In this document: piece by piece, positions 1 through 64,000 of the stretch
Layout: every line of letters begins with the position of its first letter
How positions within the stretch are numbered: position 1 is the stretch's first letter
Assembly: GCF_008973715.1 (NCBI RefSeq)
Contig: NZ_WBOL01000006.1
Location: forward strand, 62,001-126,000
Reading direction: 5' to 3'
Source of the DNA: Nitrincola schmidtii
Lineage (GTDB): Bacteria > Pseudomonadota > Gammaproteobacteria > Pseudomonadales > Balneatricaceae
DNA: 64,000 nucleotides
Program-made: the position numbers and the translations under genes
The notes under the pieces: model-generated
Databases searched by the model: none
What the model was told of the DNA's origin: nothing
What the model saw: the letters and a program-made list of their open reading frames with translations, nothing else

Positions 1-145
1 CGGTAATCAGGTTACGCATTTTCACGCGCGTAAACGCTTGGCCTTTCCCCGGTTTAACAAACTCAACATCTAGCATGCTACATGGATCACCATCCAGCAT
101 CACTTTAAGACCATTTTTGAACTGATTCGCAGAATAGTTAGCCAT
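1..145 (-). CDS. efp: Elongation factor P, N-terminal part (cut by window edge)
   Basis: Only the first 48 codons are present; the gene continues beyond base 1. The visible protein starts [16 protein letters not shown] and carries the PGKGQAF loop, with the lysine at position 34 where beta-lysine is attached in the E. coli type of EF-P. EF-P binds ribosomes stalled at polyproline stretches and promotes peptide bond formation. The gene diverges from epmB, whose product makes the (R)-beta-lysine used to modify this lysine, so substrate and modifying enzyme sit back to back across 127 bp. Confidence 0.95.
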
Positions 146-272
146 TCAGGTTTCCTTGACTAAAGCCGTTTTAAAGAATTGACAGGCATTCTACTTCAAA
201 CGAGAATGCAGTCCAATTTTGTCGTGAAAATAATCGCACGCAAAGTCACTGAATGTAAAAACTCGGAGCGCC

Positions 273-1313
273 ATGCAACCTATTTCAATCACTTCTGTAC
301 GCAGTTGGCAAGATGAGCTTCGCGAGAGCATAACCGACCCTGCACAGCTTTTGAAAAGGTTAGCACTTCCAGATGATCTGCTTGACGGAGCTATCGCTGG
401 TGATGCTCTATTTGACCTGCGTGTTCCAGAACCTTATTTATCTCGAATCGAAAAAGGAAACCCAAGGGATCCTTTATTGCTTCAAGTACTTCCACAGCAA
501 CAAGAAACTCAACAACTTCCCGGATACACAACCGACCCTTTAGAAGAAAATGCATCCAACCCTTTGCCGGGACTCATTCACAAATACACACATCGGGTAT
601 TGTTAATTCTAAGTGGTGCATGTGCAATAAACTGTCGCTACTGTTTTCGTCGTCACTTTGCTTATCAAGACAACCAACTTGGGCGAGAGCAGTGGCAAGC
701 TATTTTGAAGTATTTACAAGAACACACCGAAGTCGAAGAAGTTATTTTCTCTGGTGGTGATCCTTTAGCCACTCCTGACAGCCGACTTCACCGCATGATC
801 AGCGACCTTGAAAAGATTCCTCACCTTGAACGTCTGCGTATCCATACCCGCTTACCGGTGGTCATACCTTCACGCGTTACACCTGCATTGGTGAGCATGC
901 TAGCGAGTACTCGTTTATCAACGGTTATAGTGCTGCATATCAATCATCCTAATGAAATAGATGAAGAAGTTAACCATGCAGCGAATCAACTCAAACAACA
1001 AAATATCACCTTGTTAAACCAGAGTGTTTTGTTGCGCGGGATCAACGATAATGCAACTGTACAAAAAACACTCAGCAAAACCCTTTTCGCGGCAGGCATA
1101 TTACCTTATTATCTATTTCTATTTGATCCGGTAGCGGGTGCAGGGCATTTTGACATACCGGAAACAGAAGCACGTCGCTTAGCAGCCGATATGCAAGCAA
1201 GTTTACCTGGCTATTTAATGCCCCGTCTGGCTGTTGAAATACCCGGTAAAGCGTCGAAAACATTACTGACACCGTTAGACGACATACAAAAATCATCTGG
1301 AGTGATTTCATGA
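273..1313 (+). CDS. epmB: EF-P beta-lysylation protein EpmB, lysine 2,3-aminomutase family
   Basis: A 346-residue radical SAM enzyme. The CxxxCxxC cluster motif is CAINCRYC with cysteines at 117, 121 and 124, which bind the 4Fe-4S cluster; the SGGDPL motif follows near residue 160. The family converts (S)-alpha-lysine to (R)-beta-lysine, which EpmA then ligates to EF-P. It lacks the long C-terminal extension of catabolic lysine 2,3-aminomutases, fitting the EpmB subgroup. The start is supported by CGGAG a few bases upstream. The efp gene lies divergently next to it, and the lipoprotein gene downstream overlaps its stop by 4 bp, so these two are probably co-transcribed. Confidence 0.95.
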   Translation: MQPISITSVRSWQDELRESITDPAQLLKRLALPDDLLDGAIAGDALFDLRVPEPYLSRIEKGNPRDPLLLQVLPQQQETQQLPGYTTDPLEENASNPLPGLIHKYTHRVLLILSGACAINCRYCFRRHFAYQDNQLGREQWQAILKYLQEHTEVEEVIFSGGDPLATPDSRLHRMISDLEKIPHLERLRIHTRLPVVIPSRVTPALVSMLASTRLSTVIVLHINHPNEIDEEVNHAANQLKQQNITLLNQSVLLRGINDNATVQKTLSKTLFAAGILPYYLFLFDPVAGAGHFDIPETEARRLAADMQASLPGYLMPRLAVEIPGKASKTLLTPLDDIQKSSGVIS

Positions 1314-1870
1314 AAATGGCGAACCCCATTCGCACACGCAACACAGCCTCTCAACTATTGTTACGCACTTCGATTGTTTTTATCACTGCGGCAAGTTTAA
1401 CCGGTTGCTTAAATTTCAATTTTAAAAAAGATGCACCAGAACCTGAACCTGTTGTAGAAGTACCACCCCCACCACCGTTACCCAAACCTGCTTTGCTCAT
1501 CAGCCAAATGACTCCAGAAACACCCAAAGCTAGAGGCGATGTAGGTGCTTACATCAACTTTATTAACGGTACTGATTTAACCATTGAATACGTAATGTTC
1601 AAAACCACTGCGTATGATCACAACGGTAGTATTGTTAGATCCAAGCGCTCTGGTGATCCCAATACATGGCTTCGTGTTGCAGGACCTTTTGCACCAGGAC
1701 AAGCGAGCGGAAGCCGTCATTGGGAACAGCTATGGCAAAACCACAACCTACGCTGCTTTGAAATTGAAGGGGTAGAGTTGATTTACATGGATGGCATGGT
1801 CGAATTCTACCACGCAGATCGCATCGCAATCTTACCAGGAAGTGATACGGAAAATAGCTGTAGCTTGTAA
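1310..1870 (+). CDS. Proline-rich lipoprotein of unknown function
   Basis: A 186-residue protein with an N-terminal hydrophobic signal segment ending in the lipobox LTGC, so lipidation would fall on Cys33. A proline-rich stretch (residues about 45-60, PEPEPVVEVPPPPP) follows, then a compact domain with two further cysteines near the C terminus. The start overlaps the epmB stop in an ATGA arrangement, so translation is probably coupled. A second in-frame ATG lies two codons downstream and could be used instead. I recognise no family; a periplasm-facing lipoprotein is as far as the sequence goes. Confidence 0.75.
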   Translation: MKMANPIRTRNTASQLLLRTSIVFITAASLTGCLNFNFKKDAPEPEPVVEVPPPPPLPKPALLISQMTPETPKARGDVGAYINFINGTDLTIEYVMFKTTAYDHNGSIVRSKRSGDPNTWLRVAGPFAPGQASGSRHWEQLWQNHNLRCFEIEGVELIYMDGMVEFYHADRIAILPGSDTENSCSL

Positions 1871-1905
1871 TTACTCTACATGATTAACTTTAGATAGTGC
1901 CACTT

Positions 1906-2002
1906 AGCGTGTCGATTAACTTATCTGACACGCTTTACGTCATCCATGACCGCTTGCGTTTGCCATCCATGGCAAACGACGGTCAGAGAAGTTAACCGAC
2001 AC
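1906..2002. repeat. Compound inverted repeat in a convergent 3' spacer
   Basis: The left part is a hairpin AGCGTGTC (1906-1913) / GACACGCT (1927-1934). The centre is CGTTTGCCAT (1957-1966) / ATGGCAAACG (1969-1978), a perfect 10-bp stem. An outer pair also exists: 1909-1929 and 1982-2002 are complementary at 19 of 21 positions. The left hairpin matches the element at 5589-5617. It lies between the convergent lipoprotein and PIN toxin genes. There is no T-run, so it looks more like a REP-type element than a simple terminator. Confidence 0.7.
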
Positions 2003-2024
2003 CCAAGTTAAGAGCAACTCAAAC

Positions 2025-2411
2025 TCAAACCTTTCTTATTGGTCCAGGATATTGAGCGACCAAATTATCATGAGTTAACAGCAAGAACCCTTCTACTTCC
2101 GCTTGCGCAATCAAAAGCCTATCAAAAGGATCTTTATGTATACTCGGCAAATTGATGATATTGAGCGTATGTTGCGATGTAATAGGTAACTCTATAAAGC
2201 CATTATCAATTAACCCCCGACGCAATAAATAAGGATCAACCGAAAAATCATCTCTATTCAAACCTTGCTTAATCGTTACTTCCCAAATACTTGCTGCGCT
2301 AAAGTACAAACAATGAGATGGATTATTGATGAGTCTAATTGCTTCCTGCGATAACTTAGATGGCTCAGATGCGCACCAAAGTAATAGATGGGTGTCCAGT
2401 AACAAATTCAT
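2025..2411 (-). CDS. PIN-domain toxin (VapC type)
   Basis: A 128-residue PIN-domain ribonuclease toxin. The acidic metal-binding residues are visible: D6 in LLLDTHLLLW, a glutamate in SIWEVTIKQ (about residue 44), an aspartate in KDPFDRLLIAQA and a final one in LLTHDNL. VapC toxins cleave tRNA or rRNA at specific sites when freed from their antitoxin; the target here cannot be read from the sequence. It lies directly after its antitoxin gene with no gap, in the usual antitoxin-first order. The neighbouring plus-strand PIN pair (2926-3577) is unrelated in sequence. Confidence 0.9.
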   Translation of the reverse strand: MNLLLDTHLLLWCASEPSKLSQEAIRLINNPSHCLYFSAASIWEVTIKQGLNRDDFSVDPYLLRRGLIDNGFIELPITSQHTLNIINLPSIHKDPFDRLLIAQAEVEGFLLLTHDNLVAQYPGPIRKV

Positions 2412-2651
2412 CTACACACCAAAGAGATCAGCAATTTCATCTTGACCCATTCGATCAAAATCGTCTGGCACTTTAAACTCACCTACCAAAAAACCAATTC
2501 GCTTAATCTCTGACTCTGCAGGCGCATCATAAGCAGTAATTTTAGCCACTGGCTTACCTGCTTTCGCAATGATAAAACCCTCACCCTCAGCTACTTTTGC
2601 AATAATCTTAGATAGATGGGTCTTGGCTTCATGAATGTTAATCGATTCCAT
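2412..2651 (-). CDS. Phd/YefM-type antitoxin
   Basis: A 79-residue protein beginning MESINIHEAKTHLSKII, the classic Phd/YefM N-terminal DNA-binding fold (about residues 1-50). An acidic C-terminal tail (about 55-79) probably wraps the PIN toxin. I start it at the ATG at 2651 because AAGG lies 8 bases upstream; a GTG three codons earlier is in frame but poorly placed for that ribosome site. The stop adjoins the toxin start exactly. Such antitoxins repress their own operon, which fits the repeated motif just upstream. Confidence 0.88.
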   Translation of the reverse strand: MESINIHEAKTHLSKIIAKVAEGEGFIIAKAGKPVAKITAYDAPAESEIKRIGFLVGEFKVPDDFDRMGQDEIADLFGV

Positions 2652-2661
2652 ACCATACACC

Positions 2662-2693
2662 TTAAACTTAGTTTATTAAACTTAGTCTATCAA
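2662..2693 (-). promoter_or_regulatory. Probable promoter and operator of the Phd/PIN operon
   Basis: The motif TTAAACTTAGT occurs twice in direct orientation (2662-2672 and 2676-2686). On the minus strand TTGATA (2693-2688) and TAAGTT (2670-2665) are 17 bases apart and can serve as -35 and -10. The repeats overlap the presumed promoter, as expected for autorepression by the antitoxin. Both assignments are inferred from position and pattern only. Confidence 0.5.
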
Positions 2694-2898
2694 AAAACAA
2701 ATGAATGTAAACTAATACCACATTTCCGGTGACTGGGCTGCTTATTGCAGAGCTCTAGAGCCGTTAGTCAAACTCGACGCTTTATGATAACTCGGATTTG
2801 TTTTTTACGACCTTGAATTTCTTTCTCAACACAATCCGGAACATACTGCGCAAAGTAGATCTGTACAGATTGCAGAATAATTATCTCGACTTGCCAAG

Positions 2899-2918
2899 TG
2901 ATGGCATATATGCCATCA
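2899..2918. promoter_or_regulatory. Perfect 20-bp palindrome, likely operator of the second toxin-antitoxin pair
   Basis: TGATGGCATATATGCCATCA is fully self-complementary and ends 7 bases before the ATG of the PIN toxin at 2926. A ribbon-helix-helix antitoxin is encoded in the same operon, and such proteins bind short palindromes as dimers. No good Shine-Dalgarno sequence lies between the palindrome and the ATG, so the palindrome may also affect translation. Binding is inferred. Confidence 0.6.
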
Positions 2919-2925
2919 TTAATAC

Positions 2926-3351
2926 ATGAACAATATTATAGTCATAGATACTAGTGTGCTAATCAATGCACTTATTGGCCCTACTGGCCCCGCTAGGGAG
3001 TTGATAAAAAGCTGCCTACTTGGCTATTACAAGCCATTGATTAGCAATACTCTATTCATGGAATATGAAGATGTTACAAACCGATCTCATATCCTTGATT
3101 TATGCCCATTGGAACCCAATGAACTTCGAGAGCTACTAAATGCATACTATAGCATTTGCGAGTGGGTGCACATTTACTATTTATGGCGCCCAAACTTGTC
3201 CGATGAGGGTGACAATTTTTTAATTGAACTTGCCGTTGCCGGCAATGCCTATTGTGTTGTTACCAACAACATCAGGGATATCCAATCTTCTGAGCTGATA
3301 TTTCCTGGATTGCATGTAATGACACCTGAACAATTACTTAGGAGACAATAG
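2926..3351 (+). CDS. PIN-domain toxin, COG1569-like
   Basis: A 141-residue PIN protein. Acidic positions: IVIDTSVLINAL (D8), a glutamate in NTLFMEYEDV (about residue 47), and the pair in LSDEGDNFLIELA (about 100), followed by VVTNNIRDI near the end. The layout resembles the family annotated as putative PIN-family toxin component (COG1569). It precedes its antitoxin gene, the reverse of the usual vapBC order, with only one base between stop and next start. Nuclease activity is expected from the family; the RNA target is unknown. Confidence 0.85.
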   Translation: MNNIIVIDTSVLINALIGPTGPARELIKSCLLGYYKPLISNTLFMEYEDVTNRSHILDLCPLEPNELRELLNAYYSICEWVHIYYLWRPNLSDEGDNFLIELAVAGNAYCVVTNNIRDIQSSELIFPGLHVMTPEQLLRRQ

Positions 3352-3352
3352 T

Positions 3353-3577
3353 ATGGCTACCTTAACTATCCGGCTACCTGACGACAAACATAATCGCTTG
3401 AAAGCCATGGCTCGTAGTAAAAAAATGAGCGTAAACAAGTTAATTGAAGAGATTTCAACTCAGACATTAGCCGAGTTTGACTGTGAAACACGTTTTCGCA
3501 CGCTAGCTGCATCTGGAGATGTTAAACGCGGTCTGGAGCTGATAGATAAACTTGACGCTACTACGCATAGTAACTAA
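3353..3577 (+). CDS. Ribbon-helix-helix antitoxin
   Basis: A 74-residue protein. Residues 1-45 (MATLTIRLPDD then two helices) look like a ribbon-helix-helix DNA-binding unit of the HicB/CopG/Arc type. The C-terminal 30 residues are charged and probably contact the upstream PIN toxin. It starts one base after the toxin stop, and AGGAGAC within the end of the toxin gene gives a good ribosome site. The palindrome at 2899-2918 is its likely operator. Confidence 0.8.
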   Translation: MATLTIRLPDDKHNRLKAMARSKKMSVNKLIEEISTQTLAEFDCETRFRTLAASGDVKRGLELIDKLDATTHSN

Positions 3578-3658
3578 CGCACCAGTATGCAAGTGCTTCA
3601 CTTAGCAATAATCCCACTCAAATCCTCGCACAATCTTCAAGATGAGGAGAAGCTGTTT

Positions 3659-4948
3659 TTACAAAAACAAATAACTACACACCGCTACTGCCGCAATTAC
3701 CGCCACCACATCAGCCGTTAGCGCAGCCGCTAAGGTATGACGGACCTTACGGATTTGTACCGCACCAAAATAGACAGCCAACACATAAAAAGTTGTCTCA
3801 ATAGAACCTTGTAAGGTTGAAACCAAGTAACCTACATAACTATCGGGCCCTATCGCTGGATCATTAATGACTGAGGCCATAATACCGTAGGCACCTGAAC
3901 CTGATAGAGGCCTTAACAATGCCATCGGCAAGGCTTCAGGCGGCAAGCCAAAACGTGAGGTAAAGCCACCAATCGCCGAAACCATCACATCCATTGCACC
4001 ACTGGCTCTGAACATACCGACTGCAACCAAGATGGCAACTAAGTAAGGAATGATTCGTAAGGCGACTTGAAAACCTTCTTTGGCACCTTCTACAAACACC
4101 TCATAAATTCGAACACCACGAATAGCTCCGAACAATAAAAAACCAACCATCAACATCGGCATAATCCAAGGCGACACGGATGATCCATAAAATATCATCA
4201 TCGGAATCAACGACACGATCACCAACAAAGACATCACTGACACCCAAAACGGGTAAGCGCCACTATTATTAACAGGTGAAACATCCGTTGAATCAGTGAC
4301 CCAAGGTCGATCCATTTTTAATGCTTCAGGATCAGGACGAACAGGAAACCATCGACGGTAAAGCATAGCGGCACAAATCGCAGCGATAGTTGCGCAAATC
4401 GTAGCAAACAGGGTTGAGGGTAAAATACCTGCCGGGTCTGCAGAACCAGCGGCCGCTCGAAGTGCAATAACACCTGTAGGTAACAAGGTAATACTTGAGG
4501 TATTGATGGCTAAAAACAATGCCATCGAATTCGTTGCTGTACCCGGTTGAGGATTGAGCTTATCTAGCTCCTGCATAGCTCTGATGCCAAAAGGTGTTGC
4601 CGCATTGCCAAGCCCTAAGGCATTCGCTGACATATTCAAGATCATCGCACCCATGGCAGGATGATCAGGAGGGACTTCAGGAAATAAACGCACCATCAAA
4701 GGACGAATTAACTTTGCAATAATGGTTAACAAGCCGCCAGCTTCAGCAACCTTCATCAATCCTAGAAATAGGGTCATCACACCAACAAGACCAATCGCCA
4801 GCTCTACTGCCCCTTGTGCCGAGCTAATCATACCGGATGAAAGCAGCTCCATCGGTGTTGCTATGCCCTCAACAGGCACATGAGTTAACTGACGAGCGCC
4901 TGCCACCATGACAGCGATCAAGACAATACCTAAAAAGATCAGATTCAT
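3659..4948 (-). CDS. Fused SpmA-SpmB nucleoside-recognition (Gate) membrane protein
   Basis: A polytopic membrane protein of 429 residues. The N-terminal half matches SpmA, with the signature FPEVPPDHPAMGAM and NALGLGNAATPFG. The C-terminal half matches SpmB, with RIIPYLVAILVAVGMF, PLSGSGAYG and TLQGSIETTFYVLAV. In Bacillus these are separate spore maturation proteins; here one chain carries both Gate domains. The family belongs with nucleoside transporter-like proteins, but the substrate in non-sporulating bacteria is unknown. I chose the ATG at 4948; a TTG four codons upstream is also in frame. It stands alone between the toxin-antitoxin pairs and fliW. Confidence 0.85.
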   Translation of the reverse strand: MNLIFLGIVLIAVMVAGARQLTHVPVEGIATPMELLSSGMISSAQGAVELAIGLVGVMTLFLGLMKVAEAGGLLTIIAKLIRPLMVRLFPEVPPDHPAMGAMILNMSANALGLGNAATPFGIRAMQELDKLNPQPGTATNSMALFLAINTSSITLLPTGVIALRAAAGSADPAGILPSTLFATICATIAAICAAMLYRRWFPVRPDPEALKMDRPWVTDSTDVSPVNNSGAYPFWVSVMSLLVIVSLIPMMIFYGSSVSPWIMPMLMVGFLLFGAIRGVRIYEVFVEGAKEGFQVALRIIPYLVAILVAVGMFRASGAMDVMVSAIGGFTSRFGLPPEALPMALLRPLSGSGAYGIMASVINDPAIGPDSYVGYLVSTLQGSIETTFYVLAVYFGAVQIRKVRHTLAAALTADVVAVIAAVAVCSYLFL

Positions 4949-5119
4949 AGCGGCATGCAACCTATATAAACTCAGCTAATTAGGTCATCCTAACGCTAAA
5001 CAACTGACCAGTGTAGATGTACATCAAGGAAATGTGTTTTAAAAGAACACCAATAGTGACGCCCTGCTAGGTAGCTGCTAATCTCTAGCTATCACTTACA
5101 ACAAGAGAGGGAACAGGAT

Positions 5120-5572
5120 ATGCAAATCAACACCGCCCTATTTGGCCCGCAAGAGATTCAAGACGACGAATTAATTACCTTTCCACAAGGCCTACCAGGG
5201 TTTGAAGAGAATACCCGCTTTAAAGTATTTCATGAGGAAGGCAAGCCGACAGTGCATTGGTTACAATCGGTGGATGATGCGGAGCTTTGCTTTTCTGTAA
5301 TGGAGCCTGATTTATTGAATCTGGGCTATGAATTTGAATTAAGCGATGAACAAACACAAATACTCGAAGTCACCGAAGGTGATGAACTGATTGTCGTGTT
5401 GATGCTATCAAAAGCAGGAAATTCGTCAGAGCAAGACCATGAAACAGTGCCAAACCAAAGCATTCGGGCAAACTTACAAGGTCCTTTAGTGATTAATCTT
5501 AGGGCTCGTAAAGCGCTTCAAGCATCGCTACCTAAAGTTGAACGCATTACGTTAATTCGTGGGATTGCTTAA
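5120..5572 (+). CDS. fliW: Flagellar assembly factor FliW
   Basis: A 150-residue protein with FliW features: FGPQEIQDDELITFPQGLPGFE at the N terminus, including the conserved FPQGLPGFE, and GPLVIN in the C-terminal part. FliW binds flagellin and, when free, antagonises the RNA-binding regulator CsrA, so flagellin secretion controls flagellin translation. It sits 0.75 kb upstream of flagellin with only an acetyltransferase gene between, which is on the other strand. The start has GGAACAGGAT just upstream. FliW is best known in Bacillus, Campylobacter and spirochaetes and is less common in gammaproteobacteria. Confidence 0.93.
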   Translation: MQINTALFGPQEIQDDELITFPQGLPGFEENTRFKVFHEEGKPTVHWLQSVDDAELCFSVMEPDLLNLGYEFELSDEQTQILEVTEGDELIVVLMLSKAGNSSEQDHETVPNQSIRANLQGPLVINLRARKALQASLPKVERITLIRGIA

Positions 5573-5588
5573 AATTTCTGATTTTAGC

Positions 5589-5617
5589 AGCGTGTCAGTT
5601 AACTTCTCTGACACGCT
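5589..5617. repeat. 29-bp hairpin repeat, second location
   Basis: AGCGTGTC (5589-5596) and GACACGCT (5610-5617) form a perfect 8-bp stem around a 13-base loop. The loop AGTTAACTTCTCT differs from that at 1914-1926 at three positions, while both stems are identical. Like the first, it lies in a convergent gap, between fliW and the GNAT gene, and has no T-run. Confidence 0.7.
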
Positions 5618-5635
5618 TAGCAAGGGTCGTTGAGA

Positions 5636-6169
5636 TTAGTGCTGACTCCAATCATCTCTCAATAAGGCATAAAGTTTATGATCAACCCAATGATCGTATA
5701 ACCACTCAACCTGCTTTAATACACCTTCTAGTTCAAACCCTAAACGCTCAGGAATTTTTTGGCTGTTGTGATTATTAACCGCACAATGTATCTCTAAACG
5801 ATTGAGGTCGAGATCTTCATAGCAAAATTGAATCAAGGTTCTACACGCGTCGGTCACCAAACCTTGGCCTTGATACGACTCACCTATCCAATAGCCCAAT
5901 GCCGCTTTTCGATTGCGCCAGTCAAGGTGATGAATACTCATCACCCCCGCCAACTGGTCTGCCGTAAACAAGCCTAAATGAAAAGAGTGTTGTTGTTTGA
6001 AAAGATTATCGGTATCCGCAATAAAGCGCTGGCTAGCAGTAATATCCCTGTGGCTATCTACCCAAGGCAACCATTGCCGTAGATAGTTTCGATTAGCATC
6101 TACCAAGGCAATGAATTGTGCAGCATCATCGCGGGTTAACTGTCTAAGTTCCTGTTTCAAGCACAGCAT
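5636..6169 (-). CDS. GNAT N-acetyltransferase, RimJ/RimL type
   Basis: A 177-residue acetyltransferase. The acetyl-CoA site is seen in ALGYWIGESYQGQGLVTDACRTL (about residues 92-112, with the Q/RxxGxG-like QGQGL) and the family core continues with NRLEIHCAVNNHNSQKIPERLGFELEG. The second half resembles RimL/YdaF-like enzymes that acetylate protein N termini or small amines. It is convergent with fliW and divergent from flagellin, and has no obvious functional link to flagella. The substrate cannot be assigned. Confidence 0.85.
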   Translation of the reverse strand: MLCLKQELRQLTRDDAAQFIALVDANRNYLRQWLPWVDSHRDITASQRFIADTDNLFKQQHSFHLGLFTADQLAGVMSIHHLDWRNRKAALGYWIGESYQGQGLVTDACRTLIQFCYEDLDLNRLEIHCAVNNHNSQKIPERLGFELEGVLKQVEWLYDHWVDHKLYALLRDDWSQH

Positions 6170-6201
6170 CCTCTATTTTTTAAAATTCTTCCAACTAACG
6201 C

Positions 6202-6228
6202 TAAAGTTTTCTGTAAGGGTGCCGTTAT
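6202..6228 (+). promoter_or_regulatory. Sigma-28 (FliA) promoter of flagellin
   Basis: TAAAGTTT (6202-6209), an 11-base spacer, then GCCGTTAT (6221-6228). This matches the flagellar sigma factor consensus TAAAGTTT-N11-GCCGATAA at all 8 and 6 of 8 positions. It would start transcription near 6236 and give a leader of roughly 90 bases before the flagellin ATG. Confidence 0.88.
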
Positions 6229-6268
6229 AAAGGGTACAGAGCAAATTGATTAGACACACCAACCAAAA

Positions 6269-6306
6269 CATTTGCAGCTTTAAGCACAGAGTGCAACCTG
6301 CAAATG
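6269..6306 (+). promoter_or_regulatory. Hairpin in the flagellin mRNA leader
   Basis: CATTTGCAG (6269-6277) and CTGCAAATG (6298-6306) form a perfect 9-bp stem. A 4-bp inner stem, GCAC/GTGC with an AGA loop (6283-6293), sits in its loop. The structure ends 6 bases before the Shine-Dalgarno AAGGAG (6313-6318), which contains the GGA core favoured by CsrA. With fliW nearby this may be a site of translational control; that role is inferred. Confidence 0.6.
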
Positions 6307-6324
6307 ATTTTAAGGAGAACGACC

Positions 6325-7785
6325 ATGTCTGTTATTAACACAAACATTTCATCCCTCAACGCGCAAAACAACTTGGCTCGTTCACAGGGTGAATTACAAA
6401 CTTCATTGCAACGTCTATCTTCTGGTCTGCGTATTAACAGCGCTAAAGACGACGCTGCAGGCCTTCAAATCTCTAACCGTCAAACATCACAGATCAATGG
6501 TTTGAATGTTGCTGCACGTAACGCCAATGATGGTATCTCTATTGCGCAGGTTGCGGAAGGGGCTCTACAAGAATCAACCAACATTTTGCAACGTATGCGA
6601 GAGTTAGCCCTACAAGCAGCTAACGGCTCTAACTCATCCTCTGATCGTGCTGCACTGCAGAAAGAAGTAGTTGCACTCCAAGCAGAATTAACACGCATTG
6701 CAGATACTTCAGCATTTGGTGGTCAGAAATTACTTAATGGAACTTTTGGATCGCAAGATTTACAAGTAGGATCTCAAGCCAATGAGACAATTAACATATC
6801 ACTTCAAAACGTTTCAGCAACCTCAATAGGTGGTCAAAGCGTAAAGAACACTGAAGGATTGAATTTTGCTGGTTTTGTCACAACTGATCCTGGAGACTTA
6901 GAGCTTGAGGGTGGTACAATCACCATCTTAAATGGCACGACCGAACAGGCTGGCATTATTACGCTTGAAGAAGAAGAAGTGTTTGATGCAAAGATCGTCG
7001 CTGATAAAATCAATGCTATTTCATCTACAACAAACGTAATTGCAACTGCACGTACTGAAGTTGAACTTGAAATTACTTTTGATGATGATGATGGAATTGG
7101 TGGAGAGATCGGCACCTCTAGAGGAGCCACAAACCTTGATGGTTTATCTGACCTTCAGTCTATTGTCGATAAAATTAACAGAGAAACTGGTGATACTGGT
7201 TTATCCGCATCAATTAACGCAGAAACAGGTAATATTCGCTTAGTATCAGCTGAAGGAAGAAATATTCTCTTCAATTTAGATACAGCCGATGAAGTAAATG
7301 TAAGCTCTGTGATTAATGGCGTAGTTGATACTGACACTGAGGTAGATGTTGTTGGTGAGGAAGATGCTGTTGCAGCTGGTTCAATTAACTTAACCTCTAC
7401 TGATAAATTTTCACTTTCTAGCGAAGAGGGTGATTTAGCTGAAATATTTGGACAAGAAACCTCAAGACTCGAAACAATAAGTGATGTTAATATTTCCACA
7501 TCACGTGGAGCGCAAGATGCAATTGCTGTAATAGATGGTGCAATAGCGACTATTGATGCTAATCGCGCAGACCTCGGTGCATTGCAAAACCGTCTAGAGT
7601 CTACTATCAGTAATTTACGTAACATCTCTGAAAACGTATCAGCTGCACGCTCACGTATTCAGGATGCTGACTTTGCACAAGAAACTTCGAATCTAACTCG
7701 CATCCAGATTCTACAGCAGGCAGGTACTTCAATCTTGGCTCAGGCCAACACTGTTCCGCAGTCAGTCTTGTCACTGCTGCAGTAA
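6325..7785 (+). CDS. fliC: Flagellin
   Basis: The filament subunit, 486 residues. The N-terminal D0/D1 region ([17 protein letters not shown]..., to about residue 165) and the C-terminal D1/D0 region (about 390-486, ending [10 protein letters not shown]) are strongly conserved. The middle (about 165-390) is variable, acidic and AT-rich and holds two repeats resembling flagellin hook IN motifs, one near [11 protein letters not shown] and one near [11 protein letters not shown]. The ATG at 6325 is preferred over one 21 bases earlier because AAGGAG lies 6 bases upstream and the protein then begins with the universal flagellin start. Transcription is likely from the sigma-28 site at 6202, ending at the 7814 terminator. 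Confidence 0.97.
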
Positions 7786-7813
7786 CAGTAAAGGGAGTTT
7801 TTGGATATACTTA

Positions 7814-7839
7814 ACGGGGATCGCAGGGTCCCCGTTTTT
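7814..7839 (+). terminator. Rho-independent terminator after flagellin
   Basis: ACGGGGA (7814-7820) pairs with TCCCCGT (7829-7835), followed by a T-run. It separates the highly expressed flagellin message from flaG-fliD-fliS, which would then depend on partial read-through or a separate promoter that I could not identify. Confidence 0.88.
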
Positions 7840-7857
7840 GTCTAAAGGAGACAAGTC

Positions 7858-8253
7858 ATGAGTAGCATTCAACCACTAGGCAATATGCCTTCAACATCCA
7901 ACACTGCCAGCGAGACAAGTTCGCGTGGTGGACGCGTTATGGGTGCCACTGCGAATGAAGTATCCCTGAGTGCCCCCAGTGTTGAAAAACTCAATAAACA
8001 GGGTAGTGTTGCTGAAAGCACCACCTTAACCGTTGAAGAAATCAGCGAAACCGTGGAAGCCTTAAATGATATGATGCGATCCATTGAACGGGGTATCAAC
8101 TTTAGGGTTGATGACGATAATGGACGCACGGTGATCAAAATTATGGATAAACAAACTTCGGAATTAATTAAACAGATTCCGTCAGAAGATATCTTAAAAC
8201 TGATCAATAGTATGCAAAACATGCAAAGCTTGTTGTTTGAAGAACGCGCTTAA
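7858..8253 (+). CDS. flaG: FlaG family flagellar protein
   Basis: A 131-residue protein. The first 60 residues are serine/threonine-rich and of low complexity; the conserved FlaG domain is at about 70-125, with RGINFRVDDDNGRTVIKIMDKQT and LIKQIPSEDILKL. FlaG proteins influence filament length in polar-flagellated bacteria, though the mechanism is not settled. It follows the flagellin terminator with AAAGGAG just upstream of the start and precedes fliD, the order typical of Pseudomonas and Vibrio. Confidence 0.92.
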   Translation: MSSIQPLGNMPSTSNTASETSSRGGRVMGATANEVSLSAPSVEKLNKQGSVAESTTLTVEEISETVEALNDMMRSIERGINFRVDDDNGRTVIKIMDKQTSELIKQIPSEDILKLINSMQNMQSLLFEERA

Positions 8254-8288
8254 CGATCAACATTTGCTAGTGCGTTAGGAGGTGCTCC

Positions 8289-9692
8289 ATGTCAACTATA
8301 TCATCTACTGGATTTGGTTCTGGTCTTCCAATTAATGACTTAGTCACACAATTGGTTGAGGCTGAATCACGCCCTGCGTTAAATCGACTGGACCGACGTG
8401 AAGCCAGCCTGCAAACCGAACTCTCTAGCATAGGTTTGCTGAAATCAGCACTGTCAGATTTTCAAAGTAGTTTAACCGAATTACGAAACCCCAGTAACTT
8501 TAACAACCGATCTGCAAGCAGCAGCAATGAGTCGGTTGCGACCATCACCGCAGAACAAACCGCCAGCATCGGTAGTTATACCTTAGATGTTGAACGTCTT
8601 GCTTCGGCTCAAAAACTGGTTAGCCAACAAGCCTACACTTCGGGTGATACGGGTAGTTTAAGTTTTAGCAATCAGGCGGGTGCCAGCTTTACTGTGAATA
8701 TCAACTCACAGGATGCAACTCTTGCGGGTATTCGAGACTCAATTAATTCAGCTCAGAACAATTTTGGTGTGACCGCTACCATTCTAAATTTATCATCAGG
8801 CCCTAGATTAGTACTCACAGCCAACGACACGGGTGAGGCGAGCAGAATAACGTCGATTACCAGCAACTCAACCAATGGCGATCTGTCTGTTTTTGATTAT
8901 AGCTTTGACCCAGCGCTTAATGGCAACAACAGCAACTTTGACCAAGTCACTGCGGCCGAAGACGCTTTATTTCGCATTGAAGGACAACTGGTTAATTCGG
9001 CTTCAAACAGCATTGAAGATGTCATTCCTGGCGTGACCTTTACATTGAAAGGAACAACCGAGCCCAACAAACCTATTACCTTGAATGTTGAATCAAACAT
9101 TAATGACGTCAGTGAACAAATACAAAGCTTTGTATCGGCTTATAATGACTTACGAAAACTGATTGCTGAAGAAACACGCCTCAATCCTGCGACAGGACAG
9201 GCTGGCAACCTTTTAAGTGATTCGCTCACTCGAACCGTGCAAAATCAACTTCGTGATATTTTTTCATCCAGTCAGTCAGGCAGTGGTGATATTCGTGCTT
9301 TGGTTGATCTTGGCATCACCACGAAACGAGATGGCACTTTAGAAGTCAATACCGTCCGTTTAAACTCAACGTTACGTTTAAACTTTAATGATGTCAGTCA
9401 GTTCTTCAGTGGTGAACAAGGCATTGCGAATCGACTTAATGACACACTGAGTATTTATTTACAGCGAAGTGGCACCTTTGATACGCGCACTGAGTCAATC
9501 AATCAACAGATTCGTAGTTTAGGAACCGAAAGGGAAACGGTAGCCAGAAGAATGAGCGCATTAGAGGCGCGCATGTTTGCGCAATTCAATGCCATGGATT
9601 CAATTGTTGCTCAGCTGAATAATACGGGTAATTTCCTGACACAGCAGCTTGAAAATATAAGTCAAATTAGCGCACCGCGCTCAAAACGTTAA
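8289..9692 (+). CDS. fliD: Flagellar filament cap protein FliD (HAP2)
   Basis: The distal cap that folds flagellin monomers into the filament; 467 residues. The N-terminal domain begins STGFGSGLPINDLVTQLVEAE, and the C-terminal coiled region ends with MFAQFNAMDSIVAQLNNTGNFLTQQL, both diagnostic. The central part carries the flagellin-like IN segment. The strong ribosome site AGGAGGTG lies just upstream of the ATG. Its secretion chaperone is expected from the fliT-like gene two positions downstream. Confidence 0.95.
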   Translation: MSTISSTGFGSGLPINDLVTQLVEAESRPALNRLDRREASLQTELSSIGLLKSALSDFQSSLTELRNPSNFNNRSASSSNESVATITAEQTASIGSYTLDVERLASAQKLVSQQAYTSGDTGSLSFSNQAGASFTVNINSQDATLAGIRDSINSAQNNFGVTATILNLSSGPRLVLTANDTGEASRITSITSNSTNGDLSVFDYSFDPALNGNNSNFDQVTAAEDALFRIEGQLVNSASNSIEDVIPGVTFTLKGTTEPNKPITLNVESNINDVSEQIQSFVSAYNDLRKLIAEETRLNPATGQAGNLLSDSLTRTVQNQLRDIFSSSQSGSGDIRALVDLGITTKRDGTLEVNTVRLNSTLRLNFNDVSQFFSGEQGIANRLNDTLSIYLQRSGTFDTRTESINQQIRSLGTERETVARRMSALEARMFAQFNAMDSIVAQLNNTGNFLTQQLENISQISAPRSKR

Positions 9693-9717
9693 ACTATTAG
9701 AGGTTCAAGCCATCGTT

Positions 9718-10152
9718 ATGAACATGCATCGCGCTACTCAAGCTTATCAGCAAATCAATATTAGCTCAGAGATAGAGCACGCATCGCCGCACCGATTAAT
9801 CAGTATGCTATTTGAAGGTGCTTTAAAACAAACTGCAACCGCAAAAGGCGCTTTATCAAGGAATGACATTGAGGCCAGAGGTTTAGCAATCAGCCGCGCC
9901 ATCGCGATTGTTGGTGAGTTACAAGCCTGTCTGCGCGATCTAGAGACGAACCCTGTATCTGCTAATTTGTTTGCACTCTACGAGTATGTACTTCGATGCT
10001 TAATAGAAGCGAACCTACAGGGTAATGTGAATAAACTGGATGAAGTGCTCAATATTCTCGTTGAGATAAAAAGTGGTTGGGATGCTATCCCTGAAGAGCA
10101 GCGCACTGCAATTAAAAAAGAAAATAACAACCCTTCTTCTGTCAACCCATGA
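9718..10152 (+). CDS. fliS: Flagellin export chaperone FliS
   Basis: A 144-residue, mostly helical chaperone that binds the disordered C terminus of flagellin and keeps it from polymerising in the cytoplasm. Conserved points are QAYQQINISSEIEHASPHRLISMLFEGAL near the start and LFALYEYVLRCLIEANLQGN in the middle. The C terminus overlaps the next gene by 4 bp (ATGA), so the two are translationally coupled. Confidence 0.93.
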   Translation: MNMHRATQAYQQINISSEIEHASPHRLISMLFEGALKQTATAKGALSRNDIEARGLAISRAIAIVGELQACLRDLETNPVSANLFALYEYVLRCLIEANLQGNVNKLDEVLNILVEIKSGWDAIPEEQRTAIKKENNNPSSVNP

Positions 10153-10469
10153 ACAAGGAAGCCTGGCAAGCAAAGATAGAGGCTGCTAGGGAGTGCCATA
10201 ACGCACTACTTTTGTTAGCAAATTCACCGCTTGATGAAATTGTTGAAGCCGATAAGTTACTTAATCAATGGACTGCTTTAGCGCAGTCCATGAATGTTAA
10301 TGACATTCTTGGCGATCCAAGCTTTGCAGAAAGTTATCTTGATGAACTTAAAGAAATGAACCTTGTATTAAGAGAGGCATTTATCAAGAGAAGAGATGCC
10401 ATTTCTGAAGCACATAAAAAGCAGCAAAAAGTTCAAGCGGGTATTAACGCTTACCATAATTTACCTTAG
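10149..10469 (+). CDS. fliT: FliT-like flagellar chaperone
   Basis: A 106-residue, predicted all-helical protein with no strong motif. Position directly after fliS with a 4-bp overlap, size and charged helical composition match FliT, the chaperone for FliD that in enterics also restrains FlhDC. Sequence similarity to enteric FliT is not obvious by eye, so the name rests largely on context. It ends the plus-strand flagellin operon, facing flgL. Confidence 0.65.
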   Translation: MNKEAWQAKIEAARECHNALLLLANSPLDEIVEADKLLNQWTALAQSMNVNDILGDPSFAESYLDELKEMNLVLREAFIKRRDAISEAHKKQQKVQAGINAYHNLP

Positions 10470-10530
10470 CACACTCACTCTATAAATTTTTAGCGTTTAC
10501 TACTTATAGCGCACTAAGGCATTTATCCAC

Positions 10531-11778
10531 TTATTGGATGAAGTTGAATAAACTCAAGTTACTGATTCGGTTAAAGCTTGAATAAGCAGCCTCTAAGACC
10601 GTTTGTTGTAAAGTAAAACGGCTGATTGCTTCGTTATAATCCAGATCTTCAAAACTAGATAACGCCGTCCGCGTAAATAATTCAAAGTCTTCATTAACTC
10701 GCTGCTGTGACTCTAATGCATTCATCCTGGCACCGATCGAGCCCCTGGCACGCAAATTAAGTTCGCTGGTTGCTTCTATTTCTTTTAGCGTTCTTGCTAA
10801 TAACTCACCCAAGGCGGCCTTACCTGCTTCGGTACCTGTACTAATCTGACTAAGACCTTGCTCTAACTTTAAAGCGGTATTAAGAATACTCGATCTCTCT
10901 GGACGAGAGCTCAGGTCTGCGCTAAAGGTGTTACCCGCTGCTGGCAAACTTTGCACATCAAAGCGAACCCCTGCAAATTTAACCGTATCGCCTGCCTCGA
11001 CATTGATACCGACATTCGTTAAATCAATAGGCGGCTGATCATCTGAAAATACAGGCTGACCTGCCGGTGTTGATGTAATCGTTAGCAATCCAGCATCGTT
11101 GAGACTGATATTAAAAGCCACACCCTCGGTACTTTGTTCAAACTCTGCAAAGTTTGTGACATAGAGGTTTGAAACTAAGCCATCGGCATTGTCCAAGACA
11201 GGAACATTGACAGGCTGAACTGACTCGAACACCTGTACCGCTGAATCTGTTGCAGTAATGATATTGTTTGGCCCAACTTGTATTGATCTCTGACCACTGT
11301 CTCCTTGGAAGATATAGCGTTCTGTTGCCTGATCATAACGATAGGCCTGTGTATTTCCTTTAAACCCTGAAAATAGGTATTCACCCTGAGTATCTCTTGA
11401 GTTCATCTGACCTTGTAACTGGTTAACGATCTCTCTGACTTCAGCGACAAGCGCTTGACGGTCATTATCCGTTAACGCAGGGCTTCCTGCTTGTATCGTC
11501 AGTTCTTTTAAACGAACCGTATCATTAAATATTTGACCCAGCGCTATTTCTTGCAAGCCTAAACGACGATCGGTGACTTCAATATTGCTTTGAAACTGCT
11601 CGGTTCTCGCTAGCTCTTGCTTTAACTTAATGATCTGTGCTGATGCCAGTGGGTCATCTGATGGCTGAAGTATTTTTTTACCTGTAGAGATCTGCTGCTG
11701 AGTTTTAAAAAGCTCTGCATTTGCCCTACTAAGATTATTTACATTACCGGTAAATATCTGGTTAGTTGAAATTCTCAT
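10531..11778 (-). CDS. flgL: Hook-filament junction protein FlgL (HAP3)
   Basis: A 415-residue junction protein connecting FlgK to the filament. The flagellin-like N terminus is MRISTNQIFTGNVNNLSRANAELFKTQQQISTGKKI with QPSDDPLASAQI, and the C terminus ends LQQTVLEAAYSSFNRISNLSLFNFI. It is longer than E. coli FlgL (about 317), the extra length lying in the central variable part. It follows flgK with a 10-base gap, and both are probably driven by the sigma-28 site at 13871-13897. Confidence 0.95.
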   Translation of the reverse strand: MRISTNQIFTGNVNNLSRANAELFKTQQQISTGKKILQPSDDPLASAQIIKLKQELARTEQFQSNIEVTDRRLGLQEIALGQIFNDTVRLKELTIQAGSPALTDNDRQALVAEVREIVNQLQGQMNSRDTQGEYLFSGFKGNTQAYRYDQATERYIFQGDSGQRSIQVGPNNIITATDSAVQVFESVQPVNVPVLDNADGLVSNLYVTNFAEFEQSTEGVAFNISLNDAGLLTITSTPAGQPVFSDDQPPIDLTNVGINVEAGDTVKFAGVRFDVQSLPAAGNTFSADLSSRPERSSILNTALKLEQGLSQISTGTEAGKAALGELLARTLKEIEATSELNLRARGSIGARMNALESQQRVNEDFELFTRTALSSFEDLDYNEAISRFTLQQTVLEAAYSSFNRISNLSLFNFIQ

Positions 11779-11788
11779 GTTCGGCTCC

Positions 11789-13822
11789 TTACACTGCGCT
11801 TATCAGTGCATCAAAGATAGTTTGAGAAGCACGAATAATTTGTGATGAAGCAATGTAAGCTTGCTGGAACTGAACCAGTTTAGCTGCCTCTTCATCTAAA
11901 TTAACGCCGGCAATTGAGTCGCGTTGCATTATTGTTGCATCTAAAACAGACTTACTCGACTGACTATTAATTTGTGCTACTGCGGTTTGACTACCGACAC
12001 GTTCTACTACTTGTCCATAACGATCTTGATAGGATGCACCATTTAATAATTTCGCTTGTTGCAAATTAGACATCGCTAATGCGTTACGATTATCTGACAC
12101 GCCAGCAGTATTGTAACCAATATCAAATCTATCACCCATTACTGGACGGTTATTGATGGTTAATTTAAAGCCATTTAATTCGATTGACTGACCGGGTGTA
12201 AAAGGTTCGTCTTGTGCAAATGGATTCGAGGTGGCAGGCGGTATTGGTGGTTCCATTTCATATAAAACAGGGCTATTTGGATCCGTGACATCAAAAATAC
12301 TATAGGTTAAAGAACCAGCAGTTTCACTGAACACGACCTGCAATGGTGGCGTTAATTCGCCTGACTGCGCGGCAAATGATGTAGAGGTGATGTCGGTTAC
12401 TTCTACTAGCGCAACACCGGTACCTCTATTATTGAATCCTGATTCAACCTTGACGGGATTTGCTAAAGCTAATTGACGAGCATCGTTTAATTCAAGTCTA
12501 AGATCTGAAGCAGCACTCCTTGCTGCTTGAATTTTATAACTATCTCCAAAAGCAAAATCAGTGGCCGGATTAAGTTTAATTTCAATACCATCAATACGTA
12601 TAGTTAACTCACCTGTCGATGTATCACGTGAAAACTGTCCATCTGCCTCAACAGCATTGACGGCTACATTAGTTAGAGAATTGTTATTCCATATCTTTCC
12701 GTCAGATTCTCTAACCAAATTAAAACCATTCGACTCATTAAAAATGACTCGATACTCACTCGCTTTTAGCTTGGTAACATCTGTAATACTCACACTGCCT
12801 GATGCGACACCCGTGTTTTTACCACTGGCTAAGAGTCTATCTGAACGTTCACCTGTTAGGTTGTTGAATATAAGTCCACCAAGTTGACCATCTAGATCCA
12901 TACCCTTTTGGTGCTGTTGATTCATAGTTTCAGCAAAAGTTAAGGCTATAATCCCTATTTCATCACGAACCCTATCAAGATTTGCTGAACGGTAGTCAAT
13001 CAATCCACCTATTTTCCCTGCACTGATTCGATCCGTTACATCGATAATACTGCGAGTTCCTGTCTGTAGAGCTACGTTGACTCTACCGGAATCATTAAGA
13101 TCTGTTGTTGCGACTAAACGATTTGCGGATTGTCCAATGACAAGTGGTTCACCTTGACCTATAAACACATCAACAATATTAGAGCCTCGTTGCTCTATGG
13201 TGGTGAAGTCAACATACTCGGCCAATCGCTGTAACTCAGCTTCGCGCTTATCGACCAGTTCGTTGATTTGCACTCCAGCAGCAGAGGCAATTCTAAGCTT
13301 ATCATTTAAGTTTGCTATGTTCTGCGCAATGGCATTCACTTGATCAATTGAACTTTCAAGCTCACCATTCACTGTTCGATTTTGTCTTTCCAGATTTGCA
13401 CCTAAGTCATTGAAGCGCCTAACCAGTGAGTCGGCCTCGGCAAGGAAGAGCTCTCTACCTGGAAGACTAATGGGATCATCTACGACCGTTTGTAATGCAC
13501 CAAAGTATTTGTCCATCGCAATGGATACGCTTGTAACATCGGAAGCTAGAAGATTATCTAATTGATTGTACAAACGCTCAAAGGATTGGGCTCTACTAAA
13601 CGTTGAGGTATCGGAATAGATTTGTTGAGTCAGAAACTGATCAGCAATCCTTGAAATATTTGCTATCTCTACCCCACCAATGCCAGAAAGAGAGGAAAAC
13701 TCGGCACGCTGACGCGAATAACCTGGCGTATTGACGTTGGCGATGTTTTGACCAACAACAGACAGCGCAGACTGATTTGACTTCAGTGCTTGCGTACCAA
13801 TATTTAAGATGCCGTAGGTCAT
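11789..13822 (-). CDS. flgK: Hook-filament junction protein FlgK (HAP1)
   Basis: A 677-residue junction protein. N-terminal rod-type motif: LNIGTQALKSNQSALSVVGQNIANVNTPGYSRQ, with the ANVNTPGYSR signature. The C terminus has NLDEEAAKLVQFQQAYIASSQII, the usual FlgK ending. At about 130 residues more than E. coli FlgK it has an enlarged middle region (about 330-560). The ribosome site GGAGG lies a few bases before the ATG. Confidence 0.95.
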   Translation of the reverse strand: MTYGILNIGTQALKSNQSALSVVGQNIANVNTPGYSRQRAEFSSLSGIGGVEIANISRIADQFLTQQIYSDTSTFSRAQSFERLYNQLDNLLASDVTSVSIAMDKYFGALQTVVDDPISLPGRELFLAEADSLVRRFNDLGANLERQNRTVNGELESSIDQVNAIAQNIANLNDKLRIASAAGVQINELVDKREAELQRLAEYVDFTTIEQRGSNIVDVFIGQGEPLVIGQSANRLVATTDLNDSGRVNVALQTGTRSIIDVTDRISAGKIGGLIDYRSANLDRVRDEIGIIALTFAETMNQQHQKGMDLDGQLGGLIFNNLTGERSDRLLASGKNTGVASGSVSITDVTKLKASEYRVIFNESNGFNLVRESDGKIWNNNSLTNVAVNAVEADGQFSRDTSTGELTIRIDGIEIKLNPATDFAFGDSYKIQAARSAASDLRLELNDARQLALANPVKVESGFNNRGTGVALVEVTDITSTSFAAQSGELTPPLQVVFSETAGSLTYSIFDVTDPNSPVLYEMEPPIPPATSNPFAQDEPFTPGQSIELNGFKLTINNRPVMGDRFDIGYNTAGVSDNRNALAMSNLQQAKLLNGASYQDRYGQVVERVGSQTAVAQINSQSSKSVLDATIMQRDSIAGVNLDEEAAKLVQFQQAYIASSQIIRASQTIFDALISAV

Positions 13823-13870
13823 TTTTTTCCTCCATGCCTTTTAGTATTTAAAGGCAATATGTAACTCTAT

Positions 13871-13897
13871 ATATCGGCCAATAGTCAGCCTTCTTGA
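13871..13897 (-). promoter_or_regulatory. Sigma-28 promoter of flgKL, overlapping the flgJ 3' end
   Basis: Read on the minus strand: TCAAGAAG (13897-13890), an 11-base spacer, GCCGATAT (13878-13871). The -10 half matches the consensus at 7 of 8 positions, and the -35 half differs by one base from the one before flgM. The -35 lies inside the last codons of flgJ. This lets flgKL be expressed late even though it follows flgFGHIJ. Confidence 0.75.
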
Positions 13898-14925
13898 GAC
13901 TCTCGACCCGCTTGCGCAAGAATATTTCCATTAAAAATGCGTTCAATTTTCGACGCATAATTGGGATCGGTTGCATAACCGGCTGCCTGCAGCTCTCGCA
14001 CAAACGTCGCTGGGTTTGCCGTATTTTCTAATGCTTGTTTATAACGCGGATTACTTCTTAGGAAATCCACATAATCACGGAAGCTGTCTGCGTAGGAACC
14101 ATAAGCTCTGAAAGCAGCCATTTCAGGGGCTGCAACACCATTACGATACTCAAGTGTTGATACGCTAACGCGTTCGCCTGCCCAGCGACTGTCCGCTTTG
14201 ATGTTAAACAGGTTGTTACTGCCATTAATGATGTGTCGGCCCCAACCAGTTTCTAGTGCGGCTTGTGCCAATAATACTCGTGGATCAACACCTAACTCGC
14301 CAGCCATTTCTTCAGCTAAGGGCAGCAGGCTATCCACGAATTCTTGAGGCGACTCAAAACGTTTCGGTAAATTTTCAACATTAACAGTGGTGCGCTGTGG
14401 CTTAACCGCTTCCACTCGATTGGCTTCATCGGCATTAGCTTCGGCCGCCTTGCTGTTAAGTGATGGACTTGATTGAGCCTGCCCAAGCACCGCTGATGCC
14501 GCCATACCGGCTGTAAGGTTCATAGCACGATTAATGAGCATCTCTGCTTCGGTCAATGGACGTTCTTGTTCGTCACGACCTTTGGTCGTCCTCACATCAC
14601 TATGCTGGCTAAGCTGACGCACCATGACATCCGCCAAGCCCATACCGCTTTTCCCTGACATATCAAGTGTCAGTTGTTGGTCATACATGTCTTGGAAAAA
14701 GCGGGTGTTATTGCTGTTGAACGGGTTATCCTCACCAAAAGATGCATTCGCATCACGCATACTTTTCAGCATCATGCTTAAGAAAATCTGCTCAAACTGC
14801 TGAGCAACTTCTTTAAGTGCTGCTTGCTCATCGGTTTTCGCTTTTCTGCGTAAATCATTCAGCTGGTTCAGCTCAGTGTAAAACTGAGGACTTTGCGTCA
14901 TGACAGGAGGTTTACCCGTTACCAT
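13885..14925 (-). CDS. flgJ: Flagellar rod assembly protein and muramidase FlgJ
   Basis: A 346-residue two-domain protein. The N-terminal rod-binding domain (about 20-110) includes FEQIFLSMMLKSMRDAN and FFQDMYDQQLT. A linker of about 75 residues follows, and the C-terminal glucosaminidase-type peptidoglycan hydrolase domain covers about 190-340, with LAQAALETGWG containing the catalytic glutamate and NNLFNIKA. The enzyme opens the cell wall for the growing rod. The start follows the flgI stop directly with no gap. Confidence 0.95.
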   Translation of the reverse strand: MVTGKPPVMTQSPQFYTELNQLNDLRRKAKTDEQAALKEVAQQFEQIFLSMMLKSMRDANASFGEDNPFNSNNTRFFQDMYDQQLTLDMSGKSGMGLADVMVRQLSQHSDVRTTKGRDEQERPLTEAEMLINRAMNLTAGMAASAVLGQAQSSPSLNSKAAEANADEANRVEAVKPQRTTVNVENLPKRFESPQEFVDSLLPLAEEMAGELGVDPRVLLAQAALETGWGRHIINGSNNLFNIKADSRWAGERVSVSTLEYRNGVAAPEMAAFRAYGSYADSFRDYVDFLRSNPRYKQALENTANPATFVRELQAAGYATDPNYASKIERIFNGNILAQAGRESQEG

Positions 14926-16032
14926 TTAGATCACCACTAACTCAGCGCGCAGAGCGCCGGCTTGTTTTAACGCTTCTAATATCGCCATCAGGTCGCCAGG
15001 TGCAGCACCGACGTTATTTACCGCTTCAACGATATCCTGCAAAGAAGCTCCAGGTGAAAACTCAAACATACGCCCTGAACCTTCATCAATTTCTAGCTCT
15101 GTACGAGGAGTCACGACCGTTTGCCCACCGGCTAACGCACCGGGCTGATCAACATCTAGGTTTTCAGTGATATTCACTGTCAAACCACCGTGAGTGATCG
15201 CCACAGGAGAGACTCGCACATGCTGTCCAATCACTATTGTGCCAGTACGTGAGTTAATTATCACCTTAGCGGTTTCTTCAGCCGTTTCAATCGGTAGATT
15301 TTCCAACACCGACATAAAGCTAACGCGCTGGGATGGATCACGAGGTGCGCGAACACGTATGGAAGTGGAATCCAACGCCATGGCAACACCTGGCCCCAAC
15401 AGTCCATTAATCTGATCCGATACGGTTCTGGCCGTAGTAAAGTCAGGTGTTTTTAGATTGAGCGTTAAGCTATCACCTTGGGTAAAACCACTTTGCACTT
15501 CACGCTCGACGGTGGCACCGTTTGGAATTCGACCGACACTGGGTACGTTCACCGAAACACGTGATCCATCACGACCTTCGGCACCAAAACCGGCAACAAT
15601 CAAATTACCTTGTGCCATGGCGTAAACTTGTCCATCTGCACCTTTCATGGGTGCCATCAATAAGGAACCACCACGAAGACTTTTCGCATCACCAATCGTT
15701 GACACGGTGATGTCGATGGTTTGACCCGGCTTTGCAAAGGGTGGCAAATTGGCATGTATCGCGACTGCCGCAATATTTTTAGACTGAGGATTCACATTGG
15801 GCGGCATAGCCACGCCCATGTTGTTAAGCAAGTTACGAAAGGTTTGTGAGGTAAAATTCGCACGACTATCACCCGTACCATCTAAACCCACCACCAATCC
15901 ATAACCGACCAATTGGTTATCACGAACACCGGACACCGTAATCAAATCCTTCAGACGTGAGGTGTTCACATTGGCTAGCGCAGATTCAATACTGAATAAC
16001 AAAACCAGTGCGATAAAGAGTAACTTTTTCAT
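14926..16032 (-). CDS. flgI: Flagellar P-ring protein FlgI
   Basis: A 368-residue periplasmic protein that forms the P ring around the rod in the peptidoglycan layer. A signal peptide [20 protein letters not shown] precedes [10 protein letters not shown]; the family core [22 protein letters not shown] follows. I start it at ATG 16032 since GAGG lies 6 bases upstream; a GTG four codons earlier is in frame but has no such site. It ends [22 protein letters not shown], typical of FlgI. Confidence 0.95.
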
Positions 16033-16044
16033 TTTACACCTCAC

Positions 16045-16740
16045 TTAAAAGGGCATTAATGCGCTGATAAAGAATCGACCTAACCAGCCCATCACGTTTA
16101 CATCGGCTGTTGCACCCGTTCCACTGTAGGTAATTCTTGCATCGGCTAAACGGGTTGAATCAACGGTATTATCGGCGCGAATATCCTGAGGCCTAACAAG
16201 ACCACTAATTCGAATATATTCATCACCTTGGTTTAAAGTCACCCACTTCTCACCTCGAACCAACATCACTCCATTCGGATAGATTTCATGGATGGTTGCT
16301 GTGATATTGCCGCTTAACTGGTTTCGCATATTCGAGGATGAGTCACCTGAGAAGCTGCTATCACCACCTACTCCTGCTGATAACTCTCTTCCAAATACGG
16401 TTAAGGGTTCACCCATGACATTCGGTACCGGTAGGTTTACGTCGGTACTTTTATCTAAACTGGTACTGGATTGCTTACTCGACTGGGTACGCTCAGTTAA
16501 GTTAATGGTGATAATGTCACCTGGACGCAGCGCACGACCATCACTGTAGATATCTCGATTCGTGGAAGCATGAAAGATAGCACCATTAATAGGCTTTGGT
16601 GTTTCAAAGCTTGGCATCTGAACCGGTGCATAATAGGGGTTATCTGGTTTTGGAGCTTTGTTAACGCAACCAGATAACAGCGCCAACATCCCCAGCATTA
16701 ATCCTATTTTAATTGATGGACTTATCGTTAGTTTCATCAT
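16045..16740 (-). CDS. flgH: Flagellar L-ring lipoprotein FlgH
   Basis: The outer-membrane L-ring protein. The signal segment ends in the lipobox LLSGC, with Cys25 as the lipidation site when counted from the ATG at 16740. The core includes SDGRALRPGDIITINLTERTQSSK and NPNGVMLVRGEKWVTLNQGDEYIR-type segments, and it ends GWLGRFFISALMPF. An ATG one codon later is equally possible; the GTG at 16758 is less likely because GAGGG lies between it and the ATGs. Confidence 0.94.
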   Translation of the reverse strand: MMKLTISPSIKIGLMLGMLALLSGCVNKAPKPDNPYYAPVQMPSFETPKPINGAIFHASTNRDIYSDGRALRPGDIITINLTERTQSSKQSSTSLDKSTDVNLPVPNVMGEPLTVFGRELSAGVGGDSSFSGDSSSNMRNQLSGNITATIHEIYPNGVMLVRGEKWVTLNQGDEYIRISGLVRPQDIRADNTVDSTRLADARITYSGTGATADVNVMGWLGRFFISALMPF

Positions 16741-16761
16741 ACTACCCTCACACTTCACTCA

Positions 16762-17547
16762 TTAAAGCTGCTGCGTTGCGAACGACAGCATCTGATCTGC
16801 GGTTGAGATCACCTTGGAGTTGATCTCATAAGCACGCTGCGTAGTAATCATATTGACTAGCTCTTCAACCGCATTAACGTTGGAGCCCTCTAACATTCCT
16901 TGCTTTAAGATACCAACGCCATCTTCACCGGGATTGAGTACGTTTGCGGGGCCACTCGCTGCTGTTTCGATAAACAGGTTTTGCCCCACCGCTTGAAGAC
17001 CTTCTGGGTTTACAAAGTCTGCTAACTCAATTTGCCCTAACACCTGTGGATTGGGATCACCTGCAATGACTGCTGTTACGATGCCATTGACGCCAACACT
17101 AAAATTAACCACTTCACCGGGAAGTGCTATTTCAGGGTCTAGCAGATAACCTTCTGCTGTCACAATTTGCCCATCACCATTCAAATGGAATTGACCATTT
17201 CGGGTGTAAGCAATATCGCCATTCGGCTGAACAACTTGGAAGAAACCACGACCATTGATGGCCACATCGAAGGTTCTATCGGTAATCTGCAAGTCACCGG
17301 TATCAAACATTTTTTGCGTACTGACGGTACGGACACCATGACCCAACTGTAAACCCGATGGCAACTGTGCATCATCAGCATTCTGTGCGCCTGGTTGACG
17401 GCGTATTTGATAGAGCAGATCTTCAAAGACGGCACGATCTTTTTTAAAGCCGACCGTACTGACGTTGGCTAAGTTATTGGAGATAACGCGCAGATTGGTA
17501 TCCTGAGCGCTTAACCCTGTTTTTGCGACGTGAAGTGCACCGTGCAT
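16762..17547 (-). CDS. flgG: Distal rod protein FlgG
   Basis: A 261-residue rod protein, matching the usual FlgG length. The N-terminal ALHVAKTGLSAQDTNLRVISNNLANVSTVGFKKDRAVFEDL is characteristic, including the NLANVSTVGFK rod motif. The C terminus ends SNVNAVEELVNMITTQRAYEINSKVISTADQMLSFATQQL, split here by family convention into the D0 helix. The gene lies between flgF and flgH in the standard order. Confidence 0.96.
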   Translation of the reverse strand: MHGALHVAKTGLSAQDTNLRVISNNLANVSTVGFKKDRAVFEDLLYQIRRQPGAQNADDAQLPSGLQLGHGVRTVSTQKMFDTGDLQITDRTFDVAINGRGFFQVVQPNGDIAYTRNGQFHLNGDGQIVTAEGYLLDPEIALPGEVVNFSVGVNGIVTAVIAGDPNPQVLGQIELADFVNPEGLQAVGQNLFIETAASGPANVLNPGEDGVGILKQGMLEGSNVNAVEELVNMITTQRAYEINSKVISTADQMLSFATQQL

Positions 17548-17572
17548 GTTATTCCCCTATTTTTATATCGTA

Positions 17573-18316
17573 TTAGCTAAGCTGCAACACACGTGCAGCT
17601 GAGCTAGAATTCTCTTCGGCTGTTTTCATCATCTTTATTTGAATCTCATATTGTCGAGATAAGCCGATGATGGCAGTGAGTTCTTCAACCGCATTAACGT
17701 TACTGGTTTCGAGATAACCGGACCGAATCTGTCTATTGATTAATGGTGGCAGAGGCTGTTGATCATTGGTTCGCATTAAACCTTCAGTCCCTTTAAATGA
17801 AGTCGCCGGATCTAACTCAACCACTTTAATGACATCAACCAAGGCAAGTTCAGCCGCACCATCACCGAGGGGACGAATGGTTACTGCCCCATCATTGGCT
17901 ATTTGCACTTTTTCAGCCGGAGGAATCACGATCGGAATACCTCCATTACCAATAACAGGCAAACCACTGCCAGTCACTAATTGGTTTGCGGCATTGATTT
18001 GCAGTTCACCAGCACGGGTATAACCCTCTGTTCCATCGGGTGCTCGAACAGCAATCCAACCACCACCCACAACTGCAATATCAAGATCACGCCCTGTTTG
18101 TTGCAAGGTACCGGAGGCACGATTGGTTCCGGGAGACTCCGCCATAGCATAGACTCGCGATGCCTGACCATCACCGAACACTCGCATCGCTCTAGCTTGC
18201 TCAAAATCTTGCTTGAAACCAGTCGTCGTAACGTTGGCTAAGTTATTGGCACGTATCTGCTGCGCGTTCATATTCTCGCGTGCGCCAGTCATTGCCAGAT
18301 ATAACACTTTATCCAT
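17573..18316 (-). CDS. flgF: Proximal rod protein FlgF
   Basis: A 247-residue rod protein with MDKVLYLAMTGARENMNAQ at the start, NNLANVTTTGFKQD as the rod motif and SNVNAVEELTAIIGLSRQYE at the end. It is the first gene of flgFGHIJ. A sigma-54 site lies about 60 bases upstream and a terminator beyond that separates it from flgE, so it begins its own transcription unit. Confidence 0.95.
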   Translation of the reverse strand: MDKVLYLAMTGARENMNAQQIRANNLANVTTTGFKQDFEQARAMRVFGDGQASRVYAMAESPGTNRASGTLQQTGRDLDIAVVGGGWIAVRAPDGTEGYTRAGELQINAANQLVTGSGLPVIGNGGIPIVIPPAEKVQIANDGAVTIRPLGDGAAELALVDVIKVVELDPATSFKGTEGLMRTNDQQPLPPLINRQIRSGYLETSNVNAVEELTAIIGLSRQYEIQIKMMKTAEENSSSAARVLQLS

Positions 18317-18376
18317 TATCCACTCCTTATCGCGGCGGTTGCGGCTTGCCGCTTTTATCGGGACTAATAGATATTA

Positions 18377-18392
18377 AGCAAGGAGTGTGCCA
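18377..18392 (-). promoter_or_regulatory. Sigma-54 promoter of flgFGHIJ
   Basis: On the minus strand TGGCACACTCCTTGCT matches the -24/-12 consensus, with GG and GC ten bases apart and the flanking TGGCAC and TTGCT intact. It lies 61 bases before the flgF ATG. In related bacteria such sites are activated by FleQ/FlrA or FleR/FlrC-type regulators, none of which is in this window. Confidence 0.85.
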
Positions 18393-18447
18393 TCAAGGAT
18401 AAGGAGAGAAAAAACCATAGAGGTGAGTATCAGGAAGGAGTGCTTTC

Positions 18448-18484
18448 AAAAAAGAATTGGAGCTCGTTCAGAACGAACTCCAAT
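18448..18484 (-). terminator. Terminator after flgE
   Basis: A 14-bp stem with one mismatch (18456-18469 with 18471-18484) is followed on the minus strand by TTCTTTTTT. It lies just after the flgE stop and closes the flgBCDE unit. The A-rich flank on the other side could also stop plus-strand transcripts. Confidence 0.85.
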
Positions 18485-18491
18485 AAAAAAC

Positions 18492-20531
18492 TTAGATATT
18501 CAAGATAGTCTGGGTAATGTTGTTGGCAGTCTCTAACGTTTTAGAACTTGCCTGGAAGTTACGCTGTGCTTGTATCAAGTTTACCAACTCGGTAGACAGA
18601 TCAACGTTTGACTGCTCTAAGGCAGCTGAACGCAACGTACCATTCAAACCAGTACCCGGCGGGTTAAGTATTGCATTACCTGAAGCCAAGGTAGCAATCC
18701 ATTCAGTATCACCTGAAGGCTGCAAGCCATCTTGGTTTTCAAAAGTCGCAAATGCTACGACACCTAGGGATTGGTTTTGACCATTACTGAAAGATGCAAT
18801 CATTTCGCCGGTAGGAGCAAAGGTTACACCAATCAAATCACCCTTGGTATAACCATCTTGCTGTTGGTTTTTAACAATTGAAGCAGATGCAAATTGTGTT
18901 GAGTTAGTTAAATCTAAACGTATATTTGTATTAGGGTTAGCTGGATCAGCACCTTGGATAGTAATCGCTGGCACTTGAGTACCTGGAGTAAATACACCAT
19001 TTCCACCAAAAACATTAATACCATTTAACAGACCACTTTCAGGTCTAAAGGATAATAGAATTGAACCTGGCTCCGTAAGTGTTCCAGTACCGGGATCTTG
19101 TCTCTTACCAATATCAAGCAATTCTTCATTATTTAAATATGCATAAGCACGATAGTGACCCAAGTATCCCCTATCACCTTCAACTACTTCGTTTGGAGTA
19201 GCCAAGTTAGTACCTGAAGTGTATGTTTGCTGACCGACAATTAAAAAACCCGAATTAACTGTAACTTCAGGTCTAAATTGATTATCAGGAACATCTCCAG
19301 CAGACGCTCTAAATGTAATTTCTATCTCACGAGTGCCAGGTATAGATCCATCAACAATTGCTACTGATTCGATATCTGGATTTCTATCCAAAATTCTCGG
19401 TTCATTGGATCTGATAGCCGCTTCTAATTCTGCTTGCGTCATTGTACCAGTAACTTGAATTGGAACGCCGCCAATACTTATTGACCCCTCTGTATTCGCT
19501 GGATCCAAAGATAATGCATATTTTCTAACTTCATTTGATGGTCTTTTCGAGACATCATCTGGAGCAACAACAGATCCAGCAATACCTGCAGCTGTGCTGG
19601 TATCACGAACAAGAACACTGCCTGAATCAGTATATTGAGACTTAAAATCAAAGGTTAATATAGGGCTAGCACCAGAATTATCAATACTAACTGAAGCCAA
19701 GTCTATTCTTGGGTCCGTCCGTAGTAATAAATCCCCATTTGGTGTGATTGCATTTCCTGTATTAAGGTTAAAAATATTTGACCCTGGAGGGGTTTCAGAG
19801 AAATCAGAAGTAATATCAAGCTCAACACCTGAAATAGTCAGGGTATTGTTACCTGGAGCACTAAGCAAGTCGGACAAAATATAGCTAAACTCCTGTCTTA
19901 CAGGTTGTTGCTCAACAAAGTTAAACTTTACAGTTTGTTCATTACCAAGACTGTCAAAAGTTCTTACTGTAGTTGTATAAGTAAAGGAGCCTGGTTCATC
20001 TTTGTCATATTCTGGTAAAAGCCTAGTAGCATCAGACCTAGCATCAATATTGAATGATAAATCTATAGACTCTGTAGCTTTCGGAGGACTTTCTTTCTGT
20101 GATACCTGCAAATTACCTATTGGCAACCTGTTACCTTCTTGGTCTAATCCATAACCCTGCAAGAACTTACCTGACTTAGATATAATCTGCCCGTCTTTAT
20201 TTAGTTCGAAAGCCCCTGCACGAGTGTAGGTAGTACTACCTTGCCCATCACTTAACTGAAAGAACCCAGAACCATTGATAGCAAGATCTAAGTTATTGTT
20301 GGTAAATTCGATAGTACCAGCGCTAAAGTCTTGAGAAATCCCTGCAACAGTTACGCCCGAACCCGGACTATTGCTCGAGCCAGCACCCACAACTGAAGTC
20401 GCATAAATATCTGCAAACTCAGTTCGTGAAGACTTAAAGCCAGTGGTGCTGACGTTGGCAATGTTGTTACCTGTCACATCCAACATAGTGGAAGCGGCTT
20501 TTAGACCTGTAATTGCTGTATTGAATGACAT
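18492..20531 (-). CDS. flgE: Flagellar hook protein FlgE
   Basis: The hook subunit. It starts MSFNTAITGLKAASTML with the motif NNIANVSTTGFKSSRTEF and ends EQSNVDLSTELVNLIQAQRNFQASSKTLETANNITQ-like, both standard. At 679 residues it is far longer than the E. coli protein (about 400); the extra sequence is in the surface-exposed middle (about 150-560). Longer hooks subunits of this kind are known in Vibrio and Pseudomonas relatives. It is the last gene of flgBCDE. Confidence 0.95.
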   Translation of the reverse strand: MSFNTAITGLKAASTMLDVTGNNIANVSTTGFKSSRTEFADIYATSVVGAGSSNSPGSGVTVAGISQDFSAGTIEFTNNNLDLAINGSGFFQLSDGQGSTTYTRAGAFELNKDGQIISKSGKFLQGYGLDQEGNRLPIGNLQVSQKESPPKATESIDLSFNIDARSDATRLLPEYDKDEPGSFTYTTTVRTFDSLGNEQTVKFNFVEQQPVRQEFSYILSDLLSAPGNNTLTISGVELDITSDFSETPPGSNIFNLNTGNAITPNGDLLLRTDPRIDLASVSIDNSGASPILTFDFKSQYTDSGSVLVRDTSTAAGIAGSVVAPDDVSKRPSNEVRKYALSLDPANTEGSISIGGVPIQVTGTMTQAELEAAIRSNEPRILDRNPDIESVAIVDGSIPGTREIEITFRASAGDVPDNQFRPEVTVNSGFLIVGQQTYTSGTNLATPNEVVEGDRGYLGHYRAYAYLNNEELLDIGKRQDPGTGTLTEPGSILLSFRPESGLLNGINVFGGNGVFTPGTQVPAITIQGADPANPNTNIRLDLTNSTQFASASIVKNQQQDGYTKGDLIGVTFAPTGEMIASFSNGQNQSLGVVAFATFENQDGLQPSGDTEWIATLASGNAILNPPGTGLNGTLRSAALEQSNVDLSTELVNLIQAQRNFQASSKTLETANNITQTILNI

Positions 20532-20545
20532 GATTTTACCCTCAC

Positions 20546-21220
20546 TTAGCCTAGCTGCTTCACATCTTTAAAGTCGATGCTGCCAATTGCTGTATTCACT
20601 TTCATACCGATGCCGTTTTGTCCCAGTGACACACTGTTCACGGTAAAGGGCATCCAGGTATCCACTTGTTTGTATTTTTCGCCATCAAAGGCTTCTGCAA
20701 TAATCTGATAACTACCCGCTGGAACCTCTTCAGAAGCATTCCACACGAAGCTTCGTTCACCCGCTTGAGTTTGCCCCATATTCACACGATCCACTAACGA
20801 ACCGCCTCGATCATAGATAGAGATGCGAAGGTCCGTAGTACTCGATTCTAAACTCACGGTTCCAGGCAATGCACCGCCCTGCTGACTCAAATTGGCAATA
20901 TCTGAATTGATAAAAACCCGTTGACCGACCATGGATGACGCTTGTAATGCGCTTTGGCTACTCAGCAAACTGTTACTCATGGTCTGAAAGGTTCTTGACA
21001 TTTCTGTCATGGTTTCAACCATGGTCATGCTAGAGATCTGCTGCATAAAATCACTGGTATCAGCAGGACTGGTGGGGTCCTGATTCTGCAACTGTGCGAT
21101 CATCAGCTTCATAAACATCTGATCGTCAGACTTATCGACCTGGCGAGTGCTGGTTTGACGATTCGCCTGATTGATCTGATCAAAGACGTTGTTGTTCGGA
21201 TTGTTGTTAATCGTGCTCAT
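20546..21220 (-). CDS. flgD: Flagellar hook capping protein FlgD
   Basis: A 224-residue scaffold that caps the growing hook. The N-terminal family motif DDQMFMKLMIAQLQNQDP followed by SDFMQQISSMTMVE is clear. The C-terminal part (about 100-200) has the FlgD Ig-like/Tudor-like region with VPAGSYQIIAEAFDG. It sits between flgC and flgE in standard order and is shed from the finished hook. Confidence 0.95.
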   Translation of the reverse strand: MSTINNNPNNNVFDQINQANRQTSTRQVDKSDDQMFMKLMIAQLQNQDPTSPADTSDFMQQISSMTMVETMTEMSRTFQTMSNSLLSSQSALQASSMVGQRVFINSDIANLSQQGGALPGTVSLESSTTDLRISIYDRGGSLVDRVNMGQTQAGERSFVWNASEEVPAGSYQIIAEAFDGEKYKQVDTWMPFTVNSVSLGQNGIGMKVNTAIGSIDFKDVKQLG

Positions 21221-21243
21221 GACGATTTCCTCTTAAATTCTAT

Positions 21244-21681
21244 TTACTGCTGACCCAATCTTAAGGTCTGCTGAAGCATCTGTTTCGCTGTATTCATCAC
21301 ATCAGCATTGATTTGAAAAGAACGTGATGCCGAAATCATATCGGCCATCTCTTCAACAATGTTCACATTCGGGTAGTACACATAACCACGCTCGTCCGCC
21401 AGCGGATGATCTGGCTCGTATGTCATACGTGGATCGGTTTGGCTTTCAACTATTCTTAAAACCTGAACACCCTGACCTGGAACCAAACCCTGCTGAGTGA
21501 TTGGCATCTGTTCTGGCTCAGGCGCTTTCAAAGCGAAAACAGGGTGTCTAGCACGATAGGTTTCACCCTCGCTAGAACTGACACTCTGCGCATTGGCCAT
21601 ATTACTGGCGGTAGTGTTCAAACGGATGGTTTGAGCACTCATTGCTGAACCAGAGATATTAAAGACGTTAGATAGTGACAT
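21244..21681 (-). CDS. flgC: Proximal rod protein FlgC
   Basis: A 145-residue rod protein. MSLSNVFNISGSAMSAQTIRLNTTASNMANA at the start, YYPNVNIVEEMADMISASRSFQINADVMNTAKQML near the end, both diagnostic. Two bases separate it from flgB. The length is typical of the family. Confidence 0.95.
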   Translation of the reverse strand: MSLSNVFNISGSAMSAQTIRLNTTASNMANAQSVSSSEGETYRARHPVFALKAPEPEQMPITQQGLVPGQGVQVLRIVESQTDPRMTYEPDHPLADERGYVYYPNVNIVEEMADMISASRSFQINADVMNTAKQMLQQTLRLGQQ

Positions 21682-21683
21682 CG

Positions 21684-22088
21684 TTATTCACCCTTAATTG
21701 CTTTGGTTAGGCCTGAAAACTTGCTGTTCAAGAATTCAAAACTGGCTTGATAACGCAGGGCGTTGTCGGTGTAACGTGCCATCTCTTCTTGAACTTCAAC
21801 GGTGTTTCCATCAACGGCTGGTTGATGTGGTATCCGGTACATCAAGTCAGCGGCAAAATCTGGATCGGCTATTTGGCTTTGGTGCCTTGACTGTGTGGTG
21901 GCCAACTTCAGTGGTGATTGTTGACCACCTTGAACACCCTCTAACACAGCGGCAAAGTCGATATCCCTTGCTTTGAAGTTTGGGGTATCTGCGTTAGCAA
22001 TGTTATTTGCCAACACTTCAGCTCGACGCGCACGCAATACCAATGCGTCTGCATGGGGTCCGAGTGCTGAATCAAAACTAAATGCCAT
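21684..22088 (-). CDS. flgB: Proximal rod protein FlgB
   Basis: A 134-residue rod protein, first gene of flgBCDE. The N-terminal region carries NNIANADTPNFKARDIDF, the rod motif, and the C-terminal helix has EVQEEMARYTDNALRYQASFEFLN. The ATG at 22088 lies about 40 bases after a strong sigma-54 promoter match. Confidence 0.95.
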   Translation of the reverse strand: MAFSFDSALGPHADALVLRARRAEVLANNIANADTPNFKARDIDFAAVLEGVQGGQQSPLKLATTQSRHQSQIADPDFAADLMYRIPHQPAVDGNTVEVQEEMARYTDNALRYQASFEFLNSKFSGLTKAIKGE

Positions 22089-22127
22089 GGTTGCTTTCCA
22101 AATTCTTTGTGACTTTGTCTTTAATAA

Positions 22128-22143
22128 AGCAACTTGTATGCCA
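22128..22143 (-). promoter_or_regulatory. Sigma-54 promoter of flgBCDE
   Basis: On the minus strand TGGCATACAAGTTGCT has the GG and GC of the -24 and -12 elements ten bases apart, with TTGCT intact. It lies 40 bases before the flgB ATG and just after the cheR terminator. It fits the sigma-54 control of middle flagellar genes in polar-flagellated gammaproteobacteria. Confidence 0.87.
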
Positions 22144-22148
22144 GAAAT

Positions 22149-22172
22149 AGAAAAGCCCGCTATAACGGGCTT
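22149..22172 (-). terminator. Terminator after cheR
   Basis: AAGCCCG (22153-22159) and CGGGCTT (22166-22172) form a stem with a 6-base loop; on the minus strand it is followed by TTTTCT. It closes the cheV-cheR unit immediately upstream of the flgB promoter. Confidence 0.85.
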
Positions 22173-22249
22173 CTGATGTGACTAGGGTCGTTGATGTCGA
22201 TTAAAGCGGCAAGTGCCTGCCACCCTGTTTTGCCACTTATGCGGCAAGA

Positions 22250-23089
22250 CTAGATCGCCTGATAGATAATGCCGGGGCGGCAATGAATCATTTTGTATAG
22301 ATCGGGTAATCCTGATAGCGATTCAGATGCACCCAAAATCAAATAACCACCAGGTTTTAATTGCTTATGTATTTTGCGCAAAATATCGTTCTTCACATCA
22401 GATGAAAAGTAGATCAACACGTTACGACAAAAGACAATATCGAACTGCCCTAAGCTTGAATAGGGACCCAGCAGGTTTAGGCTTTGAAACTTAACTCGAT
22501 TACGCACTTCAGGCTTAATCTGCCAAGAACCTTCAGAGGTCTTAGTGAAAAAACGAGTCAATCTGTCCTGCGACAATCCTCGTCCAAGCGCCAGCATTTC
22601 ATATTCACCTTTGCGGGCCTGATCCAGAACAGTGGAAGAAATATCCGTTGCAACAATTTCTTGTCCTGACGAAAAGGCACCAGGTTTTGATTGTCGAAAC
22701 TCTTCAATAATCATGCTAATAGAATAAGGTTCCTGCCCTGTAGAGCAAGCCGCAGACCAAATACGTAATTTTTGAAAACTGTTGTTACTACTCAACTCAG
22801 TCAGCAGCTGGTTTTTCAAAATATCGTAAGGGTGAATATCCCTAAACCACAACGTCTCGTTTGTGGTCATCGCATCAATGACTTGTTCTTTGATGGTGGA
22901 GTTACCCGGTTGGTTTAGACGACGAATTAATTCAGAAAGCGTGCTATACCCCTCTTTCTGCATAATTCGACTCAGGCGGCTTTGAACCAGATACTGTTTG
23001 TGTTCTGCCAACAAAATGCCACAGCTCTTTTCAAGAAATTGGCTAAAGCCTTTAAACTCTTCAGAACTGATTGTGAATCCAGTTTTCAC
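22250..23089 (-). CDS. cheR: Chemotaxis protein methyltransferase CheR
   Basis: A 279-residue SAM-dependent glutamate O-methyltransferase that methylates chemoreceptors. The N-terminal helical domain covers about 1-75. In the methyltransferase domain WSAACSTGQEPYSISM is the SAM-binding motif, with NETLWFRD before it and FDIVFCRNVLIYFSSD after it. It is 20 bases downstream of cheV and transcribed with it. Confidence 0.95.
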   Translation of the reverse strand: MKTGFTISSEEFKGFSQFLEKSCGILLAEHKQYLVQSRLSRIMQKEGYSTLSELIRRLNQPGNSTIKEQVIDAMTTNETLWFRDIHPYDILKNQLLTELSSNNSFQKLRIWSAACSTGQEPYSISMIIEEFRQSKPGAFSSGQEIVATDISSTVLDQARKGEYEMLALGRGLSQDRLTRFFTKTSEGSWQIKPEVRNRVKFQSLNLLGPYSSLGQFDIVFCRNVLIYFSSDVKNDILRKIHKQLKPGGYLILGASESLSGLPDLYKMIHCRPGIIYQAI

Positions 23090-23109
23090 TCAATACCACC
23101 TATTCGGCA

Positions 23110-24048
23110 TCAGCGTTGATTGACAGCGTTAATACGTTTAACAACAACTTTAGCTAGGTCATCGGGATTGAACTTAGCTAAGAATCCATCTGCACCGACT
23201 TTTTTAACCATCGATACGTTAAAACCACCGCTTAAGGATGAATGAAGTATCACATGCATCTTATCCATGCGCGTATCGCTGCGAATCATTGAGGTTAAGG
23301 TGTAGCCATCCATCTCGGGCATTTCAAGATCAGAAATCAACATGAGGAAATGGGTAGCAACATCGACATCACGTTCTGCAAGATCTTTAAGAAGATTCCA
23401 TGCCTCACGTCCATTATTAGCGACCGTAACTTTCAAGCCCATACTTTCAAGACTGCGAATCATTTGCGTGCGCGCAACTTGAGAATCATCACAAATTAAA
23501 ACACGGTGCTGTTCGGCTTGTGTTCTCACTTCTTTAGTGGCGATATCATCACTGACAATCGTAGAAGCCGGATAAATATCAGCAAGAATTTGTTCCACAT
23601 CGATAATTTCGATCAACTTACCTTCATATTCAAAAACAGCGGTCAGATAGTTATCTGAACCTATTTCAGCTGGAGGAGCCATAATTTGATCCCAATTGGT
23701 ATTCAAAATACGGTCGACTCTACGAACCAAAAACGCAAGTGTGCGCTTGTTGTATTCGGCAACAATTAAGAAGCAGGTGCGCTCTTCCGATTCAGGAATA
23801 GGCGGACGTCCGATAGCTTCAGACAGATCCAACACTGGAATAGTCTCGCCACGTATATGTGCCATACCCTTAATAACGGTAGTTTTACGAGGGACCTCGG
23901 TCAAACTAGGGCACTGTAACACTTCCCTTACTTTGAACACGTTAATGCCATAACGCTGATCCGTTTCCAGACCAAACAGGAGTAGCTCTAGACGATTCTG
24001 ACCGACCATCTGTGTTCGAAGGTTTACACTATCCAATATACCTGACAT
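23110..24048 (-). CDS. cheV: Chemotaxis coupling protein CheV
   Basis: A 312-residue protein with a CheW-like domain (about 15-160) and a C-terminal receiver domain (about 180-310). The receiver keeps its acidic pair D187 and D188 (ICDDS), the phosphoacceptor D240 in LISDLEMPEMDGY and a lysine in FLAKFNPDD. CheV links receptors to CheA and may take phosphate from it. The cheV-cheR pair next to flgA is typical of Pseudomonas and Vibrio relatives. Confidence 0.95.
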   Translation of the reverse strand: MSGILDSVNLRTQMVGQNRLELLLFGLETDQRYGINVFKVREVLQCPSLTEVPRKTTVIKGMAHIRGETIPVLDLSEAIGRPPIPESEERTCFLIVAEYNKRTLAFLVRRVDRILNTNWDQIMAPPAEIGSDNYLTAVFEYEGKLIEIIDVEQILADIYPASTIVSDDIATKEVRTQAEQHRVLICDDSQVARTQMIRSLESMGLKVTVANNGREAWNLLKDLAERDVDVATHFLMLISDLEMPEMDGYTLTSMIRSDTRMDKMHVILHSSLSGGFNVSMVKKVGADGFLAKFNPDDLAKVVVKRINAVNQR

Positions 24049-24110
24049 GATTCAATAAACCTCAAGCCGTCTTTTACCAGAGTTGGTTTTCCCGTCGAGA
24101 CAGGATATCC

Positions 24111-24806
24111 GTGAATAAAGTTAATTTAACACTAGTTGCATTGTTTTTGGCTAATTTTTTCTTTGCCATGTCCGCTAGTGCTCAAATGTCTCCCGAACTG
24201 ATCGAACGACAAGTTCACGAAGCTATTATTAATGAGTTTAACACACGATTACCAGAAAGCCGGGTTGAAGCAGCAATAAATCCTGTAAATCGTTCACTTG
24301 ACTTACCTTCTTGCCTAACGCCACTTGAAATCACCTTGCCCTTCAATAGCGGGCAACGTATCACCGCTCGTGTTAACTGCCACTCTCCCGTCTGGAGTAT
24401 TTTTGTTACGGCACAAGTCAGGCAATTAATGGATGTGGTCATTACTAACCGACCCTTATCACGAAACAGTGTGATTAGCTCAACTGATGTTCGACTATCC
24501 GAGCAAGATGTTATCCGACTAAATGGCGATTATTTTGTCCAACTGGAGGATGTCGTTGGTAAACAAGTTCGCCGTCCTATCGGCAGTGATCAGGTCATTA
24601 ATACACGTATGGTCGAGGTGGCGCTGGCAGTCAAACGAGGCGATCAAGTCTCGCTTGAGTCTAGAAGAGGATCTTTAGTCATCAGAACAGTGGGCGTTGC
24701 GCTTGAGGATGGTAATCTTAACCAACAGATTCGTGTATTGAATGAAAATAGTGGTAACGAAGTTCGTGCCCTAGTCATAGCACCCGGCAGAGTCCAAGTG
24801 CCTTAA
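24111..24806 (+). CDS. flgA: Flagellar P-ring assembly chaperone FlgA
   Basis: A 231-residue periplasmic chaperone for FlgI assembly. It starts with GTG at 24111, supported by AGGA upstream and by the signal peptide MNKVNLTLVALFLANFFFAMSASA with cleavage after ASA. The C-terminal SAF-type region has VVGKQVRRPIGSDQVINTRMVE and VKRGDQVSLESRRGSLVIR. It is divergent from cheV across 62 bp. Confidence 0.93.
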   Translation: MNKVNLTLVALFLANFFFAMSASAQMSPELIERQVHEAIINEFNTRLPESRVEAAINPVNRSLDLPSCLTPLEITLPFNSGQRITARVNCHSPVWSIFVTAQVRQLMDVVITNRPLSRNSVISSTDVRLSEQDVIRLNGDYFVQLEDVVGKQVRRPIGSDQVINTRMVEVALAVKRGDQVSLESRRGSLVIRTVGVALEDGNLNQQIRVLNENSGNEVRALVIAPGRVQVP

Positions 24807-24871
24807 TCAAAAGATTTTCGGTATACTATTAAGTATGACTGTGCAGGTGCAAAAAAAATTTAAAATAATCC

Positions 24872-24898
24872 TAAAGAAGTTGATGCACTGACCGATAA
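24872..24898 (+). promoter_or_regulatory. Sigma-28 promoter of flgMN
   Basis: TAAAGAAG (24872-24879), an 11-base spacer, and ACCGATAA (24891-24898) match the FliA consensus, with 7 of 8 in the -10 half. The flgM ATG follows 33 bases later. Control of the anti-sigma factor gene by the sigma factor it inhibits makes a feedback loop. Confidence 0.85.
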
Positions 24899-24931
24899 CA
24901 CTTGCATAACCAGATAAAGAGGTGATTCAGG

Positions 24932-25240
24932 ATGGCTATTGAACTGAACGGCCTGTCCTCCAATCAGACGACAGCGGCTCGTAGTAAAACTGCCGATCAA
25001 AGCAATGCTGTTGCCACCAAGAATGGCAAGCCGGACACTGCAACCACGCAGGCGGATACTGTTCGTTTGAGTGATGCTGTTCAAGCTATTCAGTCTGCTA
25101 ATCGTCAGATAGACGACAAGAGTGACTTTAACGCTGAGCGTGTCGCTGAAATTAAATCCGCTATCGCGGATGGTAGTTTTAGCATCAATGCTGAGCGTGT
25201 AGCTGATAAGATGCTACAATTTGAGAAATTATTTAGCTAA
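24932..25240 (+). CDS. flgM: Anti-sigma-28 factor FlgM
   Basis: A 102-residue protein. The first half is polar and probably disordered; the C-terminal part carries the FlgM motif, DTVRLSDAVQAIQ followed by FNAERVAEIKSAIADGSFSINAERVADKML. FlgM holds FliA inactive until it is exported through the completed hook. It is preceded by the sigma-28 site at 24872 and followed by flgN 39 bases on. Confidence 0.93.
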   Translation: MAIELNGLSSNQTTAARSKTADQSNAVATKNGKPDTATTQADTVRLSDAVQAIQSANRQIDDKSDFNAERVAEIKSAIADGSFSINAERVADKMLQFEKLFS

Positions 25241-25279
25241 TATGAGTATCAACTAGCTCATTAAATATAGGCTCATACC

Positions 25280-25780
25280 GTGGCGATTGATCCGCAAGCT
25301 AACGATCTTTTCGATTCTTTCTCGACCCTGACTCGTCAGGGTTGTTTGCTTTTTGATGACCTGCAAAAAACGTTGGAGCAGGAACAACTCGTTCTTCAAC
25401 AGCGTGATCTAGAAGCACTCAAGTTAAACACCCAAACCAAACATCAATTACTACTCAATATTGAAGCCAATATTCGTGAGCGTAATAGTGTTCTGGTCCA
25501 AGCGGGTTTTGCGCCATCAGAGAGTGGCTTTGATGAATTTACTCAACTGATGCCGGAAACTAAGCGTGAAGCCCTAATGACAGACTGGCATCAATTGCAA
25601 AAGTTACTGATGGACGTTAGGACTGCGAGTAAACGTAACGAGCAGATCTTAGTTAGAAGTAAGCAAAACGTTGATCAACTGCTATCTCTGCTTCAAGGGC
25701 ATCAAAGTTCAAATGTGCTGTATGATACCGGTGGTAGTAAAGGAAATTATGCCGCTCAACGTCGTATCGGTAAGGCTTAA
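25280..25780 (+). CDS. flgN: FlgN-type flagellar export chaperone
   Basis: A 166-residue, mostly helical protein starting with GTG. The region LQKTLEQEQLVLQQRDLEALKLNTQTKHQLL (about 35-65) matches the FlgN chaperone pattern. FlgN delivers FlgK and FlgL to the export apparatus. The flgM-flgN order and the length support the call. It is the last flagellar gene here and is followed by tRNA-Arg. Confidence 0.88.
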   Translation: MAIDPQANDLFDSFSTLTRQGCLLFDDLQKTLEQEQLVLQQRDLEALKLNTQTKHQLLLNIEANIRERNSVLVQAGFAPSESGFDEFTQLMPETKREALMTDWHQLQKLLMDVRTASKRNEQILVRSKQNVDQLLSLLQGHQSSNVLYDTGGSKGNYAAQRRIGKA

Positions 25781-25829
25781 TCGCTCTGACAACTGGCAGA
25801 TCTATTGAATTCTCGATACAATCTATTTT

Positions 25830-25906
25830 TCTCCCTATAGTTCAACTGGATAGAGCGGGCCCCTCCTAAGGGCCAGATCGGGGTTCGAGTCCCTGTGGGG
25901 AGACCA
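25830..25906 (+). tRNA. tRNA-Arg (anticodon CCT)
   Basis: A 77-base cloverleaf. The acceptor arm TCTCCCT pairs with GGGGAGA, with one G-T pair at its base; the anticodon arm GGCCC/GGGCC closes the loop CTCCTAA with anticodon CCT; the T arm has GTTCGAGTC; CCA is encoded. It reads AGG codons. The C-terminal end of the minus-strand GGDEF-EAL gene runs 41 bases into it. Confidence 0.95.
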
Positions 25907-28900
25907 TCGTCGCCAAAAACCGCTTTTCAAACAGTTCTATCGTCACTGCTGGACTGGTTAAATAGCCTTGATAATAATCACAGCCTAATTCTTTTAGGTG
26001 CATTAACTGATCTTCTGTTTCAACGCCTTCCGCTAGAATTTTGAGTCCTAAGGTATGCCCCATGGCGATAATCGCAGCGGTGATTTCTCGATCATTTTTA
26101 TTGGATTGCAGATCCTGGATAAAGCTCTTGTCTATCTTTAGCACATTCAGCGGGAAATTTTTCAGATAAGATAACGATGAGTACCCCGTTCCAAAATCAT
26201 CGATAGCCAACGAAACGCCCATGGCTTGCAGGACTTCAAAGATTTGTTCCGCTTCATCTTCACGTCTCATCAACGCGCTTTCTGTCAGCTCAACCTCTAG
26301 CAAATCAGCCGGATAATGGTATTTGTGCAGTATGCCTTGAATCATTTCGACCACATTGCCGTGACGCAATTGGAAAGATGACAAATTTACAGCCAAGGTG
26401 ATGGGTGGATATCCCTTATCTAACCACCGCTTGCCAGTCTGACAAACCTGATCCATCACCCATTCGCCAATGGGATGAATCAAACCACTCTGCTCAGCAA
26501 CCGGAATGAAGGTATCGGGAGAAATAAAACCAGATTCATTTTTCCAACGAAGCAGTGCTTCAGCACCGATGAGTTTTCCAGAGGCAATGTCGATTTGCGG
26601 CTGGAAATAGACAGATAACTGTCCTTCGTTCATTGCCTCACGTAGTAAAGATTCTGTATTCAAACGTACTAATGCGGCTTGTGTTAGCTCAATGGTGTAG
26701 AAGCAGAATTGCTCACGCCCCGCTTCTTTAGCTTTATATAGGGCAGCATCGGCTTGACGAAGTAACTCTTCTGCGCTGCTCTCCGCCTCGCTCAACATGG
26801 CAATGCCAATACATGCACCAATACGAATCTCCATACCATCTGGCAATCGAACAGGCGTCCTCAGAGCATCTATCAGTGTTAAGGCAATCTCTTTTAACTC
26901 TTCAGGATTACGATCAATCAAGACACCAAACTCATCGCCACCAAAACGAGCTAACAACGCATCGGTAGGACAAACTGACCGTAGTAATTCTGCAACACCA
27001 CAGAGCAGCTGATCTCCCGTTCTATGACCAAAACTATCATTCACATCTTTGAACCTGTCTAGGTCCAACATTAACAGAGCCGTTCTACTGTTGCCTCTGG
27101 TCTCAATATTAGTCAACACATCGGTTCGATTAGGCAGAGAGGTTAACGCATCGTGGCGAGCCAAAAATTCAATGCGCTGCTGAATGGTTTTACGCGAAGT
27201 CACATCAGTGACCACGCCTTCAATGTACTTCACACTGCCATCGGCTAAATAAACCACTTTAGTAATATCTTCTACCCAAATAATGGCTTTATCTCGGGTC
27301 AAAATACGATATTCCTGCAGGTACTCTTCTCGTTTTTGAGATAGGAATAATGCCACTTCATCTCTAAGCCACTGTCGGTCATCTGGATAAACAAGATCAT
27401 TAAAATCCACTAGCCCCGTTAAAAACTCTTCCGCTGTGTAACCCCAACGACTGACATTGGCAGAGACATAAGAAACTGGCCATCCAGGAAGGTTCTCCCA
27501 GCGAAACAGCACCACTGGACTGGCTTCAACCACTTGAACAGCGGCTCTTAGCGCATCTTCCTGTTGAATAAAGCGTATGGCGAAGGCAATATCGTCTGCC
27601 ATCTCCGTTAGCGTGGAGACGACATCTTGGCTAAAAAACTCAGCATCGTAGGCAGACAACAGCATGACAGCGATCACCTCACCGTCTAAACGAACGGGGA
27701 AGTAAGCTTTTGATCCTTTATCACTCAACTGATTTAAAACCAAAGATTCACTACTATGAATAACACTGGCTAACTCAAAGTCGGTGTTTAATAAAAACCA
27801 AGACGTTTCATCATAACTAAATAGATCTGAAGGGCGATCGCCATAGTGATGAATGGATTTAAGACTATCACCTTCTTTTTTTAAAATAGCAGCATAACGT
27901 AGCTTGCCGTAAACAACCGCAATTCTGCAGACCTGAGAAAACACCTCATCTTCACTCTGACTGCGAATAATGGTCTGGTTGGTTTCTGACAAGGTGTTGT
28001 ATAGATCTCGCTGATGCATCAGTTCAGATTCATGACGCTTTTGATCGGTGATATCTTGAACCGTCACAATGCAGTATTGCATCTGTCCACTAGGGTAACG
28101 AACCGACCCCACATTAAGCAATGCTGTAAAAGGCATGCCATTTTTACGAACAAATTGTTTTTCTAACGTATAGCTATCCACTTGACCGCTGTGTAAGCGA
28201 TCAAAGGCTTGCTGATCCATTTGCAGATCATCTTGATGAGTCACTGCTTGCCAAGTTAATGCCTTAAGCTCAGTTTCCGAATAGCCCAATAATCGGCAAA
28301 GCTCTGGATTGAACTGCAACCATTTGCCCGTATTGGGATCGGTGATTGCCATGCCAACAAAAGGCATTTCAAAAAACTTCAGTAGCAACTGTTCTTTTTC
28401 AGCTGTTTGCATTTGATAGGCTGCTTTTTCTAACCGACGCTGCTGCAGCCACACTAAACGTAAGGCGAACATCACACTGATAACAGTCGCGAGTGATAAT
28501 AAGCCTAACCAAGCGGCTATCATATAAATGGGCGTGAGGACTTCGGAACGCTCTTGGTGAGCAGCCACCATCCAATCGACTTGAGTTAATGGTTTTAAAG
28601 CACCAATAACCTCTCTATTGTTATAACCCAGCCCTTCTGTACCACGATACTCTAGCGTCGAGAGTACTGCTAGGTGTTCGGATTTCACTGGACTTAATAA
28701 CGTATAGTGGTTTGAATCGATCGACTTCAGTAAAAAAAGCTCTCCCGAATGGCTATCGTCTGGCCATTGAGACAAATTGGGGTAAAGATAGGTTTCTGGA
28801 TCAATACTTAATATCATGATCGCTGATGGAGCAGCATATTGACCTGAAGCGAATAGCGGTAATACCCATGAAAAACTCAAGCCAGAATGGGTTTTATGGA

Positions 28901-29591
28901 TTCCTGCAAAAAATGAATCACCTGAATTGATCGCCTCAGCGATTAAATGATCAAGTTCTCCGGTTTGATAACCAACCATCCCAGCAGCGAGCGCTTGCTG
29001 TTTTTCAATATGATAAAGATAAATACCATCATACTGATGACTGGCATACAGGCGGTTGATATATCCCGTCAGTTGATTAACTGCGGTATTATTTGTGGCC
29101 TGCTGATTCCAATCAGCAATCCAGTCTTGCAGCGCATAATCCATGCCAATCATATCCAGCAGATTTGTGCGTTCGGAAAACCACTGATCTAGGTAGTCTG
29201 CCTTCATTTCTGCAATCATTTGAATATGAGTTCGGGCAGATTGAACCGCTTGAGGTTGAGCAATCTGTATCACACTCAGTGATAACAAAGGGACCAGCAA
29301 TGCCATGCCGGCAAACACCATGACTAGTCCGGTTCGACTTTCATGTTGTTCTGTGGCTTCATTATTTATCGAAGGTGAAAAAAACCAGACTCGTAAGACC
29401 AGGTAGAGTAGCAGAGCCGTGGTGCAAACGAACAGAATTCCCTTGTAGGTACTGATTGAAACAAGCAGCGCTGGATCTGTGACCAATACGCCAAGGAGAT
29501 AGTCAGATGTTAAGATCCACAGCATGGCAAACAGAAAATAGGACAAGGCTATTTTCTCTGCTCGGAATTTGCTGAGCATCCTTAGCGACAT
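25866..29591 (-). CDS. Large membrane sensor with PAS, GAF, GGDEF and EAL domains
   Basis: A 1241-residue c-di-GMP protein. Two N-terminal membrane spans (about 15-65) and a third near 90-115 precede a periplasmic sensor segment up to about 350, then a span at about 355-380. PAS-like domains follow at about 400-520 and 690-810 with a GAF-like region between. GGDEF is intact (ARFGGDEF, about 880), without an RxxD inhibitory site. EAL is intact (EALLRW, about 1010; DFGTGYSSL later). So both synthesis and breakdown are possible. The last residues (SPQGLEPRSGP) are encoded antisense to tRNA-Arg. Confidence 0.93.
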   Translation of the reverse strand: MSLRMLSKFRAEKIALSYFLFAMLWILTSDYLLGVLVTDPALLVSISTYKGILFVCTTALLLYLVLRVWFFSPSINNEATEQHESRTGLVMVFAGMALLVPLLSLSVIQIAQPQAVQSARTHIQMIAEMKADYLDQWFSERTNLLDMIGMDYALQDWIADWNQQATNNTAVNQLTGYINRLYASHQYDGIYLYHIEKQQALAAGMVGYQTGELDHLIAEAINSGDSFFAGIHKTHSGLSFSWVLPLFASGQYAAPSAIMILSIDPETYLYPNLSQWPDDSHSGELFLLKSIDSNHYTLLSPVKSEHLAVLSTLEYRGTEGLGYNNREVIGALKPLTQVDWMVAAHQERSEVLTPIYMIAAWLGLLSLATVISVMFALRLVWLQQRRLEKAAYQMQTAEKEQLLLKFFEMPFVGMAITDPNTGKWLQFNPELCRLLGYSETELKALTWQAVTHQDDLQMDQQAFDRLHSGQVDSYTLEKQFVRKNGMPFTALLNVGSVRYPSGQMQYCIVTVQDITDQKRHESELMHQRDLYNTLSETNQTIIRSQSEDEVFSQVCRIAVVYGKLRYAAILKKEGDSLKSIHHYGDRPSDLFSYDETSWFLLNTDFELASVIHSSESLVLNQLSDKGSKAYFPVRLDGEVIAVMLLSAYDAEFFSQDVVSTLTEMADDIAFAIRFIQQEDALRAAVQVVEASPVVLFRWENLPGWPVSYVSANVSRWGYTAEEFLTGLVDFNDLVYPDDRQWLRDEVALFLSQKREEYLQEYRILTRDKAIIWVEDITKVVYLADGSVKYIEGVVTDVTSRKTIQQRIEFLARHDALTSLPNRTDVLTNIETRGNSRTALLMLDLDRFKDVNDSFGHRTGDQLLCGVAELLRSVCPTDALLARFGGDEFGVLIDRNPEELKEIALTLIDALRTPVRLPDGMEIRIGACIGIAMLSEAESSAEELLRQADAALYKAKEAGREQFCFYTIELTQAALVRLNTESLLREAMNEGQLSVYFQPQIDIASGKLIGAEALLRWKNESGFISPDTFIPVAEQSGLIHPIGEWVMDQVCQTGKRWLDKGYPPITLAVNLSSFQLRHGNVVEMIQGILHKYHYPADLLEVELTESALMRREDEAEQIFEVLQAMGVSLAIDDFGTGYSSLSYLKNFPLNVLKIDKSFIQDLQSNKNDREITAAIIAMGHTLGLKILAEGVETEDQLMHLKELGCDYYQGYLTSPAVTIELFEKRFLATMVSPQGLEPRSGP

Positions 29592-29638
29592 TGCTATCTT
29601 CCCTACTATTTCACTTTATAAAATTATTTTACTTAATA

Positions 29639-31243
29639 TTAGCGCAATAGCACGCCTAATGAACCTTTTGGAAGAGAATCTATGGGTTTTCTGAGGTGAT
29701 CGACCAACTCATGTTGGCGAATCTGTGCAATTTCAGACAATTGCATTTTTAAACTGAGTTTTATGAAACGTTTCACCATGGTTAAGCGCTCTTCACGTCT
29801 TTCTTGCTGATCACGAGCGATTTCTAAATAGAGCTGGGCTAAATTAAGAATAGCGGCAGTATTGGTGGGGTTATACTCTGCTGCCATATTCAAACAACGC
29901 ATGGCTTGAATATATTTTCCTGCCATGTAGTGACGAATCGCCATCCGATTCATCTTATCGCTGAGGACTTCATCGTATGGCAACCGAGTTTTCGCTTCTG
30001 TCTGCTCTGGCATTTCCTCAAGAACAGGCACGGCATCACCGGATAAGAGAATCGCTTCTCTAGCTAAGTCAATTGGCTCCGGCAACTGTGCATTTAGCTT
30101 CTCAGCTTCACGCTGTAGGCCATCCGCCTTCACTTGTTTGCCCAGATCTTTATAGGTTTGTGAGCGAATCAGAAGTGATTTAACTTTTAACGATTCATCT
30201 TTGGGAAAACTAAACTGGGCATGATTCAGTAAAGCATCAAGATCGTTATGTAATTCAATCTGTTTATCTTTATCTGCATCCTGCATCTCTAATCGACGGA
30301 TATTAGCTAATCGAAGATAAGGCTCGGGAGATTTATAACAACTTGAGCGGCCTAACACGATCGATCGCTTAAACGCACCCTCTGCTAAGTTCAGCGTGCG
30401 CGTTTGTGTCGCAATACGCCCCAGCTCCATTTGTCGTGGAATACCCAAGGGTGATTTACGAGCTGCCTCATGCAGAACATCGCGAGCTTGTTGCAAATCA
30501 CCATTCATTTCGTAGGCTTGTGCTAACAGATCTAAAGCAGGCACTAACAATGGATGGTTTTCGATTAACTCTTGGAGTTGCTGTATCGCCGCATCAGCTT
30601 GCTTCAGTGCTAACAGAGCTTGGGCTATTAATAAGCCTGTGTCTTTATCAGAGTTTTGCCAGTAGCGCTCTTGTAACAAATTAAGCGCTTCATCCGCTCG
30701 CTTGAGTTGTAATAAAAGACGCCCTTTATAGCGTTGCGCAAAGTCATAACTGGGATCGGTGACAGAGACTTGATCACATGCACTCAGAGCGGTTTTTAAA
30801 TCCCCTCTTTCTACCGCTTCATCAACGTCTTTCAGCAGTTGCTTACGCACAATTAAGGCATCAATACGATGCTTTAACTCTTCAACAGTAAAAGGTTTGG
30901 TCAGTAAATAATCGGGATTACTGTCAATAGCATGCAGAATCACTTGCTGAGAAGCATCGCTGGTCATAAAGATCCAGCCAGTAGAGGGGCGCATATAGTT
31001 TCGGTAGCGCGCCTCTTCTAGCAACTGGATACCGGTGACCTTGTCACTGGCATTGTGGCCCAGCAGCACAATATCAAAACGTTCTTCCTGAATAATCTCA
31101 AGCACCCGTGCGTTGACCGTAACAGGTTTAATATTCGCGACACCCAACTGCCGCAGCATCTGCACAATCGTGGCGCGCATATTGCCGCTGCTTTCTATCA
31201 ACAGGACATGTTTGTCTGCATAGGTAATTTTTCTTGGATTCAC
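29639..31243 (-). CDS. TPR protein with degenerate response-regulator receiver domain
   Basis: A 534-residue protein. Residues 10-130 fold like a receiver domain, keeping T94 and K116 (LTKPF), but the acidic pair is E17-S18 and the phosphoacceptor position is G62 in IVLLGHN, so phosphorylation as in normal receivers is unlikely. TPR repeats run from about 145 to 300 and again at about 440-500. It lies next to the GGDEF-EAL gene, on the same strand with a 47-base gap, which suggests a signalling link. Similar receiver-TPR proteins occur in Pseudomonas and relatives; their partners are poorly known. Confidence 0.85.
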   Translation of the reverse strand: MNPRKITYADKHVLLIESSGNMRATIVQMLRQLGVANIKPVTVNARVLEIIQEERFDIVLLGHNASDKVTGIQLLEEARYRNYMRPSTGWIFMTSDASQQVILHAIDSNPDYLLTKPFTVEELKHRIDALIVRKQLLKDVDEAVERGDLKTALSACDQVSVTDPSYDFAQRYKGRLLLQLKRADEALNLLQERYWQNSDKDTGLLIAQALLALKQADAAIQQLQELIENHPLLVPALDLLAQAYEMNGDLQQARDVLHEAARKSPLGIPRQMELGRIATQTRTLNLAEGAFKRSIVLGRSSCYKSPEPYLRLANIRRLEMQDADKDKQIELHNDLDALLNHAQFSFPKDESLKVKSLLIRSQTYKDLGKQVKADGLQREAEKLNAQLPEPIDLAREAILLSGDAVPVLEEMPEQTEAKTRLPYDEVLSDKMNRMAIRHYMAGKYIQAMRCLNMAAEYNPTNTAAILNLAQLYLEIARDQQERREERLTMVKRFIKLSLKMQLSEIAQIRQHELVDHLRKPIDSLPKGSLGVLLR

Positions 31244-31333
31244 GCGTACTTAAGTCCAGTTTGCCGCTACTTGGATAGTCACTCTAGTATAACGATAGAT
31301 GGGAAGTCCTGACTAGCAATGCGACTTTATAAG

Positions 31334-31353
31334 TTATTTGCATATGCACATAA
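31334..31353. promoter_or_regulatory. Near-perfect palindrome upstream of the SQR-like gene
   Basis: TTATTTGCATATGCACATAA is symmetric at 18 of 20 positions around the core TGCATATGCA. It lies about 115 bases before the start of the flavoprotein gene. Dimeric repressors of the ArsR type control many sulfide-oxidation genes from sites of this size, but no regulator gene is in view, so the role is a guess. Confidence 0.45.
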
Positions 31354-31467
31354 TACATTAGTTATATTTACTTTAATTTTATCTAACCTATAATCAGATC
31401 GTAACTAAAGGACTCACCTGTACCAAGGACCGGAATATGAATAGAAGAAAAACTTCCGGAGCTCAGC

Positions 31468-32805
31468 ATGTCTTCTAAACTCTCCCCTAAGGCGAACGAA
31501 CGTCGCCGTGACCTATTAAAGCTAGGTCTTGGTGCGGCTGTTGCTGCCCCTGTTCTAAGCCTAACCGGCAATGCAGCCGCCAACACTGTTCAAACCAATG
31601 CCCACATAGTGATTAGTGGTGCCGGTGCGGGAGGAATTGCGATGGCAAACCGCTTTGCACGCAGTTTGCCGGGTGCTCGTATTACCATTATTGATGCTCG
31701 TGAAGATCATCACTATCAGCCAGGCTGGACTCTAGTCGCTTCTGGCGTCTGGAATAAAGAAAAAACCATCTCCAAAACAGGTGAGTGGATTCCTTCTCGG
31801 GTGAACTGGGTACGCGGTATGGTTACCGAGTATGATCCGGATAACAACAGCGTGACTGTCAGCAATGGCGAAACCATCAACTACGATTATTTAATTGTTG
31901 CCTGTGGTTTAGAGTTACGTTTTGATCGCATTGAGGGCATGGATACCAACCTTATTGGTCAAGGTAAAGGCGTTGGCAGTGTTTACGCAAGTATCGATGC
32001 TGCCGCAGTCACCTATGACGAAATTTCTCGTTGGATTCAGAAAGGCAGTGGTACGGGTTTATTTAACTTACCGCCAACGGCTCTCAAGTGCGCGGGTGCA
32101 CCACTGAAGATGACCTTCACTACCCTATCACGCCTTGAAGATAGCGGTCGTCGCAATCAGTTTAATGTTGAATTTATGACGCCATCAGGCGGCTTGTTCG
32201 GCGTTCCTTTCTATAATGACTTCGTAAAACAACGCTTCACTGATCAAGGCGTTACACGTAACGATTTCTGGACGCTGAAAGGTATCGATGCAGATGCCAA
32301 AAAAGCCTACTACAGCGTTCGAGATGGTGAAGATCAAGTTAAAGACTATGAATTCATCCATGTCGTACCACCCATGACGGCTCCGGATGCCATTCTAAAC
32401 AGCCCATTAAAGTTTGCTGACGACTCGCCTTTCAAAGATTGGATGGAAGTGGATCGTGAAACCTTACAAAACCCGAACTATCCCAACGTATGGGGTATTG
32501 GTGATGTGATGGGTATGCCAAGTAACAAAACTGCTGCCAGCGTTAAAATGCAGGCGGGTGTACTTGAGCAAAACTTCTTAGCACACTTACAAGGTCAGCC
32601 ATTACCCGCACGTCACAACGGCTACACGTCTTGCCCGCTAATCACGGGTATCGGTAAAGCGATGTTGGTTGAGTTCGGCTGGGATAGCAAATTACTGCCA
32701 TCCTTCTCTTTTATTGATCCAAAAGAAGAATCTTGGACCGTTTGGGTCATGAAAGAACGTATGCTACGTCCCGCTTACTTCGCCATGCTTGAAGGCAAGA
32801 TCTAA
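31468..32805 (+). CDS. Sulfide:quinone oxidoreductase-like FAD protein with Tat signal
   Basis: A 445-residue flavoprotein. The N terminus has RRRDLLKLGLGAAVAAPVLS, a Tat-type twin-arginine signal, followed by the FAD-binding GAGAGGIAMA (51-60). Three cysteines stand at SQR-like positions: C146 (VACGLE), C208 (LKCAGAP) and C389 (YTSCPLITG). The WGIGDVMGMPSNKTAASV segment is also typical of type II SQR. The enzyme would oxidise sulfide to polysulfide and reduce quinone at the membrane. A flavocytochrome c sulfide dehydrogenase is the alternative, but no cytochrome gene is adjacent. The ATG has GGAG upstream. Confidence 0.85.
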   Translation: MSSKLSPKANERRRDLLKLGLGAAVAAPVLSLTGNAAANTVQTNAHIVISGAGAGGIAMANRFARSLPGARITIIDAREDHHYQPGWTLVASGVWNKEKTISKTGEWIPSRVNWVRGMVTEYDPDNNSVTVSNGETINYDYLIVACGLELRFDRIEGMDTNLIGQGKGVGSVYASIDAAAVTYDEISRWIQKGSGTGLFNLPPTALKCAGAPLKMTFTTLSRLEDSGRRNQFNVEFMTPSGGLFGVPFYNDFVKQRFTDQGVTRNDFWTLKGIDADAKKAYYSVRDGEDQVKDYEFIHVVPPMTAPDAILNSPLKFADDSPFKDWMEVDRETLQNPNYPNVWGIGDVMGMPSNKTAASVKMQAGVLEQNFLAHLQGQPLPARHNGYTSCPLITGIGKAMLVEFGWDSKLLPSFSFIDPKEESWTVWVMKERMLRPAYFAMLEGKI

Positions 32806-32817
32806 GGAGAACCACAC

Positions 32818-33153
32818 ATGACACTTACTGGTATTTTAACTGTTCTTTGGTACTCCGCCCTGCCTTGGCTGTGGCTGATTGCATTGATGATCGTTGTTTT
32901 TTTAGTGCCTCAAATTCTTGGGCGTTTGAAGGGTTACACCTTTAAATCAACGGGCGGTATTGGCTCTAAGGTTTTACCTCCGATTATTGCTGTCGCGGCT
33001 TTGTTTTTGCTGCCTATTCACACTCAGTCAACCATCGCTTATGTCAATACATGGGTAGACTGGATGAATTTGATTGGTGCTTCAATTGGTGCAGGCATTT
33101 ACGCATGGTTCGTGCTTCATCCGATCTGTTTCATGCGTAATCGTAAAGCATAG
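32818..33153 (+). CDS. Small membrane protein next to the SQR-like gene
   Basis: A 111-residue protein with three hydrophobic segments (about 10-30, 52-68, 80-100), so an integral inner-membrane protein. It starts 12 bases after the SQR stop with AAGGAG in front, and a terminator follows, so the two genes form one operon. I recognise no family. A membrane anchor or quinone-side partner for the SQR-like protein is possible from position only. Confidence 0.7.
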   Translation: MTLTGILTVLWYSALPWLWLIALMIVVFLVPQILGRLKGYTFKSTGGIGSKVLPPIIAVAALFLLPIHTQSTIAYVNTWVDWMNLIGASIGAGIYAWFVLHPICFMRNRKA

Positions 33154-33176
33154 AAGACTTACATAGAAGACTTACA
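33151..33176. repeat. Tandem 13-bp duplication across a stop codon
   Basis: TAGAAGACTTACA occurs twice, head to tail (33151-33163, 33164-33176). The first copy begins with the stop codon of the small membrane protein, so the duplication added only non-coding bases before the terminator. Confidence 0.85.
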
Positions 33177-33182
33177 ATGTTT

Positions 33183-33219
33183 AAACGGCTCTCTAACCCA
33201 CAGTTTGAGAGCCGTTTTT
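33183..33219. terminator. Terminator between the SQR operon and the nuclease gene
   Basis: AAACGGCTCTC (33183-33193) pairs perfectly with GAGAGCCGTTT (33207-33217), followed by a T-run. It lies between convergent genes and ends the plus-strand operon; the A-rich other side may serve the minus strand weakly. Confidence 0.9.
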
Positions 33220-33244
33220 ATTTGTACGCTTGCAATGCCAATAG

Positions 33245-34054
33245 TTAATCTGACAAGACCTCTAATGCGCGACCATCTTCAATGCGAATTCGCCACTGAT
33301 GGTGCTGTGAATTGTCTTTAATAATCCACCCCCTAACGCGAACCTGCCTTCCCTCTAACTGCTCAATATTCTGATTAAAGCGTTGCAATGATTTTCTAGG
33401 TATTTGAATCGCAACACCCCCTTCTAGATTTAACCAAATATTCGCTTGGCTTTGACCTATACGAACAACACGCCCTTTGACAATGACCGCACCACGCACT
33501 GAATTGGGAACCGCGGTTGAGGCAATACCGGGTTCATACTCGGACAAACTCCAGATACCGATGCCTTGCTGCCTCGCCTTCTGCTCATCAATAGATAAAC
33601 AATCTGAATAACGAAGATTAGGCGCAATAAATACCTGCATGACCAAACCCTGCTCTAGCAACCAACCTTGTACTGAGCGACCGTCCTCAAAGAAAAGATC
33701 CGCCAACAGACGATCATATCGATCCTTAGGATCTTCTCCTGGCTGCACCCAAACACGATGATTGTGTGATTCAAGTTTTTGTTCTAATGCACGTTTTCCT
33801 TCACGAGAAAAAGGTTCATCGGCCTGGCCTCGACGTCCCAGTTCAGGAGCGTCGACACCAATTAATCTAATTCGCTCACCGGTCGATAACTCCAGTGTAT
33901 CTGCATCAATAACTCGCTTAATTGACGCAAGGTTAGCAGAGCTTTCTTTGGTACACGTATCCGCATACACCGCGCTACACAAAACCAAGAAAAACAGTAT
34001 TTTTAAAACATAAGAAAAAACTAAATTATTGATGAAAATCAATTTTCTAAACAC
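33245..34054 (-). CDS. Secreted thermonuclease-like (SNase) protein
   Basis: A 269-residue protein with a hydrophobic N-terminal segment (about 10-31, ending SAVYA) that looks like a signal peptide. The staphylococcal nuclease domain (about 40-170) shows VIDADTLELSTGERIRLIGVDAPE, with the catalytic arginine and the aspartates that bind calcium, and later YDRLLADLFF. A C-terminal extension (about 185-265) resembles an OB-like fold with KGRVVRIGQSQANIWLNLEGG. The start is GTG at 34054 and is uncertain. A standalone gene facing the SQR operon. Confidence 0.88.
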   Translation of the reverse strand: MFRKLIFINNLVFSYVLKILFFLVLCSAVYADTCTKESSANLASIKRVIDADTLELSTGERIRLIGVDAPELGRRGQADEPFSREGKRALEQKLESHNHRVWVQPGEDPKDRYDRLLADLFFEDGRSVQGWLLEQGLVMQVFIAPNLRYSDCLSIDEQKARQQGIGIWSLSEYEPGIASTAVPNSVRGAVIVKGRVVRIGQSQANIWLNLEGGVAIQIPRKSLQRFNQNIEQLEGRQVRVRGWIIKDNSQHHQWRIRIEDGRALEVLSD

Positions 34055-34144
34055 TTTCGTTCATATCCCTTAGAATTTATATTGATTTAACAAGAACCAA
34101 TACGTCATGATACCCAATTAACTCAATTAGAGCTTTATCAGCCA

Positions 34145-36013
34145 ATGCATAAACTACAAACAAAAATAATAGTTGCGCTGGCCAGTGTCATGCTGCTTTT
34201 GACGCTTGTCATTACGCTTGCCAGTTTAGCTTCTTTTAGAGACTTTTCGATCCGTGCTGCGACAGAACATACCCGCACTGCTGCGGAGGTGATTCGTGTT
34301 GCGCTAACGGAAGCAATGCTCAATGGCACCATTGATAGACGAGACTCTCTGCTAGAGCGCATCGCAGGAATTCATGGTCTTGATGAGGCTCGAGTCATTC
34401 GTGGTTCCCAAGTGAATGAGCAATATGGTGAAGGCCGTATCAGTGAAAGTGCAGCTGATGCTCTCGACTTACGCGTATTAGAAAGTGGAAAACCTGTCTT
34501 TACGCTAGTTGGTGGCTTTTTTAGTCCTGAATTTAGAGCCACGATTCCCTATATTGCTTCCTCCAAGGGCGATGTTAACTGTTTACTCTGTCATTCTGTT
34601 CCTGAAAACACCGTACTCGGGGCGGTGACACTGACCGCATCCATCGAACACATGAAATCTGCTGCGATTATGACGGTTGCTTTCTTGGTGATGGCCGTTG
34701 TTCTATTTGCCATCATCTCTATCCTCTTTTTAAGACGCCTGCTACAACCCCTAGTAACCACCGCCAATGAGATTGAAGTGGCTGTTGAAGCGGCTATTAG
34801 CGGTGACTTTAATCACCGTATTCAAAGTCGCACCAATGACGAGATAGGTAAAATTGCGCGGCAATTTAATGCGCTTTCTGAAGGGATTACCGACAAGCTC
34901 AGCGACATACGTCAAAACGTCGTTCAACTGGTGCAATCTAAGCCGGATTATCAAGGTAATAACCTATTAACGGAAACCGCTGAAACCGTTGCGGGACTGG
35001 TTCATGTCTCGCAATTTAAGCAGGCGATTGAAGAGGATGAAACGGCGTCTGAAGTATTTGTGCGTATCAGTGATGTCGTGCAGCAGGAGTTTAAACTTCA
35101 GTCGTTCTCAATCTACGAGGTCAATGCACAAAAGAAAAAAATGCATCCCATTATCGTTGATGCCGTCCCCGATGCACAAATTCATTGGTGCGAACAGGCA
35201 ATCCAAGACCATTGCCAAGGTTGCCGAGCCGTTCGTACAGGTCATCTGATTGATGGTTCAGAGAATACCTTAATCTGTCGATCATTCAGTCATGATGCGC
35301 TGGCAAAAGATAAACACTATATGTGTTTACCAATATTAGAAAGTGGCAGCGTTGGCAGTGTTGTTCAACTGGTATTTGATGCCGAAGAAAGTTCGCGAAT
35401 ACGCAATTTACGTCCGATGCTGGAAGCTTACCTTCGAGAGTCTGCTCCTGTGCTTCAAGCGAAGCGCCTGATGAACAGCCTTCGAGAATCCAGTCTTAAA
35501 GATGCGATGACTGGGTTAAAGAACCGTCGCTTCTTAGAAGAATACGCTGAAACGCTGATCAGCCAATGTAAGCGTCGTAAAGTACCTATGACGCTGTTGA
35601 TGATGGATTTGGACTACTTTAAGCCCGTCAATGACACCTATGGGCATGACGCGGGCGATCAAGTGCTGCGTGAACTGGCGGTGTTACTGGAAGAGAATGT
35701 ACGCGAGTCTGATCTGGTGATCCGTTACGGTGGTGAAGAGTTTTTAATTGTCTTATTAGAAACCGATGCCGAGTCATCATTACAAGTGGCTGAAAAGATT
35801 CGCGCAGCGGTCGAAAAGCACAAGTTTAAAGTGGGTGGAACTAGCTTAAGTAAAACCATTTCCGCAGGCTTGGCCGATTATCCCAACGATGGACAGGCAT
35901 TTTGGCAGGTACTTAAATTTGCCGATGTCTCGCTCTATGCGGCGAAAGAAGGTGGACGAAATCAGGTGGTCAGATTCCATAAAGATCTATGGTCAGAAGA
36001 TGGAGATTATTAA
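34145..36013 (+). CDS. Diguanylate cyclase with periplasmic heme c motif, HAMP and GAF
   Basis: A 622-residue membrane sensor. Membrane spans are at about 8-30 and 175-197. The periplasmic part between them ends with CLLCH (146-150), a c-type heme-binding motif. HAMP follows (about 198-255), then a GAF-like region (about 280-440) with extra cysteines in HCQGC, and a GGDEF domain (about 450-615) with RYGGEEF intact and RESD as the RxxD inhibitory site. It probably makes c-di-GMP in response to redox state or a gas ligand; the ligand is inferred. Confidence 0.92.
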   Translation: MHKLQTKIIVALASVMLLLTLVITLASLASFRDFSIRAATEHTRTAAEVIRVALTEAMLNGTIDRRDSLLERIAGIHGLDEARVIRGSQVNEQYGEGRISESAADALDLRVLESGKPVFTLVGGFFSPEFRATIPYIASSKGDVNCLLCHSVPENTVLGAVTLTASIEHMKSAAIMTVAFLVMAVVLFAIISILFLRRLLQPLVTTANEIEVAVEAAISGDFNHRIQSRTNDEIGKIARQFNALSEGITDKLSDIRQNVVQLVQSKPDYQGNNLLTETAETVAGLVHVSQFKQAIEEDETASEVFVRISDVVQQEFKLQSFSIYEVNAQKKKMHPIIVDAVPDAQIHWCEQAIQDHCQGCRAVRTGHLIDGSENTLICRSFSHDALAKDKHYMCLPILESGSVGSVVQLVFDAEESSRIRNLRPMLEAYLRESAPVLQAKRLMNSLRESSLKDAMTGLKNRRFLEEYAETLISQCKRRKVPMTLLMMDLDYFKPVNDTYGHDAGDQVLRELAVLLEENVRESDLVIRYGGEEFLIVLLETDAESSLQVAEKIRAAVEKHKFKVGGTSLSKTISAGLADYPNDGQAFWQVLKFADVSLYAAKEGGRNQVVRFHKDLWSEDGDY

Positions 36014-36044
36014 CGACTGATCTATTGATTCAGTTTACTCTATC

Positions 36045-36077
36045 AAAAAACATGCCCGCGATTGCGGGCATGTTTTT
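36045..36077. terminator. Bidirectional terminator between the heme cyclase and fadA
   Basis: CATGCCCGC (36051-36059) and GCGGGCATG (36064-36072) form a perfect stem with a GATT loop, flanked by A-run and T-run. It can end both the plus-strand cyclase message and the minus-strand fadBA message. Confidence 0.92.
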
Positions 36078-36112
36078 ATATCAGCATTTCTAACTTAAAC
36101 CTGTTAAGACGA

Positions 36113-39455
<3,343 letters not shown>

Positions 39456-39500
39456 GCTTACGCTCCTATTTAACGTATCGCCTTGATAGGCTGTCCTGAA

Positions 39501-40430
39501 TTAAAGACTGTTTTGCAGCTCGGGCACGGCTTCGAATAGATCCGCCACTAGACCATAGTCAGCTACTTGGAAAATCGGTGCTTCTTCATCTTTGTTGATG
39601 GCAACGATCACTTTGGAATCTTTCATACCGGCTAAGTGCTGGATTGCGCCAGAAATACCGACGGCGATATACAGCTCAGGCGCCACCATTTTCCCGGTTT
39701 GCCCCACTTGCATATCGTTAGGCACATAGCCGGCATCTACTGCGGCTCGTGAAGCGCCGACCGCCGCACCCAGTTTATCGGCTACTTGATAGAGTAGTTC
39801 GAAGTTCTCGCCGTTACCTAATCCACGACCACCGGAAACCACAATACTGGCTGCGGTAAGTTCGGGACGATCAGATTCCGCCAGCGCTTCATGGCTAAAA
39901 CGAATATCCGCATTTTCAAAAACCGCGCTAACCGAGGTGATTTCAGCAGAACCACCCTCAGCGGCAACTGGATCAAAGGCAGTACCTCGAACGGTCATCA
40001 CCACCTTAGGCTCGTCGATTTCGACGGTTGCAATCGCATTACCCGCATAGATAGCACGCTTGAATCGATGGCTCGACTCGACACCTGAAACGTCGGTCAA
40101 GGGATTCACACCTAACAGCGCCGCCGCACGAGGAAGAATGTTTTTACCCGTGGTGGTTGATGCGGCAAGTATATGCGTAAAGGGTTCAGCCAGATCAACC
40201 AACAGATCACTGACATTTTCAGCCAGATGATGAGCATAGGTTGGAGCATCGGCAACAAGCACTTGTTTCACTCCGGAAATCTTAGCGGCTTGCTCTACAA
40301 CGGAAGCGCATTGATGACCCGCCACCAGCAAGGTGATATCACCACCCAGTTGTTGAGCCGCCGCCAATACATTCAAGGTGACTGGCTTTAATTGCTGATT
40401 ATCATGCTCAGCTAAAACGAGAATACTCAT
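39501..40430 (-). CDS. etfA: Electron transfer flavoprotein alpha subunit
   Basis: A 309-residue subunit that carries FAD. The FAD-binding C-terminal domain shows [24 protein letters not shown] and [19 protein letters not shown], both family signatures. It passes electrons from acyl-CoA dehydrogenases to ETF:quinone oxidoreductase. Its start overlaps the etfB stop by 4 bp. Confidence 0.96.
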
Positions 40431-41179
40431 GCGATCACCTTTGCTTCATTACGCAGTTTGTCGACCAGTTCAGCCACAGAACCTACCTTAATACCCGCAC
40501 TGCGCTCAGCCGGAGGCGCCACAGAAATCAGCTTGATTTTATTAGTTAACGTCACACCCAAGTCTGCGGCCGATTTCACTTCTAGCGGTTTCTTTTTCGC
40601 TTTCATAATATTCGGCAGGGATGCGTAACGTGGTTCATTTAAGCGAAGATCCGTCGTCACCACAGCAGGCAAACTGAGTGTTAAGGTTTGCAAACCACCA
40701 TCGACTTCACGGGTAACCGTTAAGGTATCGCCATCGATTTGAACTTCAGACGCAAAGGTTGCTTGAGGGCGTTTCATTAAGGCCGCTAACATTTGACCGG
40801 TTTGATTGTTGTCAGAGTCGATAGACTGCTTACCCAGTAGCACCAATCCAGGCTGATCTTCTTCAGCTACTTTGGCGAGCAAACGTGCAATGGTTAAGGC
40901 ATCCGGTGTCGAATCAACCTCAACGCGAATGGCTCTATCCGCTCCGAGCGCCAGCGCTGTTCTTAGCTGTTCTTCACAGGTTTTTTGACCGATAGAGACG
41001 ACGACAATTTCTGAGGCTTTGCCCTGTTCCTTAAGACGAACCGCTTCTTCTACCGCAATTTCACAGAAGGGATTGAGGGCCATTTTTACGTTGGCGAGAT
41101 CAACATCAGAGCCATCCGCTTTAACACGGACTTTGACGTTGTAGTCAATAACCCGTTTCACCGCGACGAGTATTTTCAT
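40427..41179 (-). CDS. etfB: Electron transfer flavoprotein beta subunit
   Basis: A 250-residue subunit starting [20 protein letters not shown], with [19 protein letters not shown] and [17 protein letters not shown] as family marks. It binds AMP and docks with dehydrogenases. I chose ATG 41179 because GAGG lies 7 bases upstream; a GTG two codons earlier is in frame but too close to that site. First gene of etfBA. Confidence 0.96.
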
Positions 41180-41265
41180 TACCACACCTCGAATTATTAT
41201 TGTAAATTTCGAATTGTTCTTTTAGGTCTAATTAAACTTATAACCCTAATTGAGCATTTAAAGAG

Positions 41266-41282
41266 TACCGTTCGGAATGGTA
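41266..41282. promoter_or_regulatory. Palindrome upstream of etfBA
   Basis: TACCGTTCGGAATGGTA is symmetric apart from the centre and one base pair. Size and symmetry fit a TetR-type operator such as those controlling acyl-CoA genes, but I found no second copy before the neighbouring operons. Confidence 0.4.
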
Positions 41283-41290
41283 ACAATATG

Positions 41291-41336
41291 ATTCAAGCGG
41301 GTGGTTTTAACAATAACAAAATCCACCCGTCTGAAT
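41291..41336. other. Long hairpin between the crotonase gene and etfB
   Basis: ATTCA, CGGGTGG and TTTT (41291-41308) pair with AAAA, CCACCCG and TGAAT (41318-41336), with a 2-base internal loop and a bulge. No T-run follows on either strand. It lies 3' of the crotonase gene and upstream of etfB and may slow transcription or protect the mRNA end. Confidence 0.5.
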
Positions 41337-41357
41337 GACAAAAGCGATCAACTGTAA

Positions 41358-42119
41358 TTAGCCTTTCGCTCCTTTTTGCATAAATGCCATAAAGGTCGCA
41401 CGGGCTTCGACTGAGCTCAAGCGAGCAGCAAAGGCTTCAACTTCAGAGACTAGTACTGACTGCAATTTATTGTCATCATACTGCTTCATCATCGCTTTAC
41501 TCTGATGAACGGCTTCAGGCCCCATCTGTGCTAGCTGATTGGCTTTTTCGGTAACAGTTTCGATCAAACTGACTGAGGGCACTTCTGCGTTGATCAACCC
41601 GATATCAGTGGCCGTTTTCGCATTAAACGCATCACCCAATACCAATATCTCAAATGCTTTACGATGACCCAAGGCTGAAGGCAGCAGCAAACTGGTTCCA
41701 CCTTCAGGCACTAACCCCATTTTGGTAAAGGGAAGTTGAAACTTAGCCGTTTCATCTGCATACACCAGATCACAGTGAAGCAATAATGACGTTCCGATAC
41801 CAATGGCAACACCCGAAACAGCCGCCAAAATTGGCTTAGTAAAGCTAGAAATCGCTTGCAAGAAACCCAGCGGAATACGAATCTTTTGCGGGTCGCTGAT
41901 CGCACTAACAAAGTCATGTATATCATTGCCGGCAGAAAAATCCGATCCAGCGCCACATAGCACCACCACACGCACGGCATCATCCTTTTCAGCCTCTTTT
42001 AGGCTATCCGTCAGGATCTGATACATGGCACCCGTTAGGGCATTTTTCTTTTCAGGACGGTTCAGTGTTAGGGTTAACACGCCTTGATCAGATAAAGATT
42101 TAAGCACCACATCACTCAT
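41358..42119 (-). CDS. Enoyl-CoA hydratase/isomerase (crotonase family)
   Basis: A 253-residue crotonase. The oxyanion-hole segments are DFSAGNDIHDF (about 63-73) and GVAIGIGTSLLLHCDL (about 105-120), and GLVPEGGTSLLLP gives the acidic catalytic position. Having only one obvious glutamate, it resembles enoyl-CoA isomerases as much as hydratases, so the double-bond specificity is open. It overlaps the upstream gene by 4 bp. Confidence 0.88.
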   Translation of the reverse strand: MSDVVLKSLSDQGVLTLTLNRPEKKNALTGAMYQILTDSLKEAEKDDAVRVVVLCGAGSDFSAGNDIHDFVSAISDPQKIRIPLGFLQAISSFTKPILAAVSGVAIGIGTSLLLHCDLVYADETAKFQLPFTKMGLVPEGGTSLLLPSALGHRKAFEILVLGDAFNAKTATDIGLINAEVPSVSLIETVTEKANQLAQMGPEAVHQSKAMMKQYDDNKLQSVLVSEVEAFAARLSSVEARATFMAFMQKGAKG

Positions 42120-43105
42120 GATGCTGACCTCTTAAATTGCGCTGCCTGAGTGGCAAACTGATCCGCCGCTCGATGGTATTCATTAGCCATACGATCAACC
42201 AGCTCTGCTGTTGAAGGTGCGTCACTAATAGCACCTACGCCATGGCCAGCTGACCAGATACTTTTCCACGCACTGGCTCCCCCTTCGGGGGCTTGTAACT
42301 CTTCACCCAAATCAACTTTTTTCTTTTCACCGCTTTCAGGATCTAAACCCGCTATTTCCAGGCTGGGTTTTAAGAAGTTTGCCCAAATACCCGAGACTTT
42401 TGGGGTATAGGTAATATCGGAAGCCGCTGAGTCGATAATCATCTGTTTGTACTCAGGGTTAGCACGACTCTCTTGGGTGTTAATAAAACGTGTTCCCATA
42501 TAAGCCAAGTCTGCGCCCATCATTTGCGCTGCTGCAACATCTTGGCCCGTTGACATGGAACCTGACAGTATCAACGTGCCTTGATAAAACTGACGAATTT
42601 CAGACAAGAGTGCAAAAGGATTCAGGGTACCGGCATGACCACCGGCACCATTACATACCGCAATTAGACCATCCACACCGGCTGCCGCTGCTTTTTTAGC
42701 ATGACGGATATTGATGACATCATGAAACACTAAACCACCGTAGCTATGGACAGCATCCACCAAGTCTTTAACAGCGCCCAACGAGGTGATGATTAATGGC
42801 ACCTTATGCTTAATGCACAGCTCCAAATCAGCCTTAACACGGGGATTGGTTTGATGGACGATCAGGTTTACCCCAAATGGCGCCGCTTTCTGTCCGGTTT
42901 CTTGCTCAAATTGATCCAAGGCTTCGCGTATTTGAATGAGCCACTGCTCAAAGCCTTCAGAGCTGCGTTCATTAAGGGCTGGAAAGGTACCTACAATGCC
43001 GGCTTTACAGGCTTCTATGACCAATTCAGGACCCGACACTAAAAACATAGGAGCAGAAATTAGGGGCAAGCGTAACCTGCCCTGAAAAGATTCAGGGATA
43101 CTCAT
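42116..43105 (-). CDS. Nitronate monooxygenase-like flavoprotein
   Basis: A 329-residue FMN-dependent TIM-barrel protein of the NMO/2-nitropropane dioxygenase family. LPLISAPMFLVSGPELVI at the start and AVCNGAGGHAGTLNPFALL in the middle (with the active-site histidine) mark the family, as does GADLAYMGTRFINTQES. Members oxidise nitronates such as propionate 3-nitronate; some act as enoyl reductases. Coupled to the crotonase gene, so an acyl-CoA-related role is possible. Confidence 0.85.
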   Translation of the reverse strand: MSIPESFQGRLRLPLISAPMFLVSGPELVIEACKAGIVGTFPALNERSSEGFEQWLIQIREALDQFEQETGQKAAPFGVNLIVHQTNPRVKADLELCIKHKVPLIITSLGAVKDLVDAVHSYGGLVFHDVINIRHAKKAAAAGVDGLIAVCNGAGGHAGTLNPFALLSEIRQFYQGTLILSGSMSTGQDVAAAQMMGADLAYMGTRFINTQESRANPEYKQMIIDSAASDITYTPKVSGIWANFLKPSLEIAGLDPESGEKKKVDLGEELQAPEGGASAWKSIWSAGHGVGAISDAPSTAELVDRMANEYHRAADQFATQAAQFKRSAS

Positions 43106-43156
43106 TTGTTATTCTCCGTTTATGTCTTGAACGCTTTCGCCTTAATCTCTAAAAGG

Positions 43157-43711
43157 CTAGCGCTTTGGTGGTTCAGGTTTATAGAGCTCTGGCAGATAGG
43201 TTTTCACTGCCGAAGAGTTTTGTGCCCAGGTGTGACAGGTATTCAATAATCCATTCGCACCGAGCTTAACCATATCCGTATCACCACTGGGCCAAATCGA
43301 TTGAACCGCCGTGGTGGTTATCGGTTTTAACAGTTCGTTTAAGTGAGTGCAGCCATTAGCTCCACCCGTTAATTCAAGTGCTTTACGGTGCCAGCCCGGG
43401 CCAATTTGTGTTCCTTCCAATTGCTTATAGGCCCTAGCGATACCCGGACACATTTGAAAAGGCGAGTCATCCATACTGGCTTCCACCTGATGAATGAAGA
43501 GCTTCTTATCCATCGTGATTCGCATACGCATGTCGTGAAAAAACTCACCTGCTCCCACGTAGCCACCGCGCTCTGGATTATCGATTGAATGCGTTTTTTT
43601 ATCTGTCATTCGCGCTTCAATGTCCCACAGACCATCATCGCGCAAGTACCCCTCACAGACGATTTCACGACGGTGGTGAAGGGTTCTACGAACAGGCTTT
43701 GGCAAAGGCAT
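43157..43711 (-). CDS. DUF2889 domain protein
   Basis: A 184-residue protein of the DUF2889 family. Recognisable parts are RRTLHHRREIVCEGYLRDDGLWDIEARM near the start and GGANGCTHLNELL near the middle. I start it at ATG 43711, which has AGGAG ten bases upstream. No function is established; the family is often found near acyl-CoA and lipid genes, as here between an NMO-like gene and fadD. It may bind or modify a lipid, but nothing in the sequence proves this. Confidence 0.8.
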   Translation of the reverse strand: MPLPKPVRRTLHHRREIVCEGYLRDDGLWDIEARMTDKKTHSIDNPERGGYVGAGEFFHDMRMRITMDKKLFIHQVEASMDDSPFQMCPGIARAYKQLEGTQIGPGWHRKALELTGGANGCTHLNELLKPITTTAVQSIWPSGDTDMVKLGANGLLNTCHTWAQNSSAVKTYLPELYKPEPPKR

Positions 43712-43755
43712 TCGGTCATTACTCCTCAATGTAGAGTTTAAAAAAGGGCCTGCAA

Positions 43756-45420
43756 TCAGGCCACTTCTTGTTTGACCTGTTGCTCTTTAAGCATGCGTCT
43801 GAGCACTTTACCAACGTTAGTTTTAGGCAACTCATCCACAAACTCTATTTGTTTCGGTATTTTATAACGAGTAAGGTACTCTTTACTCCATGTTTTAAGT
43901 TCTTCAACATCTGGCTTTTCATCTCGTGCAACAGCAAAGAGTTTGACCACTTCACCACTATGCTCATCAGCAATACCAATGGCTGCACATTCCAAAATAG
44001 CCGGATGAGAACAGAACACATCTTCCACTTCGTTCGGATAGACGTTAAAACCTGATACTAAAATCATGTCTTTAGCTCGATCGACGATACGCAAATAGCC
44101 ACCCTCTTCGCGAACGGCAACATCGCCCGTTAAGAAATAGCCATCATCGGTAAAGCAGGCGGCGGTCTCTTTTTCTCGTTGCCAATAGCCGACCATCACT
44201 TGCGGGCCTTTGACGCATAGTTCACCAGGAACGCCATCGGCAACAGGTTCGCCGTCAGGATCCAAAATGACCACTATCGTTTCCGCTACCGGGACACCGA
44301 TTGTACCAAGCTTAATGGCGCCGGGACGATTGATAGACACTACTGGAGAAGTTTCGGTTAAGCCATAACCTTCCATAATTTCGCAACCGGTTACCTCTTT
44401 CCAGAGATCAGCCGCTTTGTGTGTTAATGCACAACCACCCGAGATAGTCAGTGTAAACTTGCTAAAATCGACCGACTTGAAATCAGGGTTGTTACACAGA
44501 GCGATGAACAGGGTGTTTAGACCCATAAAAGCAGACATTTGCCACTTCTGCATCTCTTTGACAAAGCCAGGTATGTCGCGCGGATTGGGTATAAGAACGC
44601 TATGCCCGCCATACCCCATGACAACCAGTGAAATAGTGAAAGCGTAAATATGATAAAGAGGTAAAGGGGCGATGACGGTTTCAACACAACCTTCAGCAGC
44701 TTCATCAAGAACATTCACCCCTTGAAGCATATTAGAAATCAAATTTCCGTGCGTCAGTACAGCACCTTTGGAAAGACCTGTGGTCCCACCGGTGTACTGT
44801 AAAACAGCAATATCGTCAGTGTTGATAGTGACGGGAGAAGGCTTCTGTCCGACGTACTTCATCAAAACTTCACGAAGATGAAGCGCTCCAGGCAAGTAGA
44901 AATCAGGCTCCATCTTTTTGATGTATTTAACTGCGGCATTCAAAAGACAGCGCTTAACAAAACCATGCAAGTCGCCAACTTGTGTCAAAAACACAGTGTT
45001 AATGTCGGTATTTGCAATAAAGTCTTGCGCTTTGTGCGCCATACTCTTGTGAATCACCAGAGCTTTAGCACCTGAATCTTTAAACTGATGCTCCATTTCA
45101 CGAGGGGTATAAAGTGGATTGGTATTCACTATCACCAAACCTGCTTTCAACGCACCAAAAAGCACAACTGGATATTGGATCAGGTTAGGTAATTGAATCG
45201 CAATACGATCGCCGGGCTTTAAATCGGTTTCTTTTTGTAAGTAAACGGCAAATGCATCTGCTAACTCATGAAGCTCTGCATAATTCAATGTTCGCCCAAA
45301 ACTGGTAAAGGAAGGTTTTGAGGCAAACGTCTGACAGCTTTGCTCGAACACATCAACAATATTGTTAAATCCCTTAGGATTTAAAGATTTAGGTATCAGA
45401 CTTCCGCGTGGCATGTCCAT
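43756..45420 (-). CDS. fadD: Long-chain acyl-CoA synthetase FadD-like
   Basis: A 554-residue AMP-forming ligase. The ATP-binding P-loop is YTGGTTGLSKGAVLTH (about 212-227), GYGLTETSPV follows near 355, and the hinge region GYLRIVDRAKDMILVSGFNVYPNEVE lies near 445. It activates fatty acids with ATP and CoA for beta-oxidation. The length fits FadD. The family also includes medium-chain and bile-acid ligases, so substrate range is open. Confidence 0.92.
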   Translation of the reverse strand: MDMPRGSLIPKSLNPKGFNNIVDVFEQSCQTFASKPSFTSFGRTLNYAELHELADAFAVYLQKETDLKPGDRIAIQLPNLIQYPVVLFGALKAGLVIVNTNPLYTPREMEHQFKDSGAKALVIHKSMAHKAQDFIANTDINTVFLTQVGDLHGFVKRCLLNAAVKYIKKMEPDFYLPGALHLREVLMKYVGQKPSPVTINTDDIAVLQYTGGTTGLSKGAVLTHGNLISNMLQGVNVLDEAAEGCVETVIAPLPLYHIYAFTISLVVMGYGGHSVLIPNPRDIPGFVKEMQKWQMSAFMGLNTLFIALCNNPDFKSVDFSKFTLTISGGCALTHKAADLWKEVTGCEIMEGYGLTETSPVVSINRPGAIKLGTIGVPVAETIVVILDPDGEPVADGVPGELCVKGPQVMVGYWQREKETAACFTDDGYFLTGDVAVREEGGYLRIVDRAKDMILVSGFNVYPNEVEDVFCSHPAILECAAIGIADEHSGEVVKLFAVARDEKPDVEELKTWSKEYLTRYKIPKQIEFVDELPKTNVGKVLRRMLKEQQVKQEVA

Positions 45421-45460
45421 AGGATGATCCTGATATTATTATTATAAAATCAAATTTATT

Positions 45461-45477
45461 GGGCTAAAGTATAGCCC
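45461..45477 (-). terminator. Weak terminator-like hairpin after the SCP2 gene
   Basis: GGGCTA (45461-45466) and TAGCCC (45472-45477) pair around a 5-base loop, followed on the minus strand by AATAAATTT. The T-run is broken, so termination would be partial. Confidence 0.45.
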
Positions 45478-45493
45478 GATTATAGCAGCCGAA

Positions 45494-45539
45494 GTCGATA
45501 GATATCACTGAATTAGATTATCAAAAAACATCTATCGAC
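45494..45539. repeat. Perfect 10-bp inverted repeat with long loop
   Basis: GTCGATAGAT (45494-45503) and ATCTATCGAC (45530-45539) are exact complements around a 26-base loop. It lies between the SCP2 gene and fadD. Too widely spaced for a normal terminator; it could be a protein-binding site near the fadD promoter. Confidence 0.55.
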
Positions 45540-45566
45540 CAGACTAAAAGTCGTTAAGCGTCAACA

Positions 45567-45881
45567 CTACAGTGGAAAGATTGACGTTAAACGTGTTGCC
45601 AACATGATATCGCCATCGGCTTGAATACGGCCGGTCATAAATGCCTGCATCCCGTCAGTTTCTCCACTCATCACTTCTTCAAGTGTTTGGCTATCCATGG
45701 TGAGTGTCACTGTGGGCTCACCATGGGCAAGCTGCTCAACTTTACATTGACCATTTTCAACAGTTACAGCCCAAGCATCGCCATCAGTAATTTGATATTG
45801 AAAAACTGCTTCTAAATCGCCTGCAGCAGCTGCGTTGAAACGTTGTTCCATGGATGAAAAAACCGCATTTAAATCTGCCAT
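45567..45881 (-). CDS. SCP2 sterol-binding domain protein
   Basis: A 104-residue SCP2-like lipid-binding protein. The core runs ADLNAVFSSMEQRFNAAAAGDLEAVFQYQI and VTLTMDSQTLEEVMSGETDGMQAFMTGRIQADGDI; the last segment is the family signature, lining a hydrophobic tunnel. I chose the ATG at 45881 because AGGAG stands 9 bases before it; an ATG at 45986 would add 35 residues. It lies 14-120 bases after the acyl-CoA dehydrogenase gene and probably carries an acyl or sterol-like lipid for it. Confidence 0.82.
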   Translation of the reverse strand: MADLNAVFSSMEQRFNAAAAGDLEAVFQYQITDGDAWAVTVENGQCKVEQLAHGEPTVTLTMDSQTLEEVMSGETDGMQAFMTGRIQADGDIMLATRLTSIFPL

Positions 45882-45999
45882 TGTCGCCTCTCCTGTGGTG
45901 GGCTGTTTTTTATAACGTTTAGCATTCAACTTTAAGGCCGAGGACAGCACACGCTGTCCCACCTTAGTACTTAATAAAGACTTCATATTTCAGACAACC

Positions 46000-47799
46000 T
46001 TAGAACGAAAAGTGTTCACTGTCTAAGGACATCAGATTGTCTGCACCTGCTAAGACTAACTCTGACAAGCTGCGAGTACGTGGCAGTATGCGAGCAAAGT
46101 AGAAGTTCGCTGTTTTCAGTTTAGCTTCGTAGAAATCAGCTTCTGTAGTTCCTGCTTCTAACTTAGCCAAGGCCACTTCTGCTTGACGCGCCCATAGCCA
46201 TGCCAAGGTGATATAACCAGAGTACATCAGGTATTCAACAGCTGCTGCACCGACTTCTTCACGATCTTTCATCGCTTTCATACCGATCTGAAGTGTCAAA
46301 TCACCCCACTCTTTGTTCAACTTAGCTAGCGGCTTAATGTAAGGATCCATCTTGGCATTGCCTTCATGCGTCTGACAGAACTTATGAATTTTCTTAGTGA
46401 AACGTTTCAGCAACTCACCTTGAGTCATCAGTACTTTACGACCCAACAGATCCAACGCCTGAACCTGAGTAGTGCCTTCATAAATGGTAGAGATACGTGC
46501 ATCACGTAAATTCTGCTCCATACCCCATTCAGCAATGTAACCATGCCCACCGAACACCTGCAGACCATGGCTTGCACACTCAACACCTATTTCGGTTAGG
46601 AATGCCTTAGCAATTGGAGTCAACAAAGAGAGTAGATCTTCTGCTTCCTGTTTCTCTTCATCGGTTGCAGCGAGTTTTGCACGATCCACCTGCTGTGCAG
46701 CAAAGTAAATTAACGCACGTCCACCTTCAGCAAAAGCTTTTTGTGTCAGTAACATATTACGTACAGCTGGGTGTACAATAATAGGATCTGCTGATTTCTC
46801 TGGTGCTTTAGGTCCACTCAAGGCACGCATCTGTAAACGATCACGTGCATAAGTTAGTGAGTTCTGAAAACCCCACTCCGTGTGAGCAAGACCCTGTAAT
46901 GCTGTACCGATACGTGCAGTGTTCATAAACACGAACATACAGTTTAGACCCCTGTTAGGTGGTCCAATCAGGAAGCCTTGCGCAGCATCAAAGTTCATCA
47001 CGCAAGTAGCGTTACCATGAATACCCATTTTATGTTCAATAGAGCCACAGCTAACGCCGTTGCGCTCACCGACATTACCATCAGCATCTGGTAGGAACTT
47101 AGGTACGATAAATAGAGAGATACCTTTAGTGCCTTCAGGGGCACCTGGTAAACGTGCTAGAACGATGTGAACGATATTGTCTGCTAGATCATGCTCACCG
47201 GCTGAAATGAAGATTTTTGTACCGGTAATGCTGTAGCTACCATCTTCTCTAGGTTCAGCTTTGGTTCTTAGCATTCCCAAATCGGTACCACAGTGTGCTT
47301 CAGTCAAACACATAGTGCCTGTCCATTCACCAGATACTAATTTAGTTAAATAGGTTTGCTTCTGTTCTGTTGTACCGTGAGCTTCAAGGGTGTTCATTGC
47401 ACCATGGCTTAGTCCAGGATACATACTCCATGCCCAGTTCGCCGACCCCACCATCTCGTTCAGAACGATACCAAGTGATTCAGGCAATCCTTGACCACCC
47501 CACTCTGGATGGTGAGCAAGAGAAGGCCAGCCACCCTCTACGAAGGCTTCATAAGCTTCTCGAAAACCTTCGGGTGTTTTTACCTGTCCATCATTGAACT
47601 GACAGCCCTGTTGATCACCCACTTGGTTTAAAGGAGACAGAACGCGTTCAGCAAATTTTGCACCTTCCTCTAAAATGGCAGAAACCATATCAGGCGTTGC
47701 TTCTTCGCATCCTGGCAAATTTTGATAGTGCTCTTCGAGTGATAACACTTCATTTAATACAAACTGCATATCACGTAACGGAGCTTTATATTCGGCCAT
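46000..47799 (-). CDS. Acyl-CoA dehydrogenase, DmdC/long form
   Basis: A 599-residue dehydrogenase of the long group with a C-terminal extension. The start [21 protein letters not shown] is typical of that group, which includes 3-methylmercaptopropionyl-CoA dehydrogenase DmdC. FAD-binding segments [13 protein letters not shown] and [13 protein letters not shown] are visible, and the catalytic glutamate is in [10 protein letters not shown] (about 425). It oxidises an acyl-CoA and passes electrons to ETF. The real substrate may be a fatty acyl-CoA or another thioester. Confidence 0.9.
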
Positions 47800-47921
47800 G
47801 TAGCTAACCTCACCAATTTGTCGTTATTCTAGTTTCTTGATACGTACAGCATGAACGAATAGTGCTAGTTCACCAATAACAAAACGGACCAATATCACTA
47901 ACAAAACCACTCTTTCCCTGA

Positions 47922-47953
47922 TTAGCGATCTATTATTTCAATAGATCGACTAA
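47922..47953. repeat. Hairpin downstream of the RND gene
   Basis: TTAG plus CGATCTATT (47922-47934) pairs with AATAGATCG plus CTAA (47940-47953) with a single bulged A and a 5-base loop. It lies between the RND gene and the acyl-CoA dehydrogenase gene on the minus strand. No T-run follows in that direction, so it may be an operator or mRNA-end structure. Confidence 0.5.
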
Positions 47954-47975
47954 CAATTTTGTTCAAGCATAACCC

Positions 47976-50354
47976 TTATCGGTCATTTTCAAACAATTCA
48001 GGGCTGGAGGTTAGCTCTGGATGCGGTTTTAGGAAGGCTGTTAATGCAGGAAGCAAAATCAGCGCACCTAACATATTCCAGAGGAACATAAAGGTTAACA
48101 AAATCCCCATATCAGCTTGGAATTTAATCGGCGAGAACACCCATAGAACCACACCTATCGCAAGCGTCAGGCCCGTAAAGGCGACTGGTTTACCGGTGGT
48201 TTTCAGGGTTTCAAAATAGGCATCTGTCAGCTTAAGACCTTGGCTTAAATAGTTACTCAACCGAGAGTAAATATAGATACCGTAGTCCACTCCGATACCC
48301 ACCCCCAAAGCGATGACCGGTAGCGTGGCCACTTTAACGCCAATACCCATCATTGCCATCAATGCCTGACACAGCAATGAGGTGAGCGCTAAAGGTAAAA
48401 TAATGCAGAGTACGGTTTTAACTGAACGGAAAGTGAGCAAGCACAGCAAACTCACCACACCATATACCCATGCCAGCATTTCATACTGGGCACGCGCAAT
48501 AACTTGGTTAGTAGCTGCTTCAAAGCCACTATTACCAGCGGCAAGTAAGTATTGTAATTGATCAGAGTTATATCGATCTGCAAACGTCTCAACCGCCTGA
48601 CTAACGCGGATCAAGGTTTCCGCTTTATGATCATCCAAGAACAAAATCACTGGCAGTAAAGAGCAATCTGCATTCATTAAGCCACCTGGAACAAAAGCCA
48701 AAGAAGCGTTAATGACAAATTGATTTCGACTGATAGCACGCCACTTAGGATTACCTTCATTTAAGCCAGAGGTAATCCGCTTGGAAAGATCCGCAAGCGA
48801 AACACTCGACTGCACACCCTCCACAGCTTGCATGGCGTACTGAAAACGCTCAACCGCTGACAGAGTGGCGGAACTACTACACTGGTCCGGTTCAGTCACG
48901 GCCATCACCACAAACACATCACTCGAGGTCGAGTAGTTTGACGTAATAAAGTCGTTATCGAGGTTATATCGAGAATCTGCCCTTAACTCAGGCGCGCCTC
49001 GATCTAAATCACCTATCTGCAAGCCTTGAGCGGCATAGACACCCCCGAAAGCCAACAAAACCGCGACAGTCAATGCCGTAGCAGCACCTTTCTTAGTCGC
49101 AAACCAGGTTAGTACTCGCCAATGCTCTCCACCTTGATCGGCCTGAGCTTTAGCATGTTCTATCGCCTTTTCACCCACACCAACGTAGGACATTAGCAGA
49201 GGAAGCAGCAATAAATTGGTGAGAATAATGACTGCAACCCCTAAGGATGCAGCAACAGCCAGCTCTTGAATGACTCGAATGTCGATGACCATCAAGGTAA
49301 AGAAGCCGATACCATCGGAAACCAATGCCGTCAGCCCGGGAATGTATAATAATCGGAACGCACTTCGGGCAGCATGCCATTTATCAGGATCATGAAGGCT
49401 TTCTAGGCGTATCGCATTGATGATTTGTACACCATGACTGACCGCAATCGCAAACACCAAGAAAGGCACCAACATGGAATAAGGATCGATACCGTATCCC
49501 AGTGCATTCAGCAAACCTAGCTGCCAGATCACGGCGATCAACGAACAGACCAGCGGAATGAGCGTACCTTGAATACTGCGAGAGTAGAGATACAGCAACA
49601 CCATGGTAATGACGATAGCTAAGGCGAAGAATAATGCTACCTGTCGCGCACCATCGATTAAGTCGCCAACAATTTTGGCAAAGCCCGTAATGTGTATGGA
49701 AACCTGATCATCACTAAACTGGTCTCTAACTCGCTCTTCTAAACGCTGAGAAAAAGCCTGATAATCAAGCCTCTCACCCGTTTCTGGGTCAAAATCAAGC
49801 AAAGGCACTTCAATAACGGCCGAACGGAAATCATTGGCCACCAAGCGACCCACTTGCCCTGAACGCAAAACATTGATGCGCAACTGATCTAAGGTCGCTT
49901 CACTGCCATCAAAATCAGGTGGAATGACCGGGCCGCCGACAAAACCTTCTTCGGTAACTTCTGTCCACCTAACATTAGGAGTCCAGATAGATTGCAACGC
50001 TGCTCGGTCTACACCCGGGATAAAAAACAGCTCATCGGTAACAAGACGCAACACATCCTGAAACTCAGCGTTAAAAATATCCTCTTCGGTTGTGGCGACG
50101 GCTACACGAACACTATTACCTAAACCTGACAGGTCTTGCTGATAGGTTAGGTAGTTTTCAACATAAGGATGGCTCGTGGGAATCATTTTAATAAAGCTGG
50201 CATCAGGCCGGATTTGTATCGCCTGCCAACCCAACACCAGTGTCACCAACAGAAAAACTGACAACACCCAAGCACGCTGATGAAAGAGTAAATATTCAAC
50301 CCATTGCTCAGAACGACGAATAGGGTATAACAAACGTTCTGCCATGCGCTTCAT
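47976..50354 (-). CDS. RND/MMPL-type membrane transporter
   Basis: A 792-residue transporter with the RND layout: one N-terminal span (about 28-46), a periplasmic loop to about 225, a bundle of spans about 230-420, a second periplasmic loop, and a second bundle about 630-775. MMPL signatures include LGVGIGVDYGIYIYSRL (about 690). MMPL-type pumps move lipids and hydrophobic molecules. Its start overlaps the YCF48 gene stop by 4 bp, so they are made together. Substrate unknown; a lipid is likely from the neighbours. Confidence 0.88.
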   Translation of the reverse strand: MKRMAERLLYPIRRSEQWVEYLLFHQRAWVLSVFLLVTLVLGWQAIQIRPDASFIKMIPTSHPYVENYLTYQQDLSGLGNSVRVAVATTEEDIFNAEFQDVLRLVTDELFFIPGVDRAALQSIWTPNVRWTEVTEEGFVGGPVIPPDFDGSEATLDQLRINVLRSGQVGRLVANDFRSAVIEVPLLDFDPETGERLDYQAFSQRLEERVRDQFSDDQVSIHITGFAKIVGDLIDGARQVALFFALAIVITMVLLYLYSRSIQGTLIPLVCSLIAVIWQLGLLNALGYGIDPYSMLVPFLVFAIAVSHGVQIINAIRLESLHDPDKWHAARSAFRLLYIPGLTALVSDGIGFFTLMVIDIRVIQELAVAASLGVAVIILTNLLLLPLLMSYVGVGEKAIEHAKAQADQGGEHWRVLTWFATKKGAATALTVAVLLAFGGVYAAQGLQIGDLDRGAPELRADSRYNLDNDFITSNYSTSSDVFVVMAVTEPDQCSSSATLSAVERFQYAMQAVEGVQSSVSLADLSKRITSGLNEGNPKWRAISRNQFVINASLAFVPGGLMNADCSLLPVILFLDDHKAETLIRVSQAVETFADRYNSDQLQYLLAAGNSGFEAATNQVIARAQYEMLAWVYGVVSLLCLLTFRSVKTVLCIILPLALTSLLCQALMAMMGIGVKVATLPVIALGVGIGVDYGIYIYSRLSNYLSQGLKLTDAYFETLKTTGKPVAFTGLTLAIGVVLWVFSPIKFQADMGILLTFMFLWNMLGALILLPALTAFLKPHPELTSSPELFENDR

Positions 50355-51445
50355 TGGGACACTCCCTGTTCAACCGTTCGAAAAACACCTTGTTCACCAG
50401 CCAGAACCCAACCTGATGAAGTCGACACAACGGCATTAAAATGATGACGGGTACCCAATGGCTGTAGGGTAAGTTGATTTGGCTCACCCCCTGTTAATAG
50501 GGTGCCACCTAAGCCAGCAATCGCTATGGTTTCTCCATCACTGAAGGCACCCATAAAACTGACTGTGGTATCCACGGGTATTTCCTGCCAATCGAAACCA
50601 CCGTCTTCACTCATAAAGAGATGTCCACGTAGCCCAAGGGCAAACAAGGCGTGCTGATGCGCAATCACATCAAAAAACGAACCGCCATAAGGTGAAGGCA
50701 GCTCATACCAGCTATCACCTTGATCATCCGATCTCATCAACAATCCGGCTTCACCTGCAATAATCAAGCTATTCTCTAAAGCGGTGATAGCATTCAAATG
50801 AAACTGATCTGGATTAGGTAGATCGCTACTAATGAATGACCAGTTTTGACCGGCATCGTCGGTCATCAGGGCAAGACCATAAGCACCTAACAAATAACCC
50901 GTATGCTCGTTTTTAAACCAAACCTTTAATAAAGGGTTTACCGGACCTTCCTCTTGCGCAAACTCAGCATCTTCTAAAGCAAACACTAAATCCTCTTCTA
51001 GGAAAGGATCTTCTACTGTCTCTTCATCTGTCAGTGATGCTATACGCGACTCGAAGTATTCAACTTTTAAGCGATTAATTTCATTGCCATCGAAGAACAG
51101 TGTCCACTCTTCACCAGCATTATCAGAGTAGAGCAACACGCCATCGTGACCCGTAACCCATCCCGTTTGAGGTGATGTAAAGAAGACCGAGGTGAGTAAG
51201 GTGGTAACAGGCACGCTAGCCTGCTGCCACTCCACTCCCTCATCATCGGAAAAAAGCACAACACCAAAATCGCCTACAGCGACCAGCCTTTCACCTGCGC
51301 GCACGACATCCGTGAGTAATACAGAGTGAGCAGCACTCGATAGAGGTGCTGGCTGATCTAAGCGATCTGGCTGCGCGGCGAATATGGCGGGTGTCATCGC
51401 CGCGATACAGACGAGACTTAAGCGTTTAACTAGAGTTTTCAGCAT
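50351..51445 (-). CDS. YCF48-type beta-propeller periplasmic protein
   Basis: A 364-residue protein. A signal peptide (about 1-23, ending AIFA) leads to a beta-propeller with repeated YCF48/BNR blades, each with a GDFGVVLFSDD- or GEAGLLMRSDD-like turn (about residues 55, 105, 200, 255). YCF48/Hcf136 proteins help assemble photosystem II in plants and cyanobacteria; bacterial members here sit next to an RND transporter and are probably its periplasmic partner. An acidic stretch lies at about 150-165. Confidence 0.82.
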   Translation of the reverse strand: MLKTLVKRLSLVCIAAMTPAIFAAQPDRLDQPAPLSSAAHSVLLTDVVRAGERLVAVGDFGVVLFSDDEGVEWQQASVPVTTLLTSVFFTSPQTGWVTGHDGVLLYSDNAGEEWTLFFDGNEINRLKVEYFESRIASLTDEETVEDPFLEEDLVFALEDAEFAQEEGPVNPLLKVWFKNEHTGYLLGAYGLALMTDDAGQNWSFISSDLPNPDQFHLNAITALENSLIIAGEAGLLMRSDDQGDSWYELPSPYGGSFFDVIAHQHALFALGLRGHLFMSEDGGFDWQEIPVDTTVSFMGAFSDGETIAIAGLGGTLLTGGEPNQLTLQPLGTRHHFNAVVSTSSGWVLAGEQGVFRTVEQGVSQ

Positions 51446-51487
51446 ATTTATTATTTTTTCGCTGTTGATTAATTGTCTAAACTAAGT

Positions 51488-52675
51488 TTACGCGCACCGT
51501 TCGATCAACGCTGCGATTCCCTGGCCCCCACCGATACACATGGTGATGACGGCATAGCGACCATGAATGCGCTCTAACTCATAAAGCGCTTTAACACTAA
51601 TAACGGCACCGGTCGCACCGATAGGATGTCCAAGAGAGATTCCACTGCCGTTGGGATTAACACGTTCATTAGGCAGATCAAGATCCCTGACTACCGCCAA
51701 GGCTTGAGCAGCAAATGCCTCATTAACTTCCCAAAGGTCAATATCACCGACTTGTAGCTCTGCCTCATTCAAAAGATGTTTAACTGCCGGTACTGGACCA
51801 ATACCCATGTATTTTGGCTCAACACCAACAAAGGCATAGCCGATCAGTTTTGCCATGGGTTTAACGCCAGTTTTTTCAATCAATTCACCACTGGCCAACA
51901 CAACGGCGGCGGCAGCATCATTCAAACCAGAGGCATTTCCGGCAGTGACCGTGCCGTCTTTTTTGAACACAGGACGCAATGTCTGCATCTCTTCAAGAGT
52001 GCAGTTAAAACGTAGGTGCTCGTCGGTATCAAAAACCTGTTCACCTTTTCGGGTTTTCACGGTGACAGGGAGAATTTGAGACGCAAAACGCCCTTGCTCG
52101 ATCGCATGCTGCGCTCGCTGATGGCTTTGTAGCGCCAGCAGATCTTGATCCTCACGACTGATATGCCATTTCTCTGCGATATTCTCAGCCGTCACGCCCA
52201 TATGGATATTTTCCATCGGGCAGGTCAGCGCACCCACCATAGAATCAAGGACTTGAGCATCGCCCATACGTTGTCCCCATCGACCTGAAGGCATCCAATA
52301 GTTAGTGCGACTCATGGACTCAGCACCTCCCGCAATGGCAGCGTCACACAGTCCTAGCTGTATCTGTTGAGCAGCGGTGATAATCGCCTGCAAACCACTG
52401 CCACAAAGGCGATTTACGTTAAGTGCGGGAGTAATATCGGCTAAACCGCCTTGCAATGCAGCCACTCTGGAAAGATACAGGTCACGACGCTCGGTTGGTA
52501 CGACATTACCAAAAACACAATGACCTATTTGACTGGGATCTAGACGACTGCGTTTGAGTGCTTCGGCAACCACTTTTCCGGCCAGATCAGCAGGTGCCTG
52601 ATCTTTTAACGAGCCACCAAAACCACCTATTGCTGTTCTAACACCGGCAACGAAGTAAACGTCACGTGTATTCAT
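51488..52675 (-). CDS. Acetyl-CoA acyltransferase (thiolase)
   Basis: A 395-residue thiolase, distinct from fadA. The nucleophile is C91 in VNRLCGSGLQA, with GHPIGATGAV and CIGGGQG supplying the histidine and second cysteine. Such stand-alone thiolases act in beta-oxidation, ketone body or polyhydroxyalkanoate routes; direction cannot be read from sequence. It begins the minus-strand lipid run and lies 43 bases from the YCF48 gene. Confidence 0.9.
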   Translation of the reverse strand: MNTRDVYFVAGVRTAIGGFGGSLKDQAPADLAGKVVAEALKRSRLDPSQIGHCVFGNVVPTERRDLYLSRVAALQGGLADITPALNVNRLCGSGLQAIITAAQQIQLGLCDAAIAGGAESMSRTNYWMPSGRWGQRMGDAQVLDSMVGALTCPMENIHMGVTAENIAEKWHISREDQDLLALQSHQRAQHAIEQGRFASQILPVTVKTRKGEQVFDTDEHLRFNCTLEEMQTLRPVFKKDGTVTAGNASGLNDAAAAVVLASGELIEKTGVKPMAKLIGYAFVGVEPKYMGIGPVPAVKHLLNEAELQVGDIDLWEVNEAFAAQALAVVRDLDLPNERVNPNGSGISLGHPIGATGAVISVKALYELERIHGRYAVITMCIGGGQGIAALIERCA

Positions 52676-52899
52676 AGCGTCATCCTGTTTATAAATTTGT
52701 TATAGGATTTAGATGCCCCATAGCATCCCTTATTAAAGTTCTAGCTTCAATAACGTTTGCCGCCAGCCTAAATAACAATAATGTTCAAAATATCTTGAAG
52801 TTAATGTGTTAAAAGTATTTTGTAATTCAAGCATAAATGAAATGATAGAAGTACTTTATGCCATAATAATAGCGTAAGTTTTTAAGGCCTGTTACTGAG

Positions 52900-54606
52900 A
52901 TGATTTTAACGCTGTTATTTGTTGCAGCCATGCTGATGATCAGCATTCTGCTTAGCCCACTGTCTAACCGCATCGGACTTCCTGTACTGTTGCTGTTTCT
53001 GGGTGTGGGCATGCTGGCTGGGCAAAATGGTTTTGGGCATTTACTGCCTGCCGATACCGAAACCACCTTTATGGTAGGGCATTTAGCTCTAGCCATTATT
53101 TTGCTGGATGGTGGTATGCGCACACGCGCTGAAACCTTCCGAGTTGGACTTAAACCGGCTTTAACCTTAGCGACGCTTGGCGTTGTCATTACGGCAGGCA
53201 TCACTGGCCTCGCTGCAGTATGGATCCTTGATCTACCCCTTATCTACGGCCTACTGATCGGCACTATCATTTCATCCACTGATGCAGCTGCCGTCTTCGC
53301 GCTACTGCAAAATCGTGGTTTAAGACTCAATCAACGTGTCAGTGCCACCCTCGAAATTGAGTCCGGCAGTAACGATCCCATGGCGATTTTCTTAACCATT
53401 GTCTTGCTGGAACTGATCGTTCAACAAACGCCCCCTAATGCACTGGATGCCGCGTGGCTGCTATTCAAACAACTCACCTTAGGTGGGTTGGGTGGTGTAC
53501 TCGGTGGATTTTTAACCGCATGGCTGCTGAAACGTTTTGTACTCATTGATGCTTTTTACCCCTTACTGGTGACGGCTGCAGGGTTAACCATGTTTTCTGC
53601 TGTGACCTTGTTGGATGGCAGCGGCTTTTTAGCCATCTATTTGATGGGCGTTATTTTGGGCAATCGCCAAGTACGTCGCATGGAAGATATTCTTCAAGTT
53701 CATGATGGCCTGGCTTGGCTGGCACAGCTCTGCTTGTTCTTGATGCTTGGATTACTGTTAGCACCCAATGAAAAGCTGGATCATATCTATGAAGGCATCT
53801 TACTGGGGGCTGTATTAATTTTAGTGGCACGCCCTATTGCCGTAGCGCTGACCTTATGGCCCTTCGGTTTTCGCTTTAAAGAGCAATTATTTATTTCTTG
53901 GGTAGGTTTACGCGGTGCCGTTCCTATTGTATTGGCACTCTTTCCATTAATGGCAAACATTGACAATGCACACCTCTTCCCAACGATTGCCTTTATTGTG
54001 GTGATCATGTCATTGGTAGTTCAGGGCTCTACTTTAGCGTCATCCGCTCGTTGGCTAAAACTGGAGCTTCCAGCAAAGCCCAAAGCGATGCAACATATGC
54101 CATTAGAGTGGAGTGAACATGGGCATCATCAACTGATGATTTTTGAACTTGATGGTGAGCACTGGACACCTGCACGTTCATTGAGGCGTATCCGCCTACC
54201 TGAACACATTGTGATTTGTGCAGCCCTTCGTGATGAAAAACTACTGCCGTGGGACATGGATCTTGAACTGCAAGGCGGAGATAGACTGGCCATTATTGGC
54301 CCTGCTGAAACTGAAGCCGCCCTAGCGCGATTATTTAGCTCCACAGATTCAATACCGGCACTGCGCGAAAATGTTTTCTTTGGTTTGTTTGAGCTAGATG
54401 CCGCCATCGCACTGAAAGACTTACAGGCTAGTTTTGGTGTCACCATTCCAGACAACTCTGCTGATCAAAGCATCGCGGATTTTATCAGCAAAGCGCTACC
54501 CAACGCACCCGTGGTTGGCGATCGCGTGAAAATGGGACCGGTGACATTGGTTGTTAAAGCGATGCAAGGTGATCAAATCGTTAGAGTGGGTTTGAAAATT
54601 TCTTAA
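52900..54606 (+). CDS. K+/H+ (or Na+/H+) antiporter, NhaP2/CvrA type
   Basis: A 568-residue CPA1-type antiporter. About twelve membrane spans cover residues 1-400, with SSTDAAAVFALL holding the proton-binding aspartate region and GSNDPMAIFLT after it. The cytoplasmic C terminus contains a TrkA-C-like domain with DLELQGGDRLAIIG (about 460-475) and a further regulatory part. Family members extrude K+ or Na+ in exchange for H+. Stands alone, divergent from the thiolase gene. Confidence 0.92.
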   Translation: MILTLLFVAAMLMISILLSPLSNRIGLPVLLLFLGVGMLAGQNGFGHLLPADTETTFMVGHLALAIILLDGGMRTRAETFRVGLKPALTLATLGVVITAGITGLAAVWILDLPLIYGLLIGTIISSTDAAAVFALLQNRGLRLNQRVSATLEIESGSNDPMAIFLTIVLLELIVQQTPPNALDAAWLLFKQLTLGGLGGVLGGFLTAWLLKRFVLIDAFYPLLVTAAGLTMFSAVTLLDGSGFLAIYLMGVILGNRQVRRMEDILQVHDGLAWLAQLCLFLMLGLLLAPNEKLDHIYEGILLGAVLILVARPIAVALTLWPFGFRFKEQLFISWVGLRGAVPIVLALFPLMANIDNAHLFPTIAFIVVIMSLVVQGSTLASSARWLKLELPAKPKAMQHMPLEWSEHGHHQLMIFELDGEHWTPARSLRRIRLPEHIVICAALRDEKLLPWDMDLELQGGDRLAIIGPAETEAALARLFSSTDSIPALRENVFFGLFELDAAIALKDLQASFGVTIPDNSADQSIADFISKALPNAPVVGDRVKMGPVTLVVKAMQGDQIVRVGLKIS

Positions 54607-54628
54607 TCACGGGCAGAGAACATTGTAC

Positions 54629-54709
54629 GAAATATCTAACGCTAGTCCGTCTTATAAAAGCCAGTTGGAAACATAATGCAATAAAAGACTTCGATAGACC
54701 ACTCAAACA
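54629..54709 (+). pseudogene. Decayed copy of the sixA 5' end
   Basis: This 81-base stretch matches the first 81 bases from the third base of sixA (56350-56430) at 69 positions with no gaps. Its reading frame is still open, but the GTG start has become ACG and the catalytic RHA triplet reads RLI, so it cannot work. It ends in unrelated sequence at about 54710. With the intact sixA it flanks the Cache-GGDEF gene in direct orientation. Confidence 0.85.
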
Positions 54710-54780
54710 AATGCTCTGACTAAGCTATGCTTAATAGAGTATGTGAATCTCATTAATGAATTATTGTTAGGCTCTGTTTA

Positions 54781-56241
54781 ATGAAAGATCGCCTGTTCCA
54801 TTTGCTAAGCTTGGTGGTATTTCTGGCATTCGTCGTAATGACCAGCTTTTATGCTTGGCAAGACAGTCGCAGAATTAAACATTTTGTTCAACATTACGAA
54901 TTACCCTCAATAGGTATGGCTTTAGCGGCAAGTCTTGATAGAACGGCTGGCGAATATCTCCGAATTAGTGATGAACTCCTACGTGATGATTTTATTCGTA
55001 ACTGGATTCTAGCTGGCGAAGAGGACATTGACTCGTTACGTCAATTCTTAGGTGACATTAGCCTGCGATTTCGTTTGGCGGATGCCAGCATGGTCAGTGA
55101 CCGATCAGAGACTTACTACTCAAATGATCGGCGAGTTGTAAAGCTTGACCCCAATAATGTTTCCAGAGATGGTTGGTATTATCTTTATCGCGACACTCTG
55201 CGAGCTACCAATATTGATACATGGTATTACGCTCAAGAAGACAAGTTACACATTTGGGTCAACGCACCTCTTTTTGATGATAACGGTGAATTTCTGGGTT
55301 TAGCCGGAGTAGGAGTCGATACCGAAGATTTCAGTAACATGCTTTTAGCTTATAACCGTCTTGAAGGCTTTAATGTGTTTTTGGCTCGTGTAGATGGTCA
55401 ACTGGTCTATGCTAAAGATCGGCAACTATTGGCAGAGCAACGCAGTTTCAATGATCTATGGAATATAGAATTCAACTCTCTTCCAAAAAATCAAAATATC
55501 TCTGGTGATACTATCGCTAATAAGGACGATCAAGGTGCGATGCTCTGGGTGCGTTTTATGGAACCTTGGAACACTTGGCTAGTGGTGGAGAAAACTGCTG
55601 AGTCCGTTCAGTCTCGAGTCAATGACAGCTTTAAAAGCAGTGCAATGCTCAGCGGATCTCTGGGGATGTTCCTGTTTCTAGTGATATTTACTTCTATTAC
55701 CCTTGCGCGTCGCCAAGTAGATAAGAATACTCTTCAACTTGAATATCAAGCAGGTACTGATTCACTGACAGGTTTATTTAATCGCTTACACTTCTCTCGA
55801 TTTATTGAACAAGAGCTGATTAGATTACGTCAGGTAAAAGGCACTTCTGCAATCTTGCTAATTGACATTGACAATTTCAAAAAAGTTAACGATTCATACG
55901 GACATCCGATCGGGGATGAGGTGCTTAGATACGTTGCGCTAACTCTAAAACAAAACACTCGAGAAGGAGATATCGCTTCTCGATTTGGTGGAGAAGAGTT
56001 CATGATTCTGCTGTCTGGTGCGTCATTAAAAACTGCCACACAACGAGCTGAACAGCTTCGTGTTGCAGTCAGCGAACTTGCTTTACCTTGTCTTCCAAAC
56101 GAAGTTAGAGTGACCATTAGCATTGGCGTTTCGCTATTAGATATCTCCAAAGATAATCCAATTGATACCGCTTATCGCGAAGCGGATAAAGCATTATATG
56201 CTGCTAAATCTGCAGGTCGTAATCGAGTGGTATGCTCATAA
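54781..56241 (+). CDS. Diguanylate cyclase with periplasmic Cache sensor
   Basis: A 486-residue membrane cyclase. Spans at about 7-25 and 285-310 enclose a periplasmic Cache-like domain (about 30-280, with DGWYYLYRDTLR). The GGDEF domain (about 330-485) has SRFGGEEF intact and REGD as the RxxD product-inhibition site. It makes c-di-GMP in response to an unknown small molecule. It lies between a sixA remnant and intact sixA, so it was probably inserted here after the sixA locus formed. Confidence 0.93.
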   Translation: MKDRLFHLLSLVVFLAFVVMTSFYAWQDSRRIKHFVQHYELPSIGMALAASLDRTAGEYLRISDELLRDDFIRNWILAGEEDIDSLRQFLGDISLRFRLADASMVSDRSETYYSNDRRVVKLDPNNVSRDGWYYLYRDTLRATNIDTWYYAQEDKLHIWVNAPLFDDNGEFLGLAGVGVDTEDFSNMLLAYNRLEGFNVFLARVDGQLVYAKDRQLLAEQRSFNDLWNIEFNSLPKNQNISGDTIANKDDQGAMLWVRFMEPWNTWLVVEKTAESVQSRVNDSFKSSAMLSGSLGMFLFLVIFTSITLARRQVDKNTLQLEYQAGTDSLTGLFNRLHFSRFIEQELIRLRQVKGTSAILLIDIDNFKKVNDSYGHPIGDEVLRYVALTLKQNTREGDIASRFGGEEFMILLSGASLKTATQRAEQLRVAVSELALPCLPNEVRVTISIGVSLLDISKDNPIDTAYREADKALYAAKSAGRNRVVCS

Positions 56242-56347
56242 ACGCTCATATTTAACTGTTTTTTTCACTATGGAAAGGATGGCAATCCTCTTAAGTTAGC
56301 AGGTTTGAACCTTTCCTTATTTTCCTAATTAAAAGGTAAAAATTGCT

Positions 56348-56881
56348 GTGAAATATCTAACCCTAGTTCGTCATGCAAAATCCAGTTGGAAACATGATGG
56401 ATTAAAAGACTTCGATAGACCACTGAATAAACGTGGTAAGCAAGACCTGCCCTTGCTCTGCGAGCGACTGATTCAGTATCAACTTTTTCCTGACCAACTG
56501 ATTTATAGCCCCGCTACCCGAACGCGCTTAACCGCAGCAAGAATTATCGAGCGTTTAGCCATCCCTTTACCGAACTGCCAAGATCGAGAAGAGATTTATG
56601 AATCCAGCGCCGAAACACTATTGCAAGTCATTCAGCAAGTAACCGATCAGACAAACCATCTCATGCTGGTTGGGCACAACCCAGGATTACAAGATTTAGG
56701 TAATTATTTACTAGAGAACAGATCCTCTGTGCCACATTTCCCAACCAGTGCCGTACTTCATTTAGGCTTGAATATAGAGAAATGGAGTGACCTGCATCGA
56801 GGTTGTGCTCACTGTATTCGACTGGATTATCCAAAGCTGCATTCACAACACCCTTTCAATGACACTCACCCAGATGACTGA
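56348..56881 (+). CDS. sixA: Phosphohistidine phosphatase SixA
   Basis: A 177-residue phosphoglycerate-mutase-type phosphatase. The catalytic H9 is in LVRHAKSSWK, and the second histidine is in LVGHNPGLQ (about 107). SixA removes phosphate from histidines in phosphotransfer domains and, in E. coli, in the nitrogen-PTS. It starts with GTG at 56348 and is 11 bases upstream of the AEC transporter gene. A broken copy of its 5' end lies at 54629-54709. Confidence 0.92.
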   Translation: MKYLTLVRHAKSSWKHDGLKDFDRPLNKRGKQDLPLLCERLIQYQLFPDQLIYSPATRTRLTAARIIERLAIPLPNCQDREEIYESSAETLLQVIQQVTDQTNHLMLVGHNPGLQDLGNYLLENRSSVPHFPTSAVLHLGLNIEKWSDLHRGCAHCIRLDYPKLHSQHPFNDTHPDD

Positions 56882-56891
56882 GAACTAACCT

Positions 56892-57848
56892 GTGGAACTC
56901 TATTTAGAAGCCTTAGGCTTTACCGCCAGTATTGTTATACCCATTTTCTTTATTGTTTTTTTAGGCTACCTGCTTAGACGCCTAAACGTCATTGATGCGG
57001 GATTTGTCAGTGTCAGCTCGAAATTAGTCTTCACTGTCACGTTACCTGCATTGGTCTTTATGTCGATAGCGCAGATGGATTTTCATGCGGTATTTAACCC
57101 AGGACAGCTGACCTATGTGGTGATCGGTACCTTGGCGACCTATGTGGTGATTTGGTTTTTAGCCGCACGATGGATCAAAGATCCAGCGGACCTAGGTGCG
57201 TTTATTCAAGGAAGCTTCCGCAGTAATTACGGCATTATTGGCCTAGCGGTTAGCTTTAACCTCTTCGGACAATCTGGCTTAGCTCAAGCATCATTGCTCT
57301 TAGCCCTAATCATCCCTATGTATAACGTACTGGCTATATTATGTTTGACGCTACCCTTTCGAAAAAGTCAGTCTGTCAGTGTATTTTCCACTCTCATTGA
57401 AGTGGTTAAGAATCCGTTGATTTTAGCGGTGGTGTTTGCCTTACCCATATCCTACTTCGGCGTTAAACTGCCAGATGTTATCTCCACAACAGGTCGCTAC
57501 TTTGCCAATCTAACCCTTCCATTAGCACTCTTAGCGATTGGAGGTACCTTAAACATGAAGAGCTTGCGTGATAGCTCGACGCAAGCCTTTTGGGCGACCA
57601 GCACTAAATTAGTTTTCTTACCCATCTTTTTAACACTGGGGGCTTGGATAGCTGGATTTAGAGGGCAGGATTTAACCGTGATGATGATCTTATTCGCTTG
57701 CCCTACTGCAGCAGCAAGCTTTGTGATGGCGAAAGCCATGGGTGCTAATGCCGAACTGACTGCCAATATTATCTTAACCACAACTTTAGGTTCAGTGGTT
57801 ACGATTAGTTTAGCGATCTATTCTGCAACGCTACTCGGATGGGTGTGA
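56892..57848 (+). CDS. AEC-family transporter
   Basis: A 318-residue integral membrane protein with about ten spans. VIPIFFIVFLGYLLRRLNVID at the start and GGTLNMKSLRDSS and LFACPTAAASFVMAKAMGAN near the end match the auxin efflux carrier-like (AEC) family. Bacterial members move malonate, malate or other organic anions; the substrate here is unknown. Starts with GTG; likely transcribed with sixA. Confidence 0.88.
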   Translation: MELYLEALGFTASIVIPIFFIVFLGYLLRRLNVIDAGFVSVSSKLVFTVTLPALVFMSIAQMDFHAVFNPGQLTYVVIGTLATYVVIWFLAARWIKDPADLGAFIQGSFRSNYGIIGLAVSFNLFGQSGLAQASLLLALIIPMYNVLAILCLTLPFRKSQSVSVFSTLIEVVKNPLILAVVFALPISYFGVKLPDVISTTGRYFANLTLPLALLAIGGTLNMKSLRDSSTQAFWATSTKLVFLPIFLTLGAWIAGFRGQDLTVMMILFACPTAAASFVMAKAMGANAELTANIILTTTLGSVVTISLAIYSATLLGWV

Positions 57849-57855
57849 AGCTGAC

Positions 57856-58641
57856 TCAGGATCGAGATGAACATACGTTACATTCGGGATCTTTAACAAG
57901 GCGCATTTCACGCCATTCCATTCGACGTCCATCCAGGAGGAGTAAGCGCCCTGTCAGGGATTTCCCTGCATGCGCCAACAACTTAATCGCTTCCATCGCT
58001 TGTATCGAACCGATAACACCTACCAATGGCGCTAATACACCCGATTCTGCACAGGTCAGTGCAGCATCATCACCTTCAGGATACAGGCATTGATAACAGG
58101 GTGATTGTGAATCTCGCGGATCAAACACACTCACTTGTCCATCAAACCGAATCGCCGCCCCAGATACCAAAGGAACACCTGATTGAAAACAGGCTTTATT
58201 CAGGGCAAATCGGGTAGTGAAGTTATCGGTGCAATCGAGCACCAGATCCACTTGACTCACCAACGCAGCCAATGTGTCTGCATCTACTCGCTGTTCTATT
58301 TGCTTCAACTTTACATCAGGATTGATCGCCTGCAAGGCTTGAGCGGCAGAGGCTACTTTACTTTGCCCAATACGCGCTTGAGCATGCACAATTTGACGCT
58401 GAAGATTGGATAGGTCGACGACATCATCATCTACCAACCATAATTCACCAACACCTGCAGATGCCAGATAAAGACTAACCGGGCTACCCAATCCACCTAA
58501 ACCCAGAATCAAAACACGACTGTTGAGTAAGCGCTGCTGACCATCAATCTCGATATCAGGCAACATAATATGTCGACTGTACCTAAGCAGCTGCTCATCA
58601 CTCAGCAACGGCATTTCATCAAGATGATTATTGTGTGCCAT
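57856..58641 (-). CDS. moeB: MoeB/ThiF-type adenylyltransferase
   Basis: A 261-residue E1-like enzyme. The nucleotide-binding motif is LGLGGLGSPVSLYLAS (about 48-63), and SNLQRQIVH adds the arginine finger. Zinc-binding cysteines are in CYQCLYPE (about 180) and DPECNVCSS at the C terminus. MoeB adenylates the C terminus of MoaD for molybdopterin synthesis; ThiF-like roles in thiamine synthesis are possible, but the place after prmC favours MoeB. Overlaps prmC by 14 bp. Confidence 0.88.
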   Translation of the reverse strand: MAHNNHLDEMPLLSDEQLLRYSRHIMLPDIEIDGQQRLLNSRVLILGLGGLGSPVSLYLASAGVGELWLVDDDVVDLSNLQRQIVHAQARIGQSKVASAAQALQAINPDVKLKQIEQRVDADTLAALVSQVDLVLDCTDNFTTRFALNKACFQSGVPLVSGAAIRFDGQVSVFDPRDSQSPCYQCLYPEGDDAALTCAESGVLAPLVGVIGSIQAMEAIKLLAHAGKSLTGRLLLLDGRRMEWREMRLVKDPECNVCSSRS

Positions 58642-59461
58642 AACAGCCTCCGGTCATACGATCATGCCCATTTAAGTCTTGCTGAGTAAAACATTGATAG
58701 AAGCCCGACTGTTGCAGCGCTTCTCTAACAGCCTGTCCTTGATCATAACCATGCTCGAACACCAGCCATCCCTCTTCTTTCAAATGGGCTTTTGATTGAT
58801 CGATAATAGTCAAAATATCCTCAAGCCCTTGTTGCTCTGCAATCAGTGCCGTTAAGGGTTCATAGCGAAGATCACCTTCCTGTAAACAGGGATGCTTGGG
58901 ATCTATATAAGGAGGATTGCTGATCAGCAGATCATACTGACCTGTTAAAGGCTCACACCAACTACCCTGCAATATTTTTACTTGCTGCAAACCTAACTGC
59001 TGGGCATTTCGCTTAGCCAATTCAACAGCACCGGGCATAAGATCAGTCGCTTCAATCAGCCACGAAGGCCGTTCGCTGGCAAGCGCGAGTGCAATGGCGC
59101 CGGTACCTGTACCTAAATCAGCCATGCGAAATTCTTGTTTAGGAAACTGCTGAAGCACCCACTCAACCAACATTTCGGTTTCAGGACGAGGGATCAAGGT
59201 CTCTTTGCTAACATTAAGCTCTAGCGTCCAAAACCCCCGTGTTCCTGTGAGATGAGCGATCGGCTCACCGGTTTGACGACGTGTTAACAACTGCTGAAAA
59301 AGCGAAACCTGCTGCTCTGACAACTCGACTTCAGGCCAGGTATACAAATAGCTGCGGGATTTGCCTAACACATGACATAACAACAATTCGACATCTACAC
59401 GCGCAGAGTCACTCAAGGTTTCAAGGCTTTGCGATAACGTCAGCGCCTGTTCAATCCTCAT
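58628..59461 (-). CDS. prmC: Release factor glutamine methyltransferase PrmC
   Basis: A 277-residue SAM-dependent methyltransferase. The SAM motif is [15 protein letters not shown] (about 114-128) and the catalytic NPPY is at 182-185. It methylates the GGQ glutamine of release factors RF1 and RF2. It overlaps the end of prfA by 11 bp, directly after the gene for its substrate. Confidence 0.96.
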
Positions 59462-60539
59462 TGCTCAATGCACCTAACTGCTCCGCCTGATGTTCATTAC
59501 GCAGCGGTTCAATCACGGATGCCAAATCGCCATTCATCACTTCATTAAGCTTGTAGAGTGTTAAGTTGATGCGATGATCAGTGACGCGCCCTTGAGGATA
59601 GTTGTAAGTGCGAATGCGTTCCGACCTGTCGCCACTGCCAACCAGGCTTTTGCGTGTCGATGCTTGAGATGCCTGAAGCCTTTCTGTTTCAGCCTGCTGT
59701 ATGCGTGATACCAGAAGTGCCATCGCTTTGGCTCGGTTTTTATGCTGTGAGCGCTCTTCTTGACACTCCACAACCACGCCTGTTGGAAGATGGGTAATTC
59801 GGATCGCTGAATCAGTGGTGTTAACGTGCTGACCGCCCGCACCTGAGGATCTAAAGGTATCCACTTTCAGATCGGCTTTGTTGATATCTATCGCAGCTGC
59901 TTCATCCATTTCTGGCATCACCGCAACCGTACAGGCAGAGGTATGAATTCGACCTTGAGATTCCGTTTCAGGTACACGCTGAACACGGTGCGCGCCCGAC
60001 TCGAATTTCAGATGAGCGTAAACTTGCTGACCTGAGATACGACTGATCACCTCTTTGAAGCCGCCATGCTCTCCTTCGCTGGCACTGATTAACTCAACAC
60101 GCCAACCTTGTAACTCGGCATAACGGGAATACATTTTGAATAGATCACCGGCAAAAATAGCCGCTTCATCACCGCCTGTTCCTGCACGCACTTCAAGAAA
60201 CACATTTCGATCATCATTGGGATCTTTAGGCAGCAACAACAGCTGCAATGACTTCTCCAGTGCATCACGTCGCTCGGTTGCTGCAACGATCTCTTCCTCT
60301 GCCATAGCGCGCATATCAGGATCGCTATCTTTAGACATCAGCTGGGCTTCGTCGATATCAGCAAGGGCTTGGCACCAATCACGATAATGTTCTACAACCG
60401 GTTCCAACTCAGAATACTCAACGGAGTAACGACGAAAACTCTTTTGATCACTGATGACGCCAGCATCACTTAATAAGGCAGACAGTTCCTCAAAACGATC
60501 AGCAAGCGTTTCAAGTCGGTTACGTATGGAAGCTTTCAT
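59451..60539 (-). CDS. prfA: Peptide chain release factor 1
   Basis: A 362-residue RF1. The stop-codon-reading tripeptide PET is at 190-192 (PxT type, so UAA/UAG), and GGQ is at 235-237 for peptide hydrolysis. Gene order hemA-prfA-prmC is widespread in gammaproteobacteria. Confidence 0.97.
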
Positions 60540-60550
60540 TTATTTGGTTC

Positions 60551-61828
60551 TCAGTCCTGTCGGTCCGCTTTGTCGGCACCCGGAAGTTGAAATAATTCTA
60601 TGACTAATTGCTGAAGATCATCACGCCCTTCAGCTGAGGCCTCGCGCAGCTTCACCGTGGGTTGATGCAATAATTTATTGGTCAAACCACGTGCCAGCAC
60701 TTCAATCACTTGCTCTGGAGCTTTACCCGCAAGCAGTTGTTTCTGAGCTTTTTCTAATGCCTCTTCACAAACACTATGAGCCTGCTCTCTGAGTGAGGTG
60801 ACAGTGTCTACCACATCCAGCTCACGCAATTGGCGCATAAACTCGTTAGCGCCAACCTCAATAATCTGCTCTGCTTCACGAGCGGCACTTTCACGCCCCC
60901 GCTGATTTTCCTCAATCACCTCTTTAAGGTCATCTACGGTATACAGGTAAACATCGTCGAGCTGACCCACTTGTGGCTCAATATCGCGAGGAACCGCGAT
61001 ATCTACCATAAAGAAAGGTTTATGACGGCGTTTCTTCAAAGCGGTTTCAACCGCACCTTTGCCTAAAATAGGTAATTGACTGGCTGTCGATGAAATAATG
61101 ATATCAACATCGGGCAACACATCAGGAATATCTCCCAATGCGATAGCTTTGGCATCAAACAATGCTGCCAAGTCTAAAGCACGACCCAATGTACGGTTAG
61201 CCACCGTTAATTGACGAACACCGGCACGATACAAGTGTCGCGCAACCAGTTCAATCGTTTCTCCCGCACCGATCAACAGTGCCCGAGACTCATTTAAATC
61301 CGCAAAAATATGCTGTGCCATACTCACAGCAGCGTATGCCACGGATACGGGATTTTGTCCTATGGCGGTATGTGTTCTGACTTGCTTAGCGACATTAAAG
61401 GCATGCCTAAAAAGACGACCTAATTCAGCACCTATCAGACCTTCTTCTTGTGCAACGCTGTAAGCAGACTTTAGCTGCCCTAGAATTTGCGGCTCACCCA
61501 ATACCAGAGAGTCCAGTCCTGATGCTACCCGCATCATATGACGAACCGCTTTATCATCTTCGTATTGGTAACTACAATCTTGCAGACGATTGATATCCAG
61601 ATCGTGGTAATGAGCTAGCCAAGCGAGCAACTTTTCTAAACTAGGCGATGAACCGCAACCGTATACTTCTGTGCGGTTACAGGTTGATAGGATAGCGACC
61701 TCTTTTAAACCTGCCGCATGACAGGCATTATGCATCGCCTGAGCGAGATTCTCTGGAGCAAATGCTACACGCTCACGCACCTCAACAGGTGCCGTTTTAT
61801 GATTGATACCTAATGCCAACAATGTCAT
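60551..61828 (-). CDS. hemA: Glutamyl-tRNA reductase
   Basis: A 425-residue enzyme for the first step of C5 heme synthesis. The catalytic cysteine is C50 in [11 protein letters not shown], with [17 protein letters not shown] as the family signature and the NADPH-binding region [10 protein letters not shown] (about 185). It reduces glutamyl-tRNA to glutamate-1-semialdehyde. First gene of the hemA-prfA-prmC-moeB run. Confidence 0.97.
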
Positions 61829-61969
61829 ATAAAAGAATCAGCAACCCGACTACACGAAATAAGCCGCTTATCATACACCTTAACGGCGCAGGGATTAAGC
61901 CACCTTAATAGGATGGGCGTAAACTAAACCATCAAGTTCTGTTATACGTAATGATTTTAAGGCGTACAA

Positions 61970-61999
61970 TCGACAAACTGCCCAGATTTCCTCTATAGT
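61970..61999 (+). promoter_or_regulatory. Probable sigma-70 promoter of the TPR lipoprotein gene
   Basis: TCGACA (61970-61975) and TATAGT (61994-61999) are 18 bases apart and lie 35 bases before the gene start. The motif match is fair but not exact. Confidence 0.5.
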
Positions 62000-62034
62000 G
62001 CATTAGCCTTGCGATTGCTAAAGGATGTAATTTA

Positions 62035-63750
62035 ATGAATAAACTGCTATGGGTTCTTTTACTGACTCTACTGATCAGTGGATGCTCAGGTTTAACTCAT
62101 GACACCACCGAAACGCAGCCTTTTGACGTTCTTGACACTCCGCTTCCAGAGGTCAAGTATGAACAAGGACAGCTAAATAGAGAAATTCTAGTTGACCTGA
62201 TCACGGCAGAGATGTCGGGACACATAGGCTTATATGATGATGCCTTAAGCTTGTATCTCAATCAGGCACGCAACACTCAGGATGCTGCCGTTGCAGAACG
62301 GGCCACACGTATCGCTCAGTTCATGCGTAACAGCAAAGCCGTTATCACTAGCGCAAAACTCTGGGCAGATGCAGCACCTCATTCACAAGAGCCACGGGAA
62401 CTTCTGGCAGGTATTCTGTTACATGAGGGTCGGTTCAATGAAGCATTACCTTGGCTAGAAACACTGTTAATCGATGCAGAATCTGACGCTGCTTTACTAA
62501 TCAGTTCTCAAGCAGAGACCATTGATCCAACCACTGCCAGTCAATATTTGGAACTGATTGAGACAATTCTTGTTGAGCAACCGCAACGAACCGATCTGCA
62601 TCTAGCCACTGGCCTTCTATTTATTCGCATTGGTGAAGAAGATGCTGCCATGCGCGCTTTTGACAGAGGTTTAATGATTGAACCTTATCAACCACAACTG
62701 GTGATGCAAAAAGTAGAGCTTTTACGTCAACGCGATGAGATCACGCCTGCACTACAATTGATTAATCGTGCAGCGTTGCGCCATCCAGAAAGCAATCAAC
62801 TGCAAATTCAACAAGCACAATTGTTGATGCTATCTGGTCAATTTCAGAGAGCGGAACAACTCATGACCTCTTTATTAGAAGAACGTCATCGTGATACGCA
62901 ACTTCACCTATACTTTGCACTCTTGTTACTTGATCATCAGCAATACGAATCCAGTCGCGATCTTCTGGAATCGTTAAAATTAAAATCACCTGACAACCCT
63001 GAAGTAGACTTTTACTTGGGCCATTTAGCCCAACAGCGCGGTGATAGAGAGCTAGCGCTCTCCTATTACAGTGCCGTCGAGCAAGGTAATACCTTTTTAC
63101 AAGCACGAGCACGCATGCTGGAGCTTTTCAATGATCCGGCATACCAAGCTCGTGTCGAGAATACTATTAACAAGGCCATCACACTTCAACCTGGACTCAG
63201 AACTGGCTTGGTTATTGTGTTGGCAGAATGGTACAAAACTCATGACTTAAAACCCTTGGCGCTTGAACGCTTAACTAATGAAATTAACAAATCACCCACC
63301 GATACTCGCCTTCTTTATACGCGTGCGCTCTTCCATGAACCAGAACAACCTGAAAAAACACTAAGCGACCTTCGACGTGTACTGGAACTTGATCCAGATA
63401 ACCCAGTGTTTTTGAATGCACTGGGATACACCATGACCGTCCACACCGATGATTATGAAACAGCACATTCATTGATCTCTAGAGCTCTTGAACAACAACC
63501 TAACGATGCTGCCACACTGGATTCTATGGGCTGGGTTCTATTTAAGTTAAACAGAGCAGATGAAGCGCTTTTCTTCTTACAACGTGCCTACGATTTATTT
63601 CCAGATCCCGAGGTGGTTGCACACTTAGTGCGAGTATTAAATCACCTCGGCCGACATGATGATGCAACAACACTGTTAGAGGATTACCTCTCCAGAATGC
63701 CCGATAATCGACACCTACTAGATGCACTTGAGAGAATTGAAATTGAGTAA
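62035..63750 (+). CDS. lbcA: TPR lipoprotein, LbcA-like
   Basis: A 571-residue lipoprotein. The signal segment ends in LISGC, with lipidation at C17, and TPR repeats fill most of the rest (about 50-560). Size, lipidation, TPR content and location between hemA and lolB match the Pseudomonas aeruginosa protein LbcA (PA4667), an outer-membrane lipoprotein that activates the periplasmic protease CtpA. CtpA itself is not in the window. The ribosome site AAGGA is 9 bases before the ATG. Confidence 0.85.
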   Translation: MNKLLWVLLLTLLISGCSGLTHDTTETQPFDVLDTPLPEVKYEQGQLNREILVDLITAEMSGHIGLYDDALSLYLNQARNTQDAAVAERATRIAQFMRNSKAVITSAKLWADAAPHSQEPRELLAGILLHEGRFNEALPWLETLLIDAESDAALLISSQAETIDPTTASQYLELIETILVEQPQRTDLHLATGLLFIRIGEEDAAMRAFDRGLMIEPYQPQLVMQKVELLRQRDEITPALQLINRAALRHPESNQLQIQQAQLLMLSGQFQRAEQLMTSLLEERHRDTQLHLYFALLLLDHQQYESSRDLLESLKLKSPDNPEVDFYLGHLAQQRGDRELALSYYSAVEQGNTFLQARARMLELFNDPAYQARVENTINKAITLQPGLRTGLVIVLAEWYKTHDLKPLALERLTNEINKSPTDTRLLYTRALFHEPEQPEKTLSDLRRVLELDPDNPVFLNALGYTMTVHTDDYETAHSLISRALEQQPNDAATLDSMGWVLFKLNRADEALFFLQRAYDLFPDPEVVAHLVRVLNHLGRHDDATTLLEDYLSRMPDNRHLLDALERIEIE

Positions 63751-64000
63751 TTCAGTGAAAGCGCTCTTAATCGTCGCGGTATTGCTGCTTTTATCAGCCT
63801 GTAGCACCAGCCCAATGCTTCCACCTCCCGATCGAGTTGAACAAGCTTGGGTCTATGAACTGGAAGACTGGGCACTCGATGCGCGTATCAGCATTACCCA
63901 ACCCTTAGCCGATCGTTCAGATTCTGCTCGGTTAAACTGGGAGCAACAGCAAGATGATTACAAAATCCACCTATCTGCCGGCCCTTTCAATCAAACTGTT
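63743..64000 (+). CDS. lolB: Outer membrane lipoprotein receptor LolB, N-terminal part (cut by window edge)
   Basis: The first 86 codons. The signal segment ends in the lipobox LLSAC, and YELEDWALDARISITQP with LNWEQQQDDYKIHLSAGPF is typical of LolB, which receives lipoproteins from LolA and places them in the outer membrane. I use the TTG at 63743, with GAGAG 8 bases upstream and a short overlap with the TPR gene; a GTG at 63755 is the alternative. Confidence 0.88.
   Translation, partial: MSNSVKALLIVAVLLLLSACSTSPMLPPPDRVEQAWVYELEDWALDARISITQPLADRSDSARLNWEQQQDDYKIHLSAGPFNQTV

Follow-up and report, generated by a model that had tools for sequence, protein, structure and literature searches.

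A diguanylate cyclase gene between nhaP2 and sixA, apparently inserted with a long duplication of its target on both sides

In the 64,000-nucleotide stretch of Nitrincola schmidtii DNA analysed here (hereafter the window), an intact gene encoding a membrane diguanylate cyclase stands between an antiporter gene, nhaP2, and a sixA-like phosphatase gene, and worn copies of the old boundary between these two neighbours can be recognised on both of its sides. The reading that we favour, to which we assign a probability of roughly two in three, is that the cyclase was inserted with a two-sided duplication of its target, after which single arms of the repeat were refreshed and a block of the locus was exchanged with a related lineage. 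The locus, compared throughout with that of the only other genome found to carry the cyclase (the MAG DLM2.Bin78, referred to as G009), contains the following features:

52900–54606, + strand: nhaP2-type K+/H+ antiporter gene (NCBIfam potassium/proton antiporter, 636 bits, cut-off 309)
ending at 54606, + strand: 3' end of nhaP2, forming the left boundary of the duplicated junction
54607–54628, + strand: left intergenic piece past the nhaP2 stop, from the old nhaP2–sixA spacer
54629–54709, + strand: decayed outer sixA 5' end, which forms the left repeat arm (69/81 identical to 56350–56430)
54710–54780, + strand: left end of the insert, common to the window and G009 and alignable between both
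54781–56241, + strand: inserted membrane dCache-GGDEF diguanylate cyclase gene, 486 amino acids, intact reading frame
56270–56347, + strand: worn trace of the nhaP2 3' end with the old spacer, the right arm before sixA (from the shuffle test against G009)
56348–56881, + strand: intact sixA-like phosphohistidine phosphatase gene, GTG start, 177 amino acids (Pfam His_Phos_1)
from 56348, + strand: first ~80 nt of intact sixA, the remainder of the right arm
56892–57848, + strand: AEC-family transporter gene, the right neighbour (Pfam Mem_trans)

The left arm of the repeat is readily visible in the window itself. Exactly as the original prediction had described, the 81 bases at 54629–54709 agree with the sixA start (56350–56430) at 69 positions, free of gaps and in the same orientation, and a repeat search returned a direct repeat spanning 78 nt at 87% identity, with its core at 54629–54706. 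The likeness also held up against shuffled sequence: local alignment of the outer and inner sixA ends gave a score of 116, which none of 2000 dinucleotide shuffles reached (maximum 36), and the next-best ungapped match to the sixA start within the 64 kb window is 40/81. As had likewise been noted, the outer copy lacks both the start codon and the catalytic histidine, with ACG where sixA has its GTG start and leucine in place of histidine (KYLTLVRLIKASW, against KYLTLVRHAKSSW in sixA). The shuffle test detected no significant likeness in this arm past approximately codon 31 of sixA. The adjoining segment (54710–54780) does not resemble sixA (462/2000 and 1004/2000 shuffles were as good), occurs as a single copy in the genome, and probably carries the cyclase's own promoter; scans for promoters and terminators found nothing above shuffled sequence.

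The duplication extends to the other neighbour. In G009, the sequence between the cyclase stop and the sixA start includes GATCACATTGTTCGAGTGGGTTTAAAAATTTCCTGATT, which copies the nhaP2 3' end and aligns to that genome's own nhaP2 tail over 47 columns with a score of 67 (0/2000 shuffles, maximum 43). The equivalent stretch of the window (56270–56347) scores 49 against the nhaP2 tail and spacer of G009 (0/2000 shuffles, maximum 45), whereas 87/2000 shuffles do as well against its own nhaP2 tail, so that it is recognisable only with G009. This right-flank remnant, easy to see in G009 but all but lost in the window, had been overlooked in the original prediction, whose proposal of a duplicative event is supported but whose account of its extent was incomplete, since the nhaP2 end was duplicated too. 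Left of the cyclase, G009 also has the homologous sixA copy in a much more worn state (score 46 against the window sixA, 0/2000 shuffles; score 33 against its own sixA, 13/2000 shuffles), and the second cyclase carrier thus shares this upstream remnant instead of showing unrelated sequence. Taken together, these alignments indicate that the cyclase lies between two direct copies of the old nhaP2–sixA junction (nhaP2 tail, spacer, sixA head), each ~150–170 nt long, with borders that are approximate because both copies have decayed. This arrangement accounts for the survival of nhaP2 and sixA, as each retained the copy to which it was attached.

Comparison with relatives identifies the uninterrupted site. 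Among 11 genomes of the genus, the window genome included, the cyclase is present in two, and in the same place; one of these two carriers, G009, is a fragmented MAG in which three contigs had to be joined through exact 55-nt overlaps to yield the order nhaP2–cyclase–sixA–AEC. Three genomes (G001, G010 and G005) have empty sites in which nhaP2 is directly followed by sixA and AEC, with a spacer of 31–32 nt between the last nhaP2 codon and the sixA start in G001 and G010, and the AEC gene follows sixA in most family members in which sixA was found. Since these three junctions are empty and both cyclase carriers group on the AEC tree (support 92/94), the cyclase is an insertion, and a single gain within the genus is the simplest explanation, which bears out the earlier proposal that it had entered at sixA. 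The insertion is older than the split between the window and G009 species. The two cyclases are 89% identical at the amino acid level, and this is the only close homologue of the window protein, the sensor half being 21–31% identical to distant relatives in other genera of the order. A search of 392 genomes of the order with the sensor half gave nothing above 31% except the window itself (G009 was not among the sample's hits), so that no donor was found; the cyclase was not found in viral contigs, and plasmids gave matches at 23–27% only.

From these comparisons, the locus fits the class of 'insertion with long target duplication' (Nobusato et al. 2000, Gene 259:99, cited through PMC1643837 and PMC3031569), and would be a well-documented case of it. 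Most of its cases, as PMC1643837 and PMC3031569 describe them, concern restriction-modification genes in Helicobacter pylori. The target is uninterrupted in G001, G010 and G005, direct copies of it lie on both sides of the insert (each at 0/2000 shuffles in one or both genomes), and the insert has no transposase, recombinase or terminal inverted repeats; a search of its ends for such repeats found none, there is no other reading frame on the coding strand of the insert, and no second copy was found in the 3.14 Mb genome. A classical transposon or IS insertion was considered and rejected, as the short target duplication, terminal inverted repeats and transposase that characterise it are not seen here. 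The H. pylori inserts, as described there, are alike in having a gene between long direct target copies, empty relatives and no transposase; their cargo is restriction-modification, whereas here it is a signalling enzyme in another bacterial group, and the copies at this locus are old and diverged, with one arm apparently refreshed. The novelty is therefore modest, as the class itself is known, and lies in the kind of cargo and the apparent renewal of the repeats. With this locus, a gene other than a restriction gene joins a class of transposon-free gene movement that is poorly explained and whose long target duplications shield the genes on either side.

The substitutions in the outer sixA end speak to its origin. 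Its differences from the inner end are distributed 4/3/3 over the three codon positions (n=10 substitutions), as expected of the decay after duplication that the original prediction had suggested, in which changes are blind to codon position. Between functional sixA orthologues and the window sixA, third positions account for 51/83 differences (~61%), and at that rate three or fewer third-position differences in 10 would occur with P = 0.045. Moreover, of the 15 sites that distinguish the window sixA from that of G009, 13 carry the window base in the outer end and none the G009 base, and this end is nearer to the window sixA (87% identity) than the G009 sixA is (81%). From the codon pattern and the 13/15 window-type bases, the likeliest source of the outer end is the window's own sixA lineage rather than a foreign allele, with the copy decaying free of constraint.

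This copy appears to be younger than the insertion that created it. G009 shares the insert together with its left border, yet the visible copy looks younger than the divergence of the two sixA genes, and we therefore consider that gene conversion between the repeats probably renewed the outer sixA end. The outer copy and sixA of G009, in comparison, are 58% identical, against 87% in the window. The nhaP2-tail remnant of G009 is likewise fresh, its aligned core differing from that genome's own nhaP2 at 3 bases, all of them third positions (probability by chance 0.04). The suggestion that divergence between the sixA copies would date the arrival of the cyclase consequently does not stand, as the visible copy looks younger than the species split. 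The age of the insertion is here separated from that of its visible scar, and decay of flanking repeats is an unsafe clock if the repeats convert.

Synonymous divergence between the window and G009 changes abruptly along the locus. The proportion of synonymous differences (pS) is 0.35 in the cyclase and 0.29–0.33 in sixA, compared with 0.51–0.72 in other neighbours of comparable nonsynonymous divergence (pN 0.035–0.13), and within the AEC gene it is 0.31 over codons 1–40 and 0.51–0.82 afterwards. As the low values run through the cyclase, sixA and 40 AEC codons and then stop, the cyclase–sixA block was probably exchanged once, at a later time, between the two lineages; a selective cause of the low synonymous change is less likely.

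In the favoured history, the cyclase together with its own upstream region (~1.5 kb) would have been inserted at the nhaP2–sixA junction of the common ancestor of the window genome and DLM2.Bin78, duplicating a target composed of ~45 nt of the nhaP2 end, ~30 nt of spacer and ~80–95 nt of the sixA start. nhaP2 and sixA would have stayed intact, each with its attached copy, while the detached copies (the sixA head on the left and the nhaP2 tail on the right) would have been free to decay. Later recombination could then have refreshed one detached arm per lineage, the sixA head in the window and the nhaP2 tail in G009, and the cyclase–sixA block would have been swapped between the lineages. The duplication itself might have arisen from a filled-in staggered break or from the integration of a circle carrying the junction sequence. 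More speculatively, the repeats could act as a standing recombination substrate, refreshed by gene conversion, that lets the cargo move between related strains as a transposase-free cassette, through which it may be excised as a circle or exchanged as a block; were this correct, which we regard as doubtful, an accessory signalling gene would rely for its spread on homologous recombination at the scars that it had left.

Other histories would produce part of this arrangement. The original prediction had envisaged, as one example of a duplicative event, recombination of a donor fragment with a sixA end of its own; in such a model the outer end would be the recipient's original and the inner one the donor's, which came with the cyclase. 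The lower synonymous divergence from G009 of the cyclase–sixA block, relative to nhaP2 and most of AEC, would agree with such an event, but the donor route predicts an orthologue-like bias towards third positions that the outer end does not show, conflicts with its complement of window-type bases and with its being closer to the inner sixA than the G009 gene is, and leaves the right-hand nhaP2 remnant unexplained, and we consider it unlikely. An equally unlikely alternative is a tandem duplication of nhaP2–sixA followed by replacement of the 3' end of the first sixA and most of the second nhaP2 by the cyclase. This would yield the same order of remnants, and sixA tends to undergo internal deletion within the genus (as seen in G008, described below); set against this, it demands two events and a replacement of ~2 kb through an intermediate that is not known, and neither sixA nor nhaP2 remnants are found past ~95 and ~45 nt, respectively.

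Two further explanations seem very improbable to us. That the cyclase travelled on a transposon, an integron cassette or a tyrosine-integrase element whose recombinase was later lost would suit a lone gene at a variable spot, where G004 has two other genes; this route is opposed by the lack of a recombinase reading frame and of terminal inverted repeats, by a repeat far longer than the usual transposon target duplication, and by the G004 insert, which has no long duplication. A single two-sided insertion with no gene conversion at all, in which the outer sixA end of the window simply decayed slowly, is the simplest history for the window alone and is similarly hard to sustain: the insert is common to both genomes, yet their outer copies differ so widely in identity to sixA, and that of the window has not one of the 15 diagnostic bases of G009 type.

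With respect to the encoded proteins, the cyclase matches Pfam GGDEF (155 bits, 1.3e-45) and TIGR00254, and scores 31 bits for dCache_1, under the cut-off of 45; no named orthologue family in NCBIfam was matched at its cut-off. Like other dCache-GGDEF diguanylate cyclases, it combines a membrane sensor with a GGDEF domain, and it has both a GGEEF active site (residues 403–407), in agreement with the GG(D/E)EF motif of the family, and the RxxD motif of the inhibitory site. Its family membership thus predicts that it is most likely an active, product-inhibited diguanylate cyclase, which would make c-di-GMP. The best NCBIfam match of the sixA product is TIGR00249 (sixA) at 35.7 bits, below the equivalog cut-off of 74.5, which places it as a SixA-like family member; it shares with SixA the RHAKSSW start that includes the catalytic histidine, and a genome-wide peptide-pattern scan confirmed no further relatives. 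In Escherichia coli, SixA dephosphorylates NPr (PtsO), leading to unphosphorylated PtsN, an inhibitor of the NhaP2-type antiporter YcgO (PMC11808508). nhaP2 and sixA are direct neighbours in the genus, an order that joins both ends of the SixA–NPr–PtsN–YcgO pathway, and the cyclase now stands between these two ends.

The surroundings of the junction vary further among the sampled genomes. In G004, nhaP2 and sixA are separated by two unrelated genes, by eye a probable lipoprotein and an EamA-like transporter, which marks the junction as a variable spot; a long duplication around this insert was looked for and is absent. The AEC gene is also present in G003 and G007, whose nhaP2 homologues are all distant (48%) and which lack a close sixA. 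In G008, which is without the cyclase, nhaP2 is followed by a sixA stub, its first ~48 nt fused to the last codons, and then by AEC; the stub reflects an internal deletion, so that at least one member of the genus seems able to do without sixA. In G006, sixA is preceded not by nhaP2 but by sequence that looks like the end of a TnpB gene of the IS200/IS605 type. Finally, across positions 33245–63750 of the window, synonymous divergence from G009 is very uneven (pS 0.25 to 0.72) and partly tracks gene conservation, and recombination between the two lineages may add to this unevenness.
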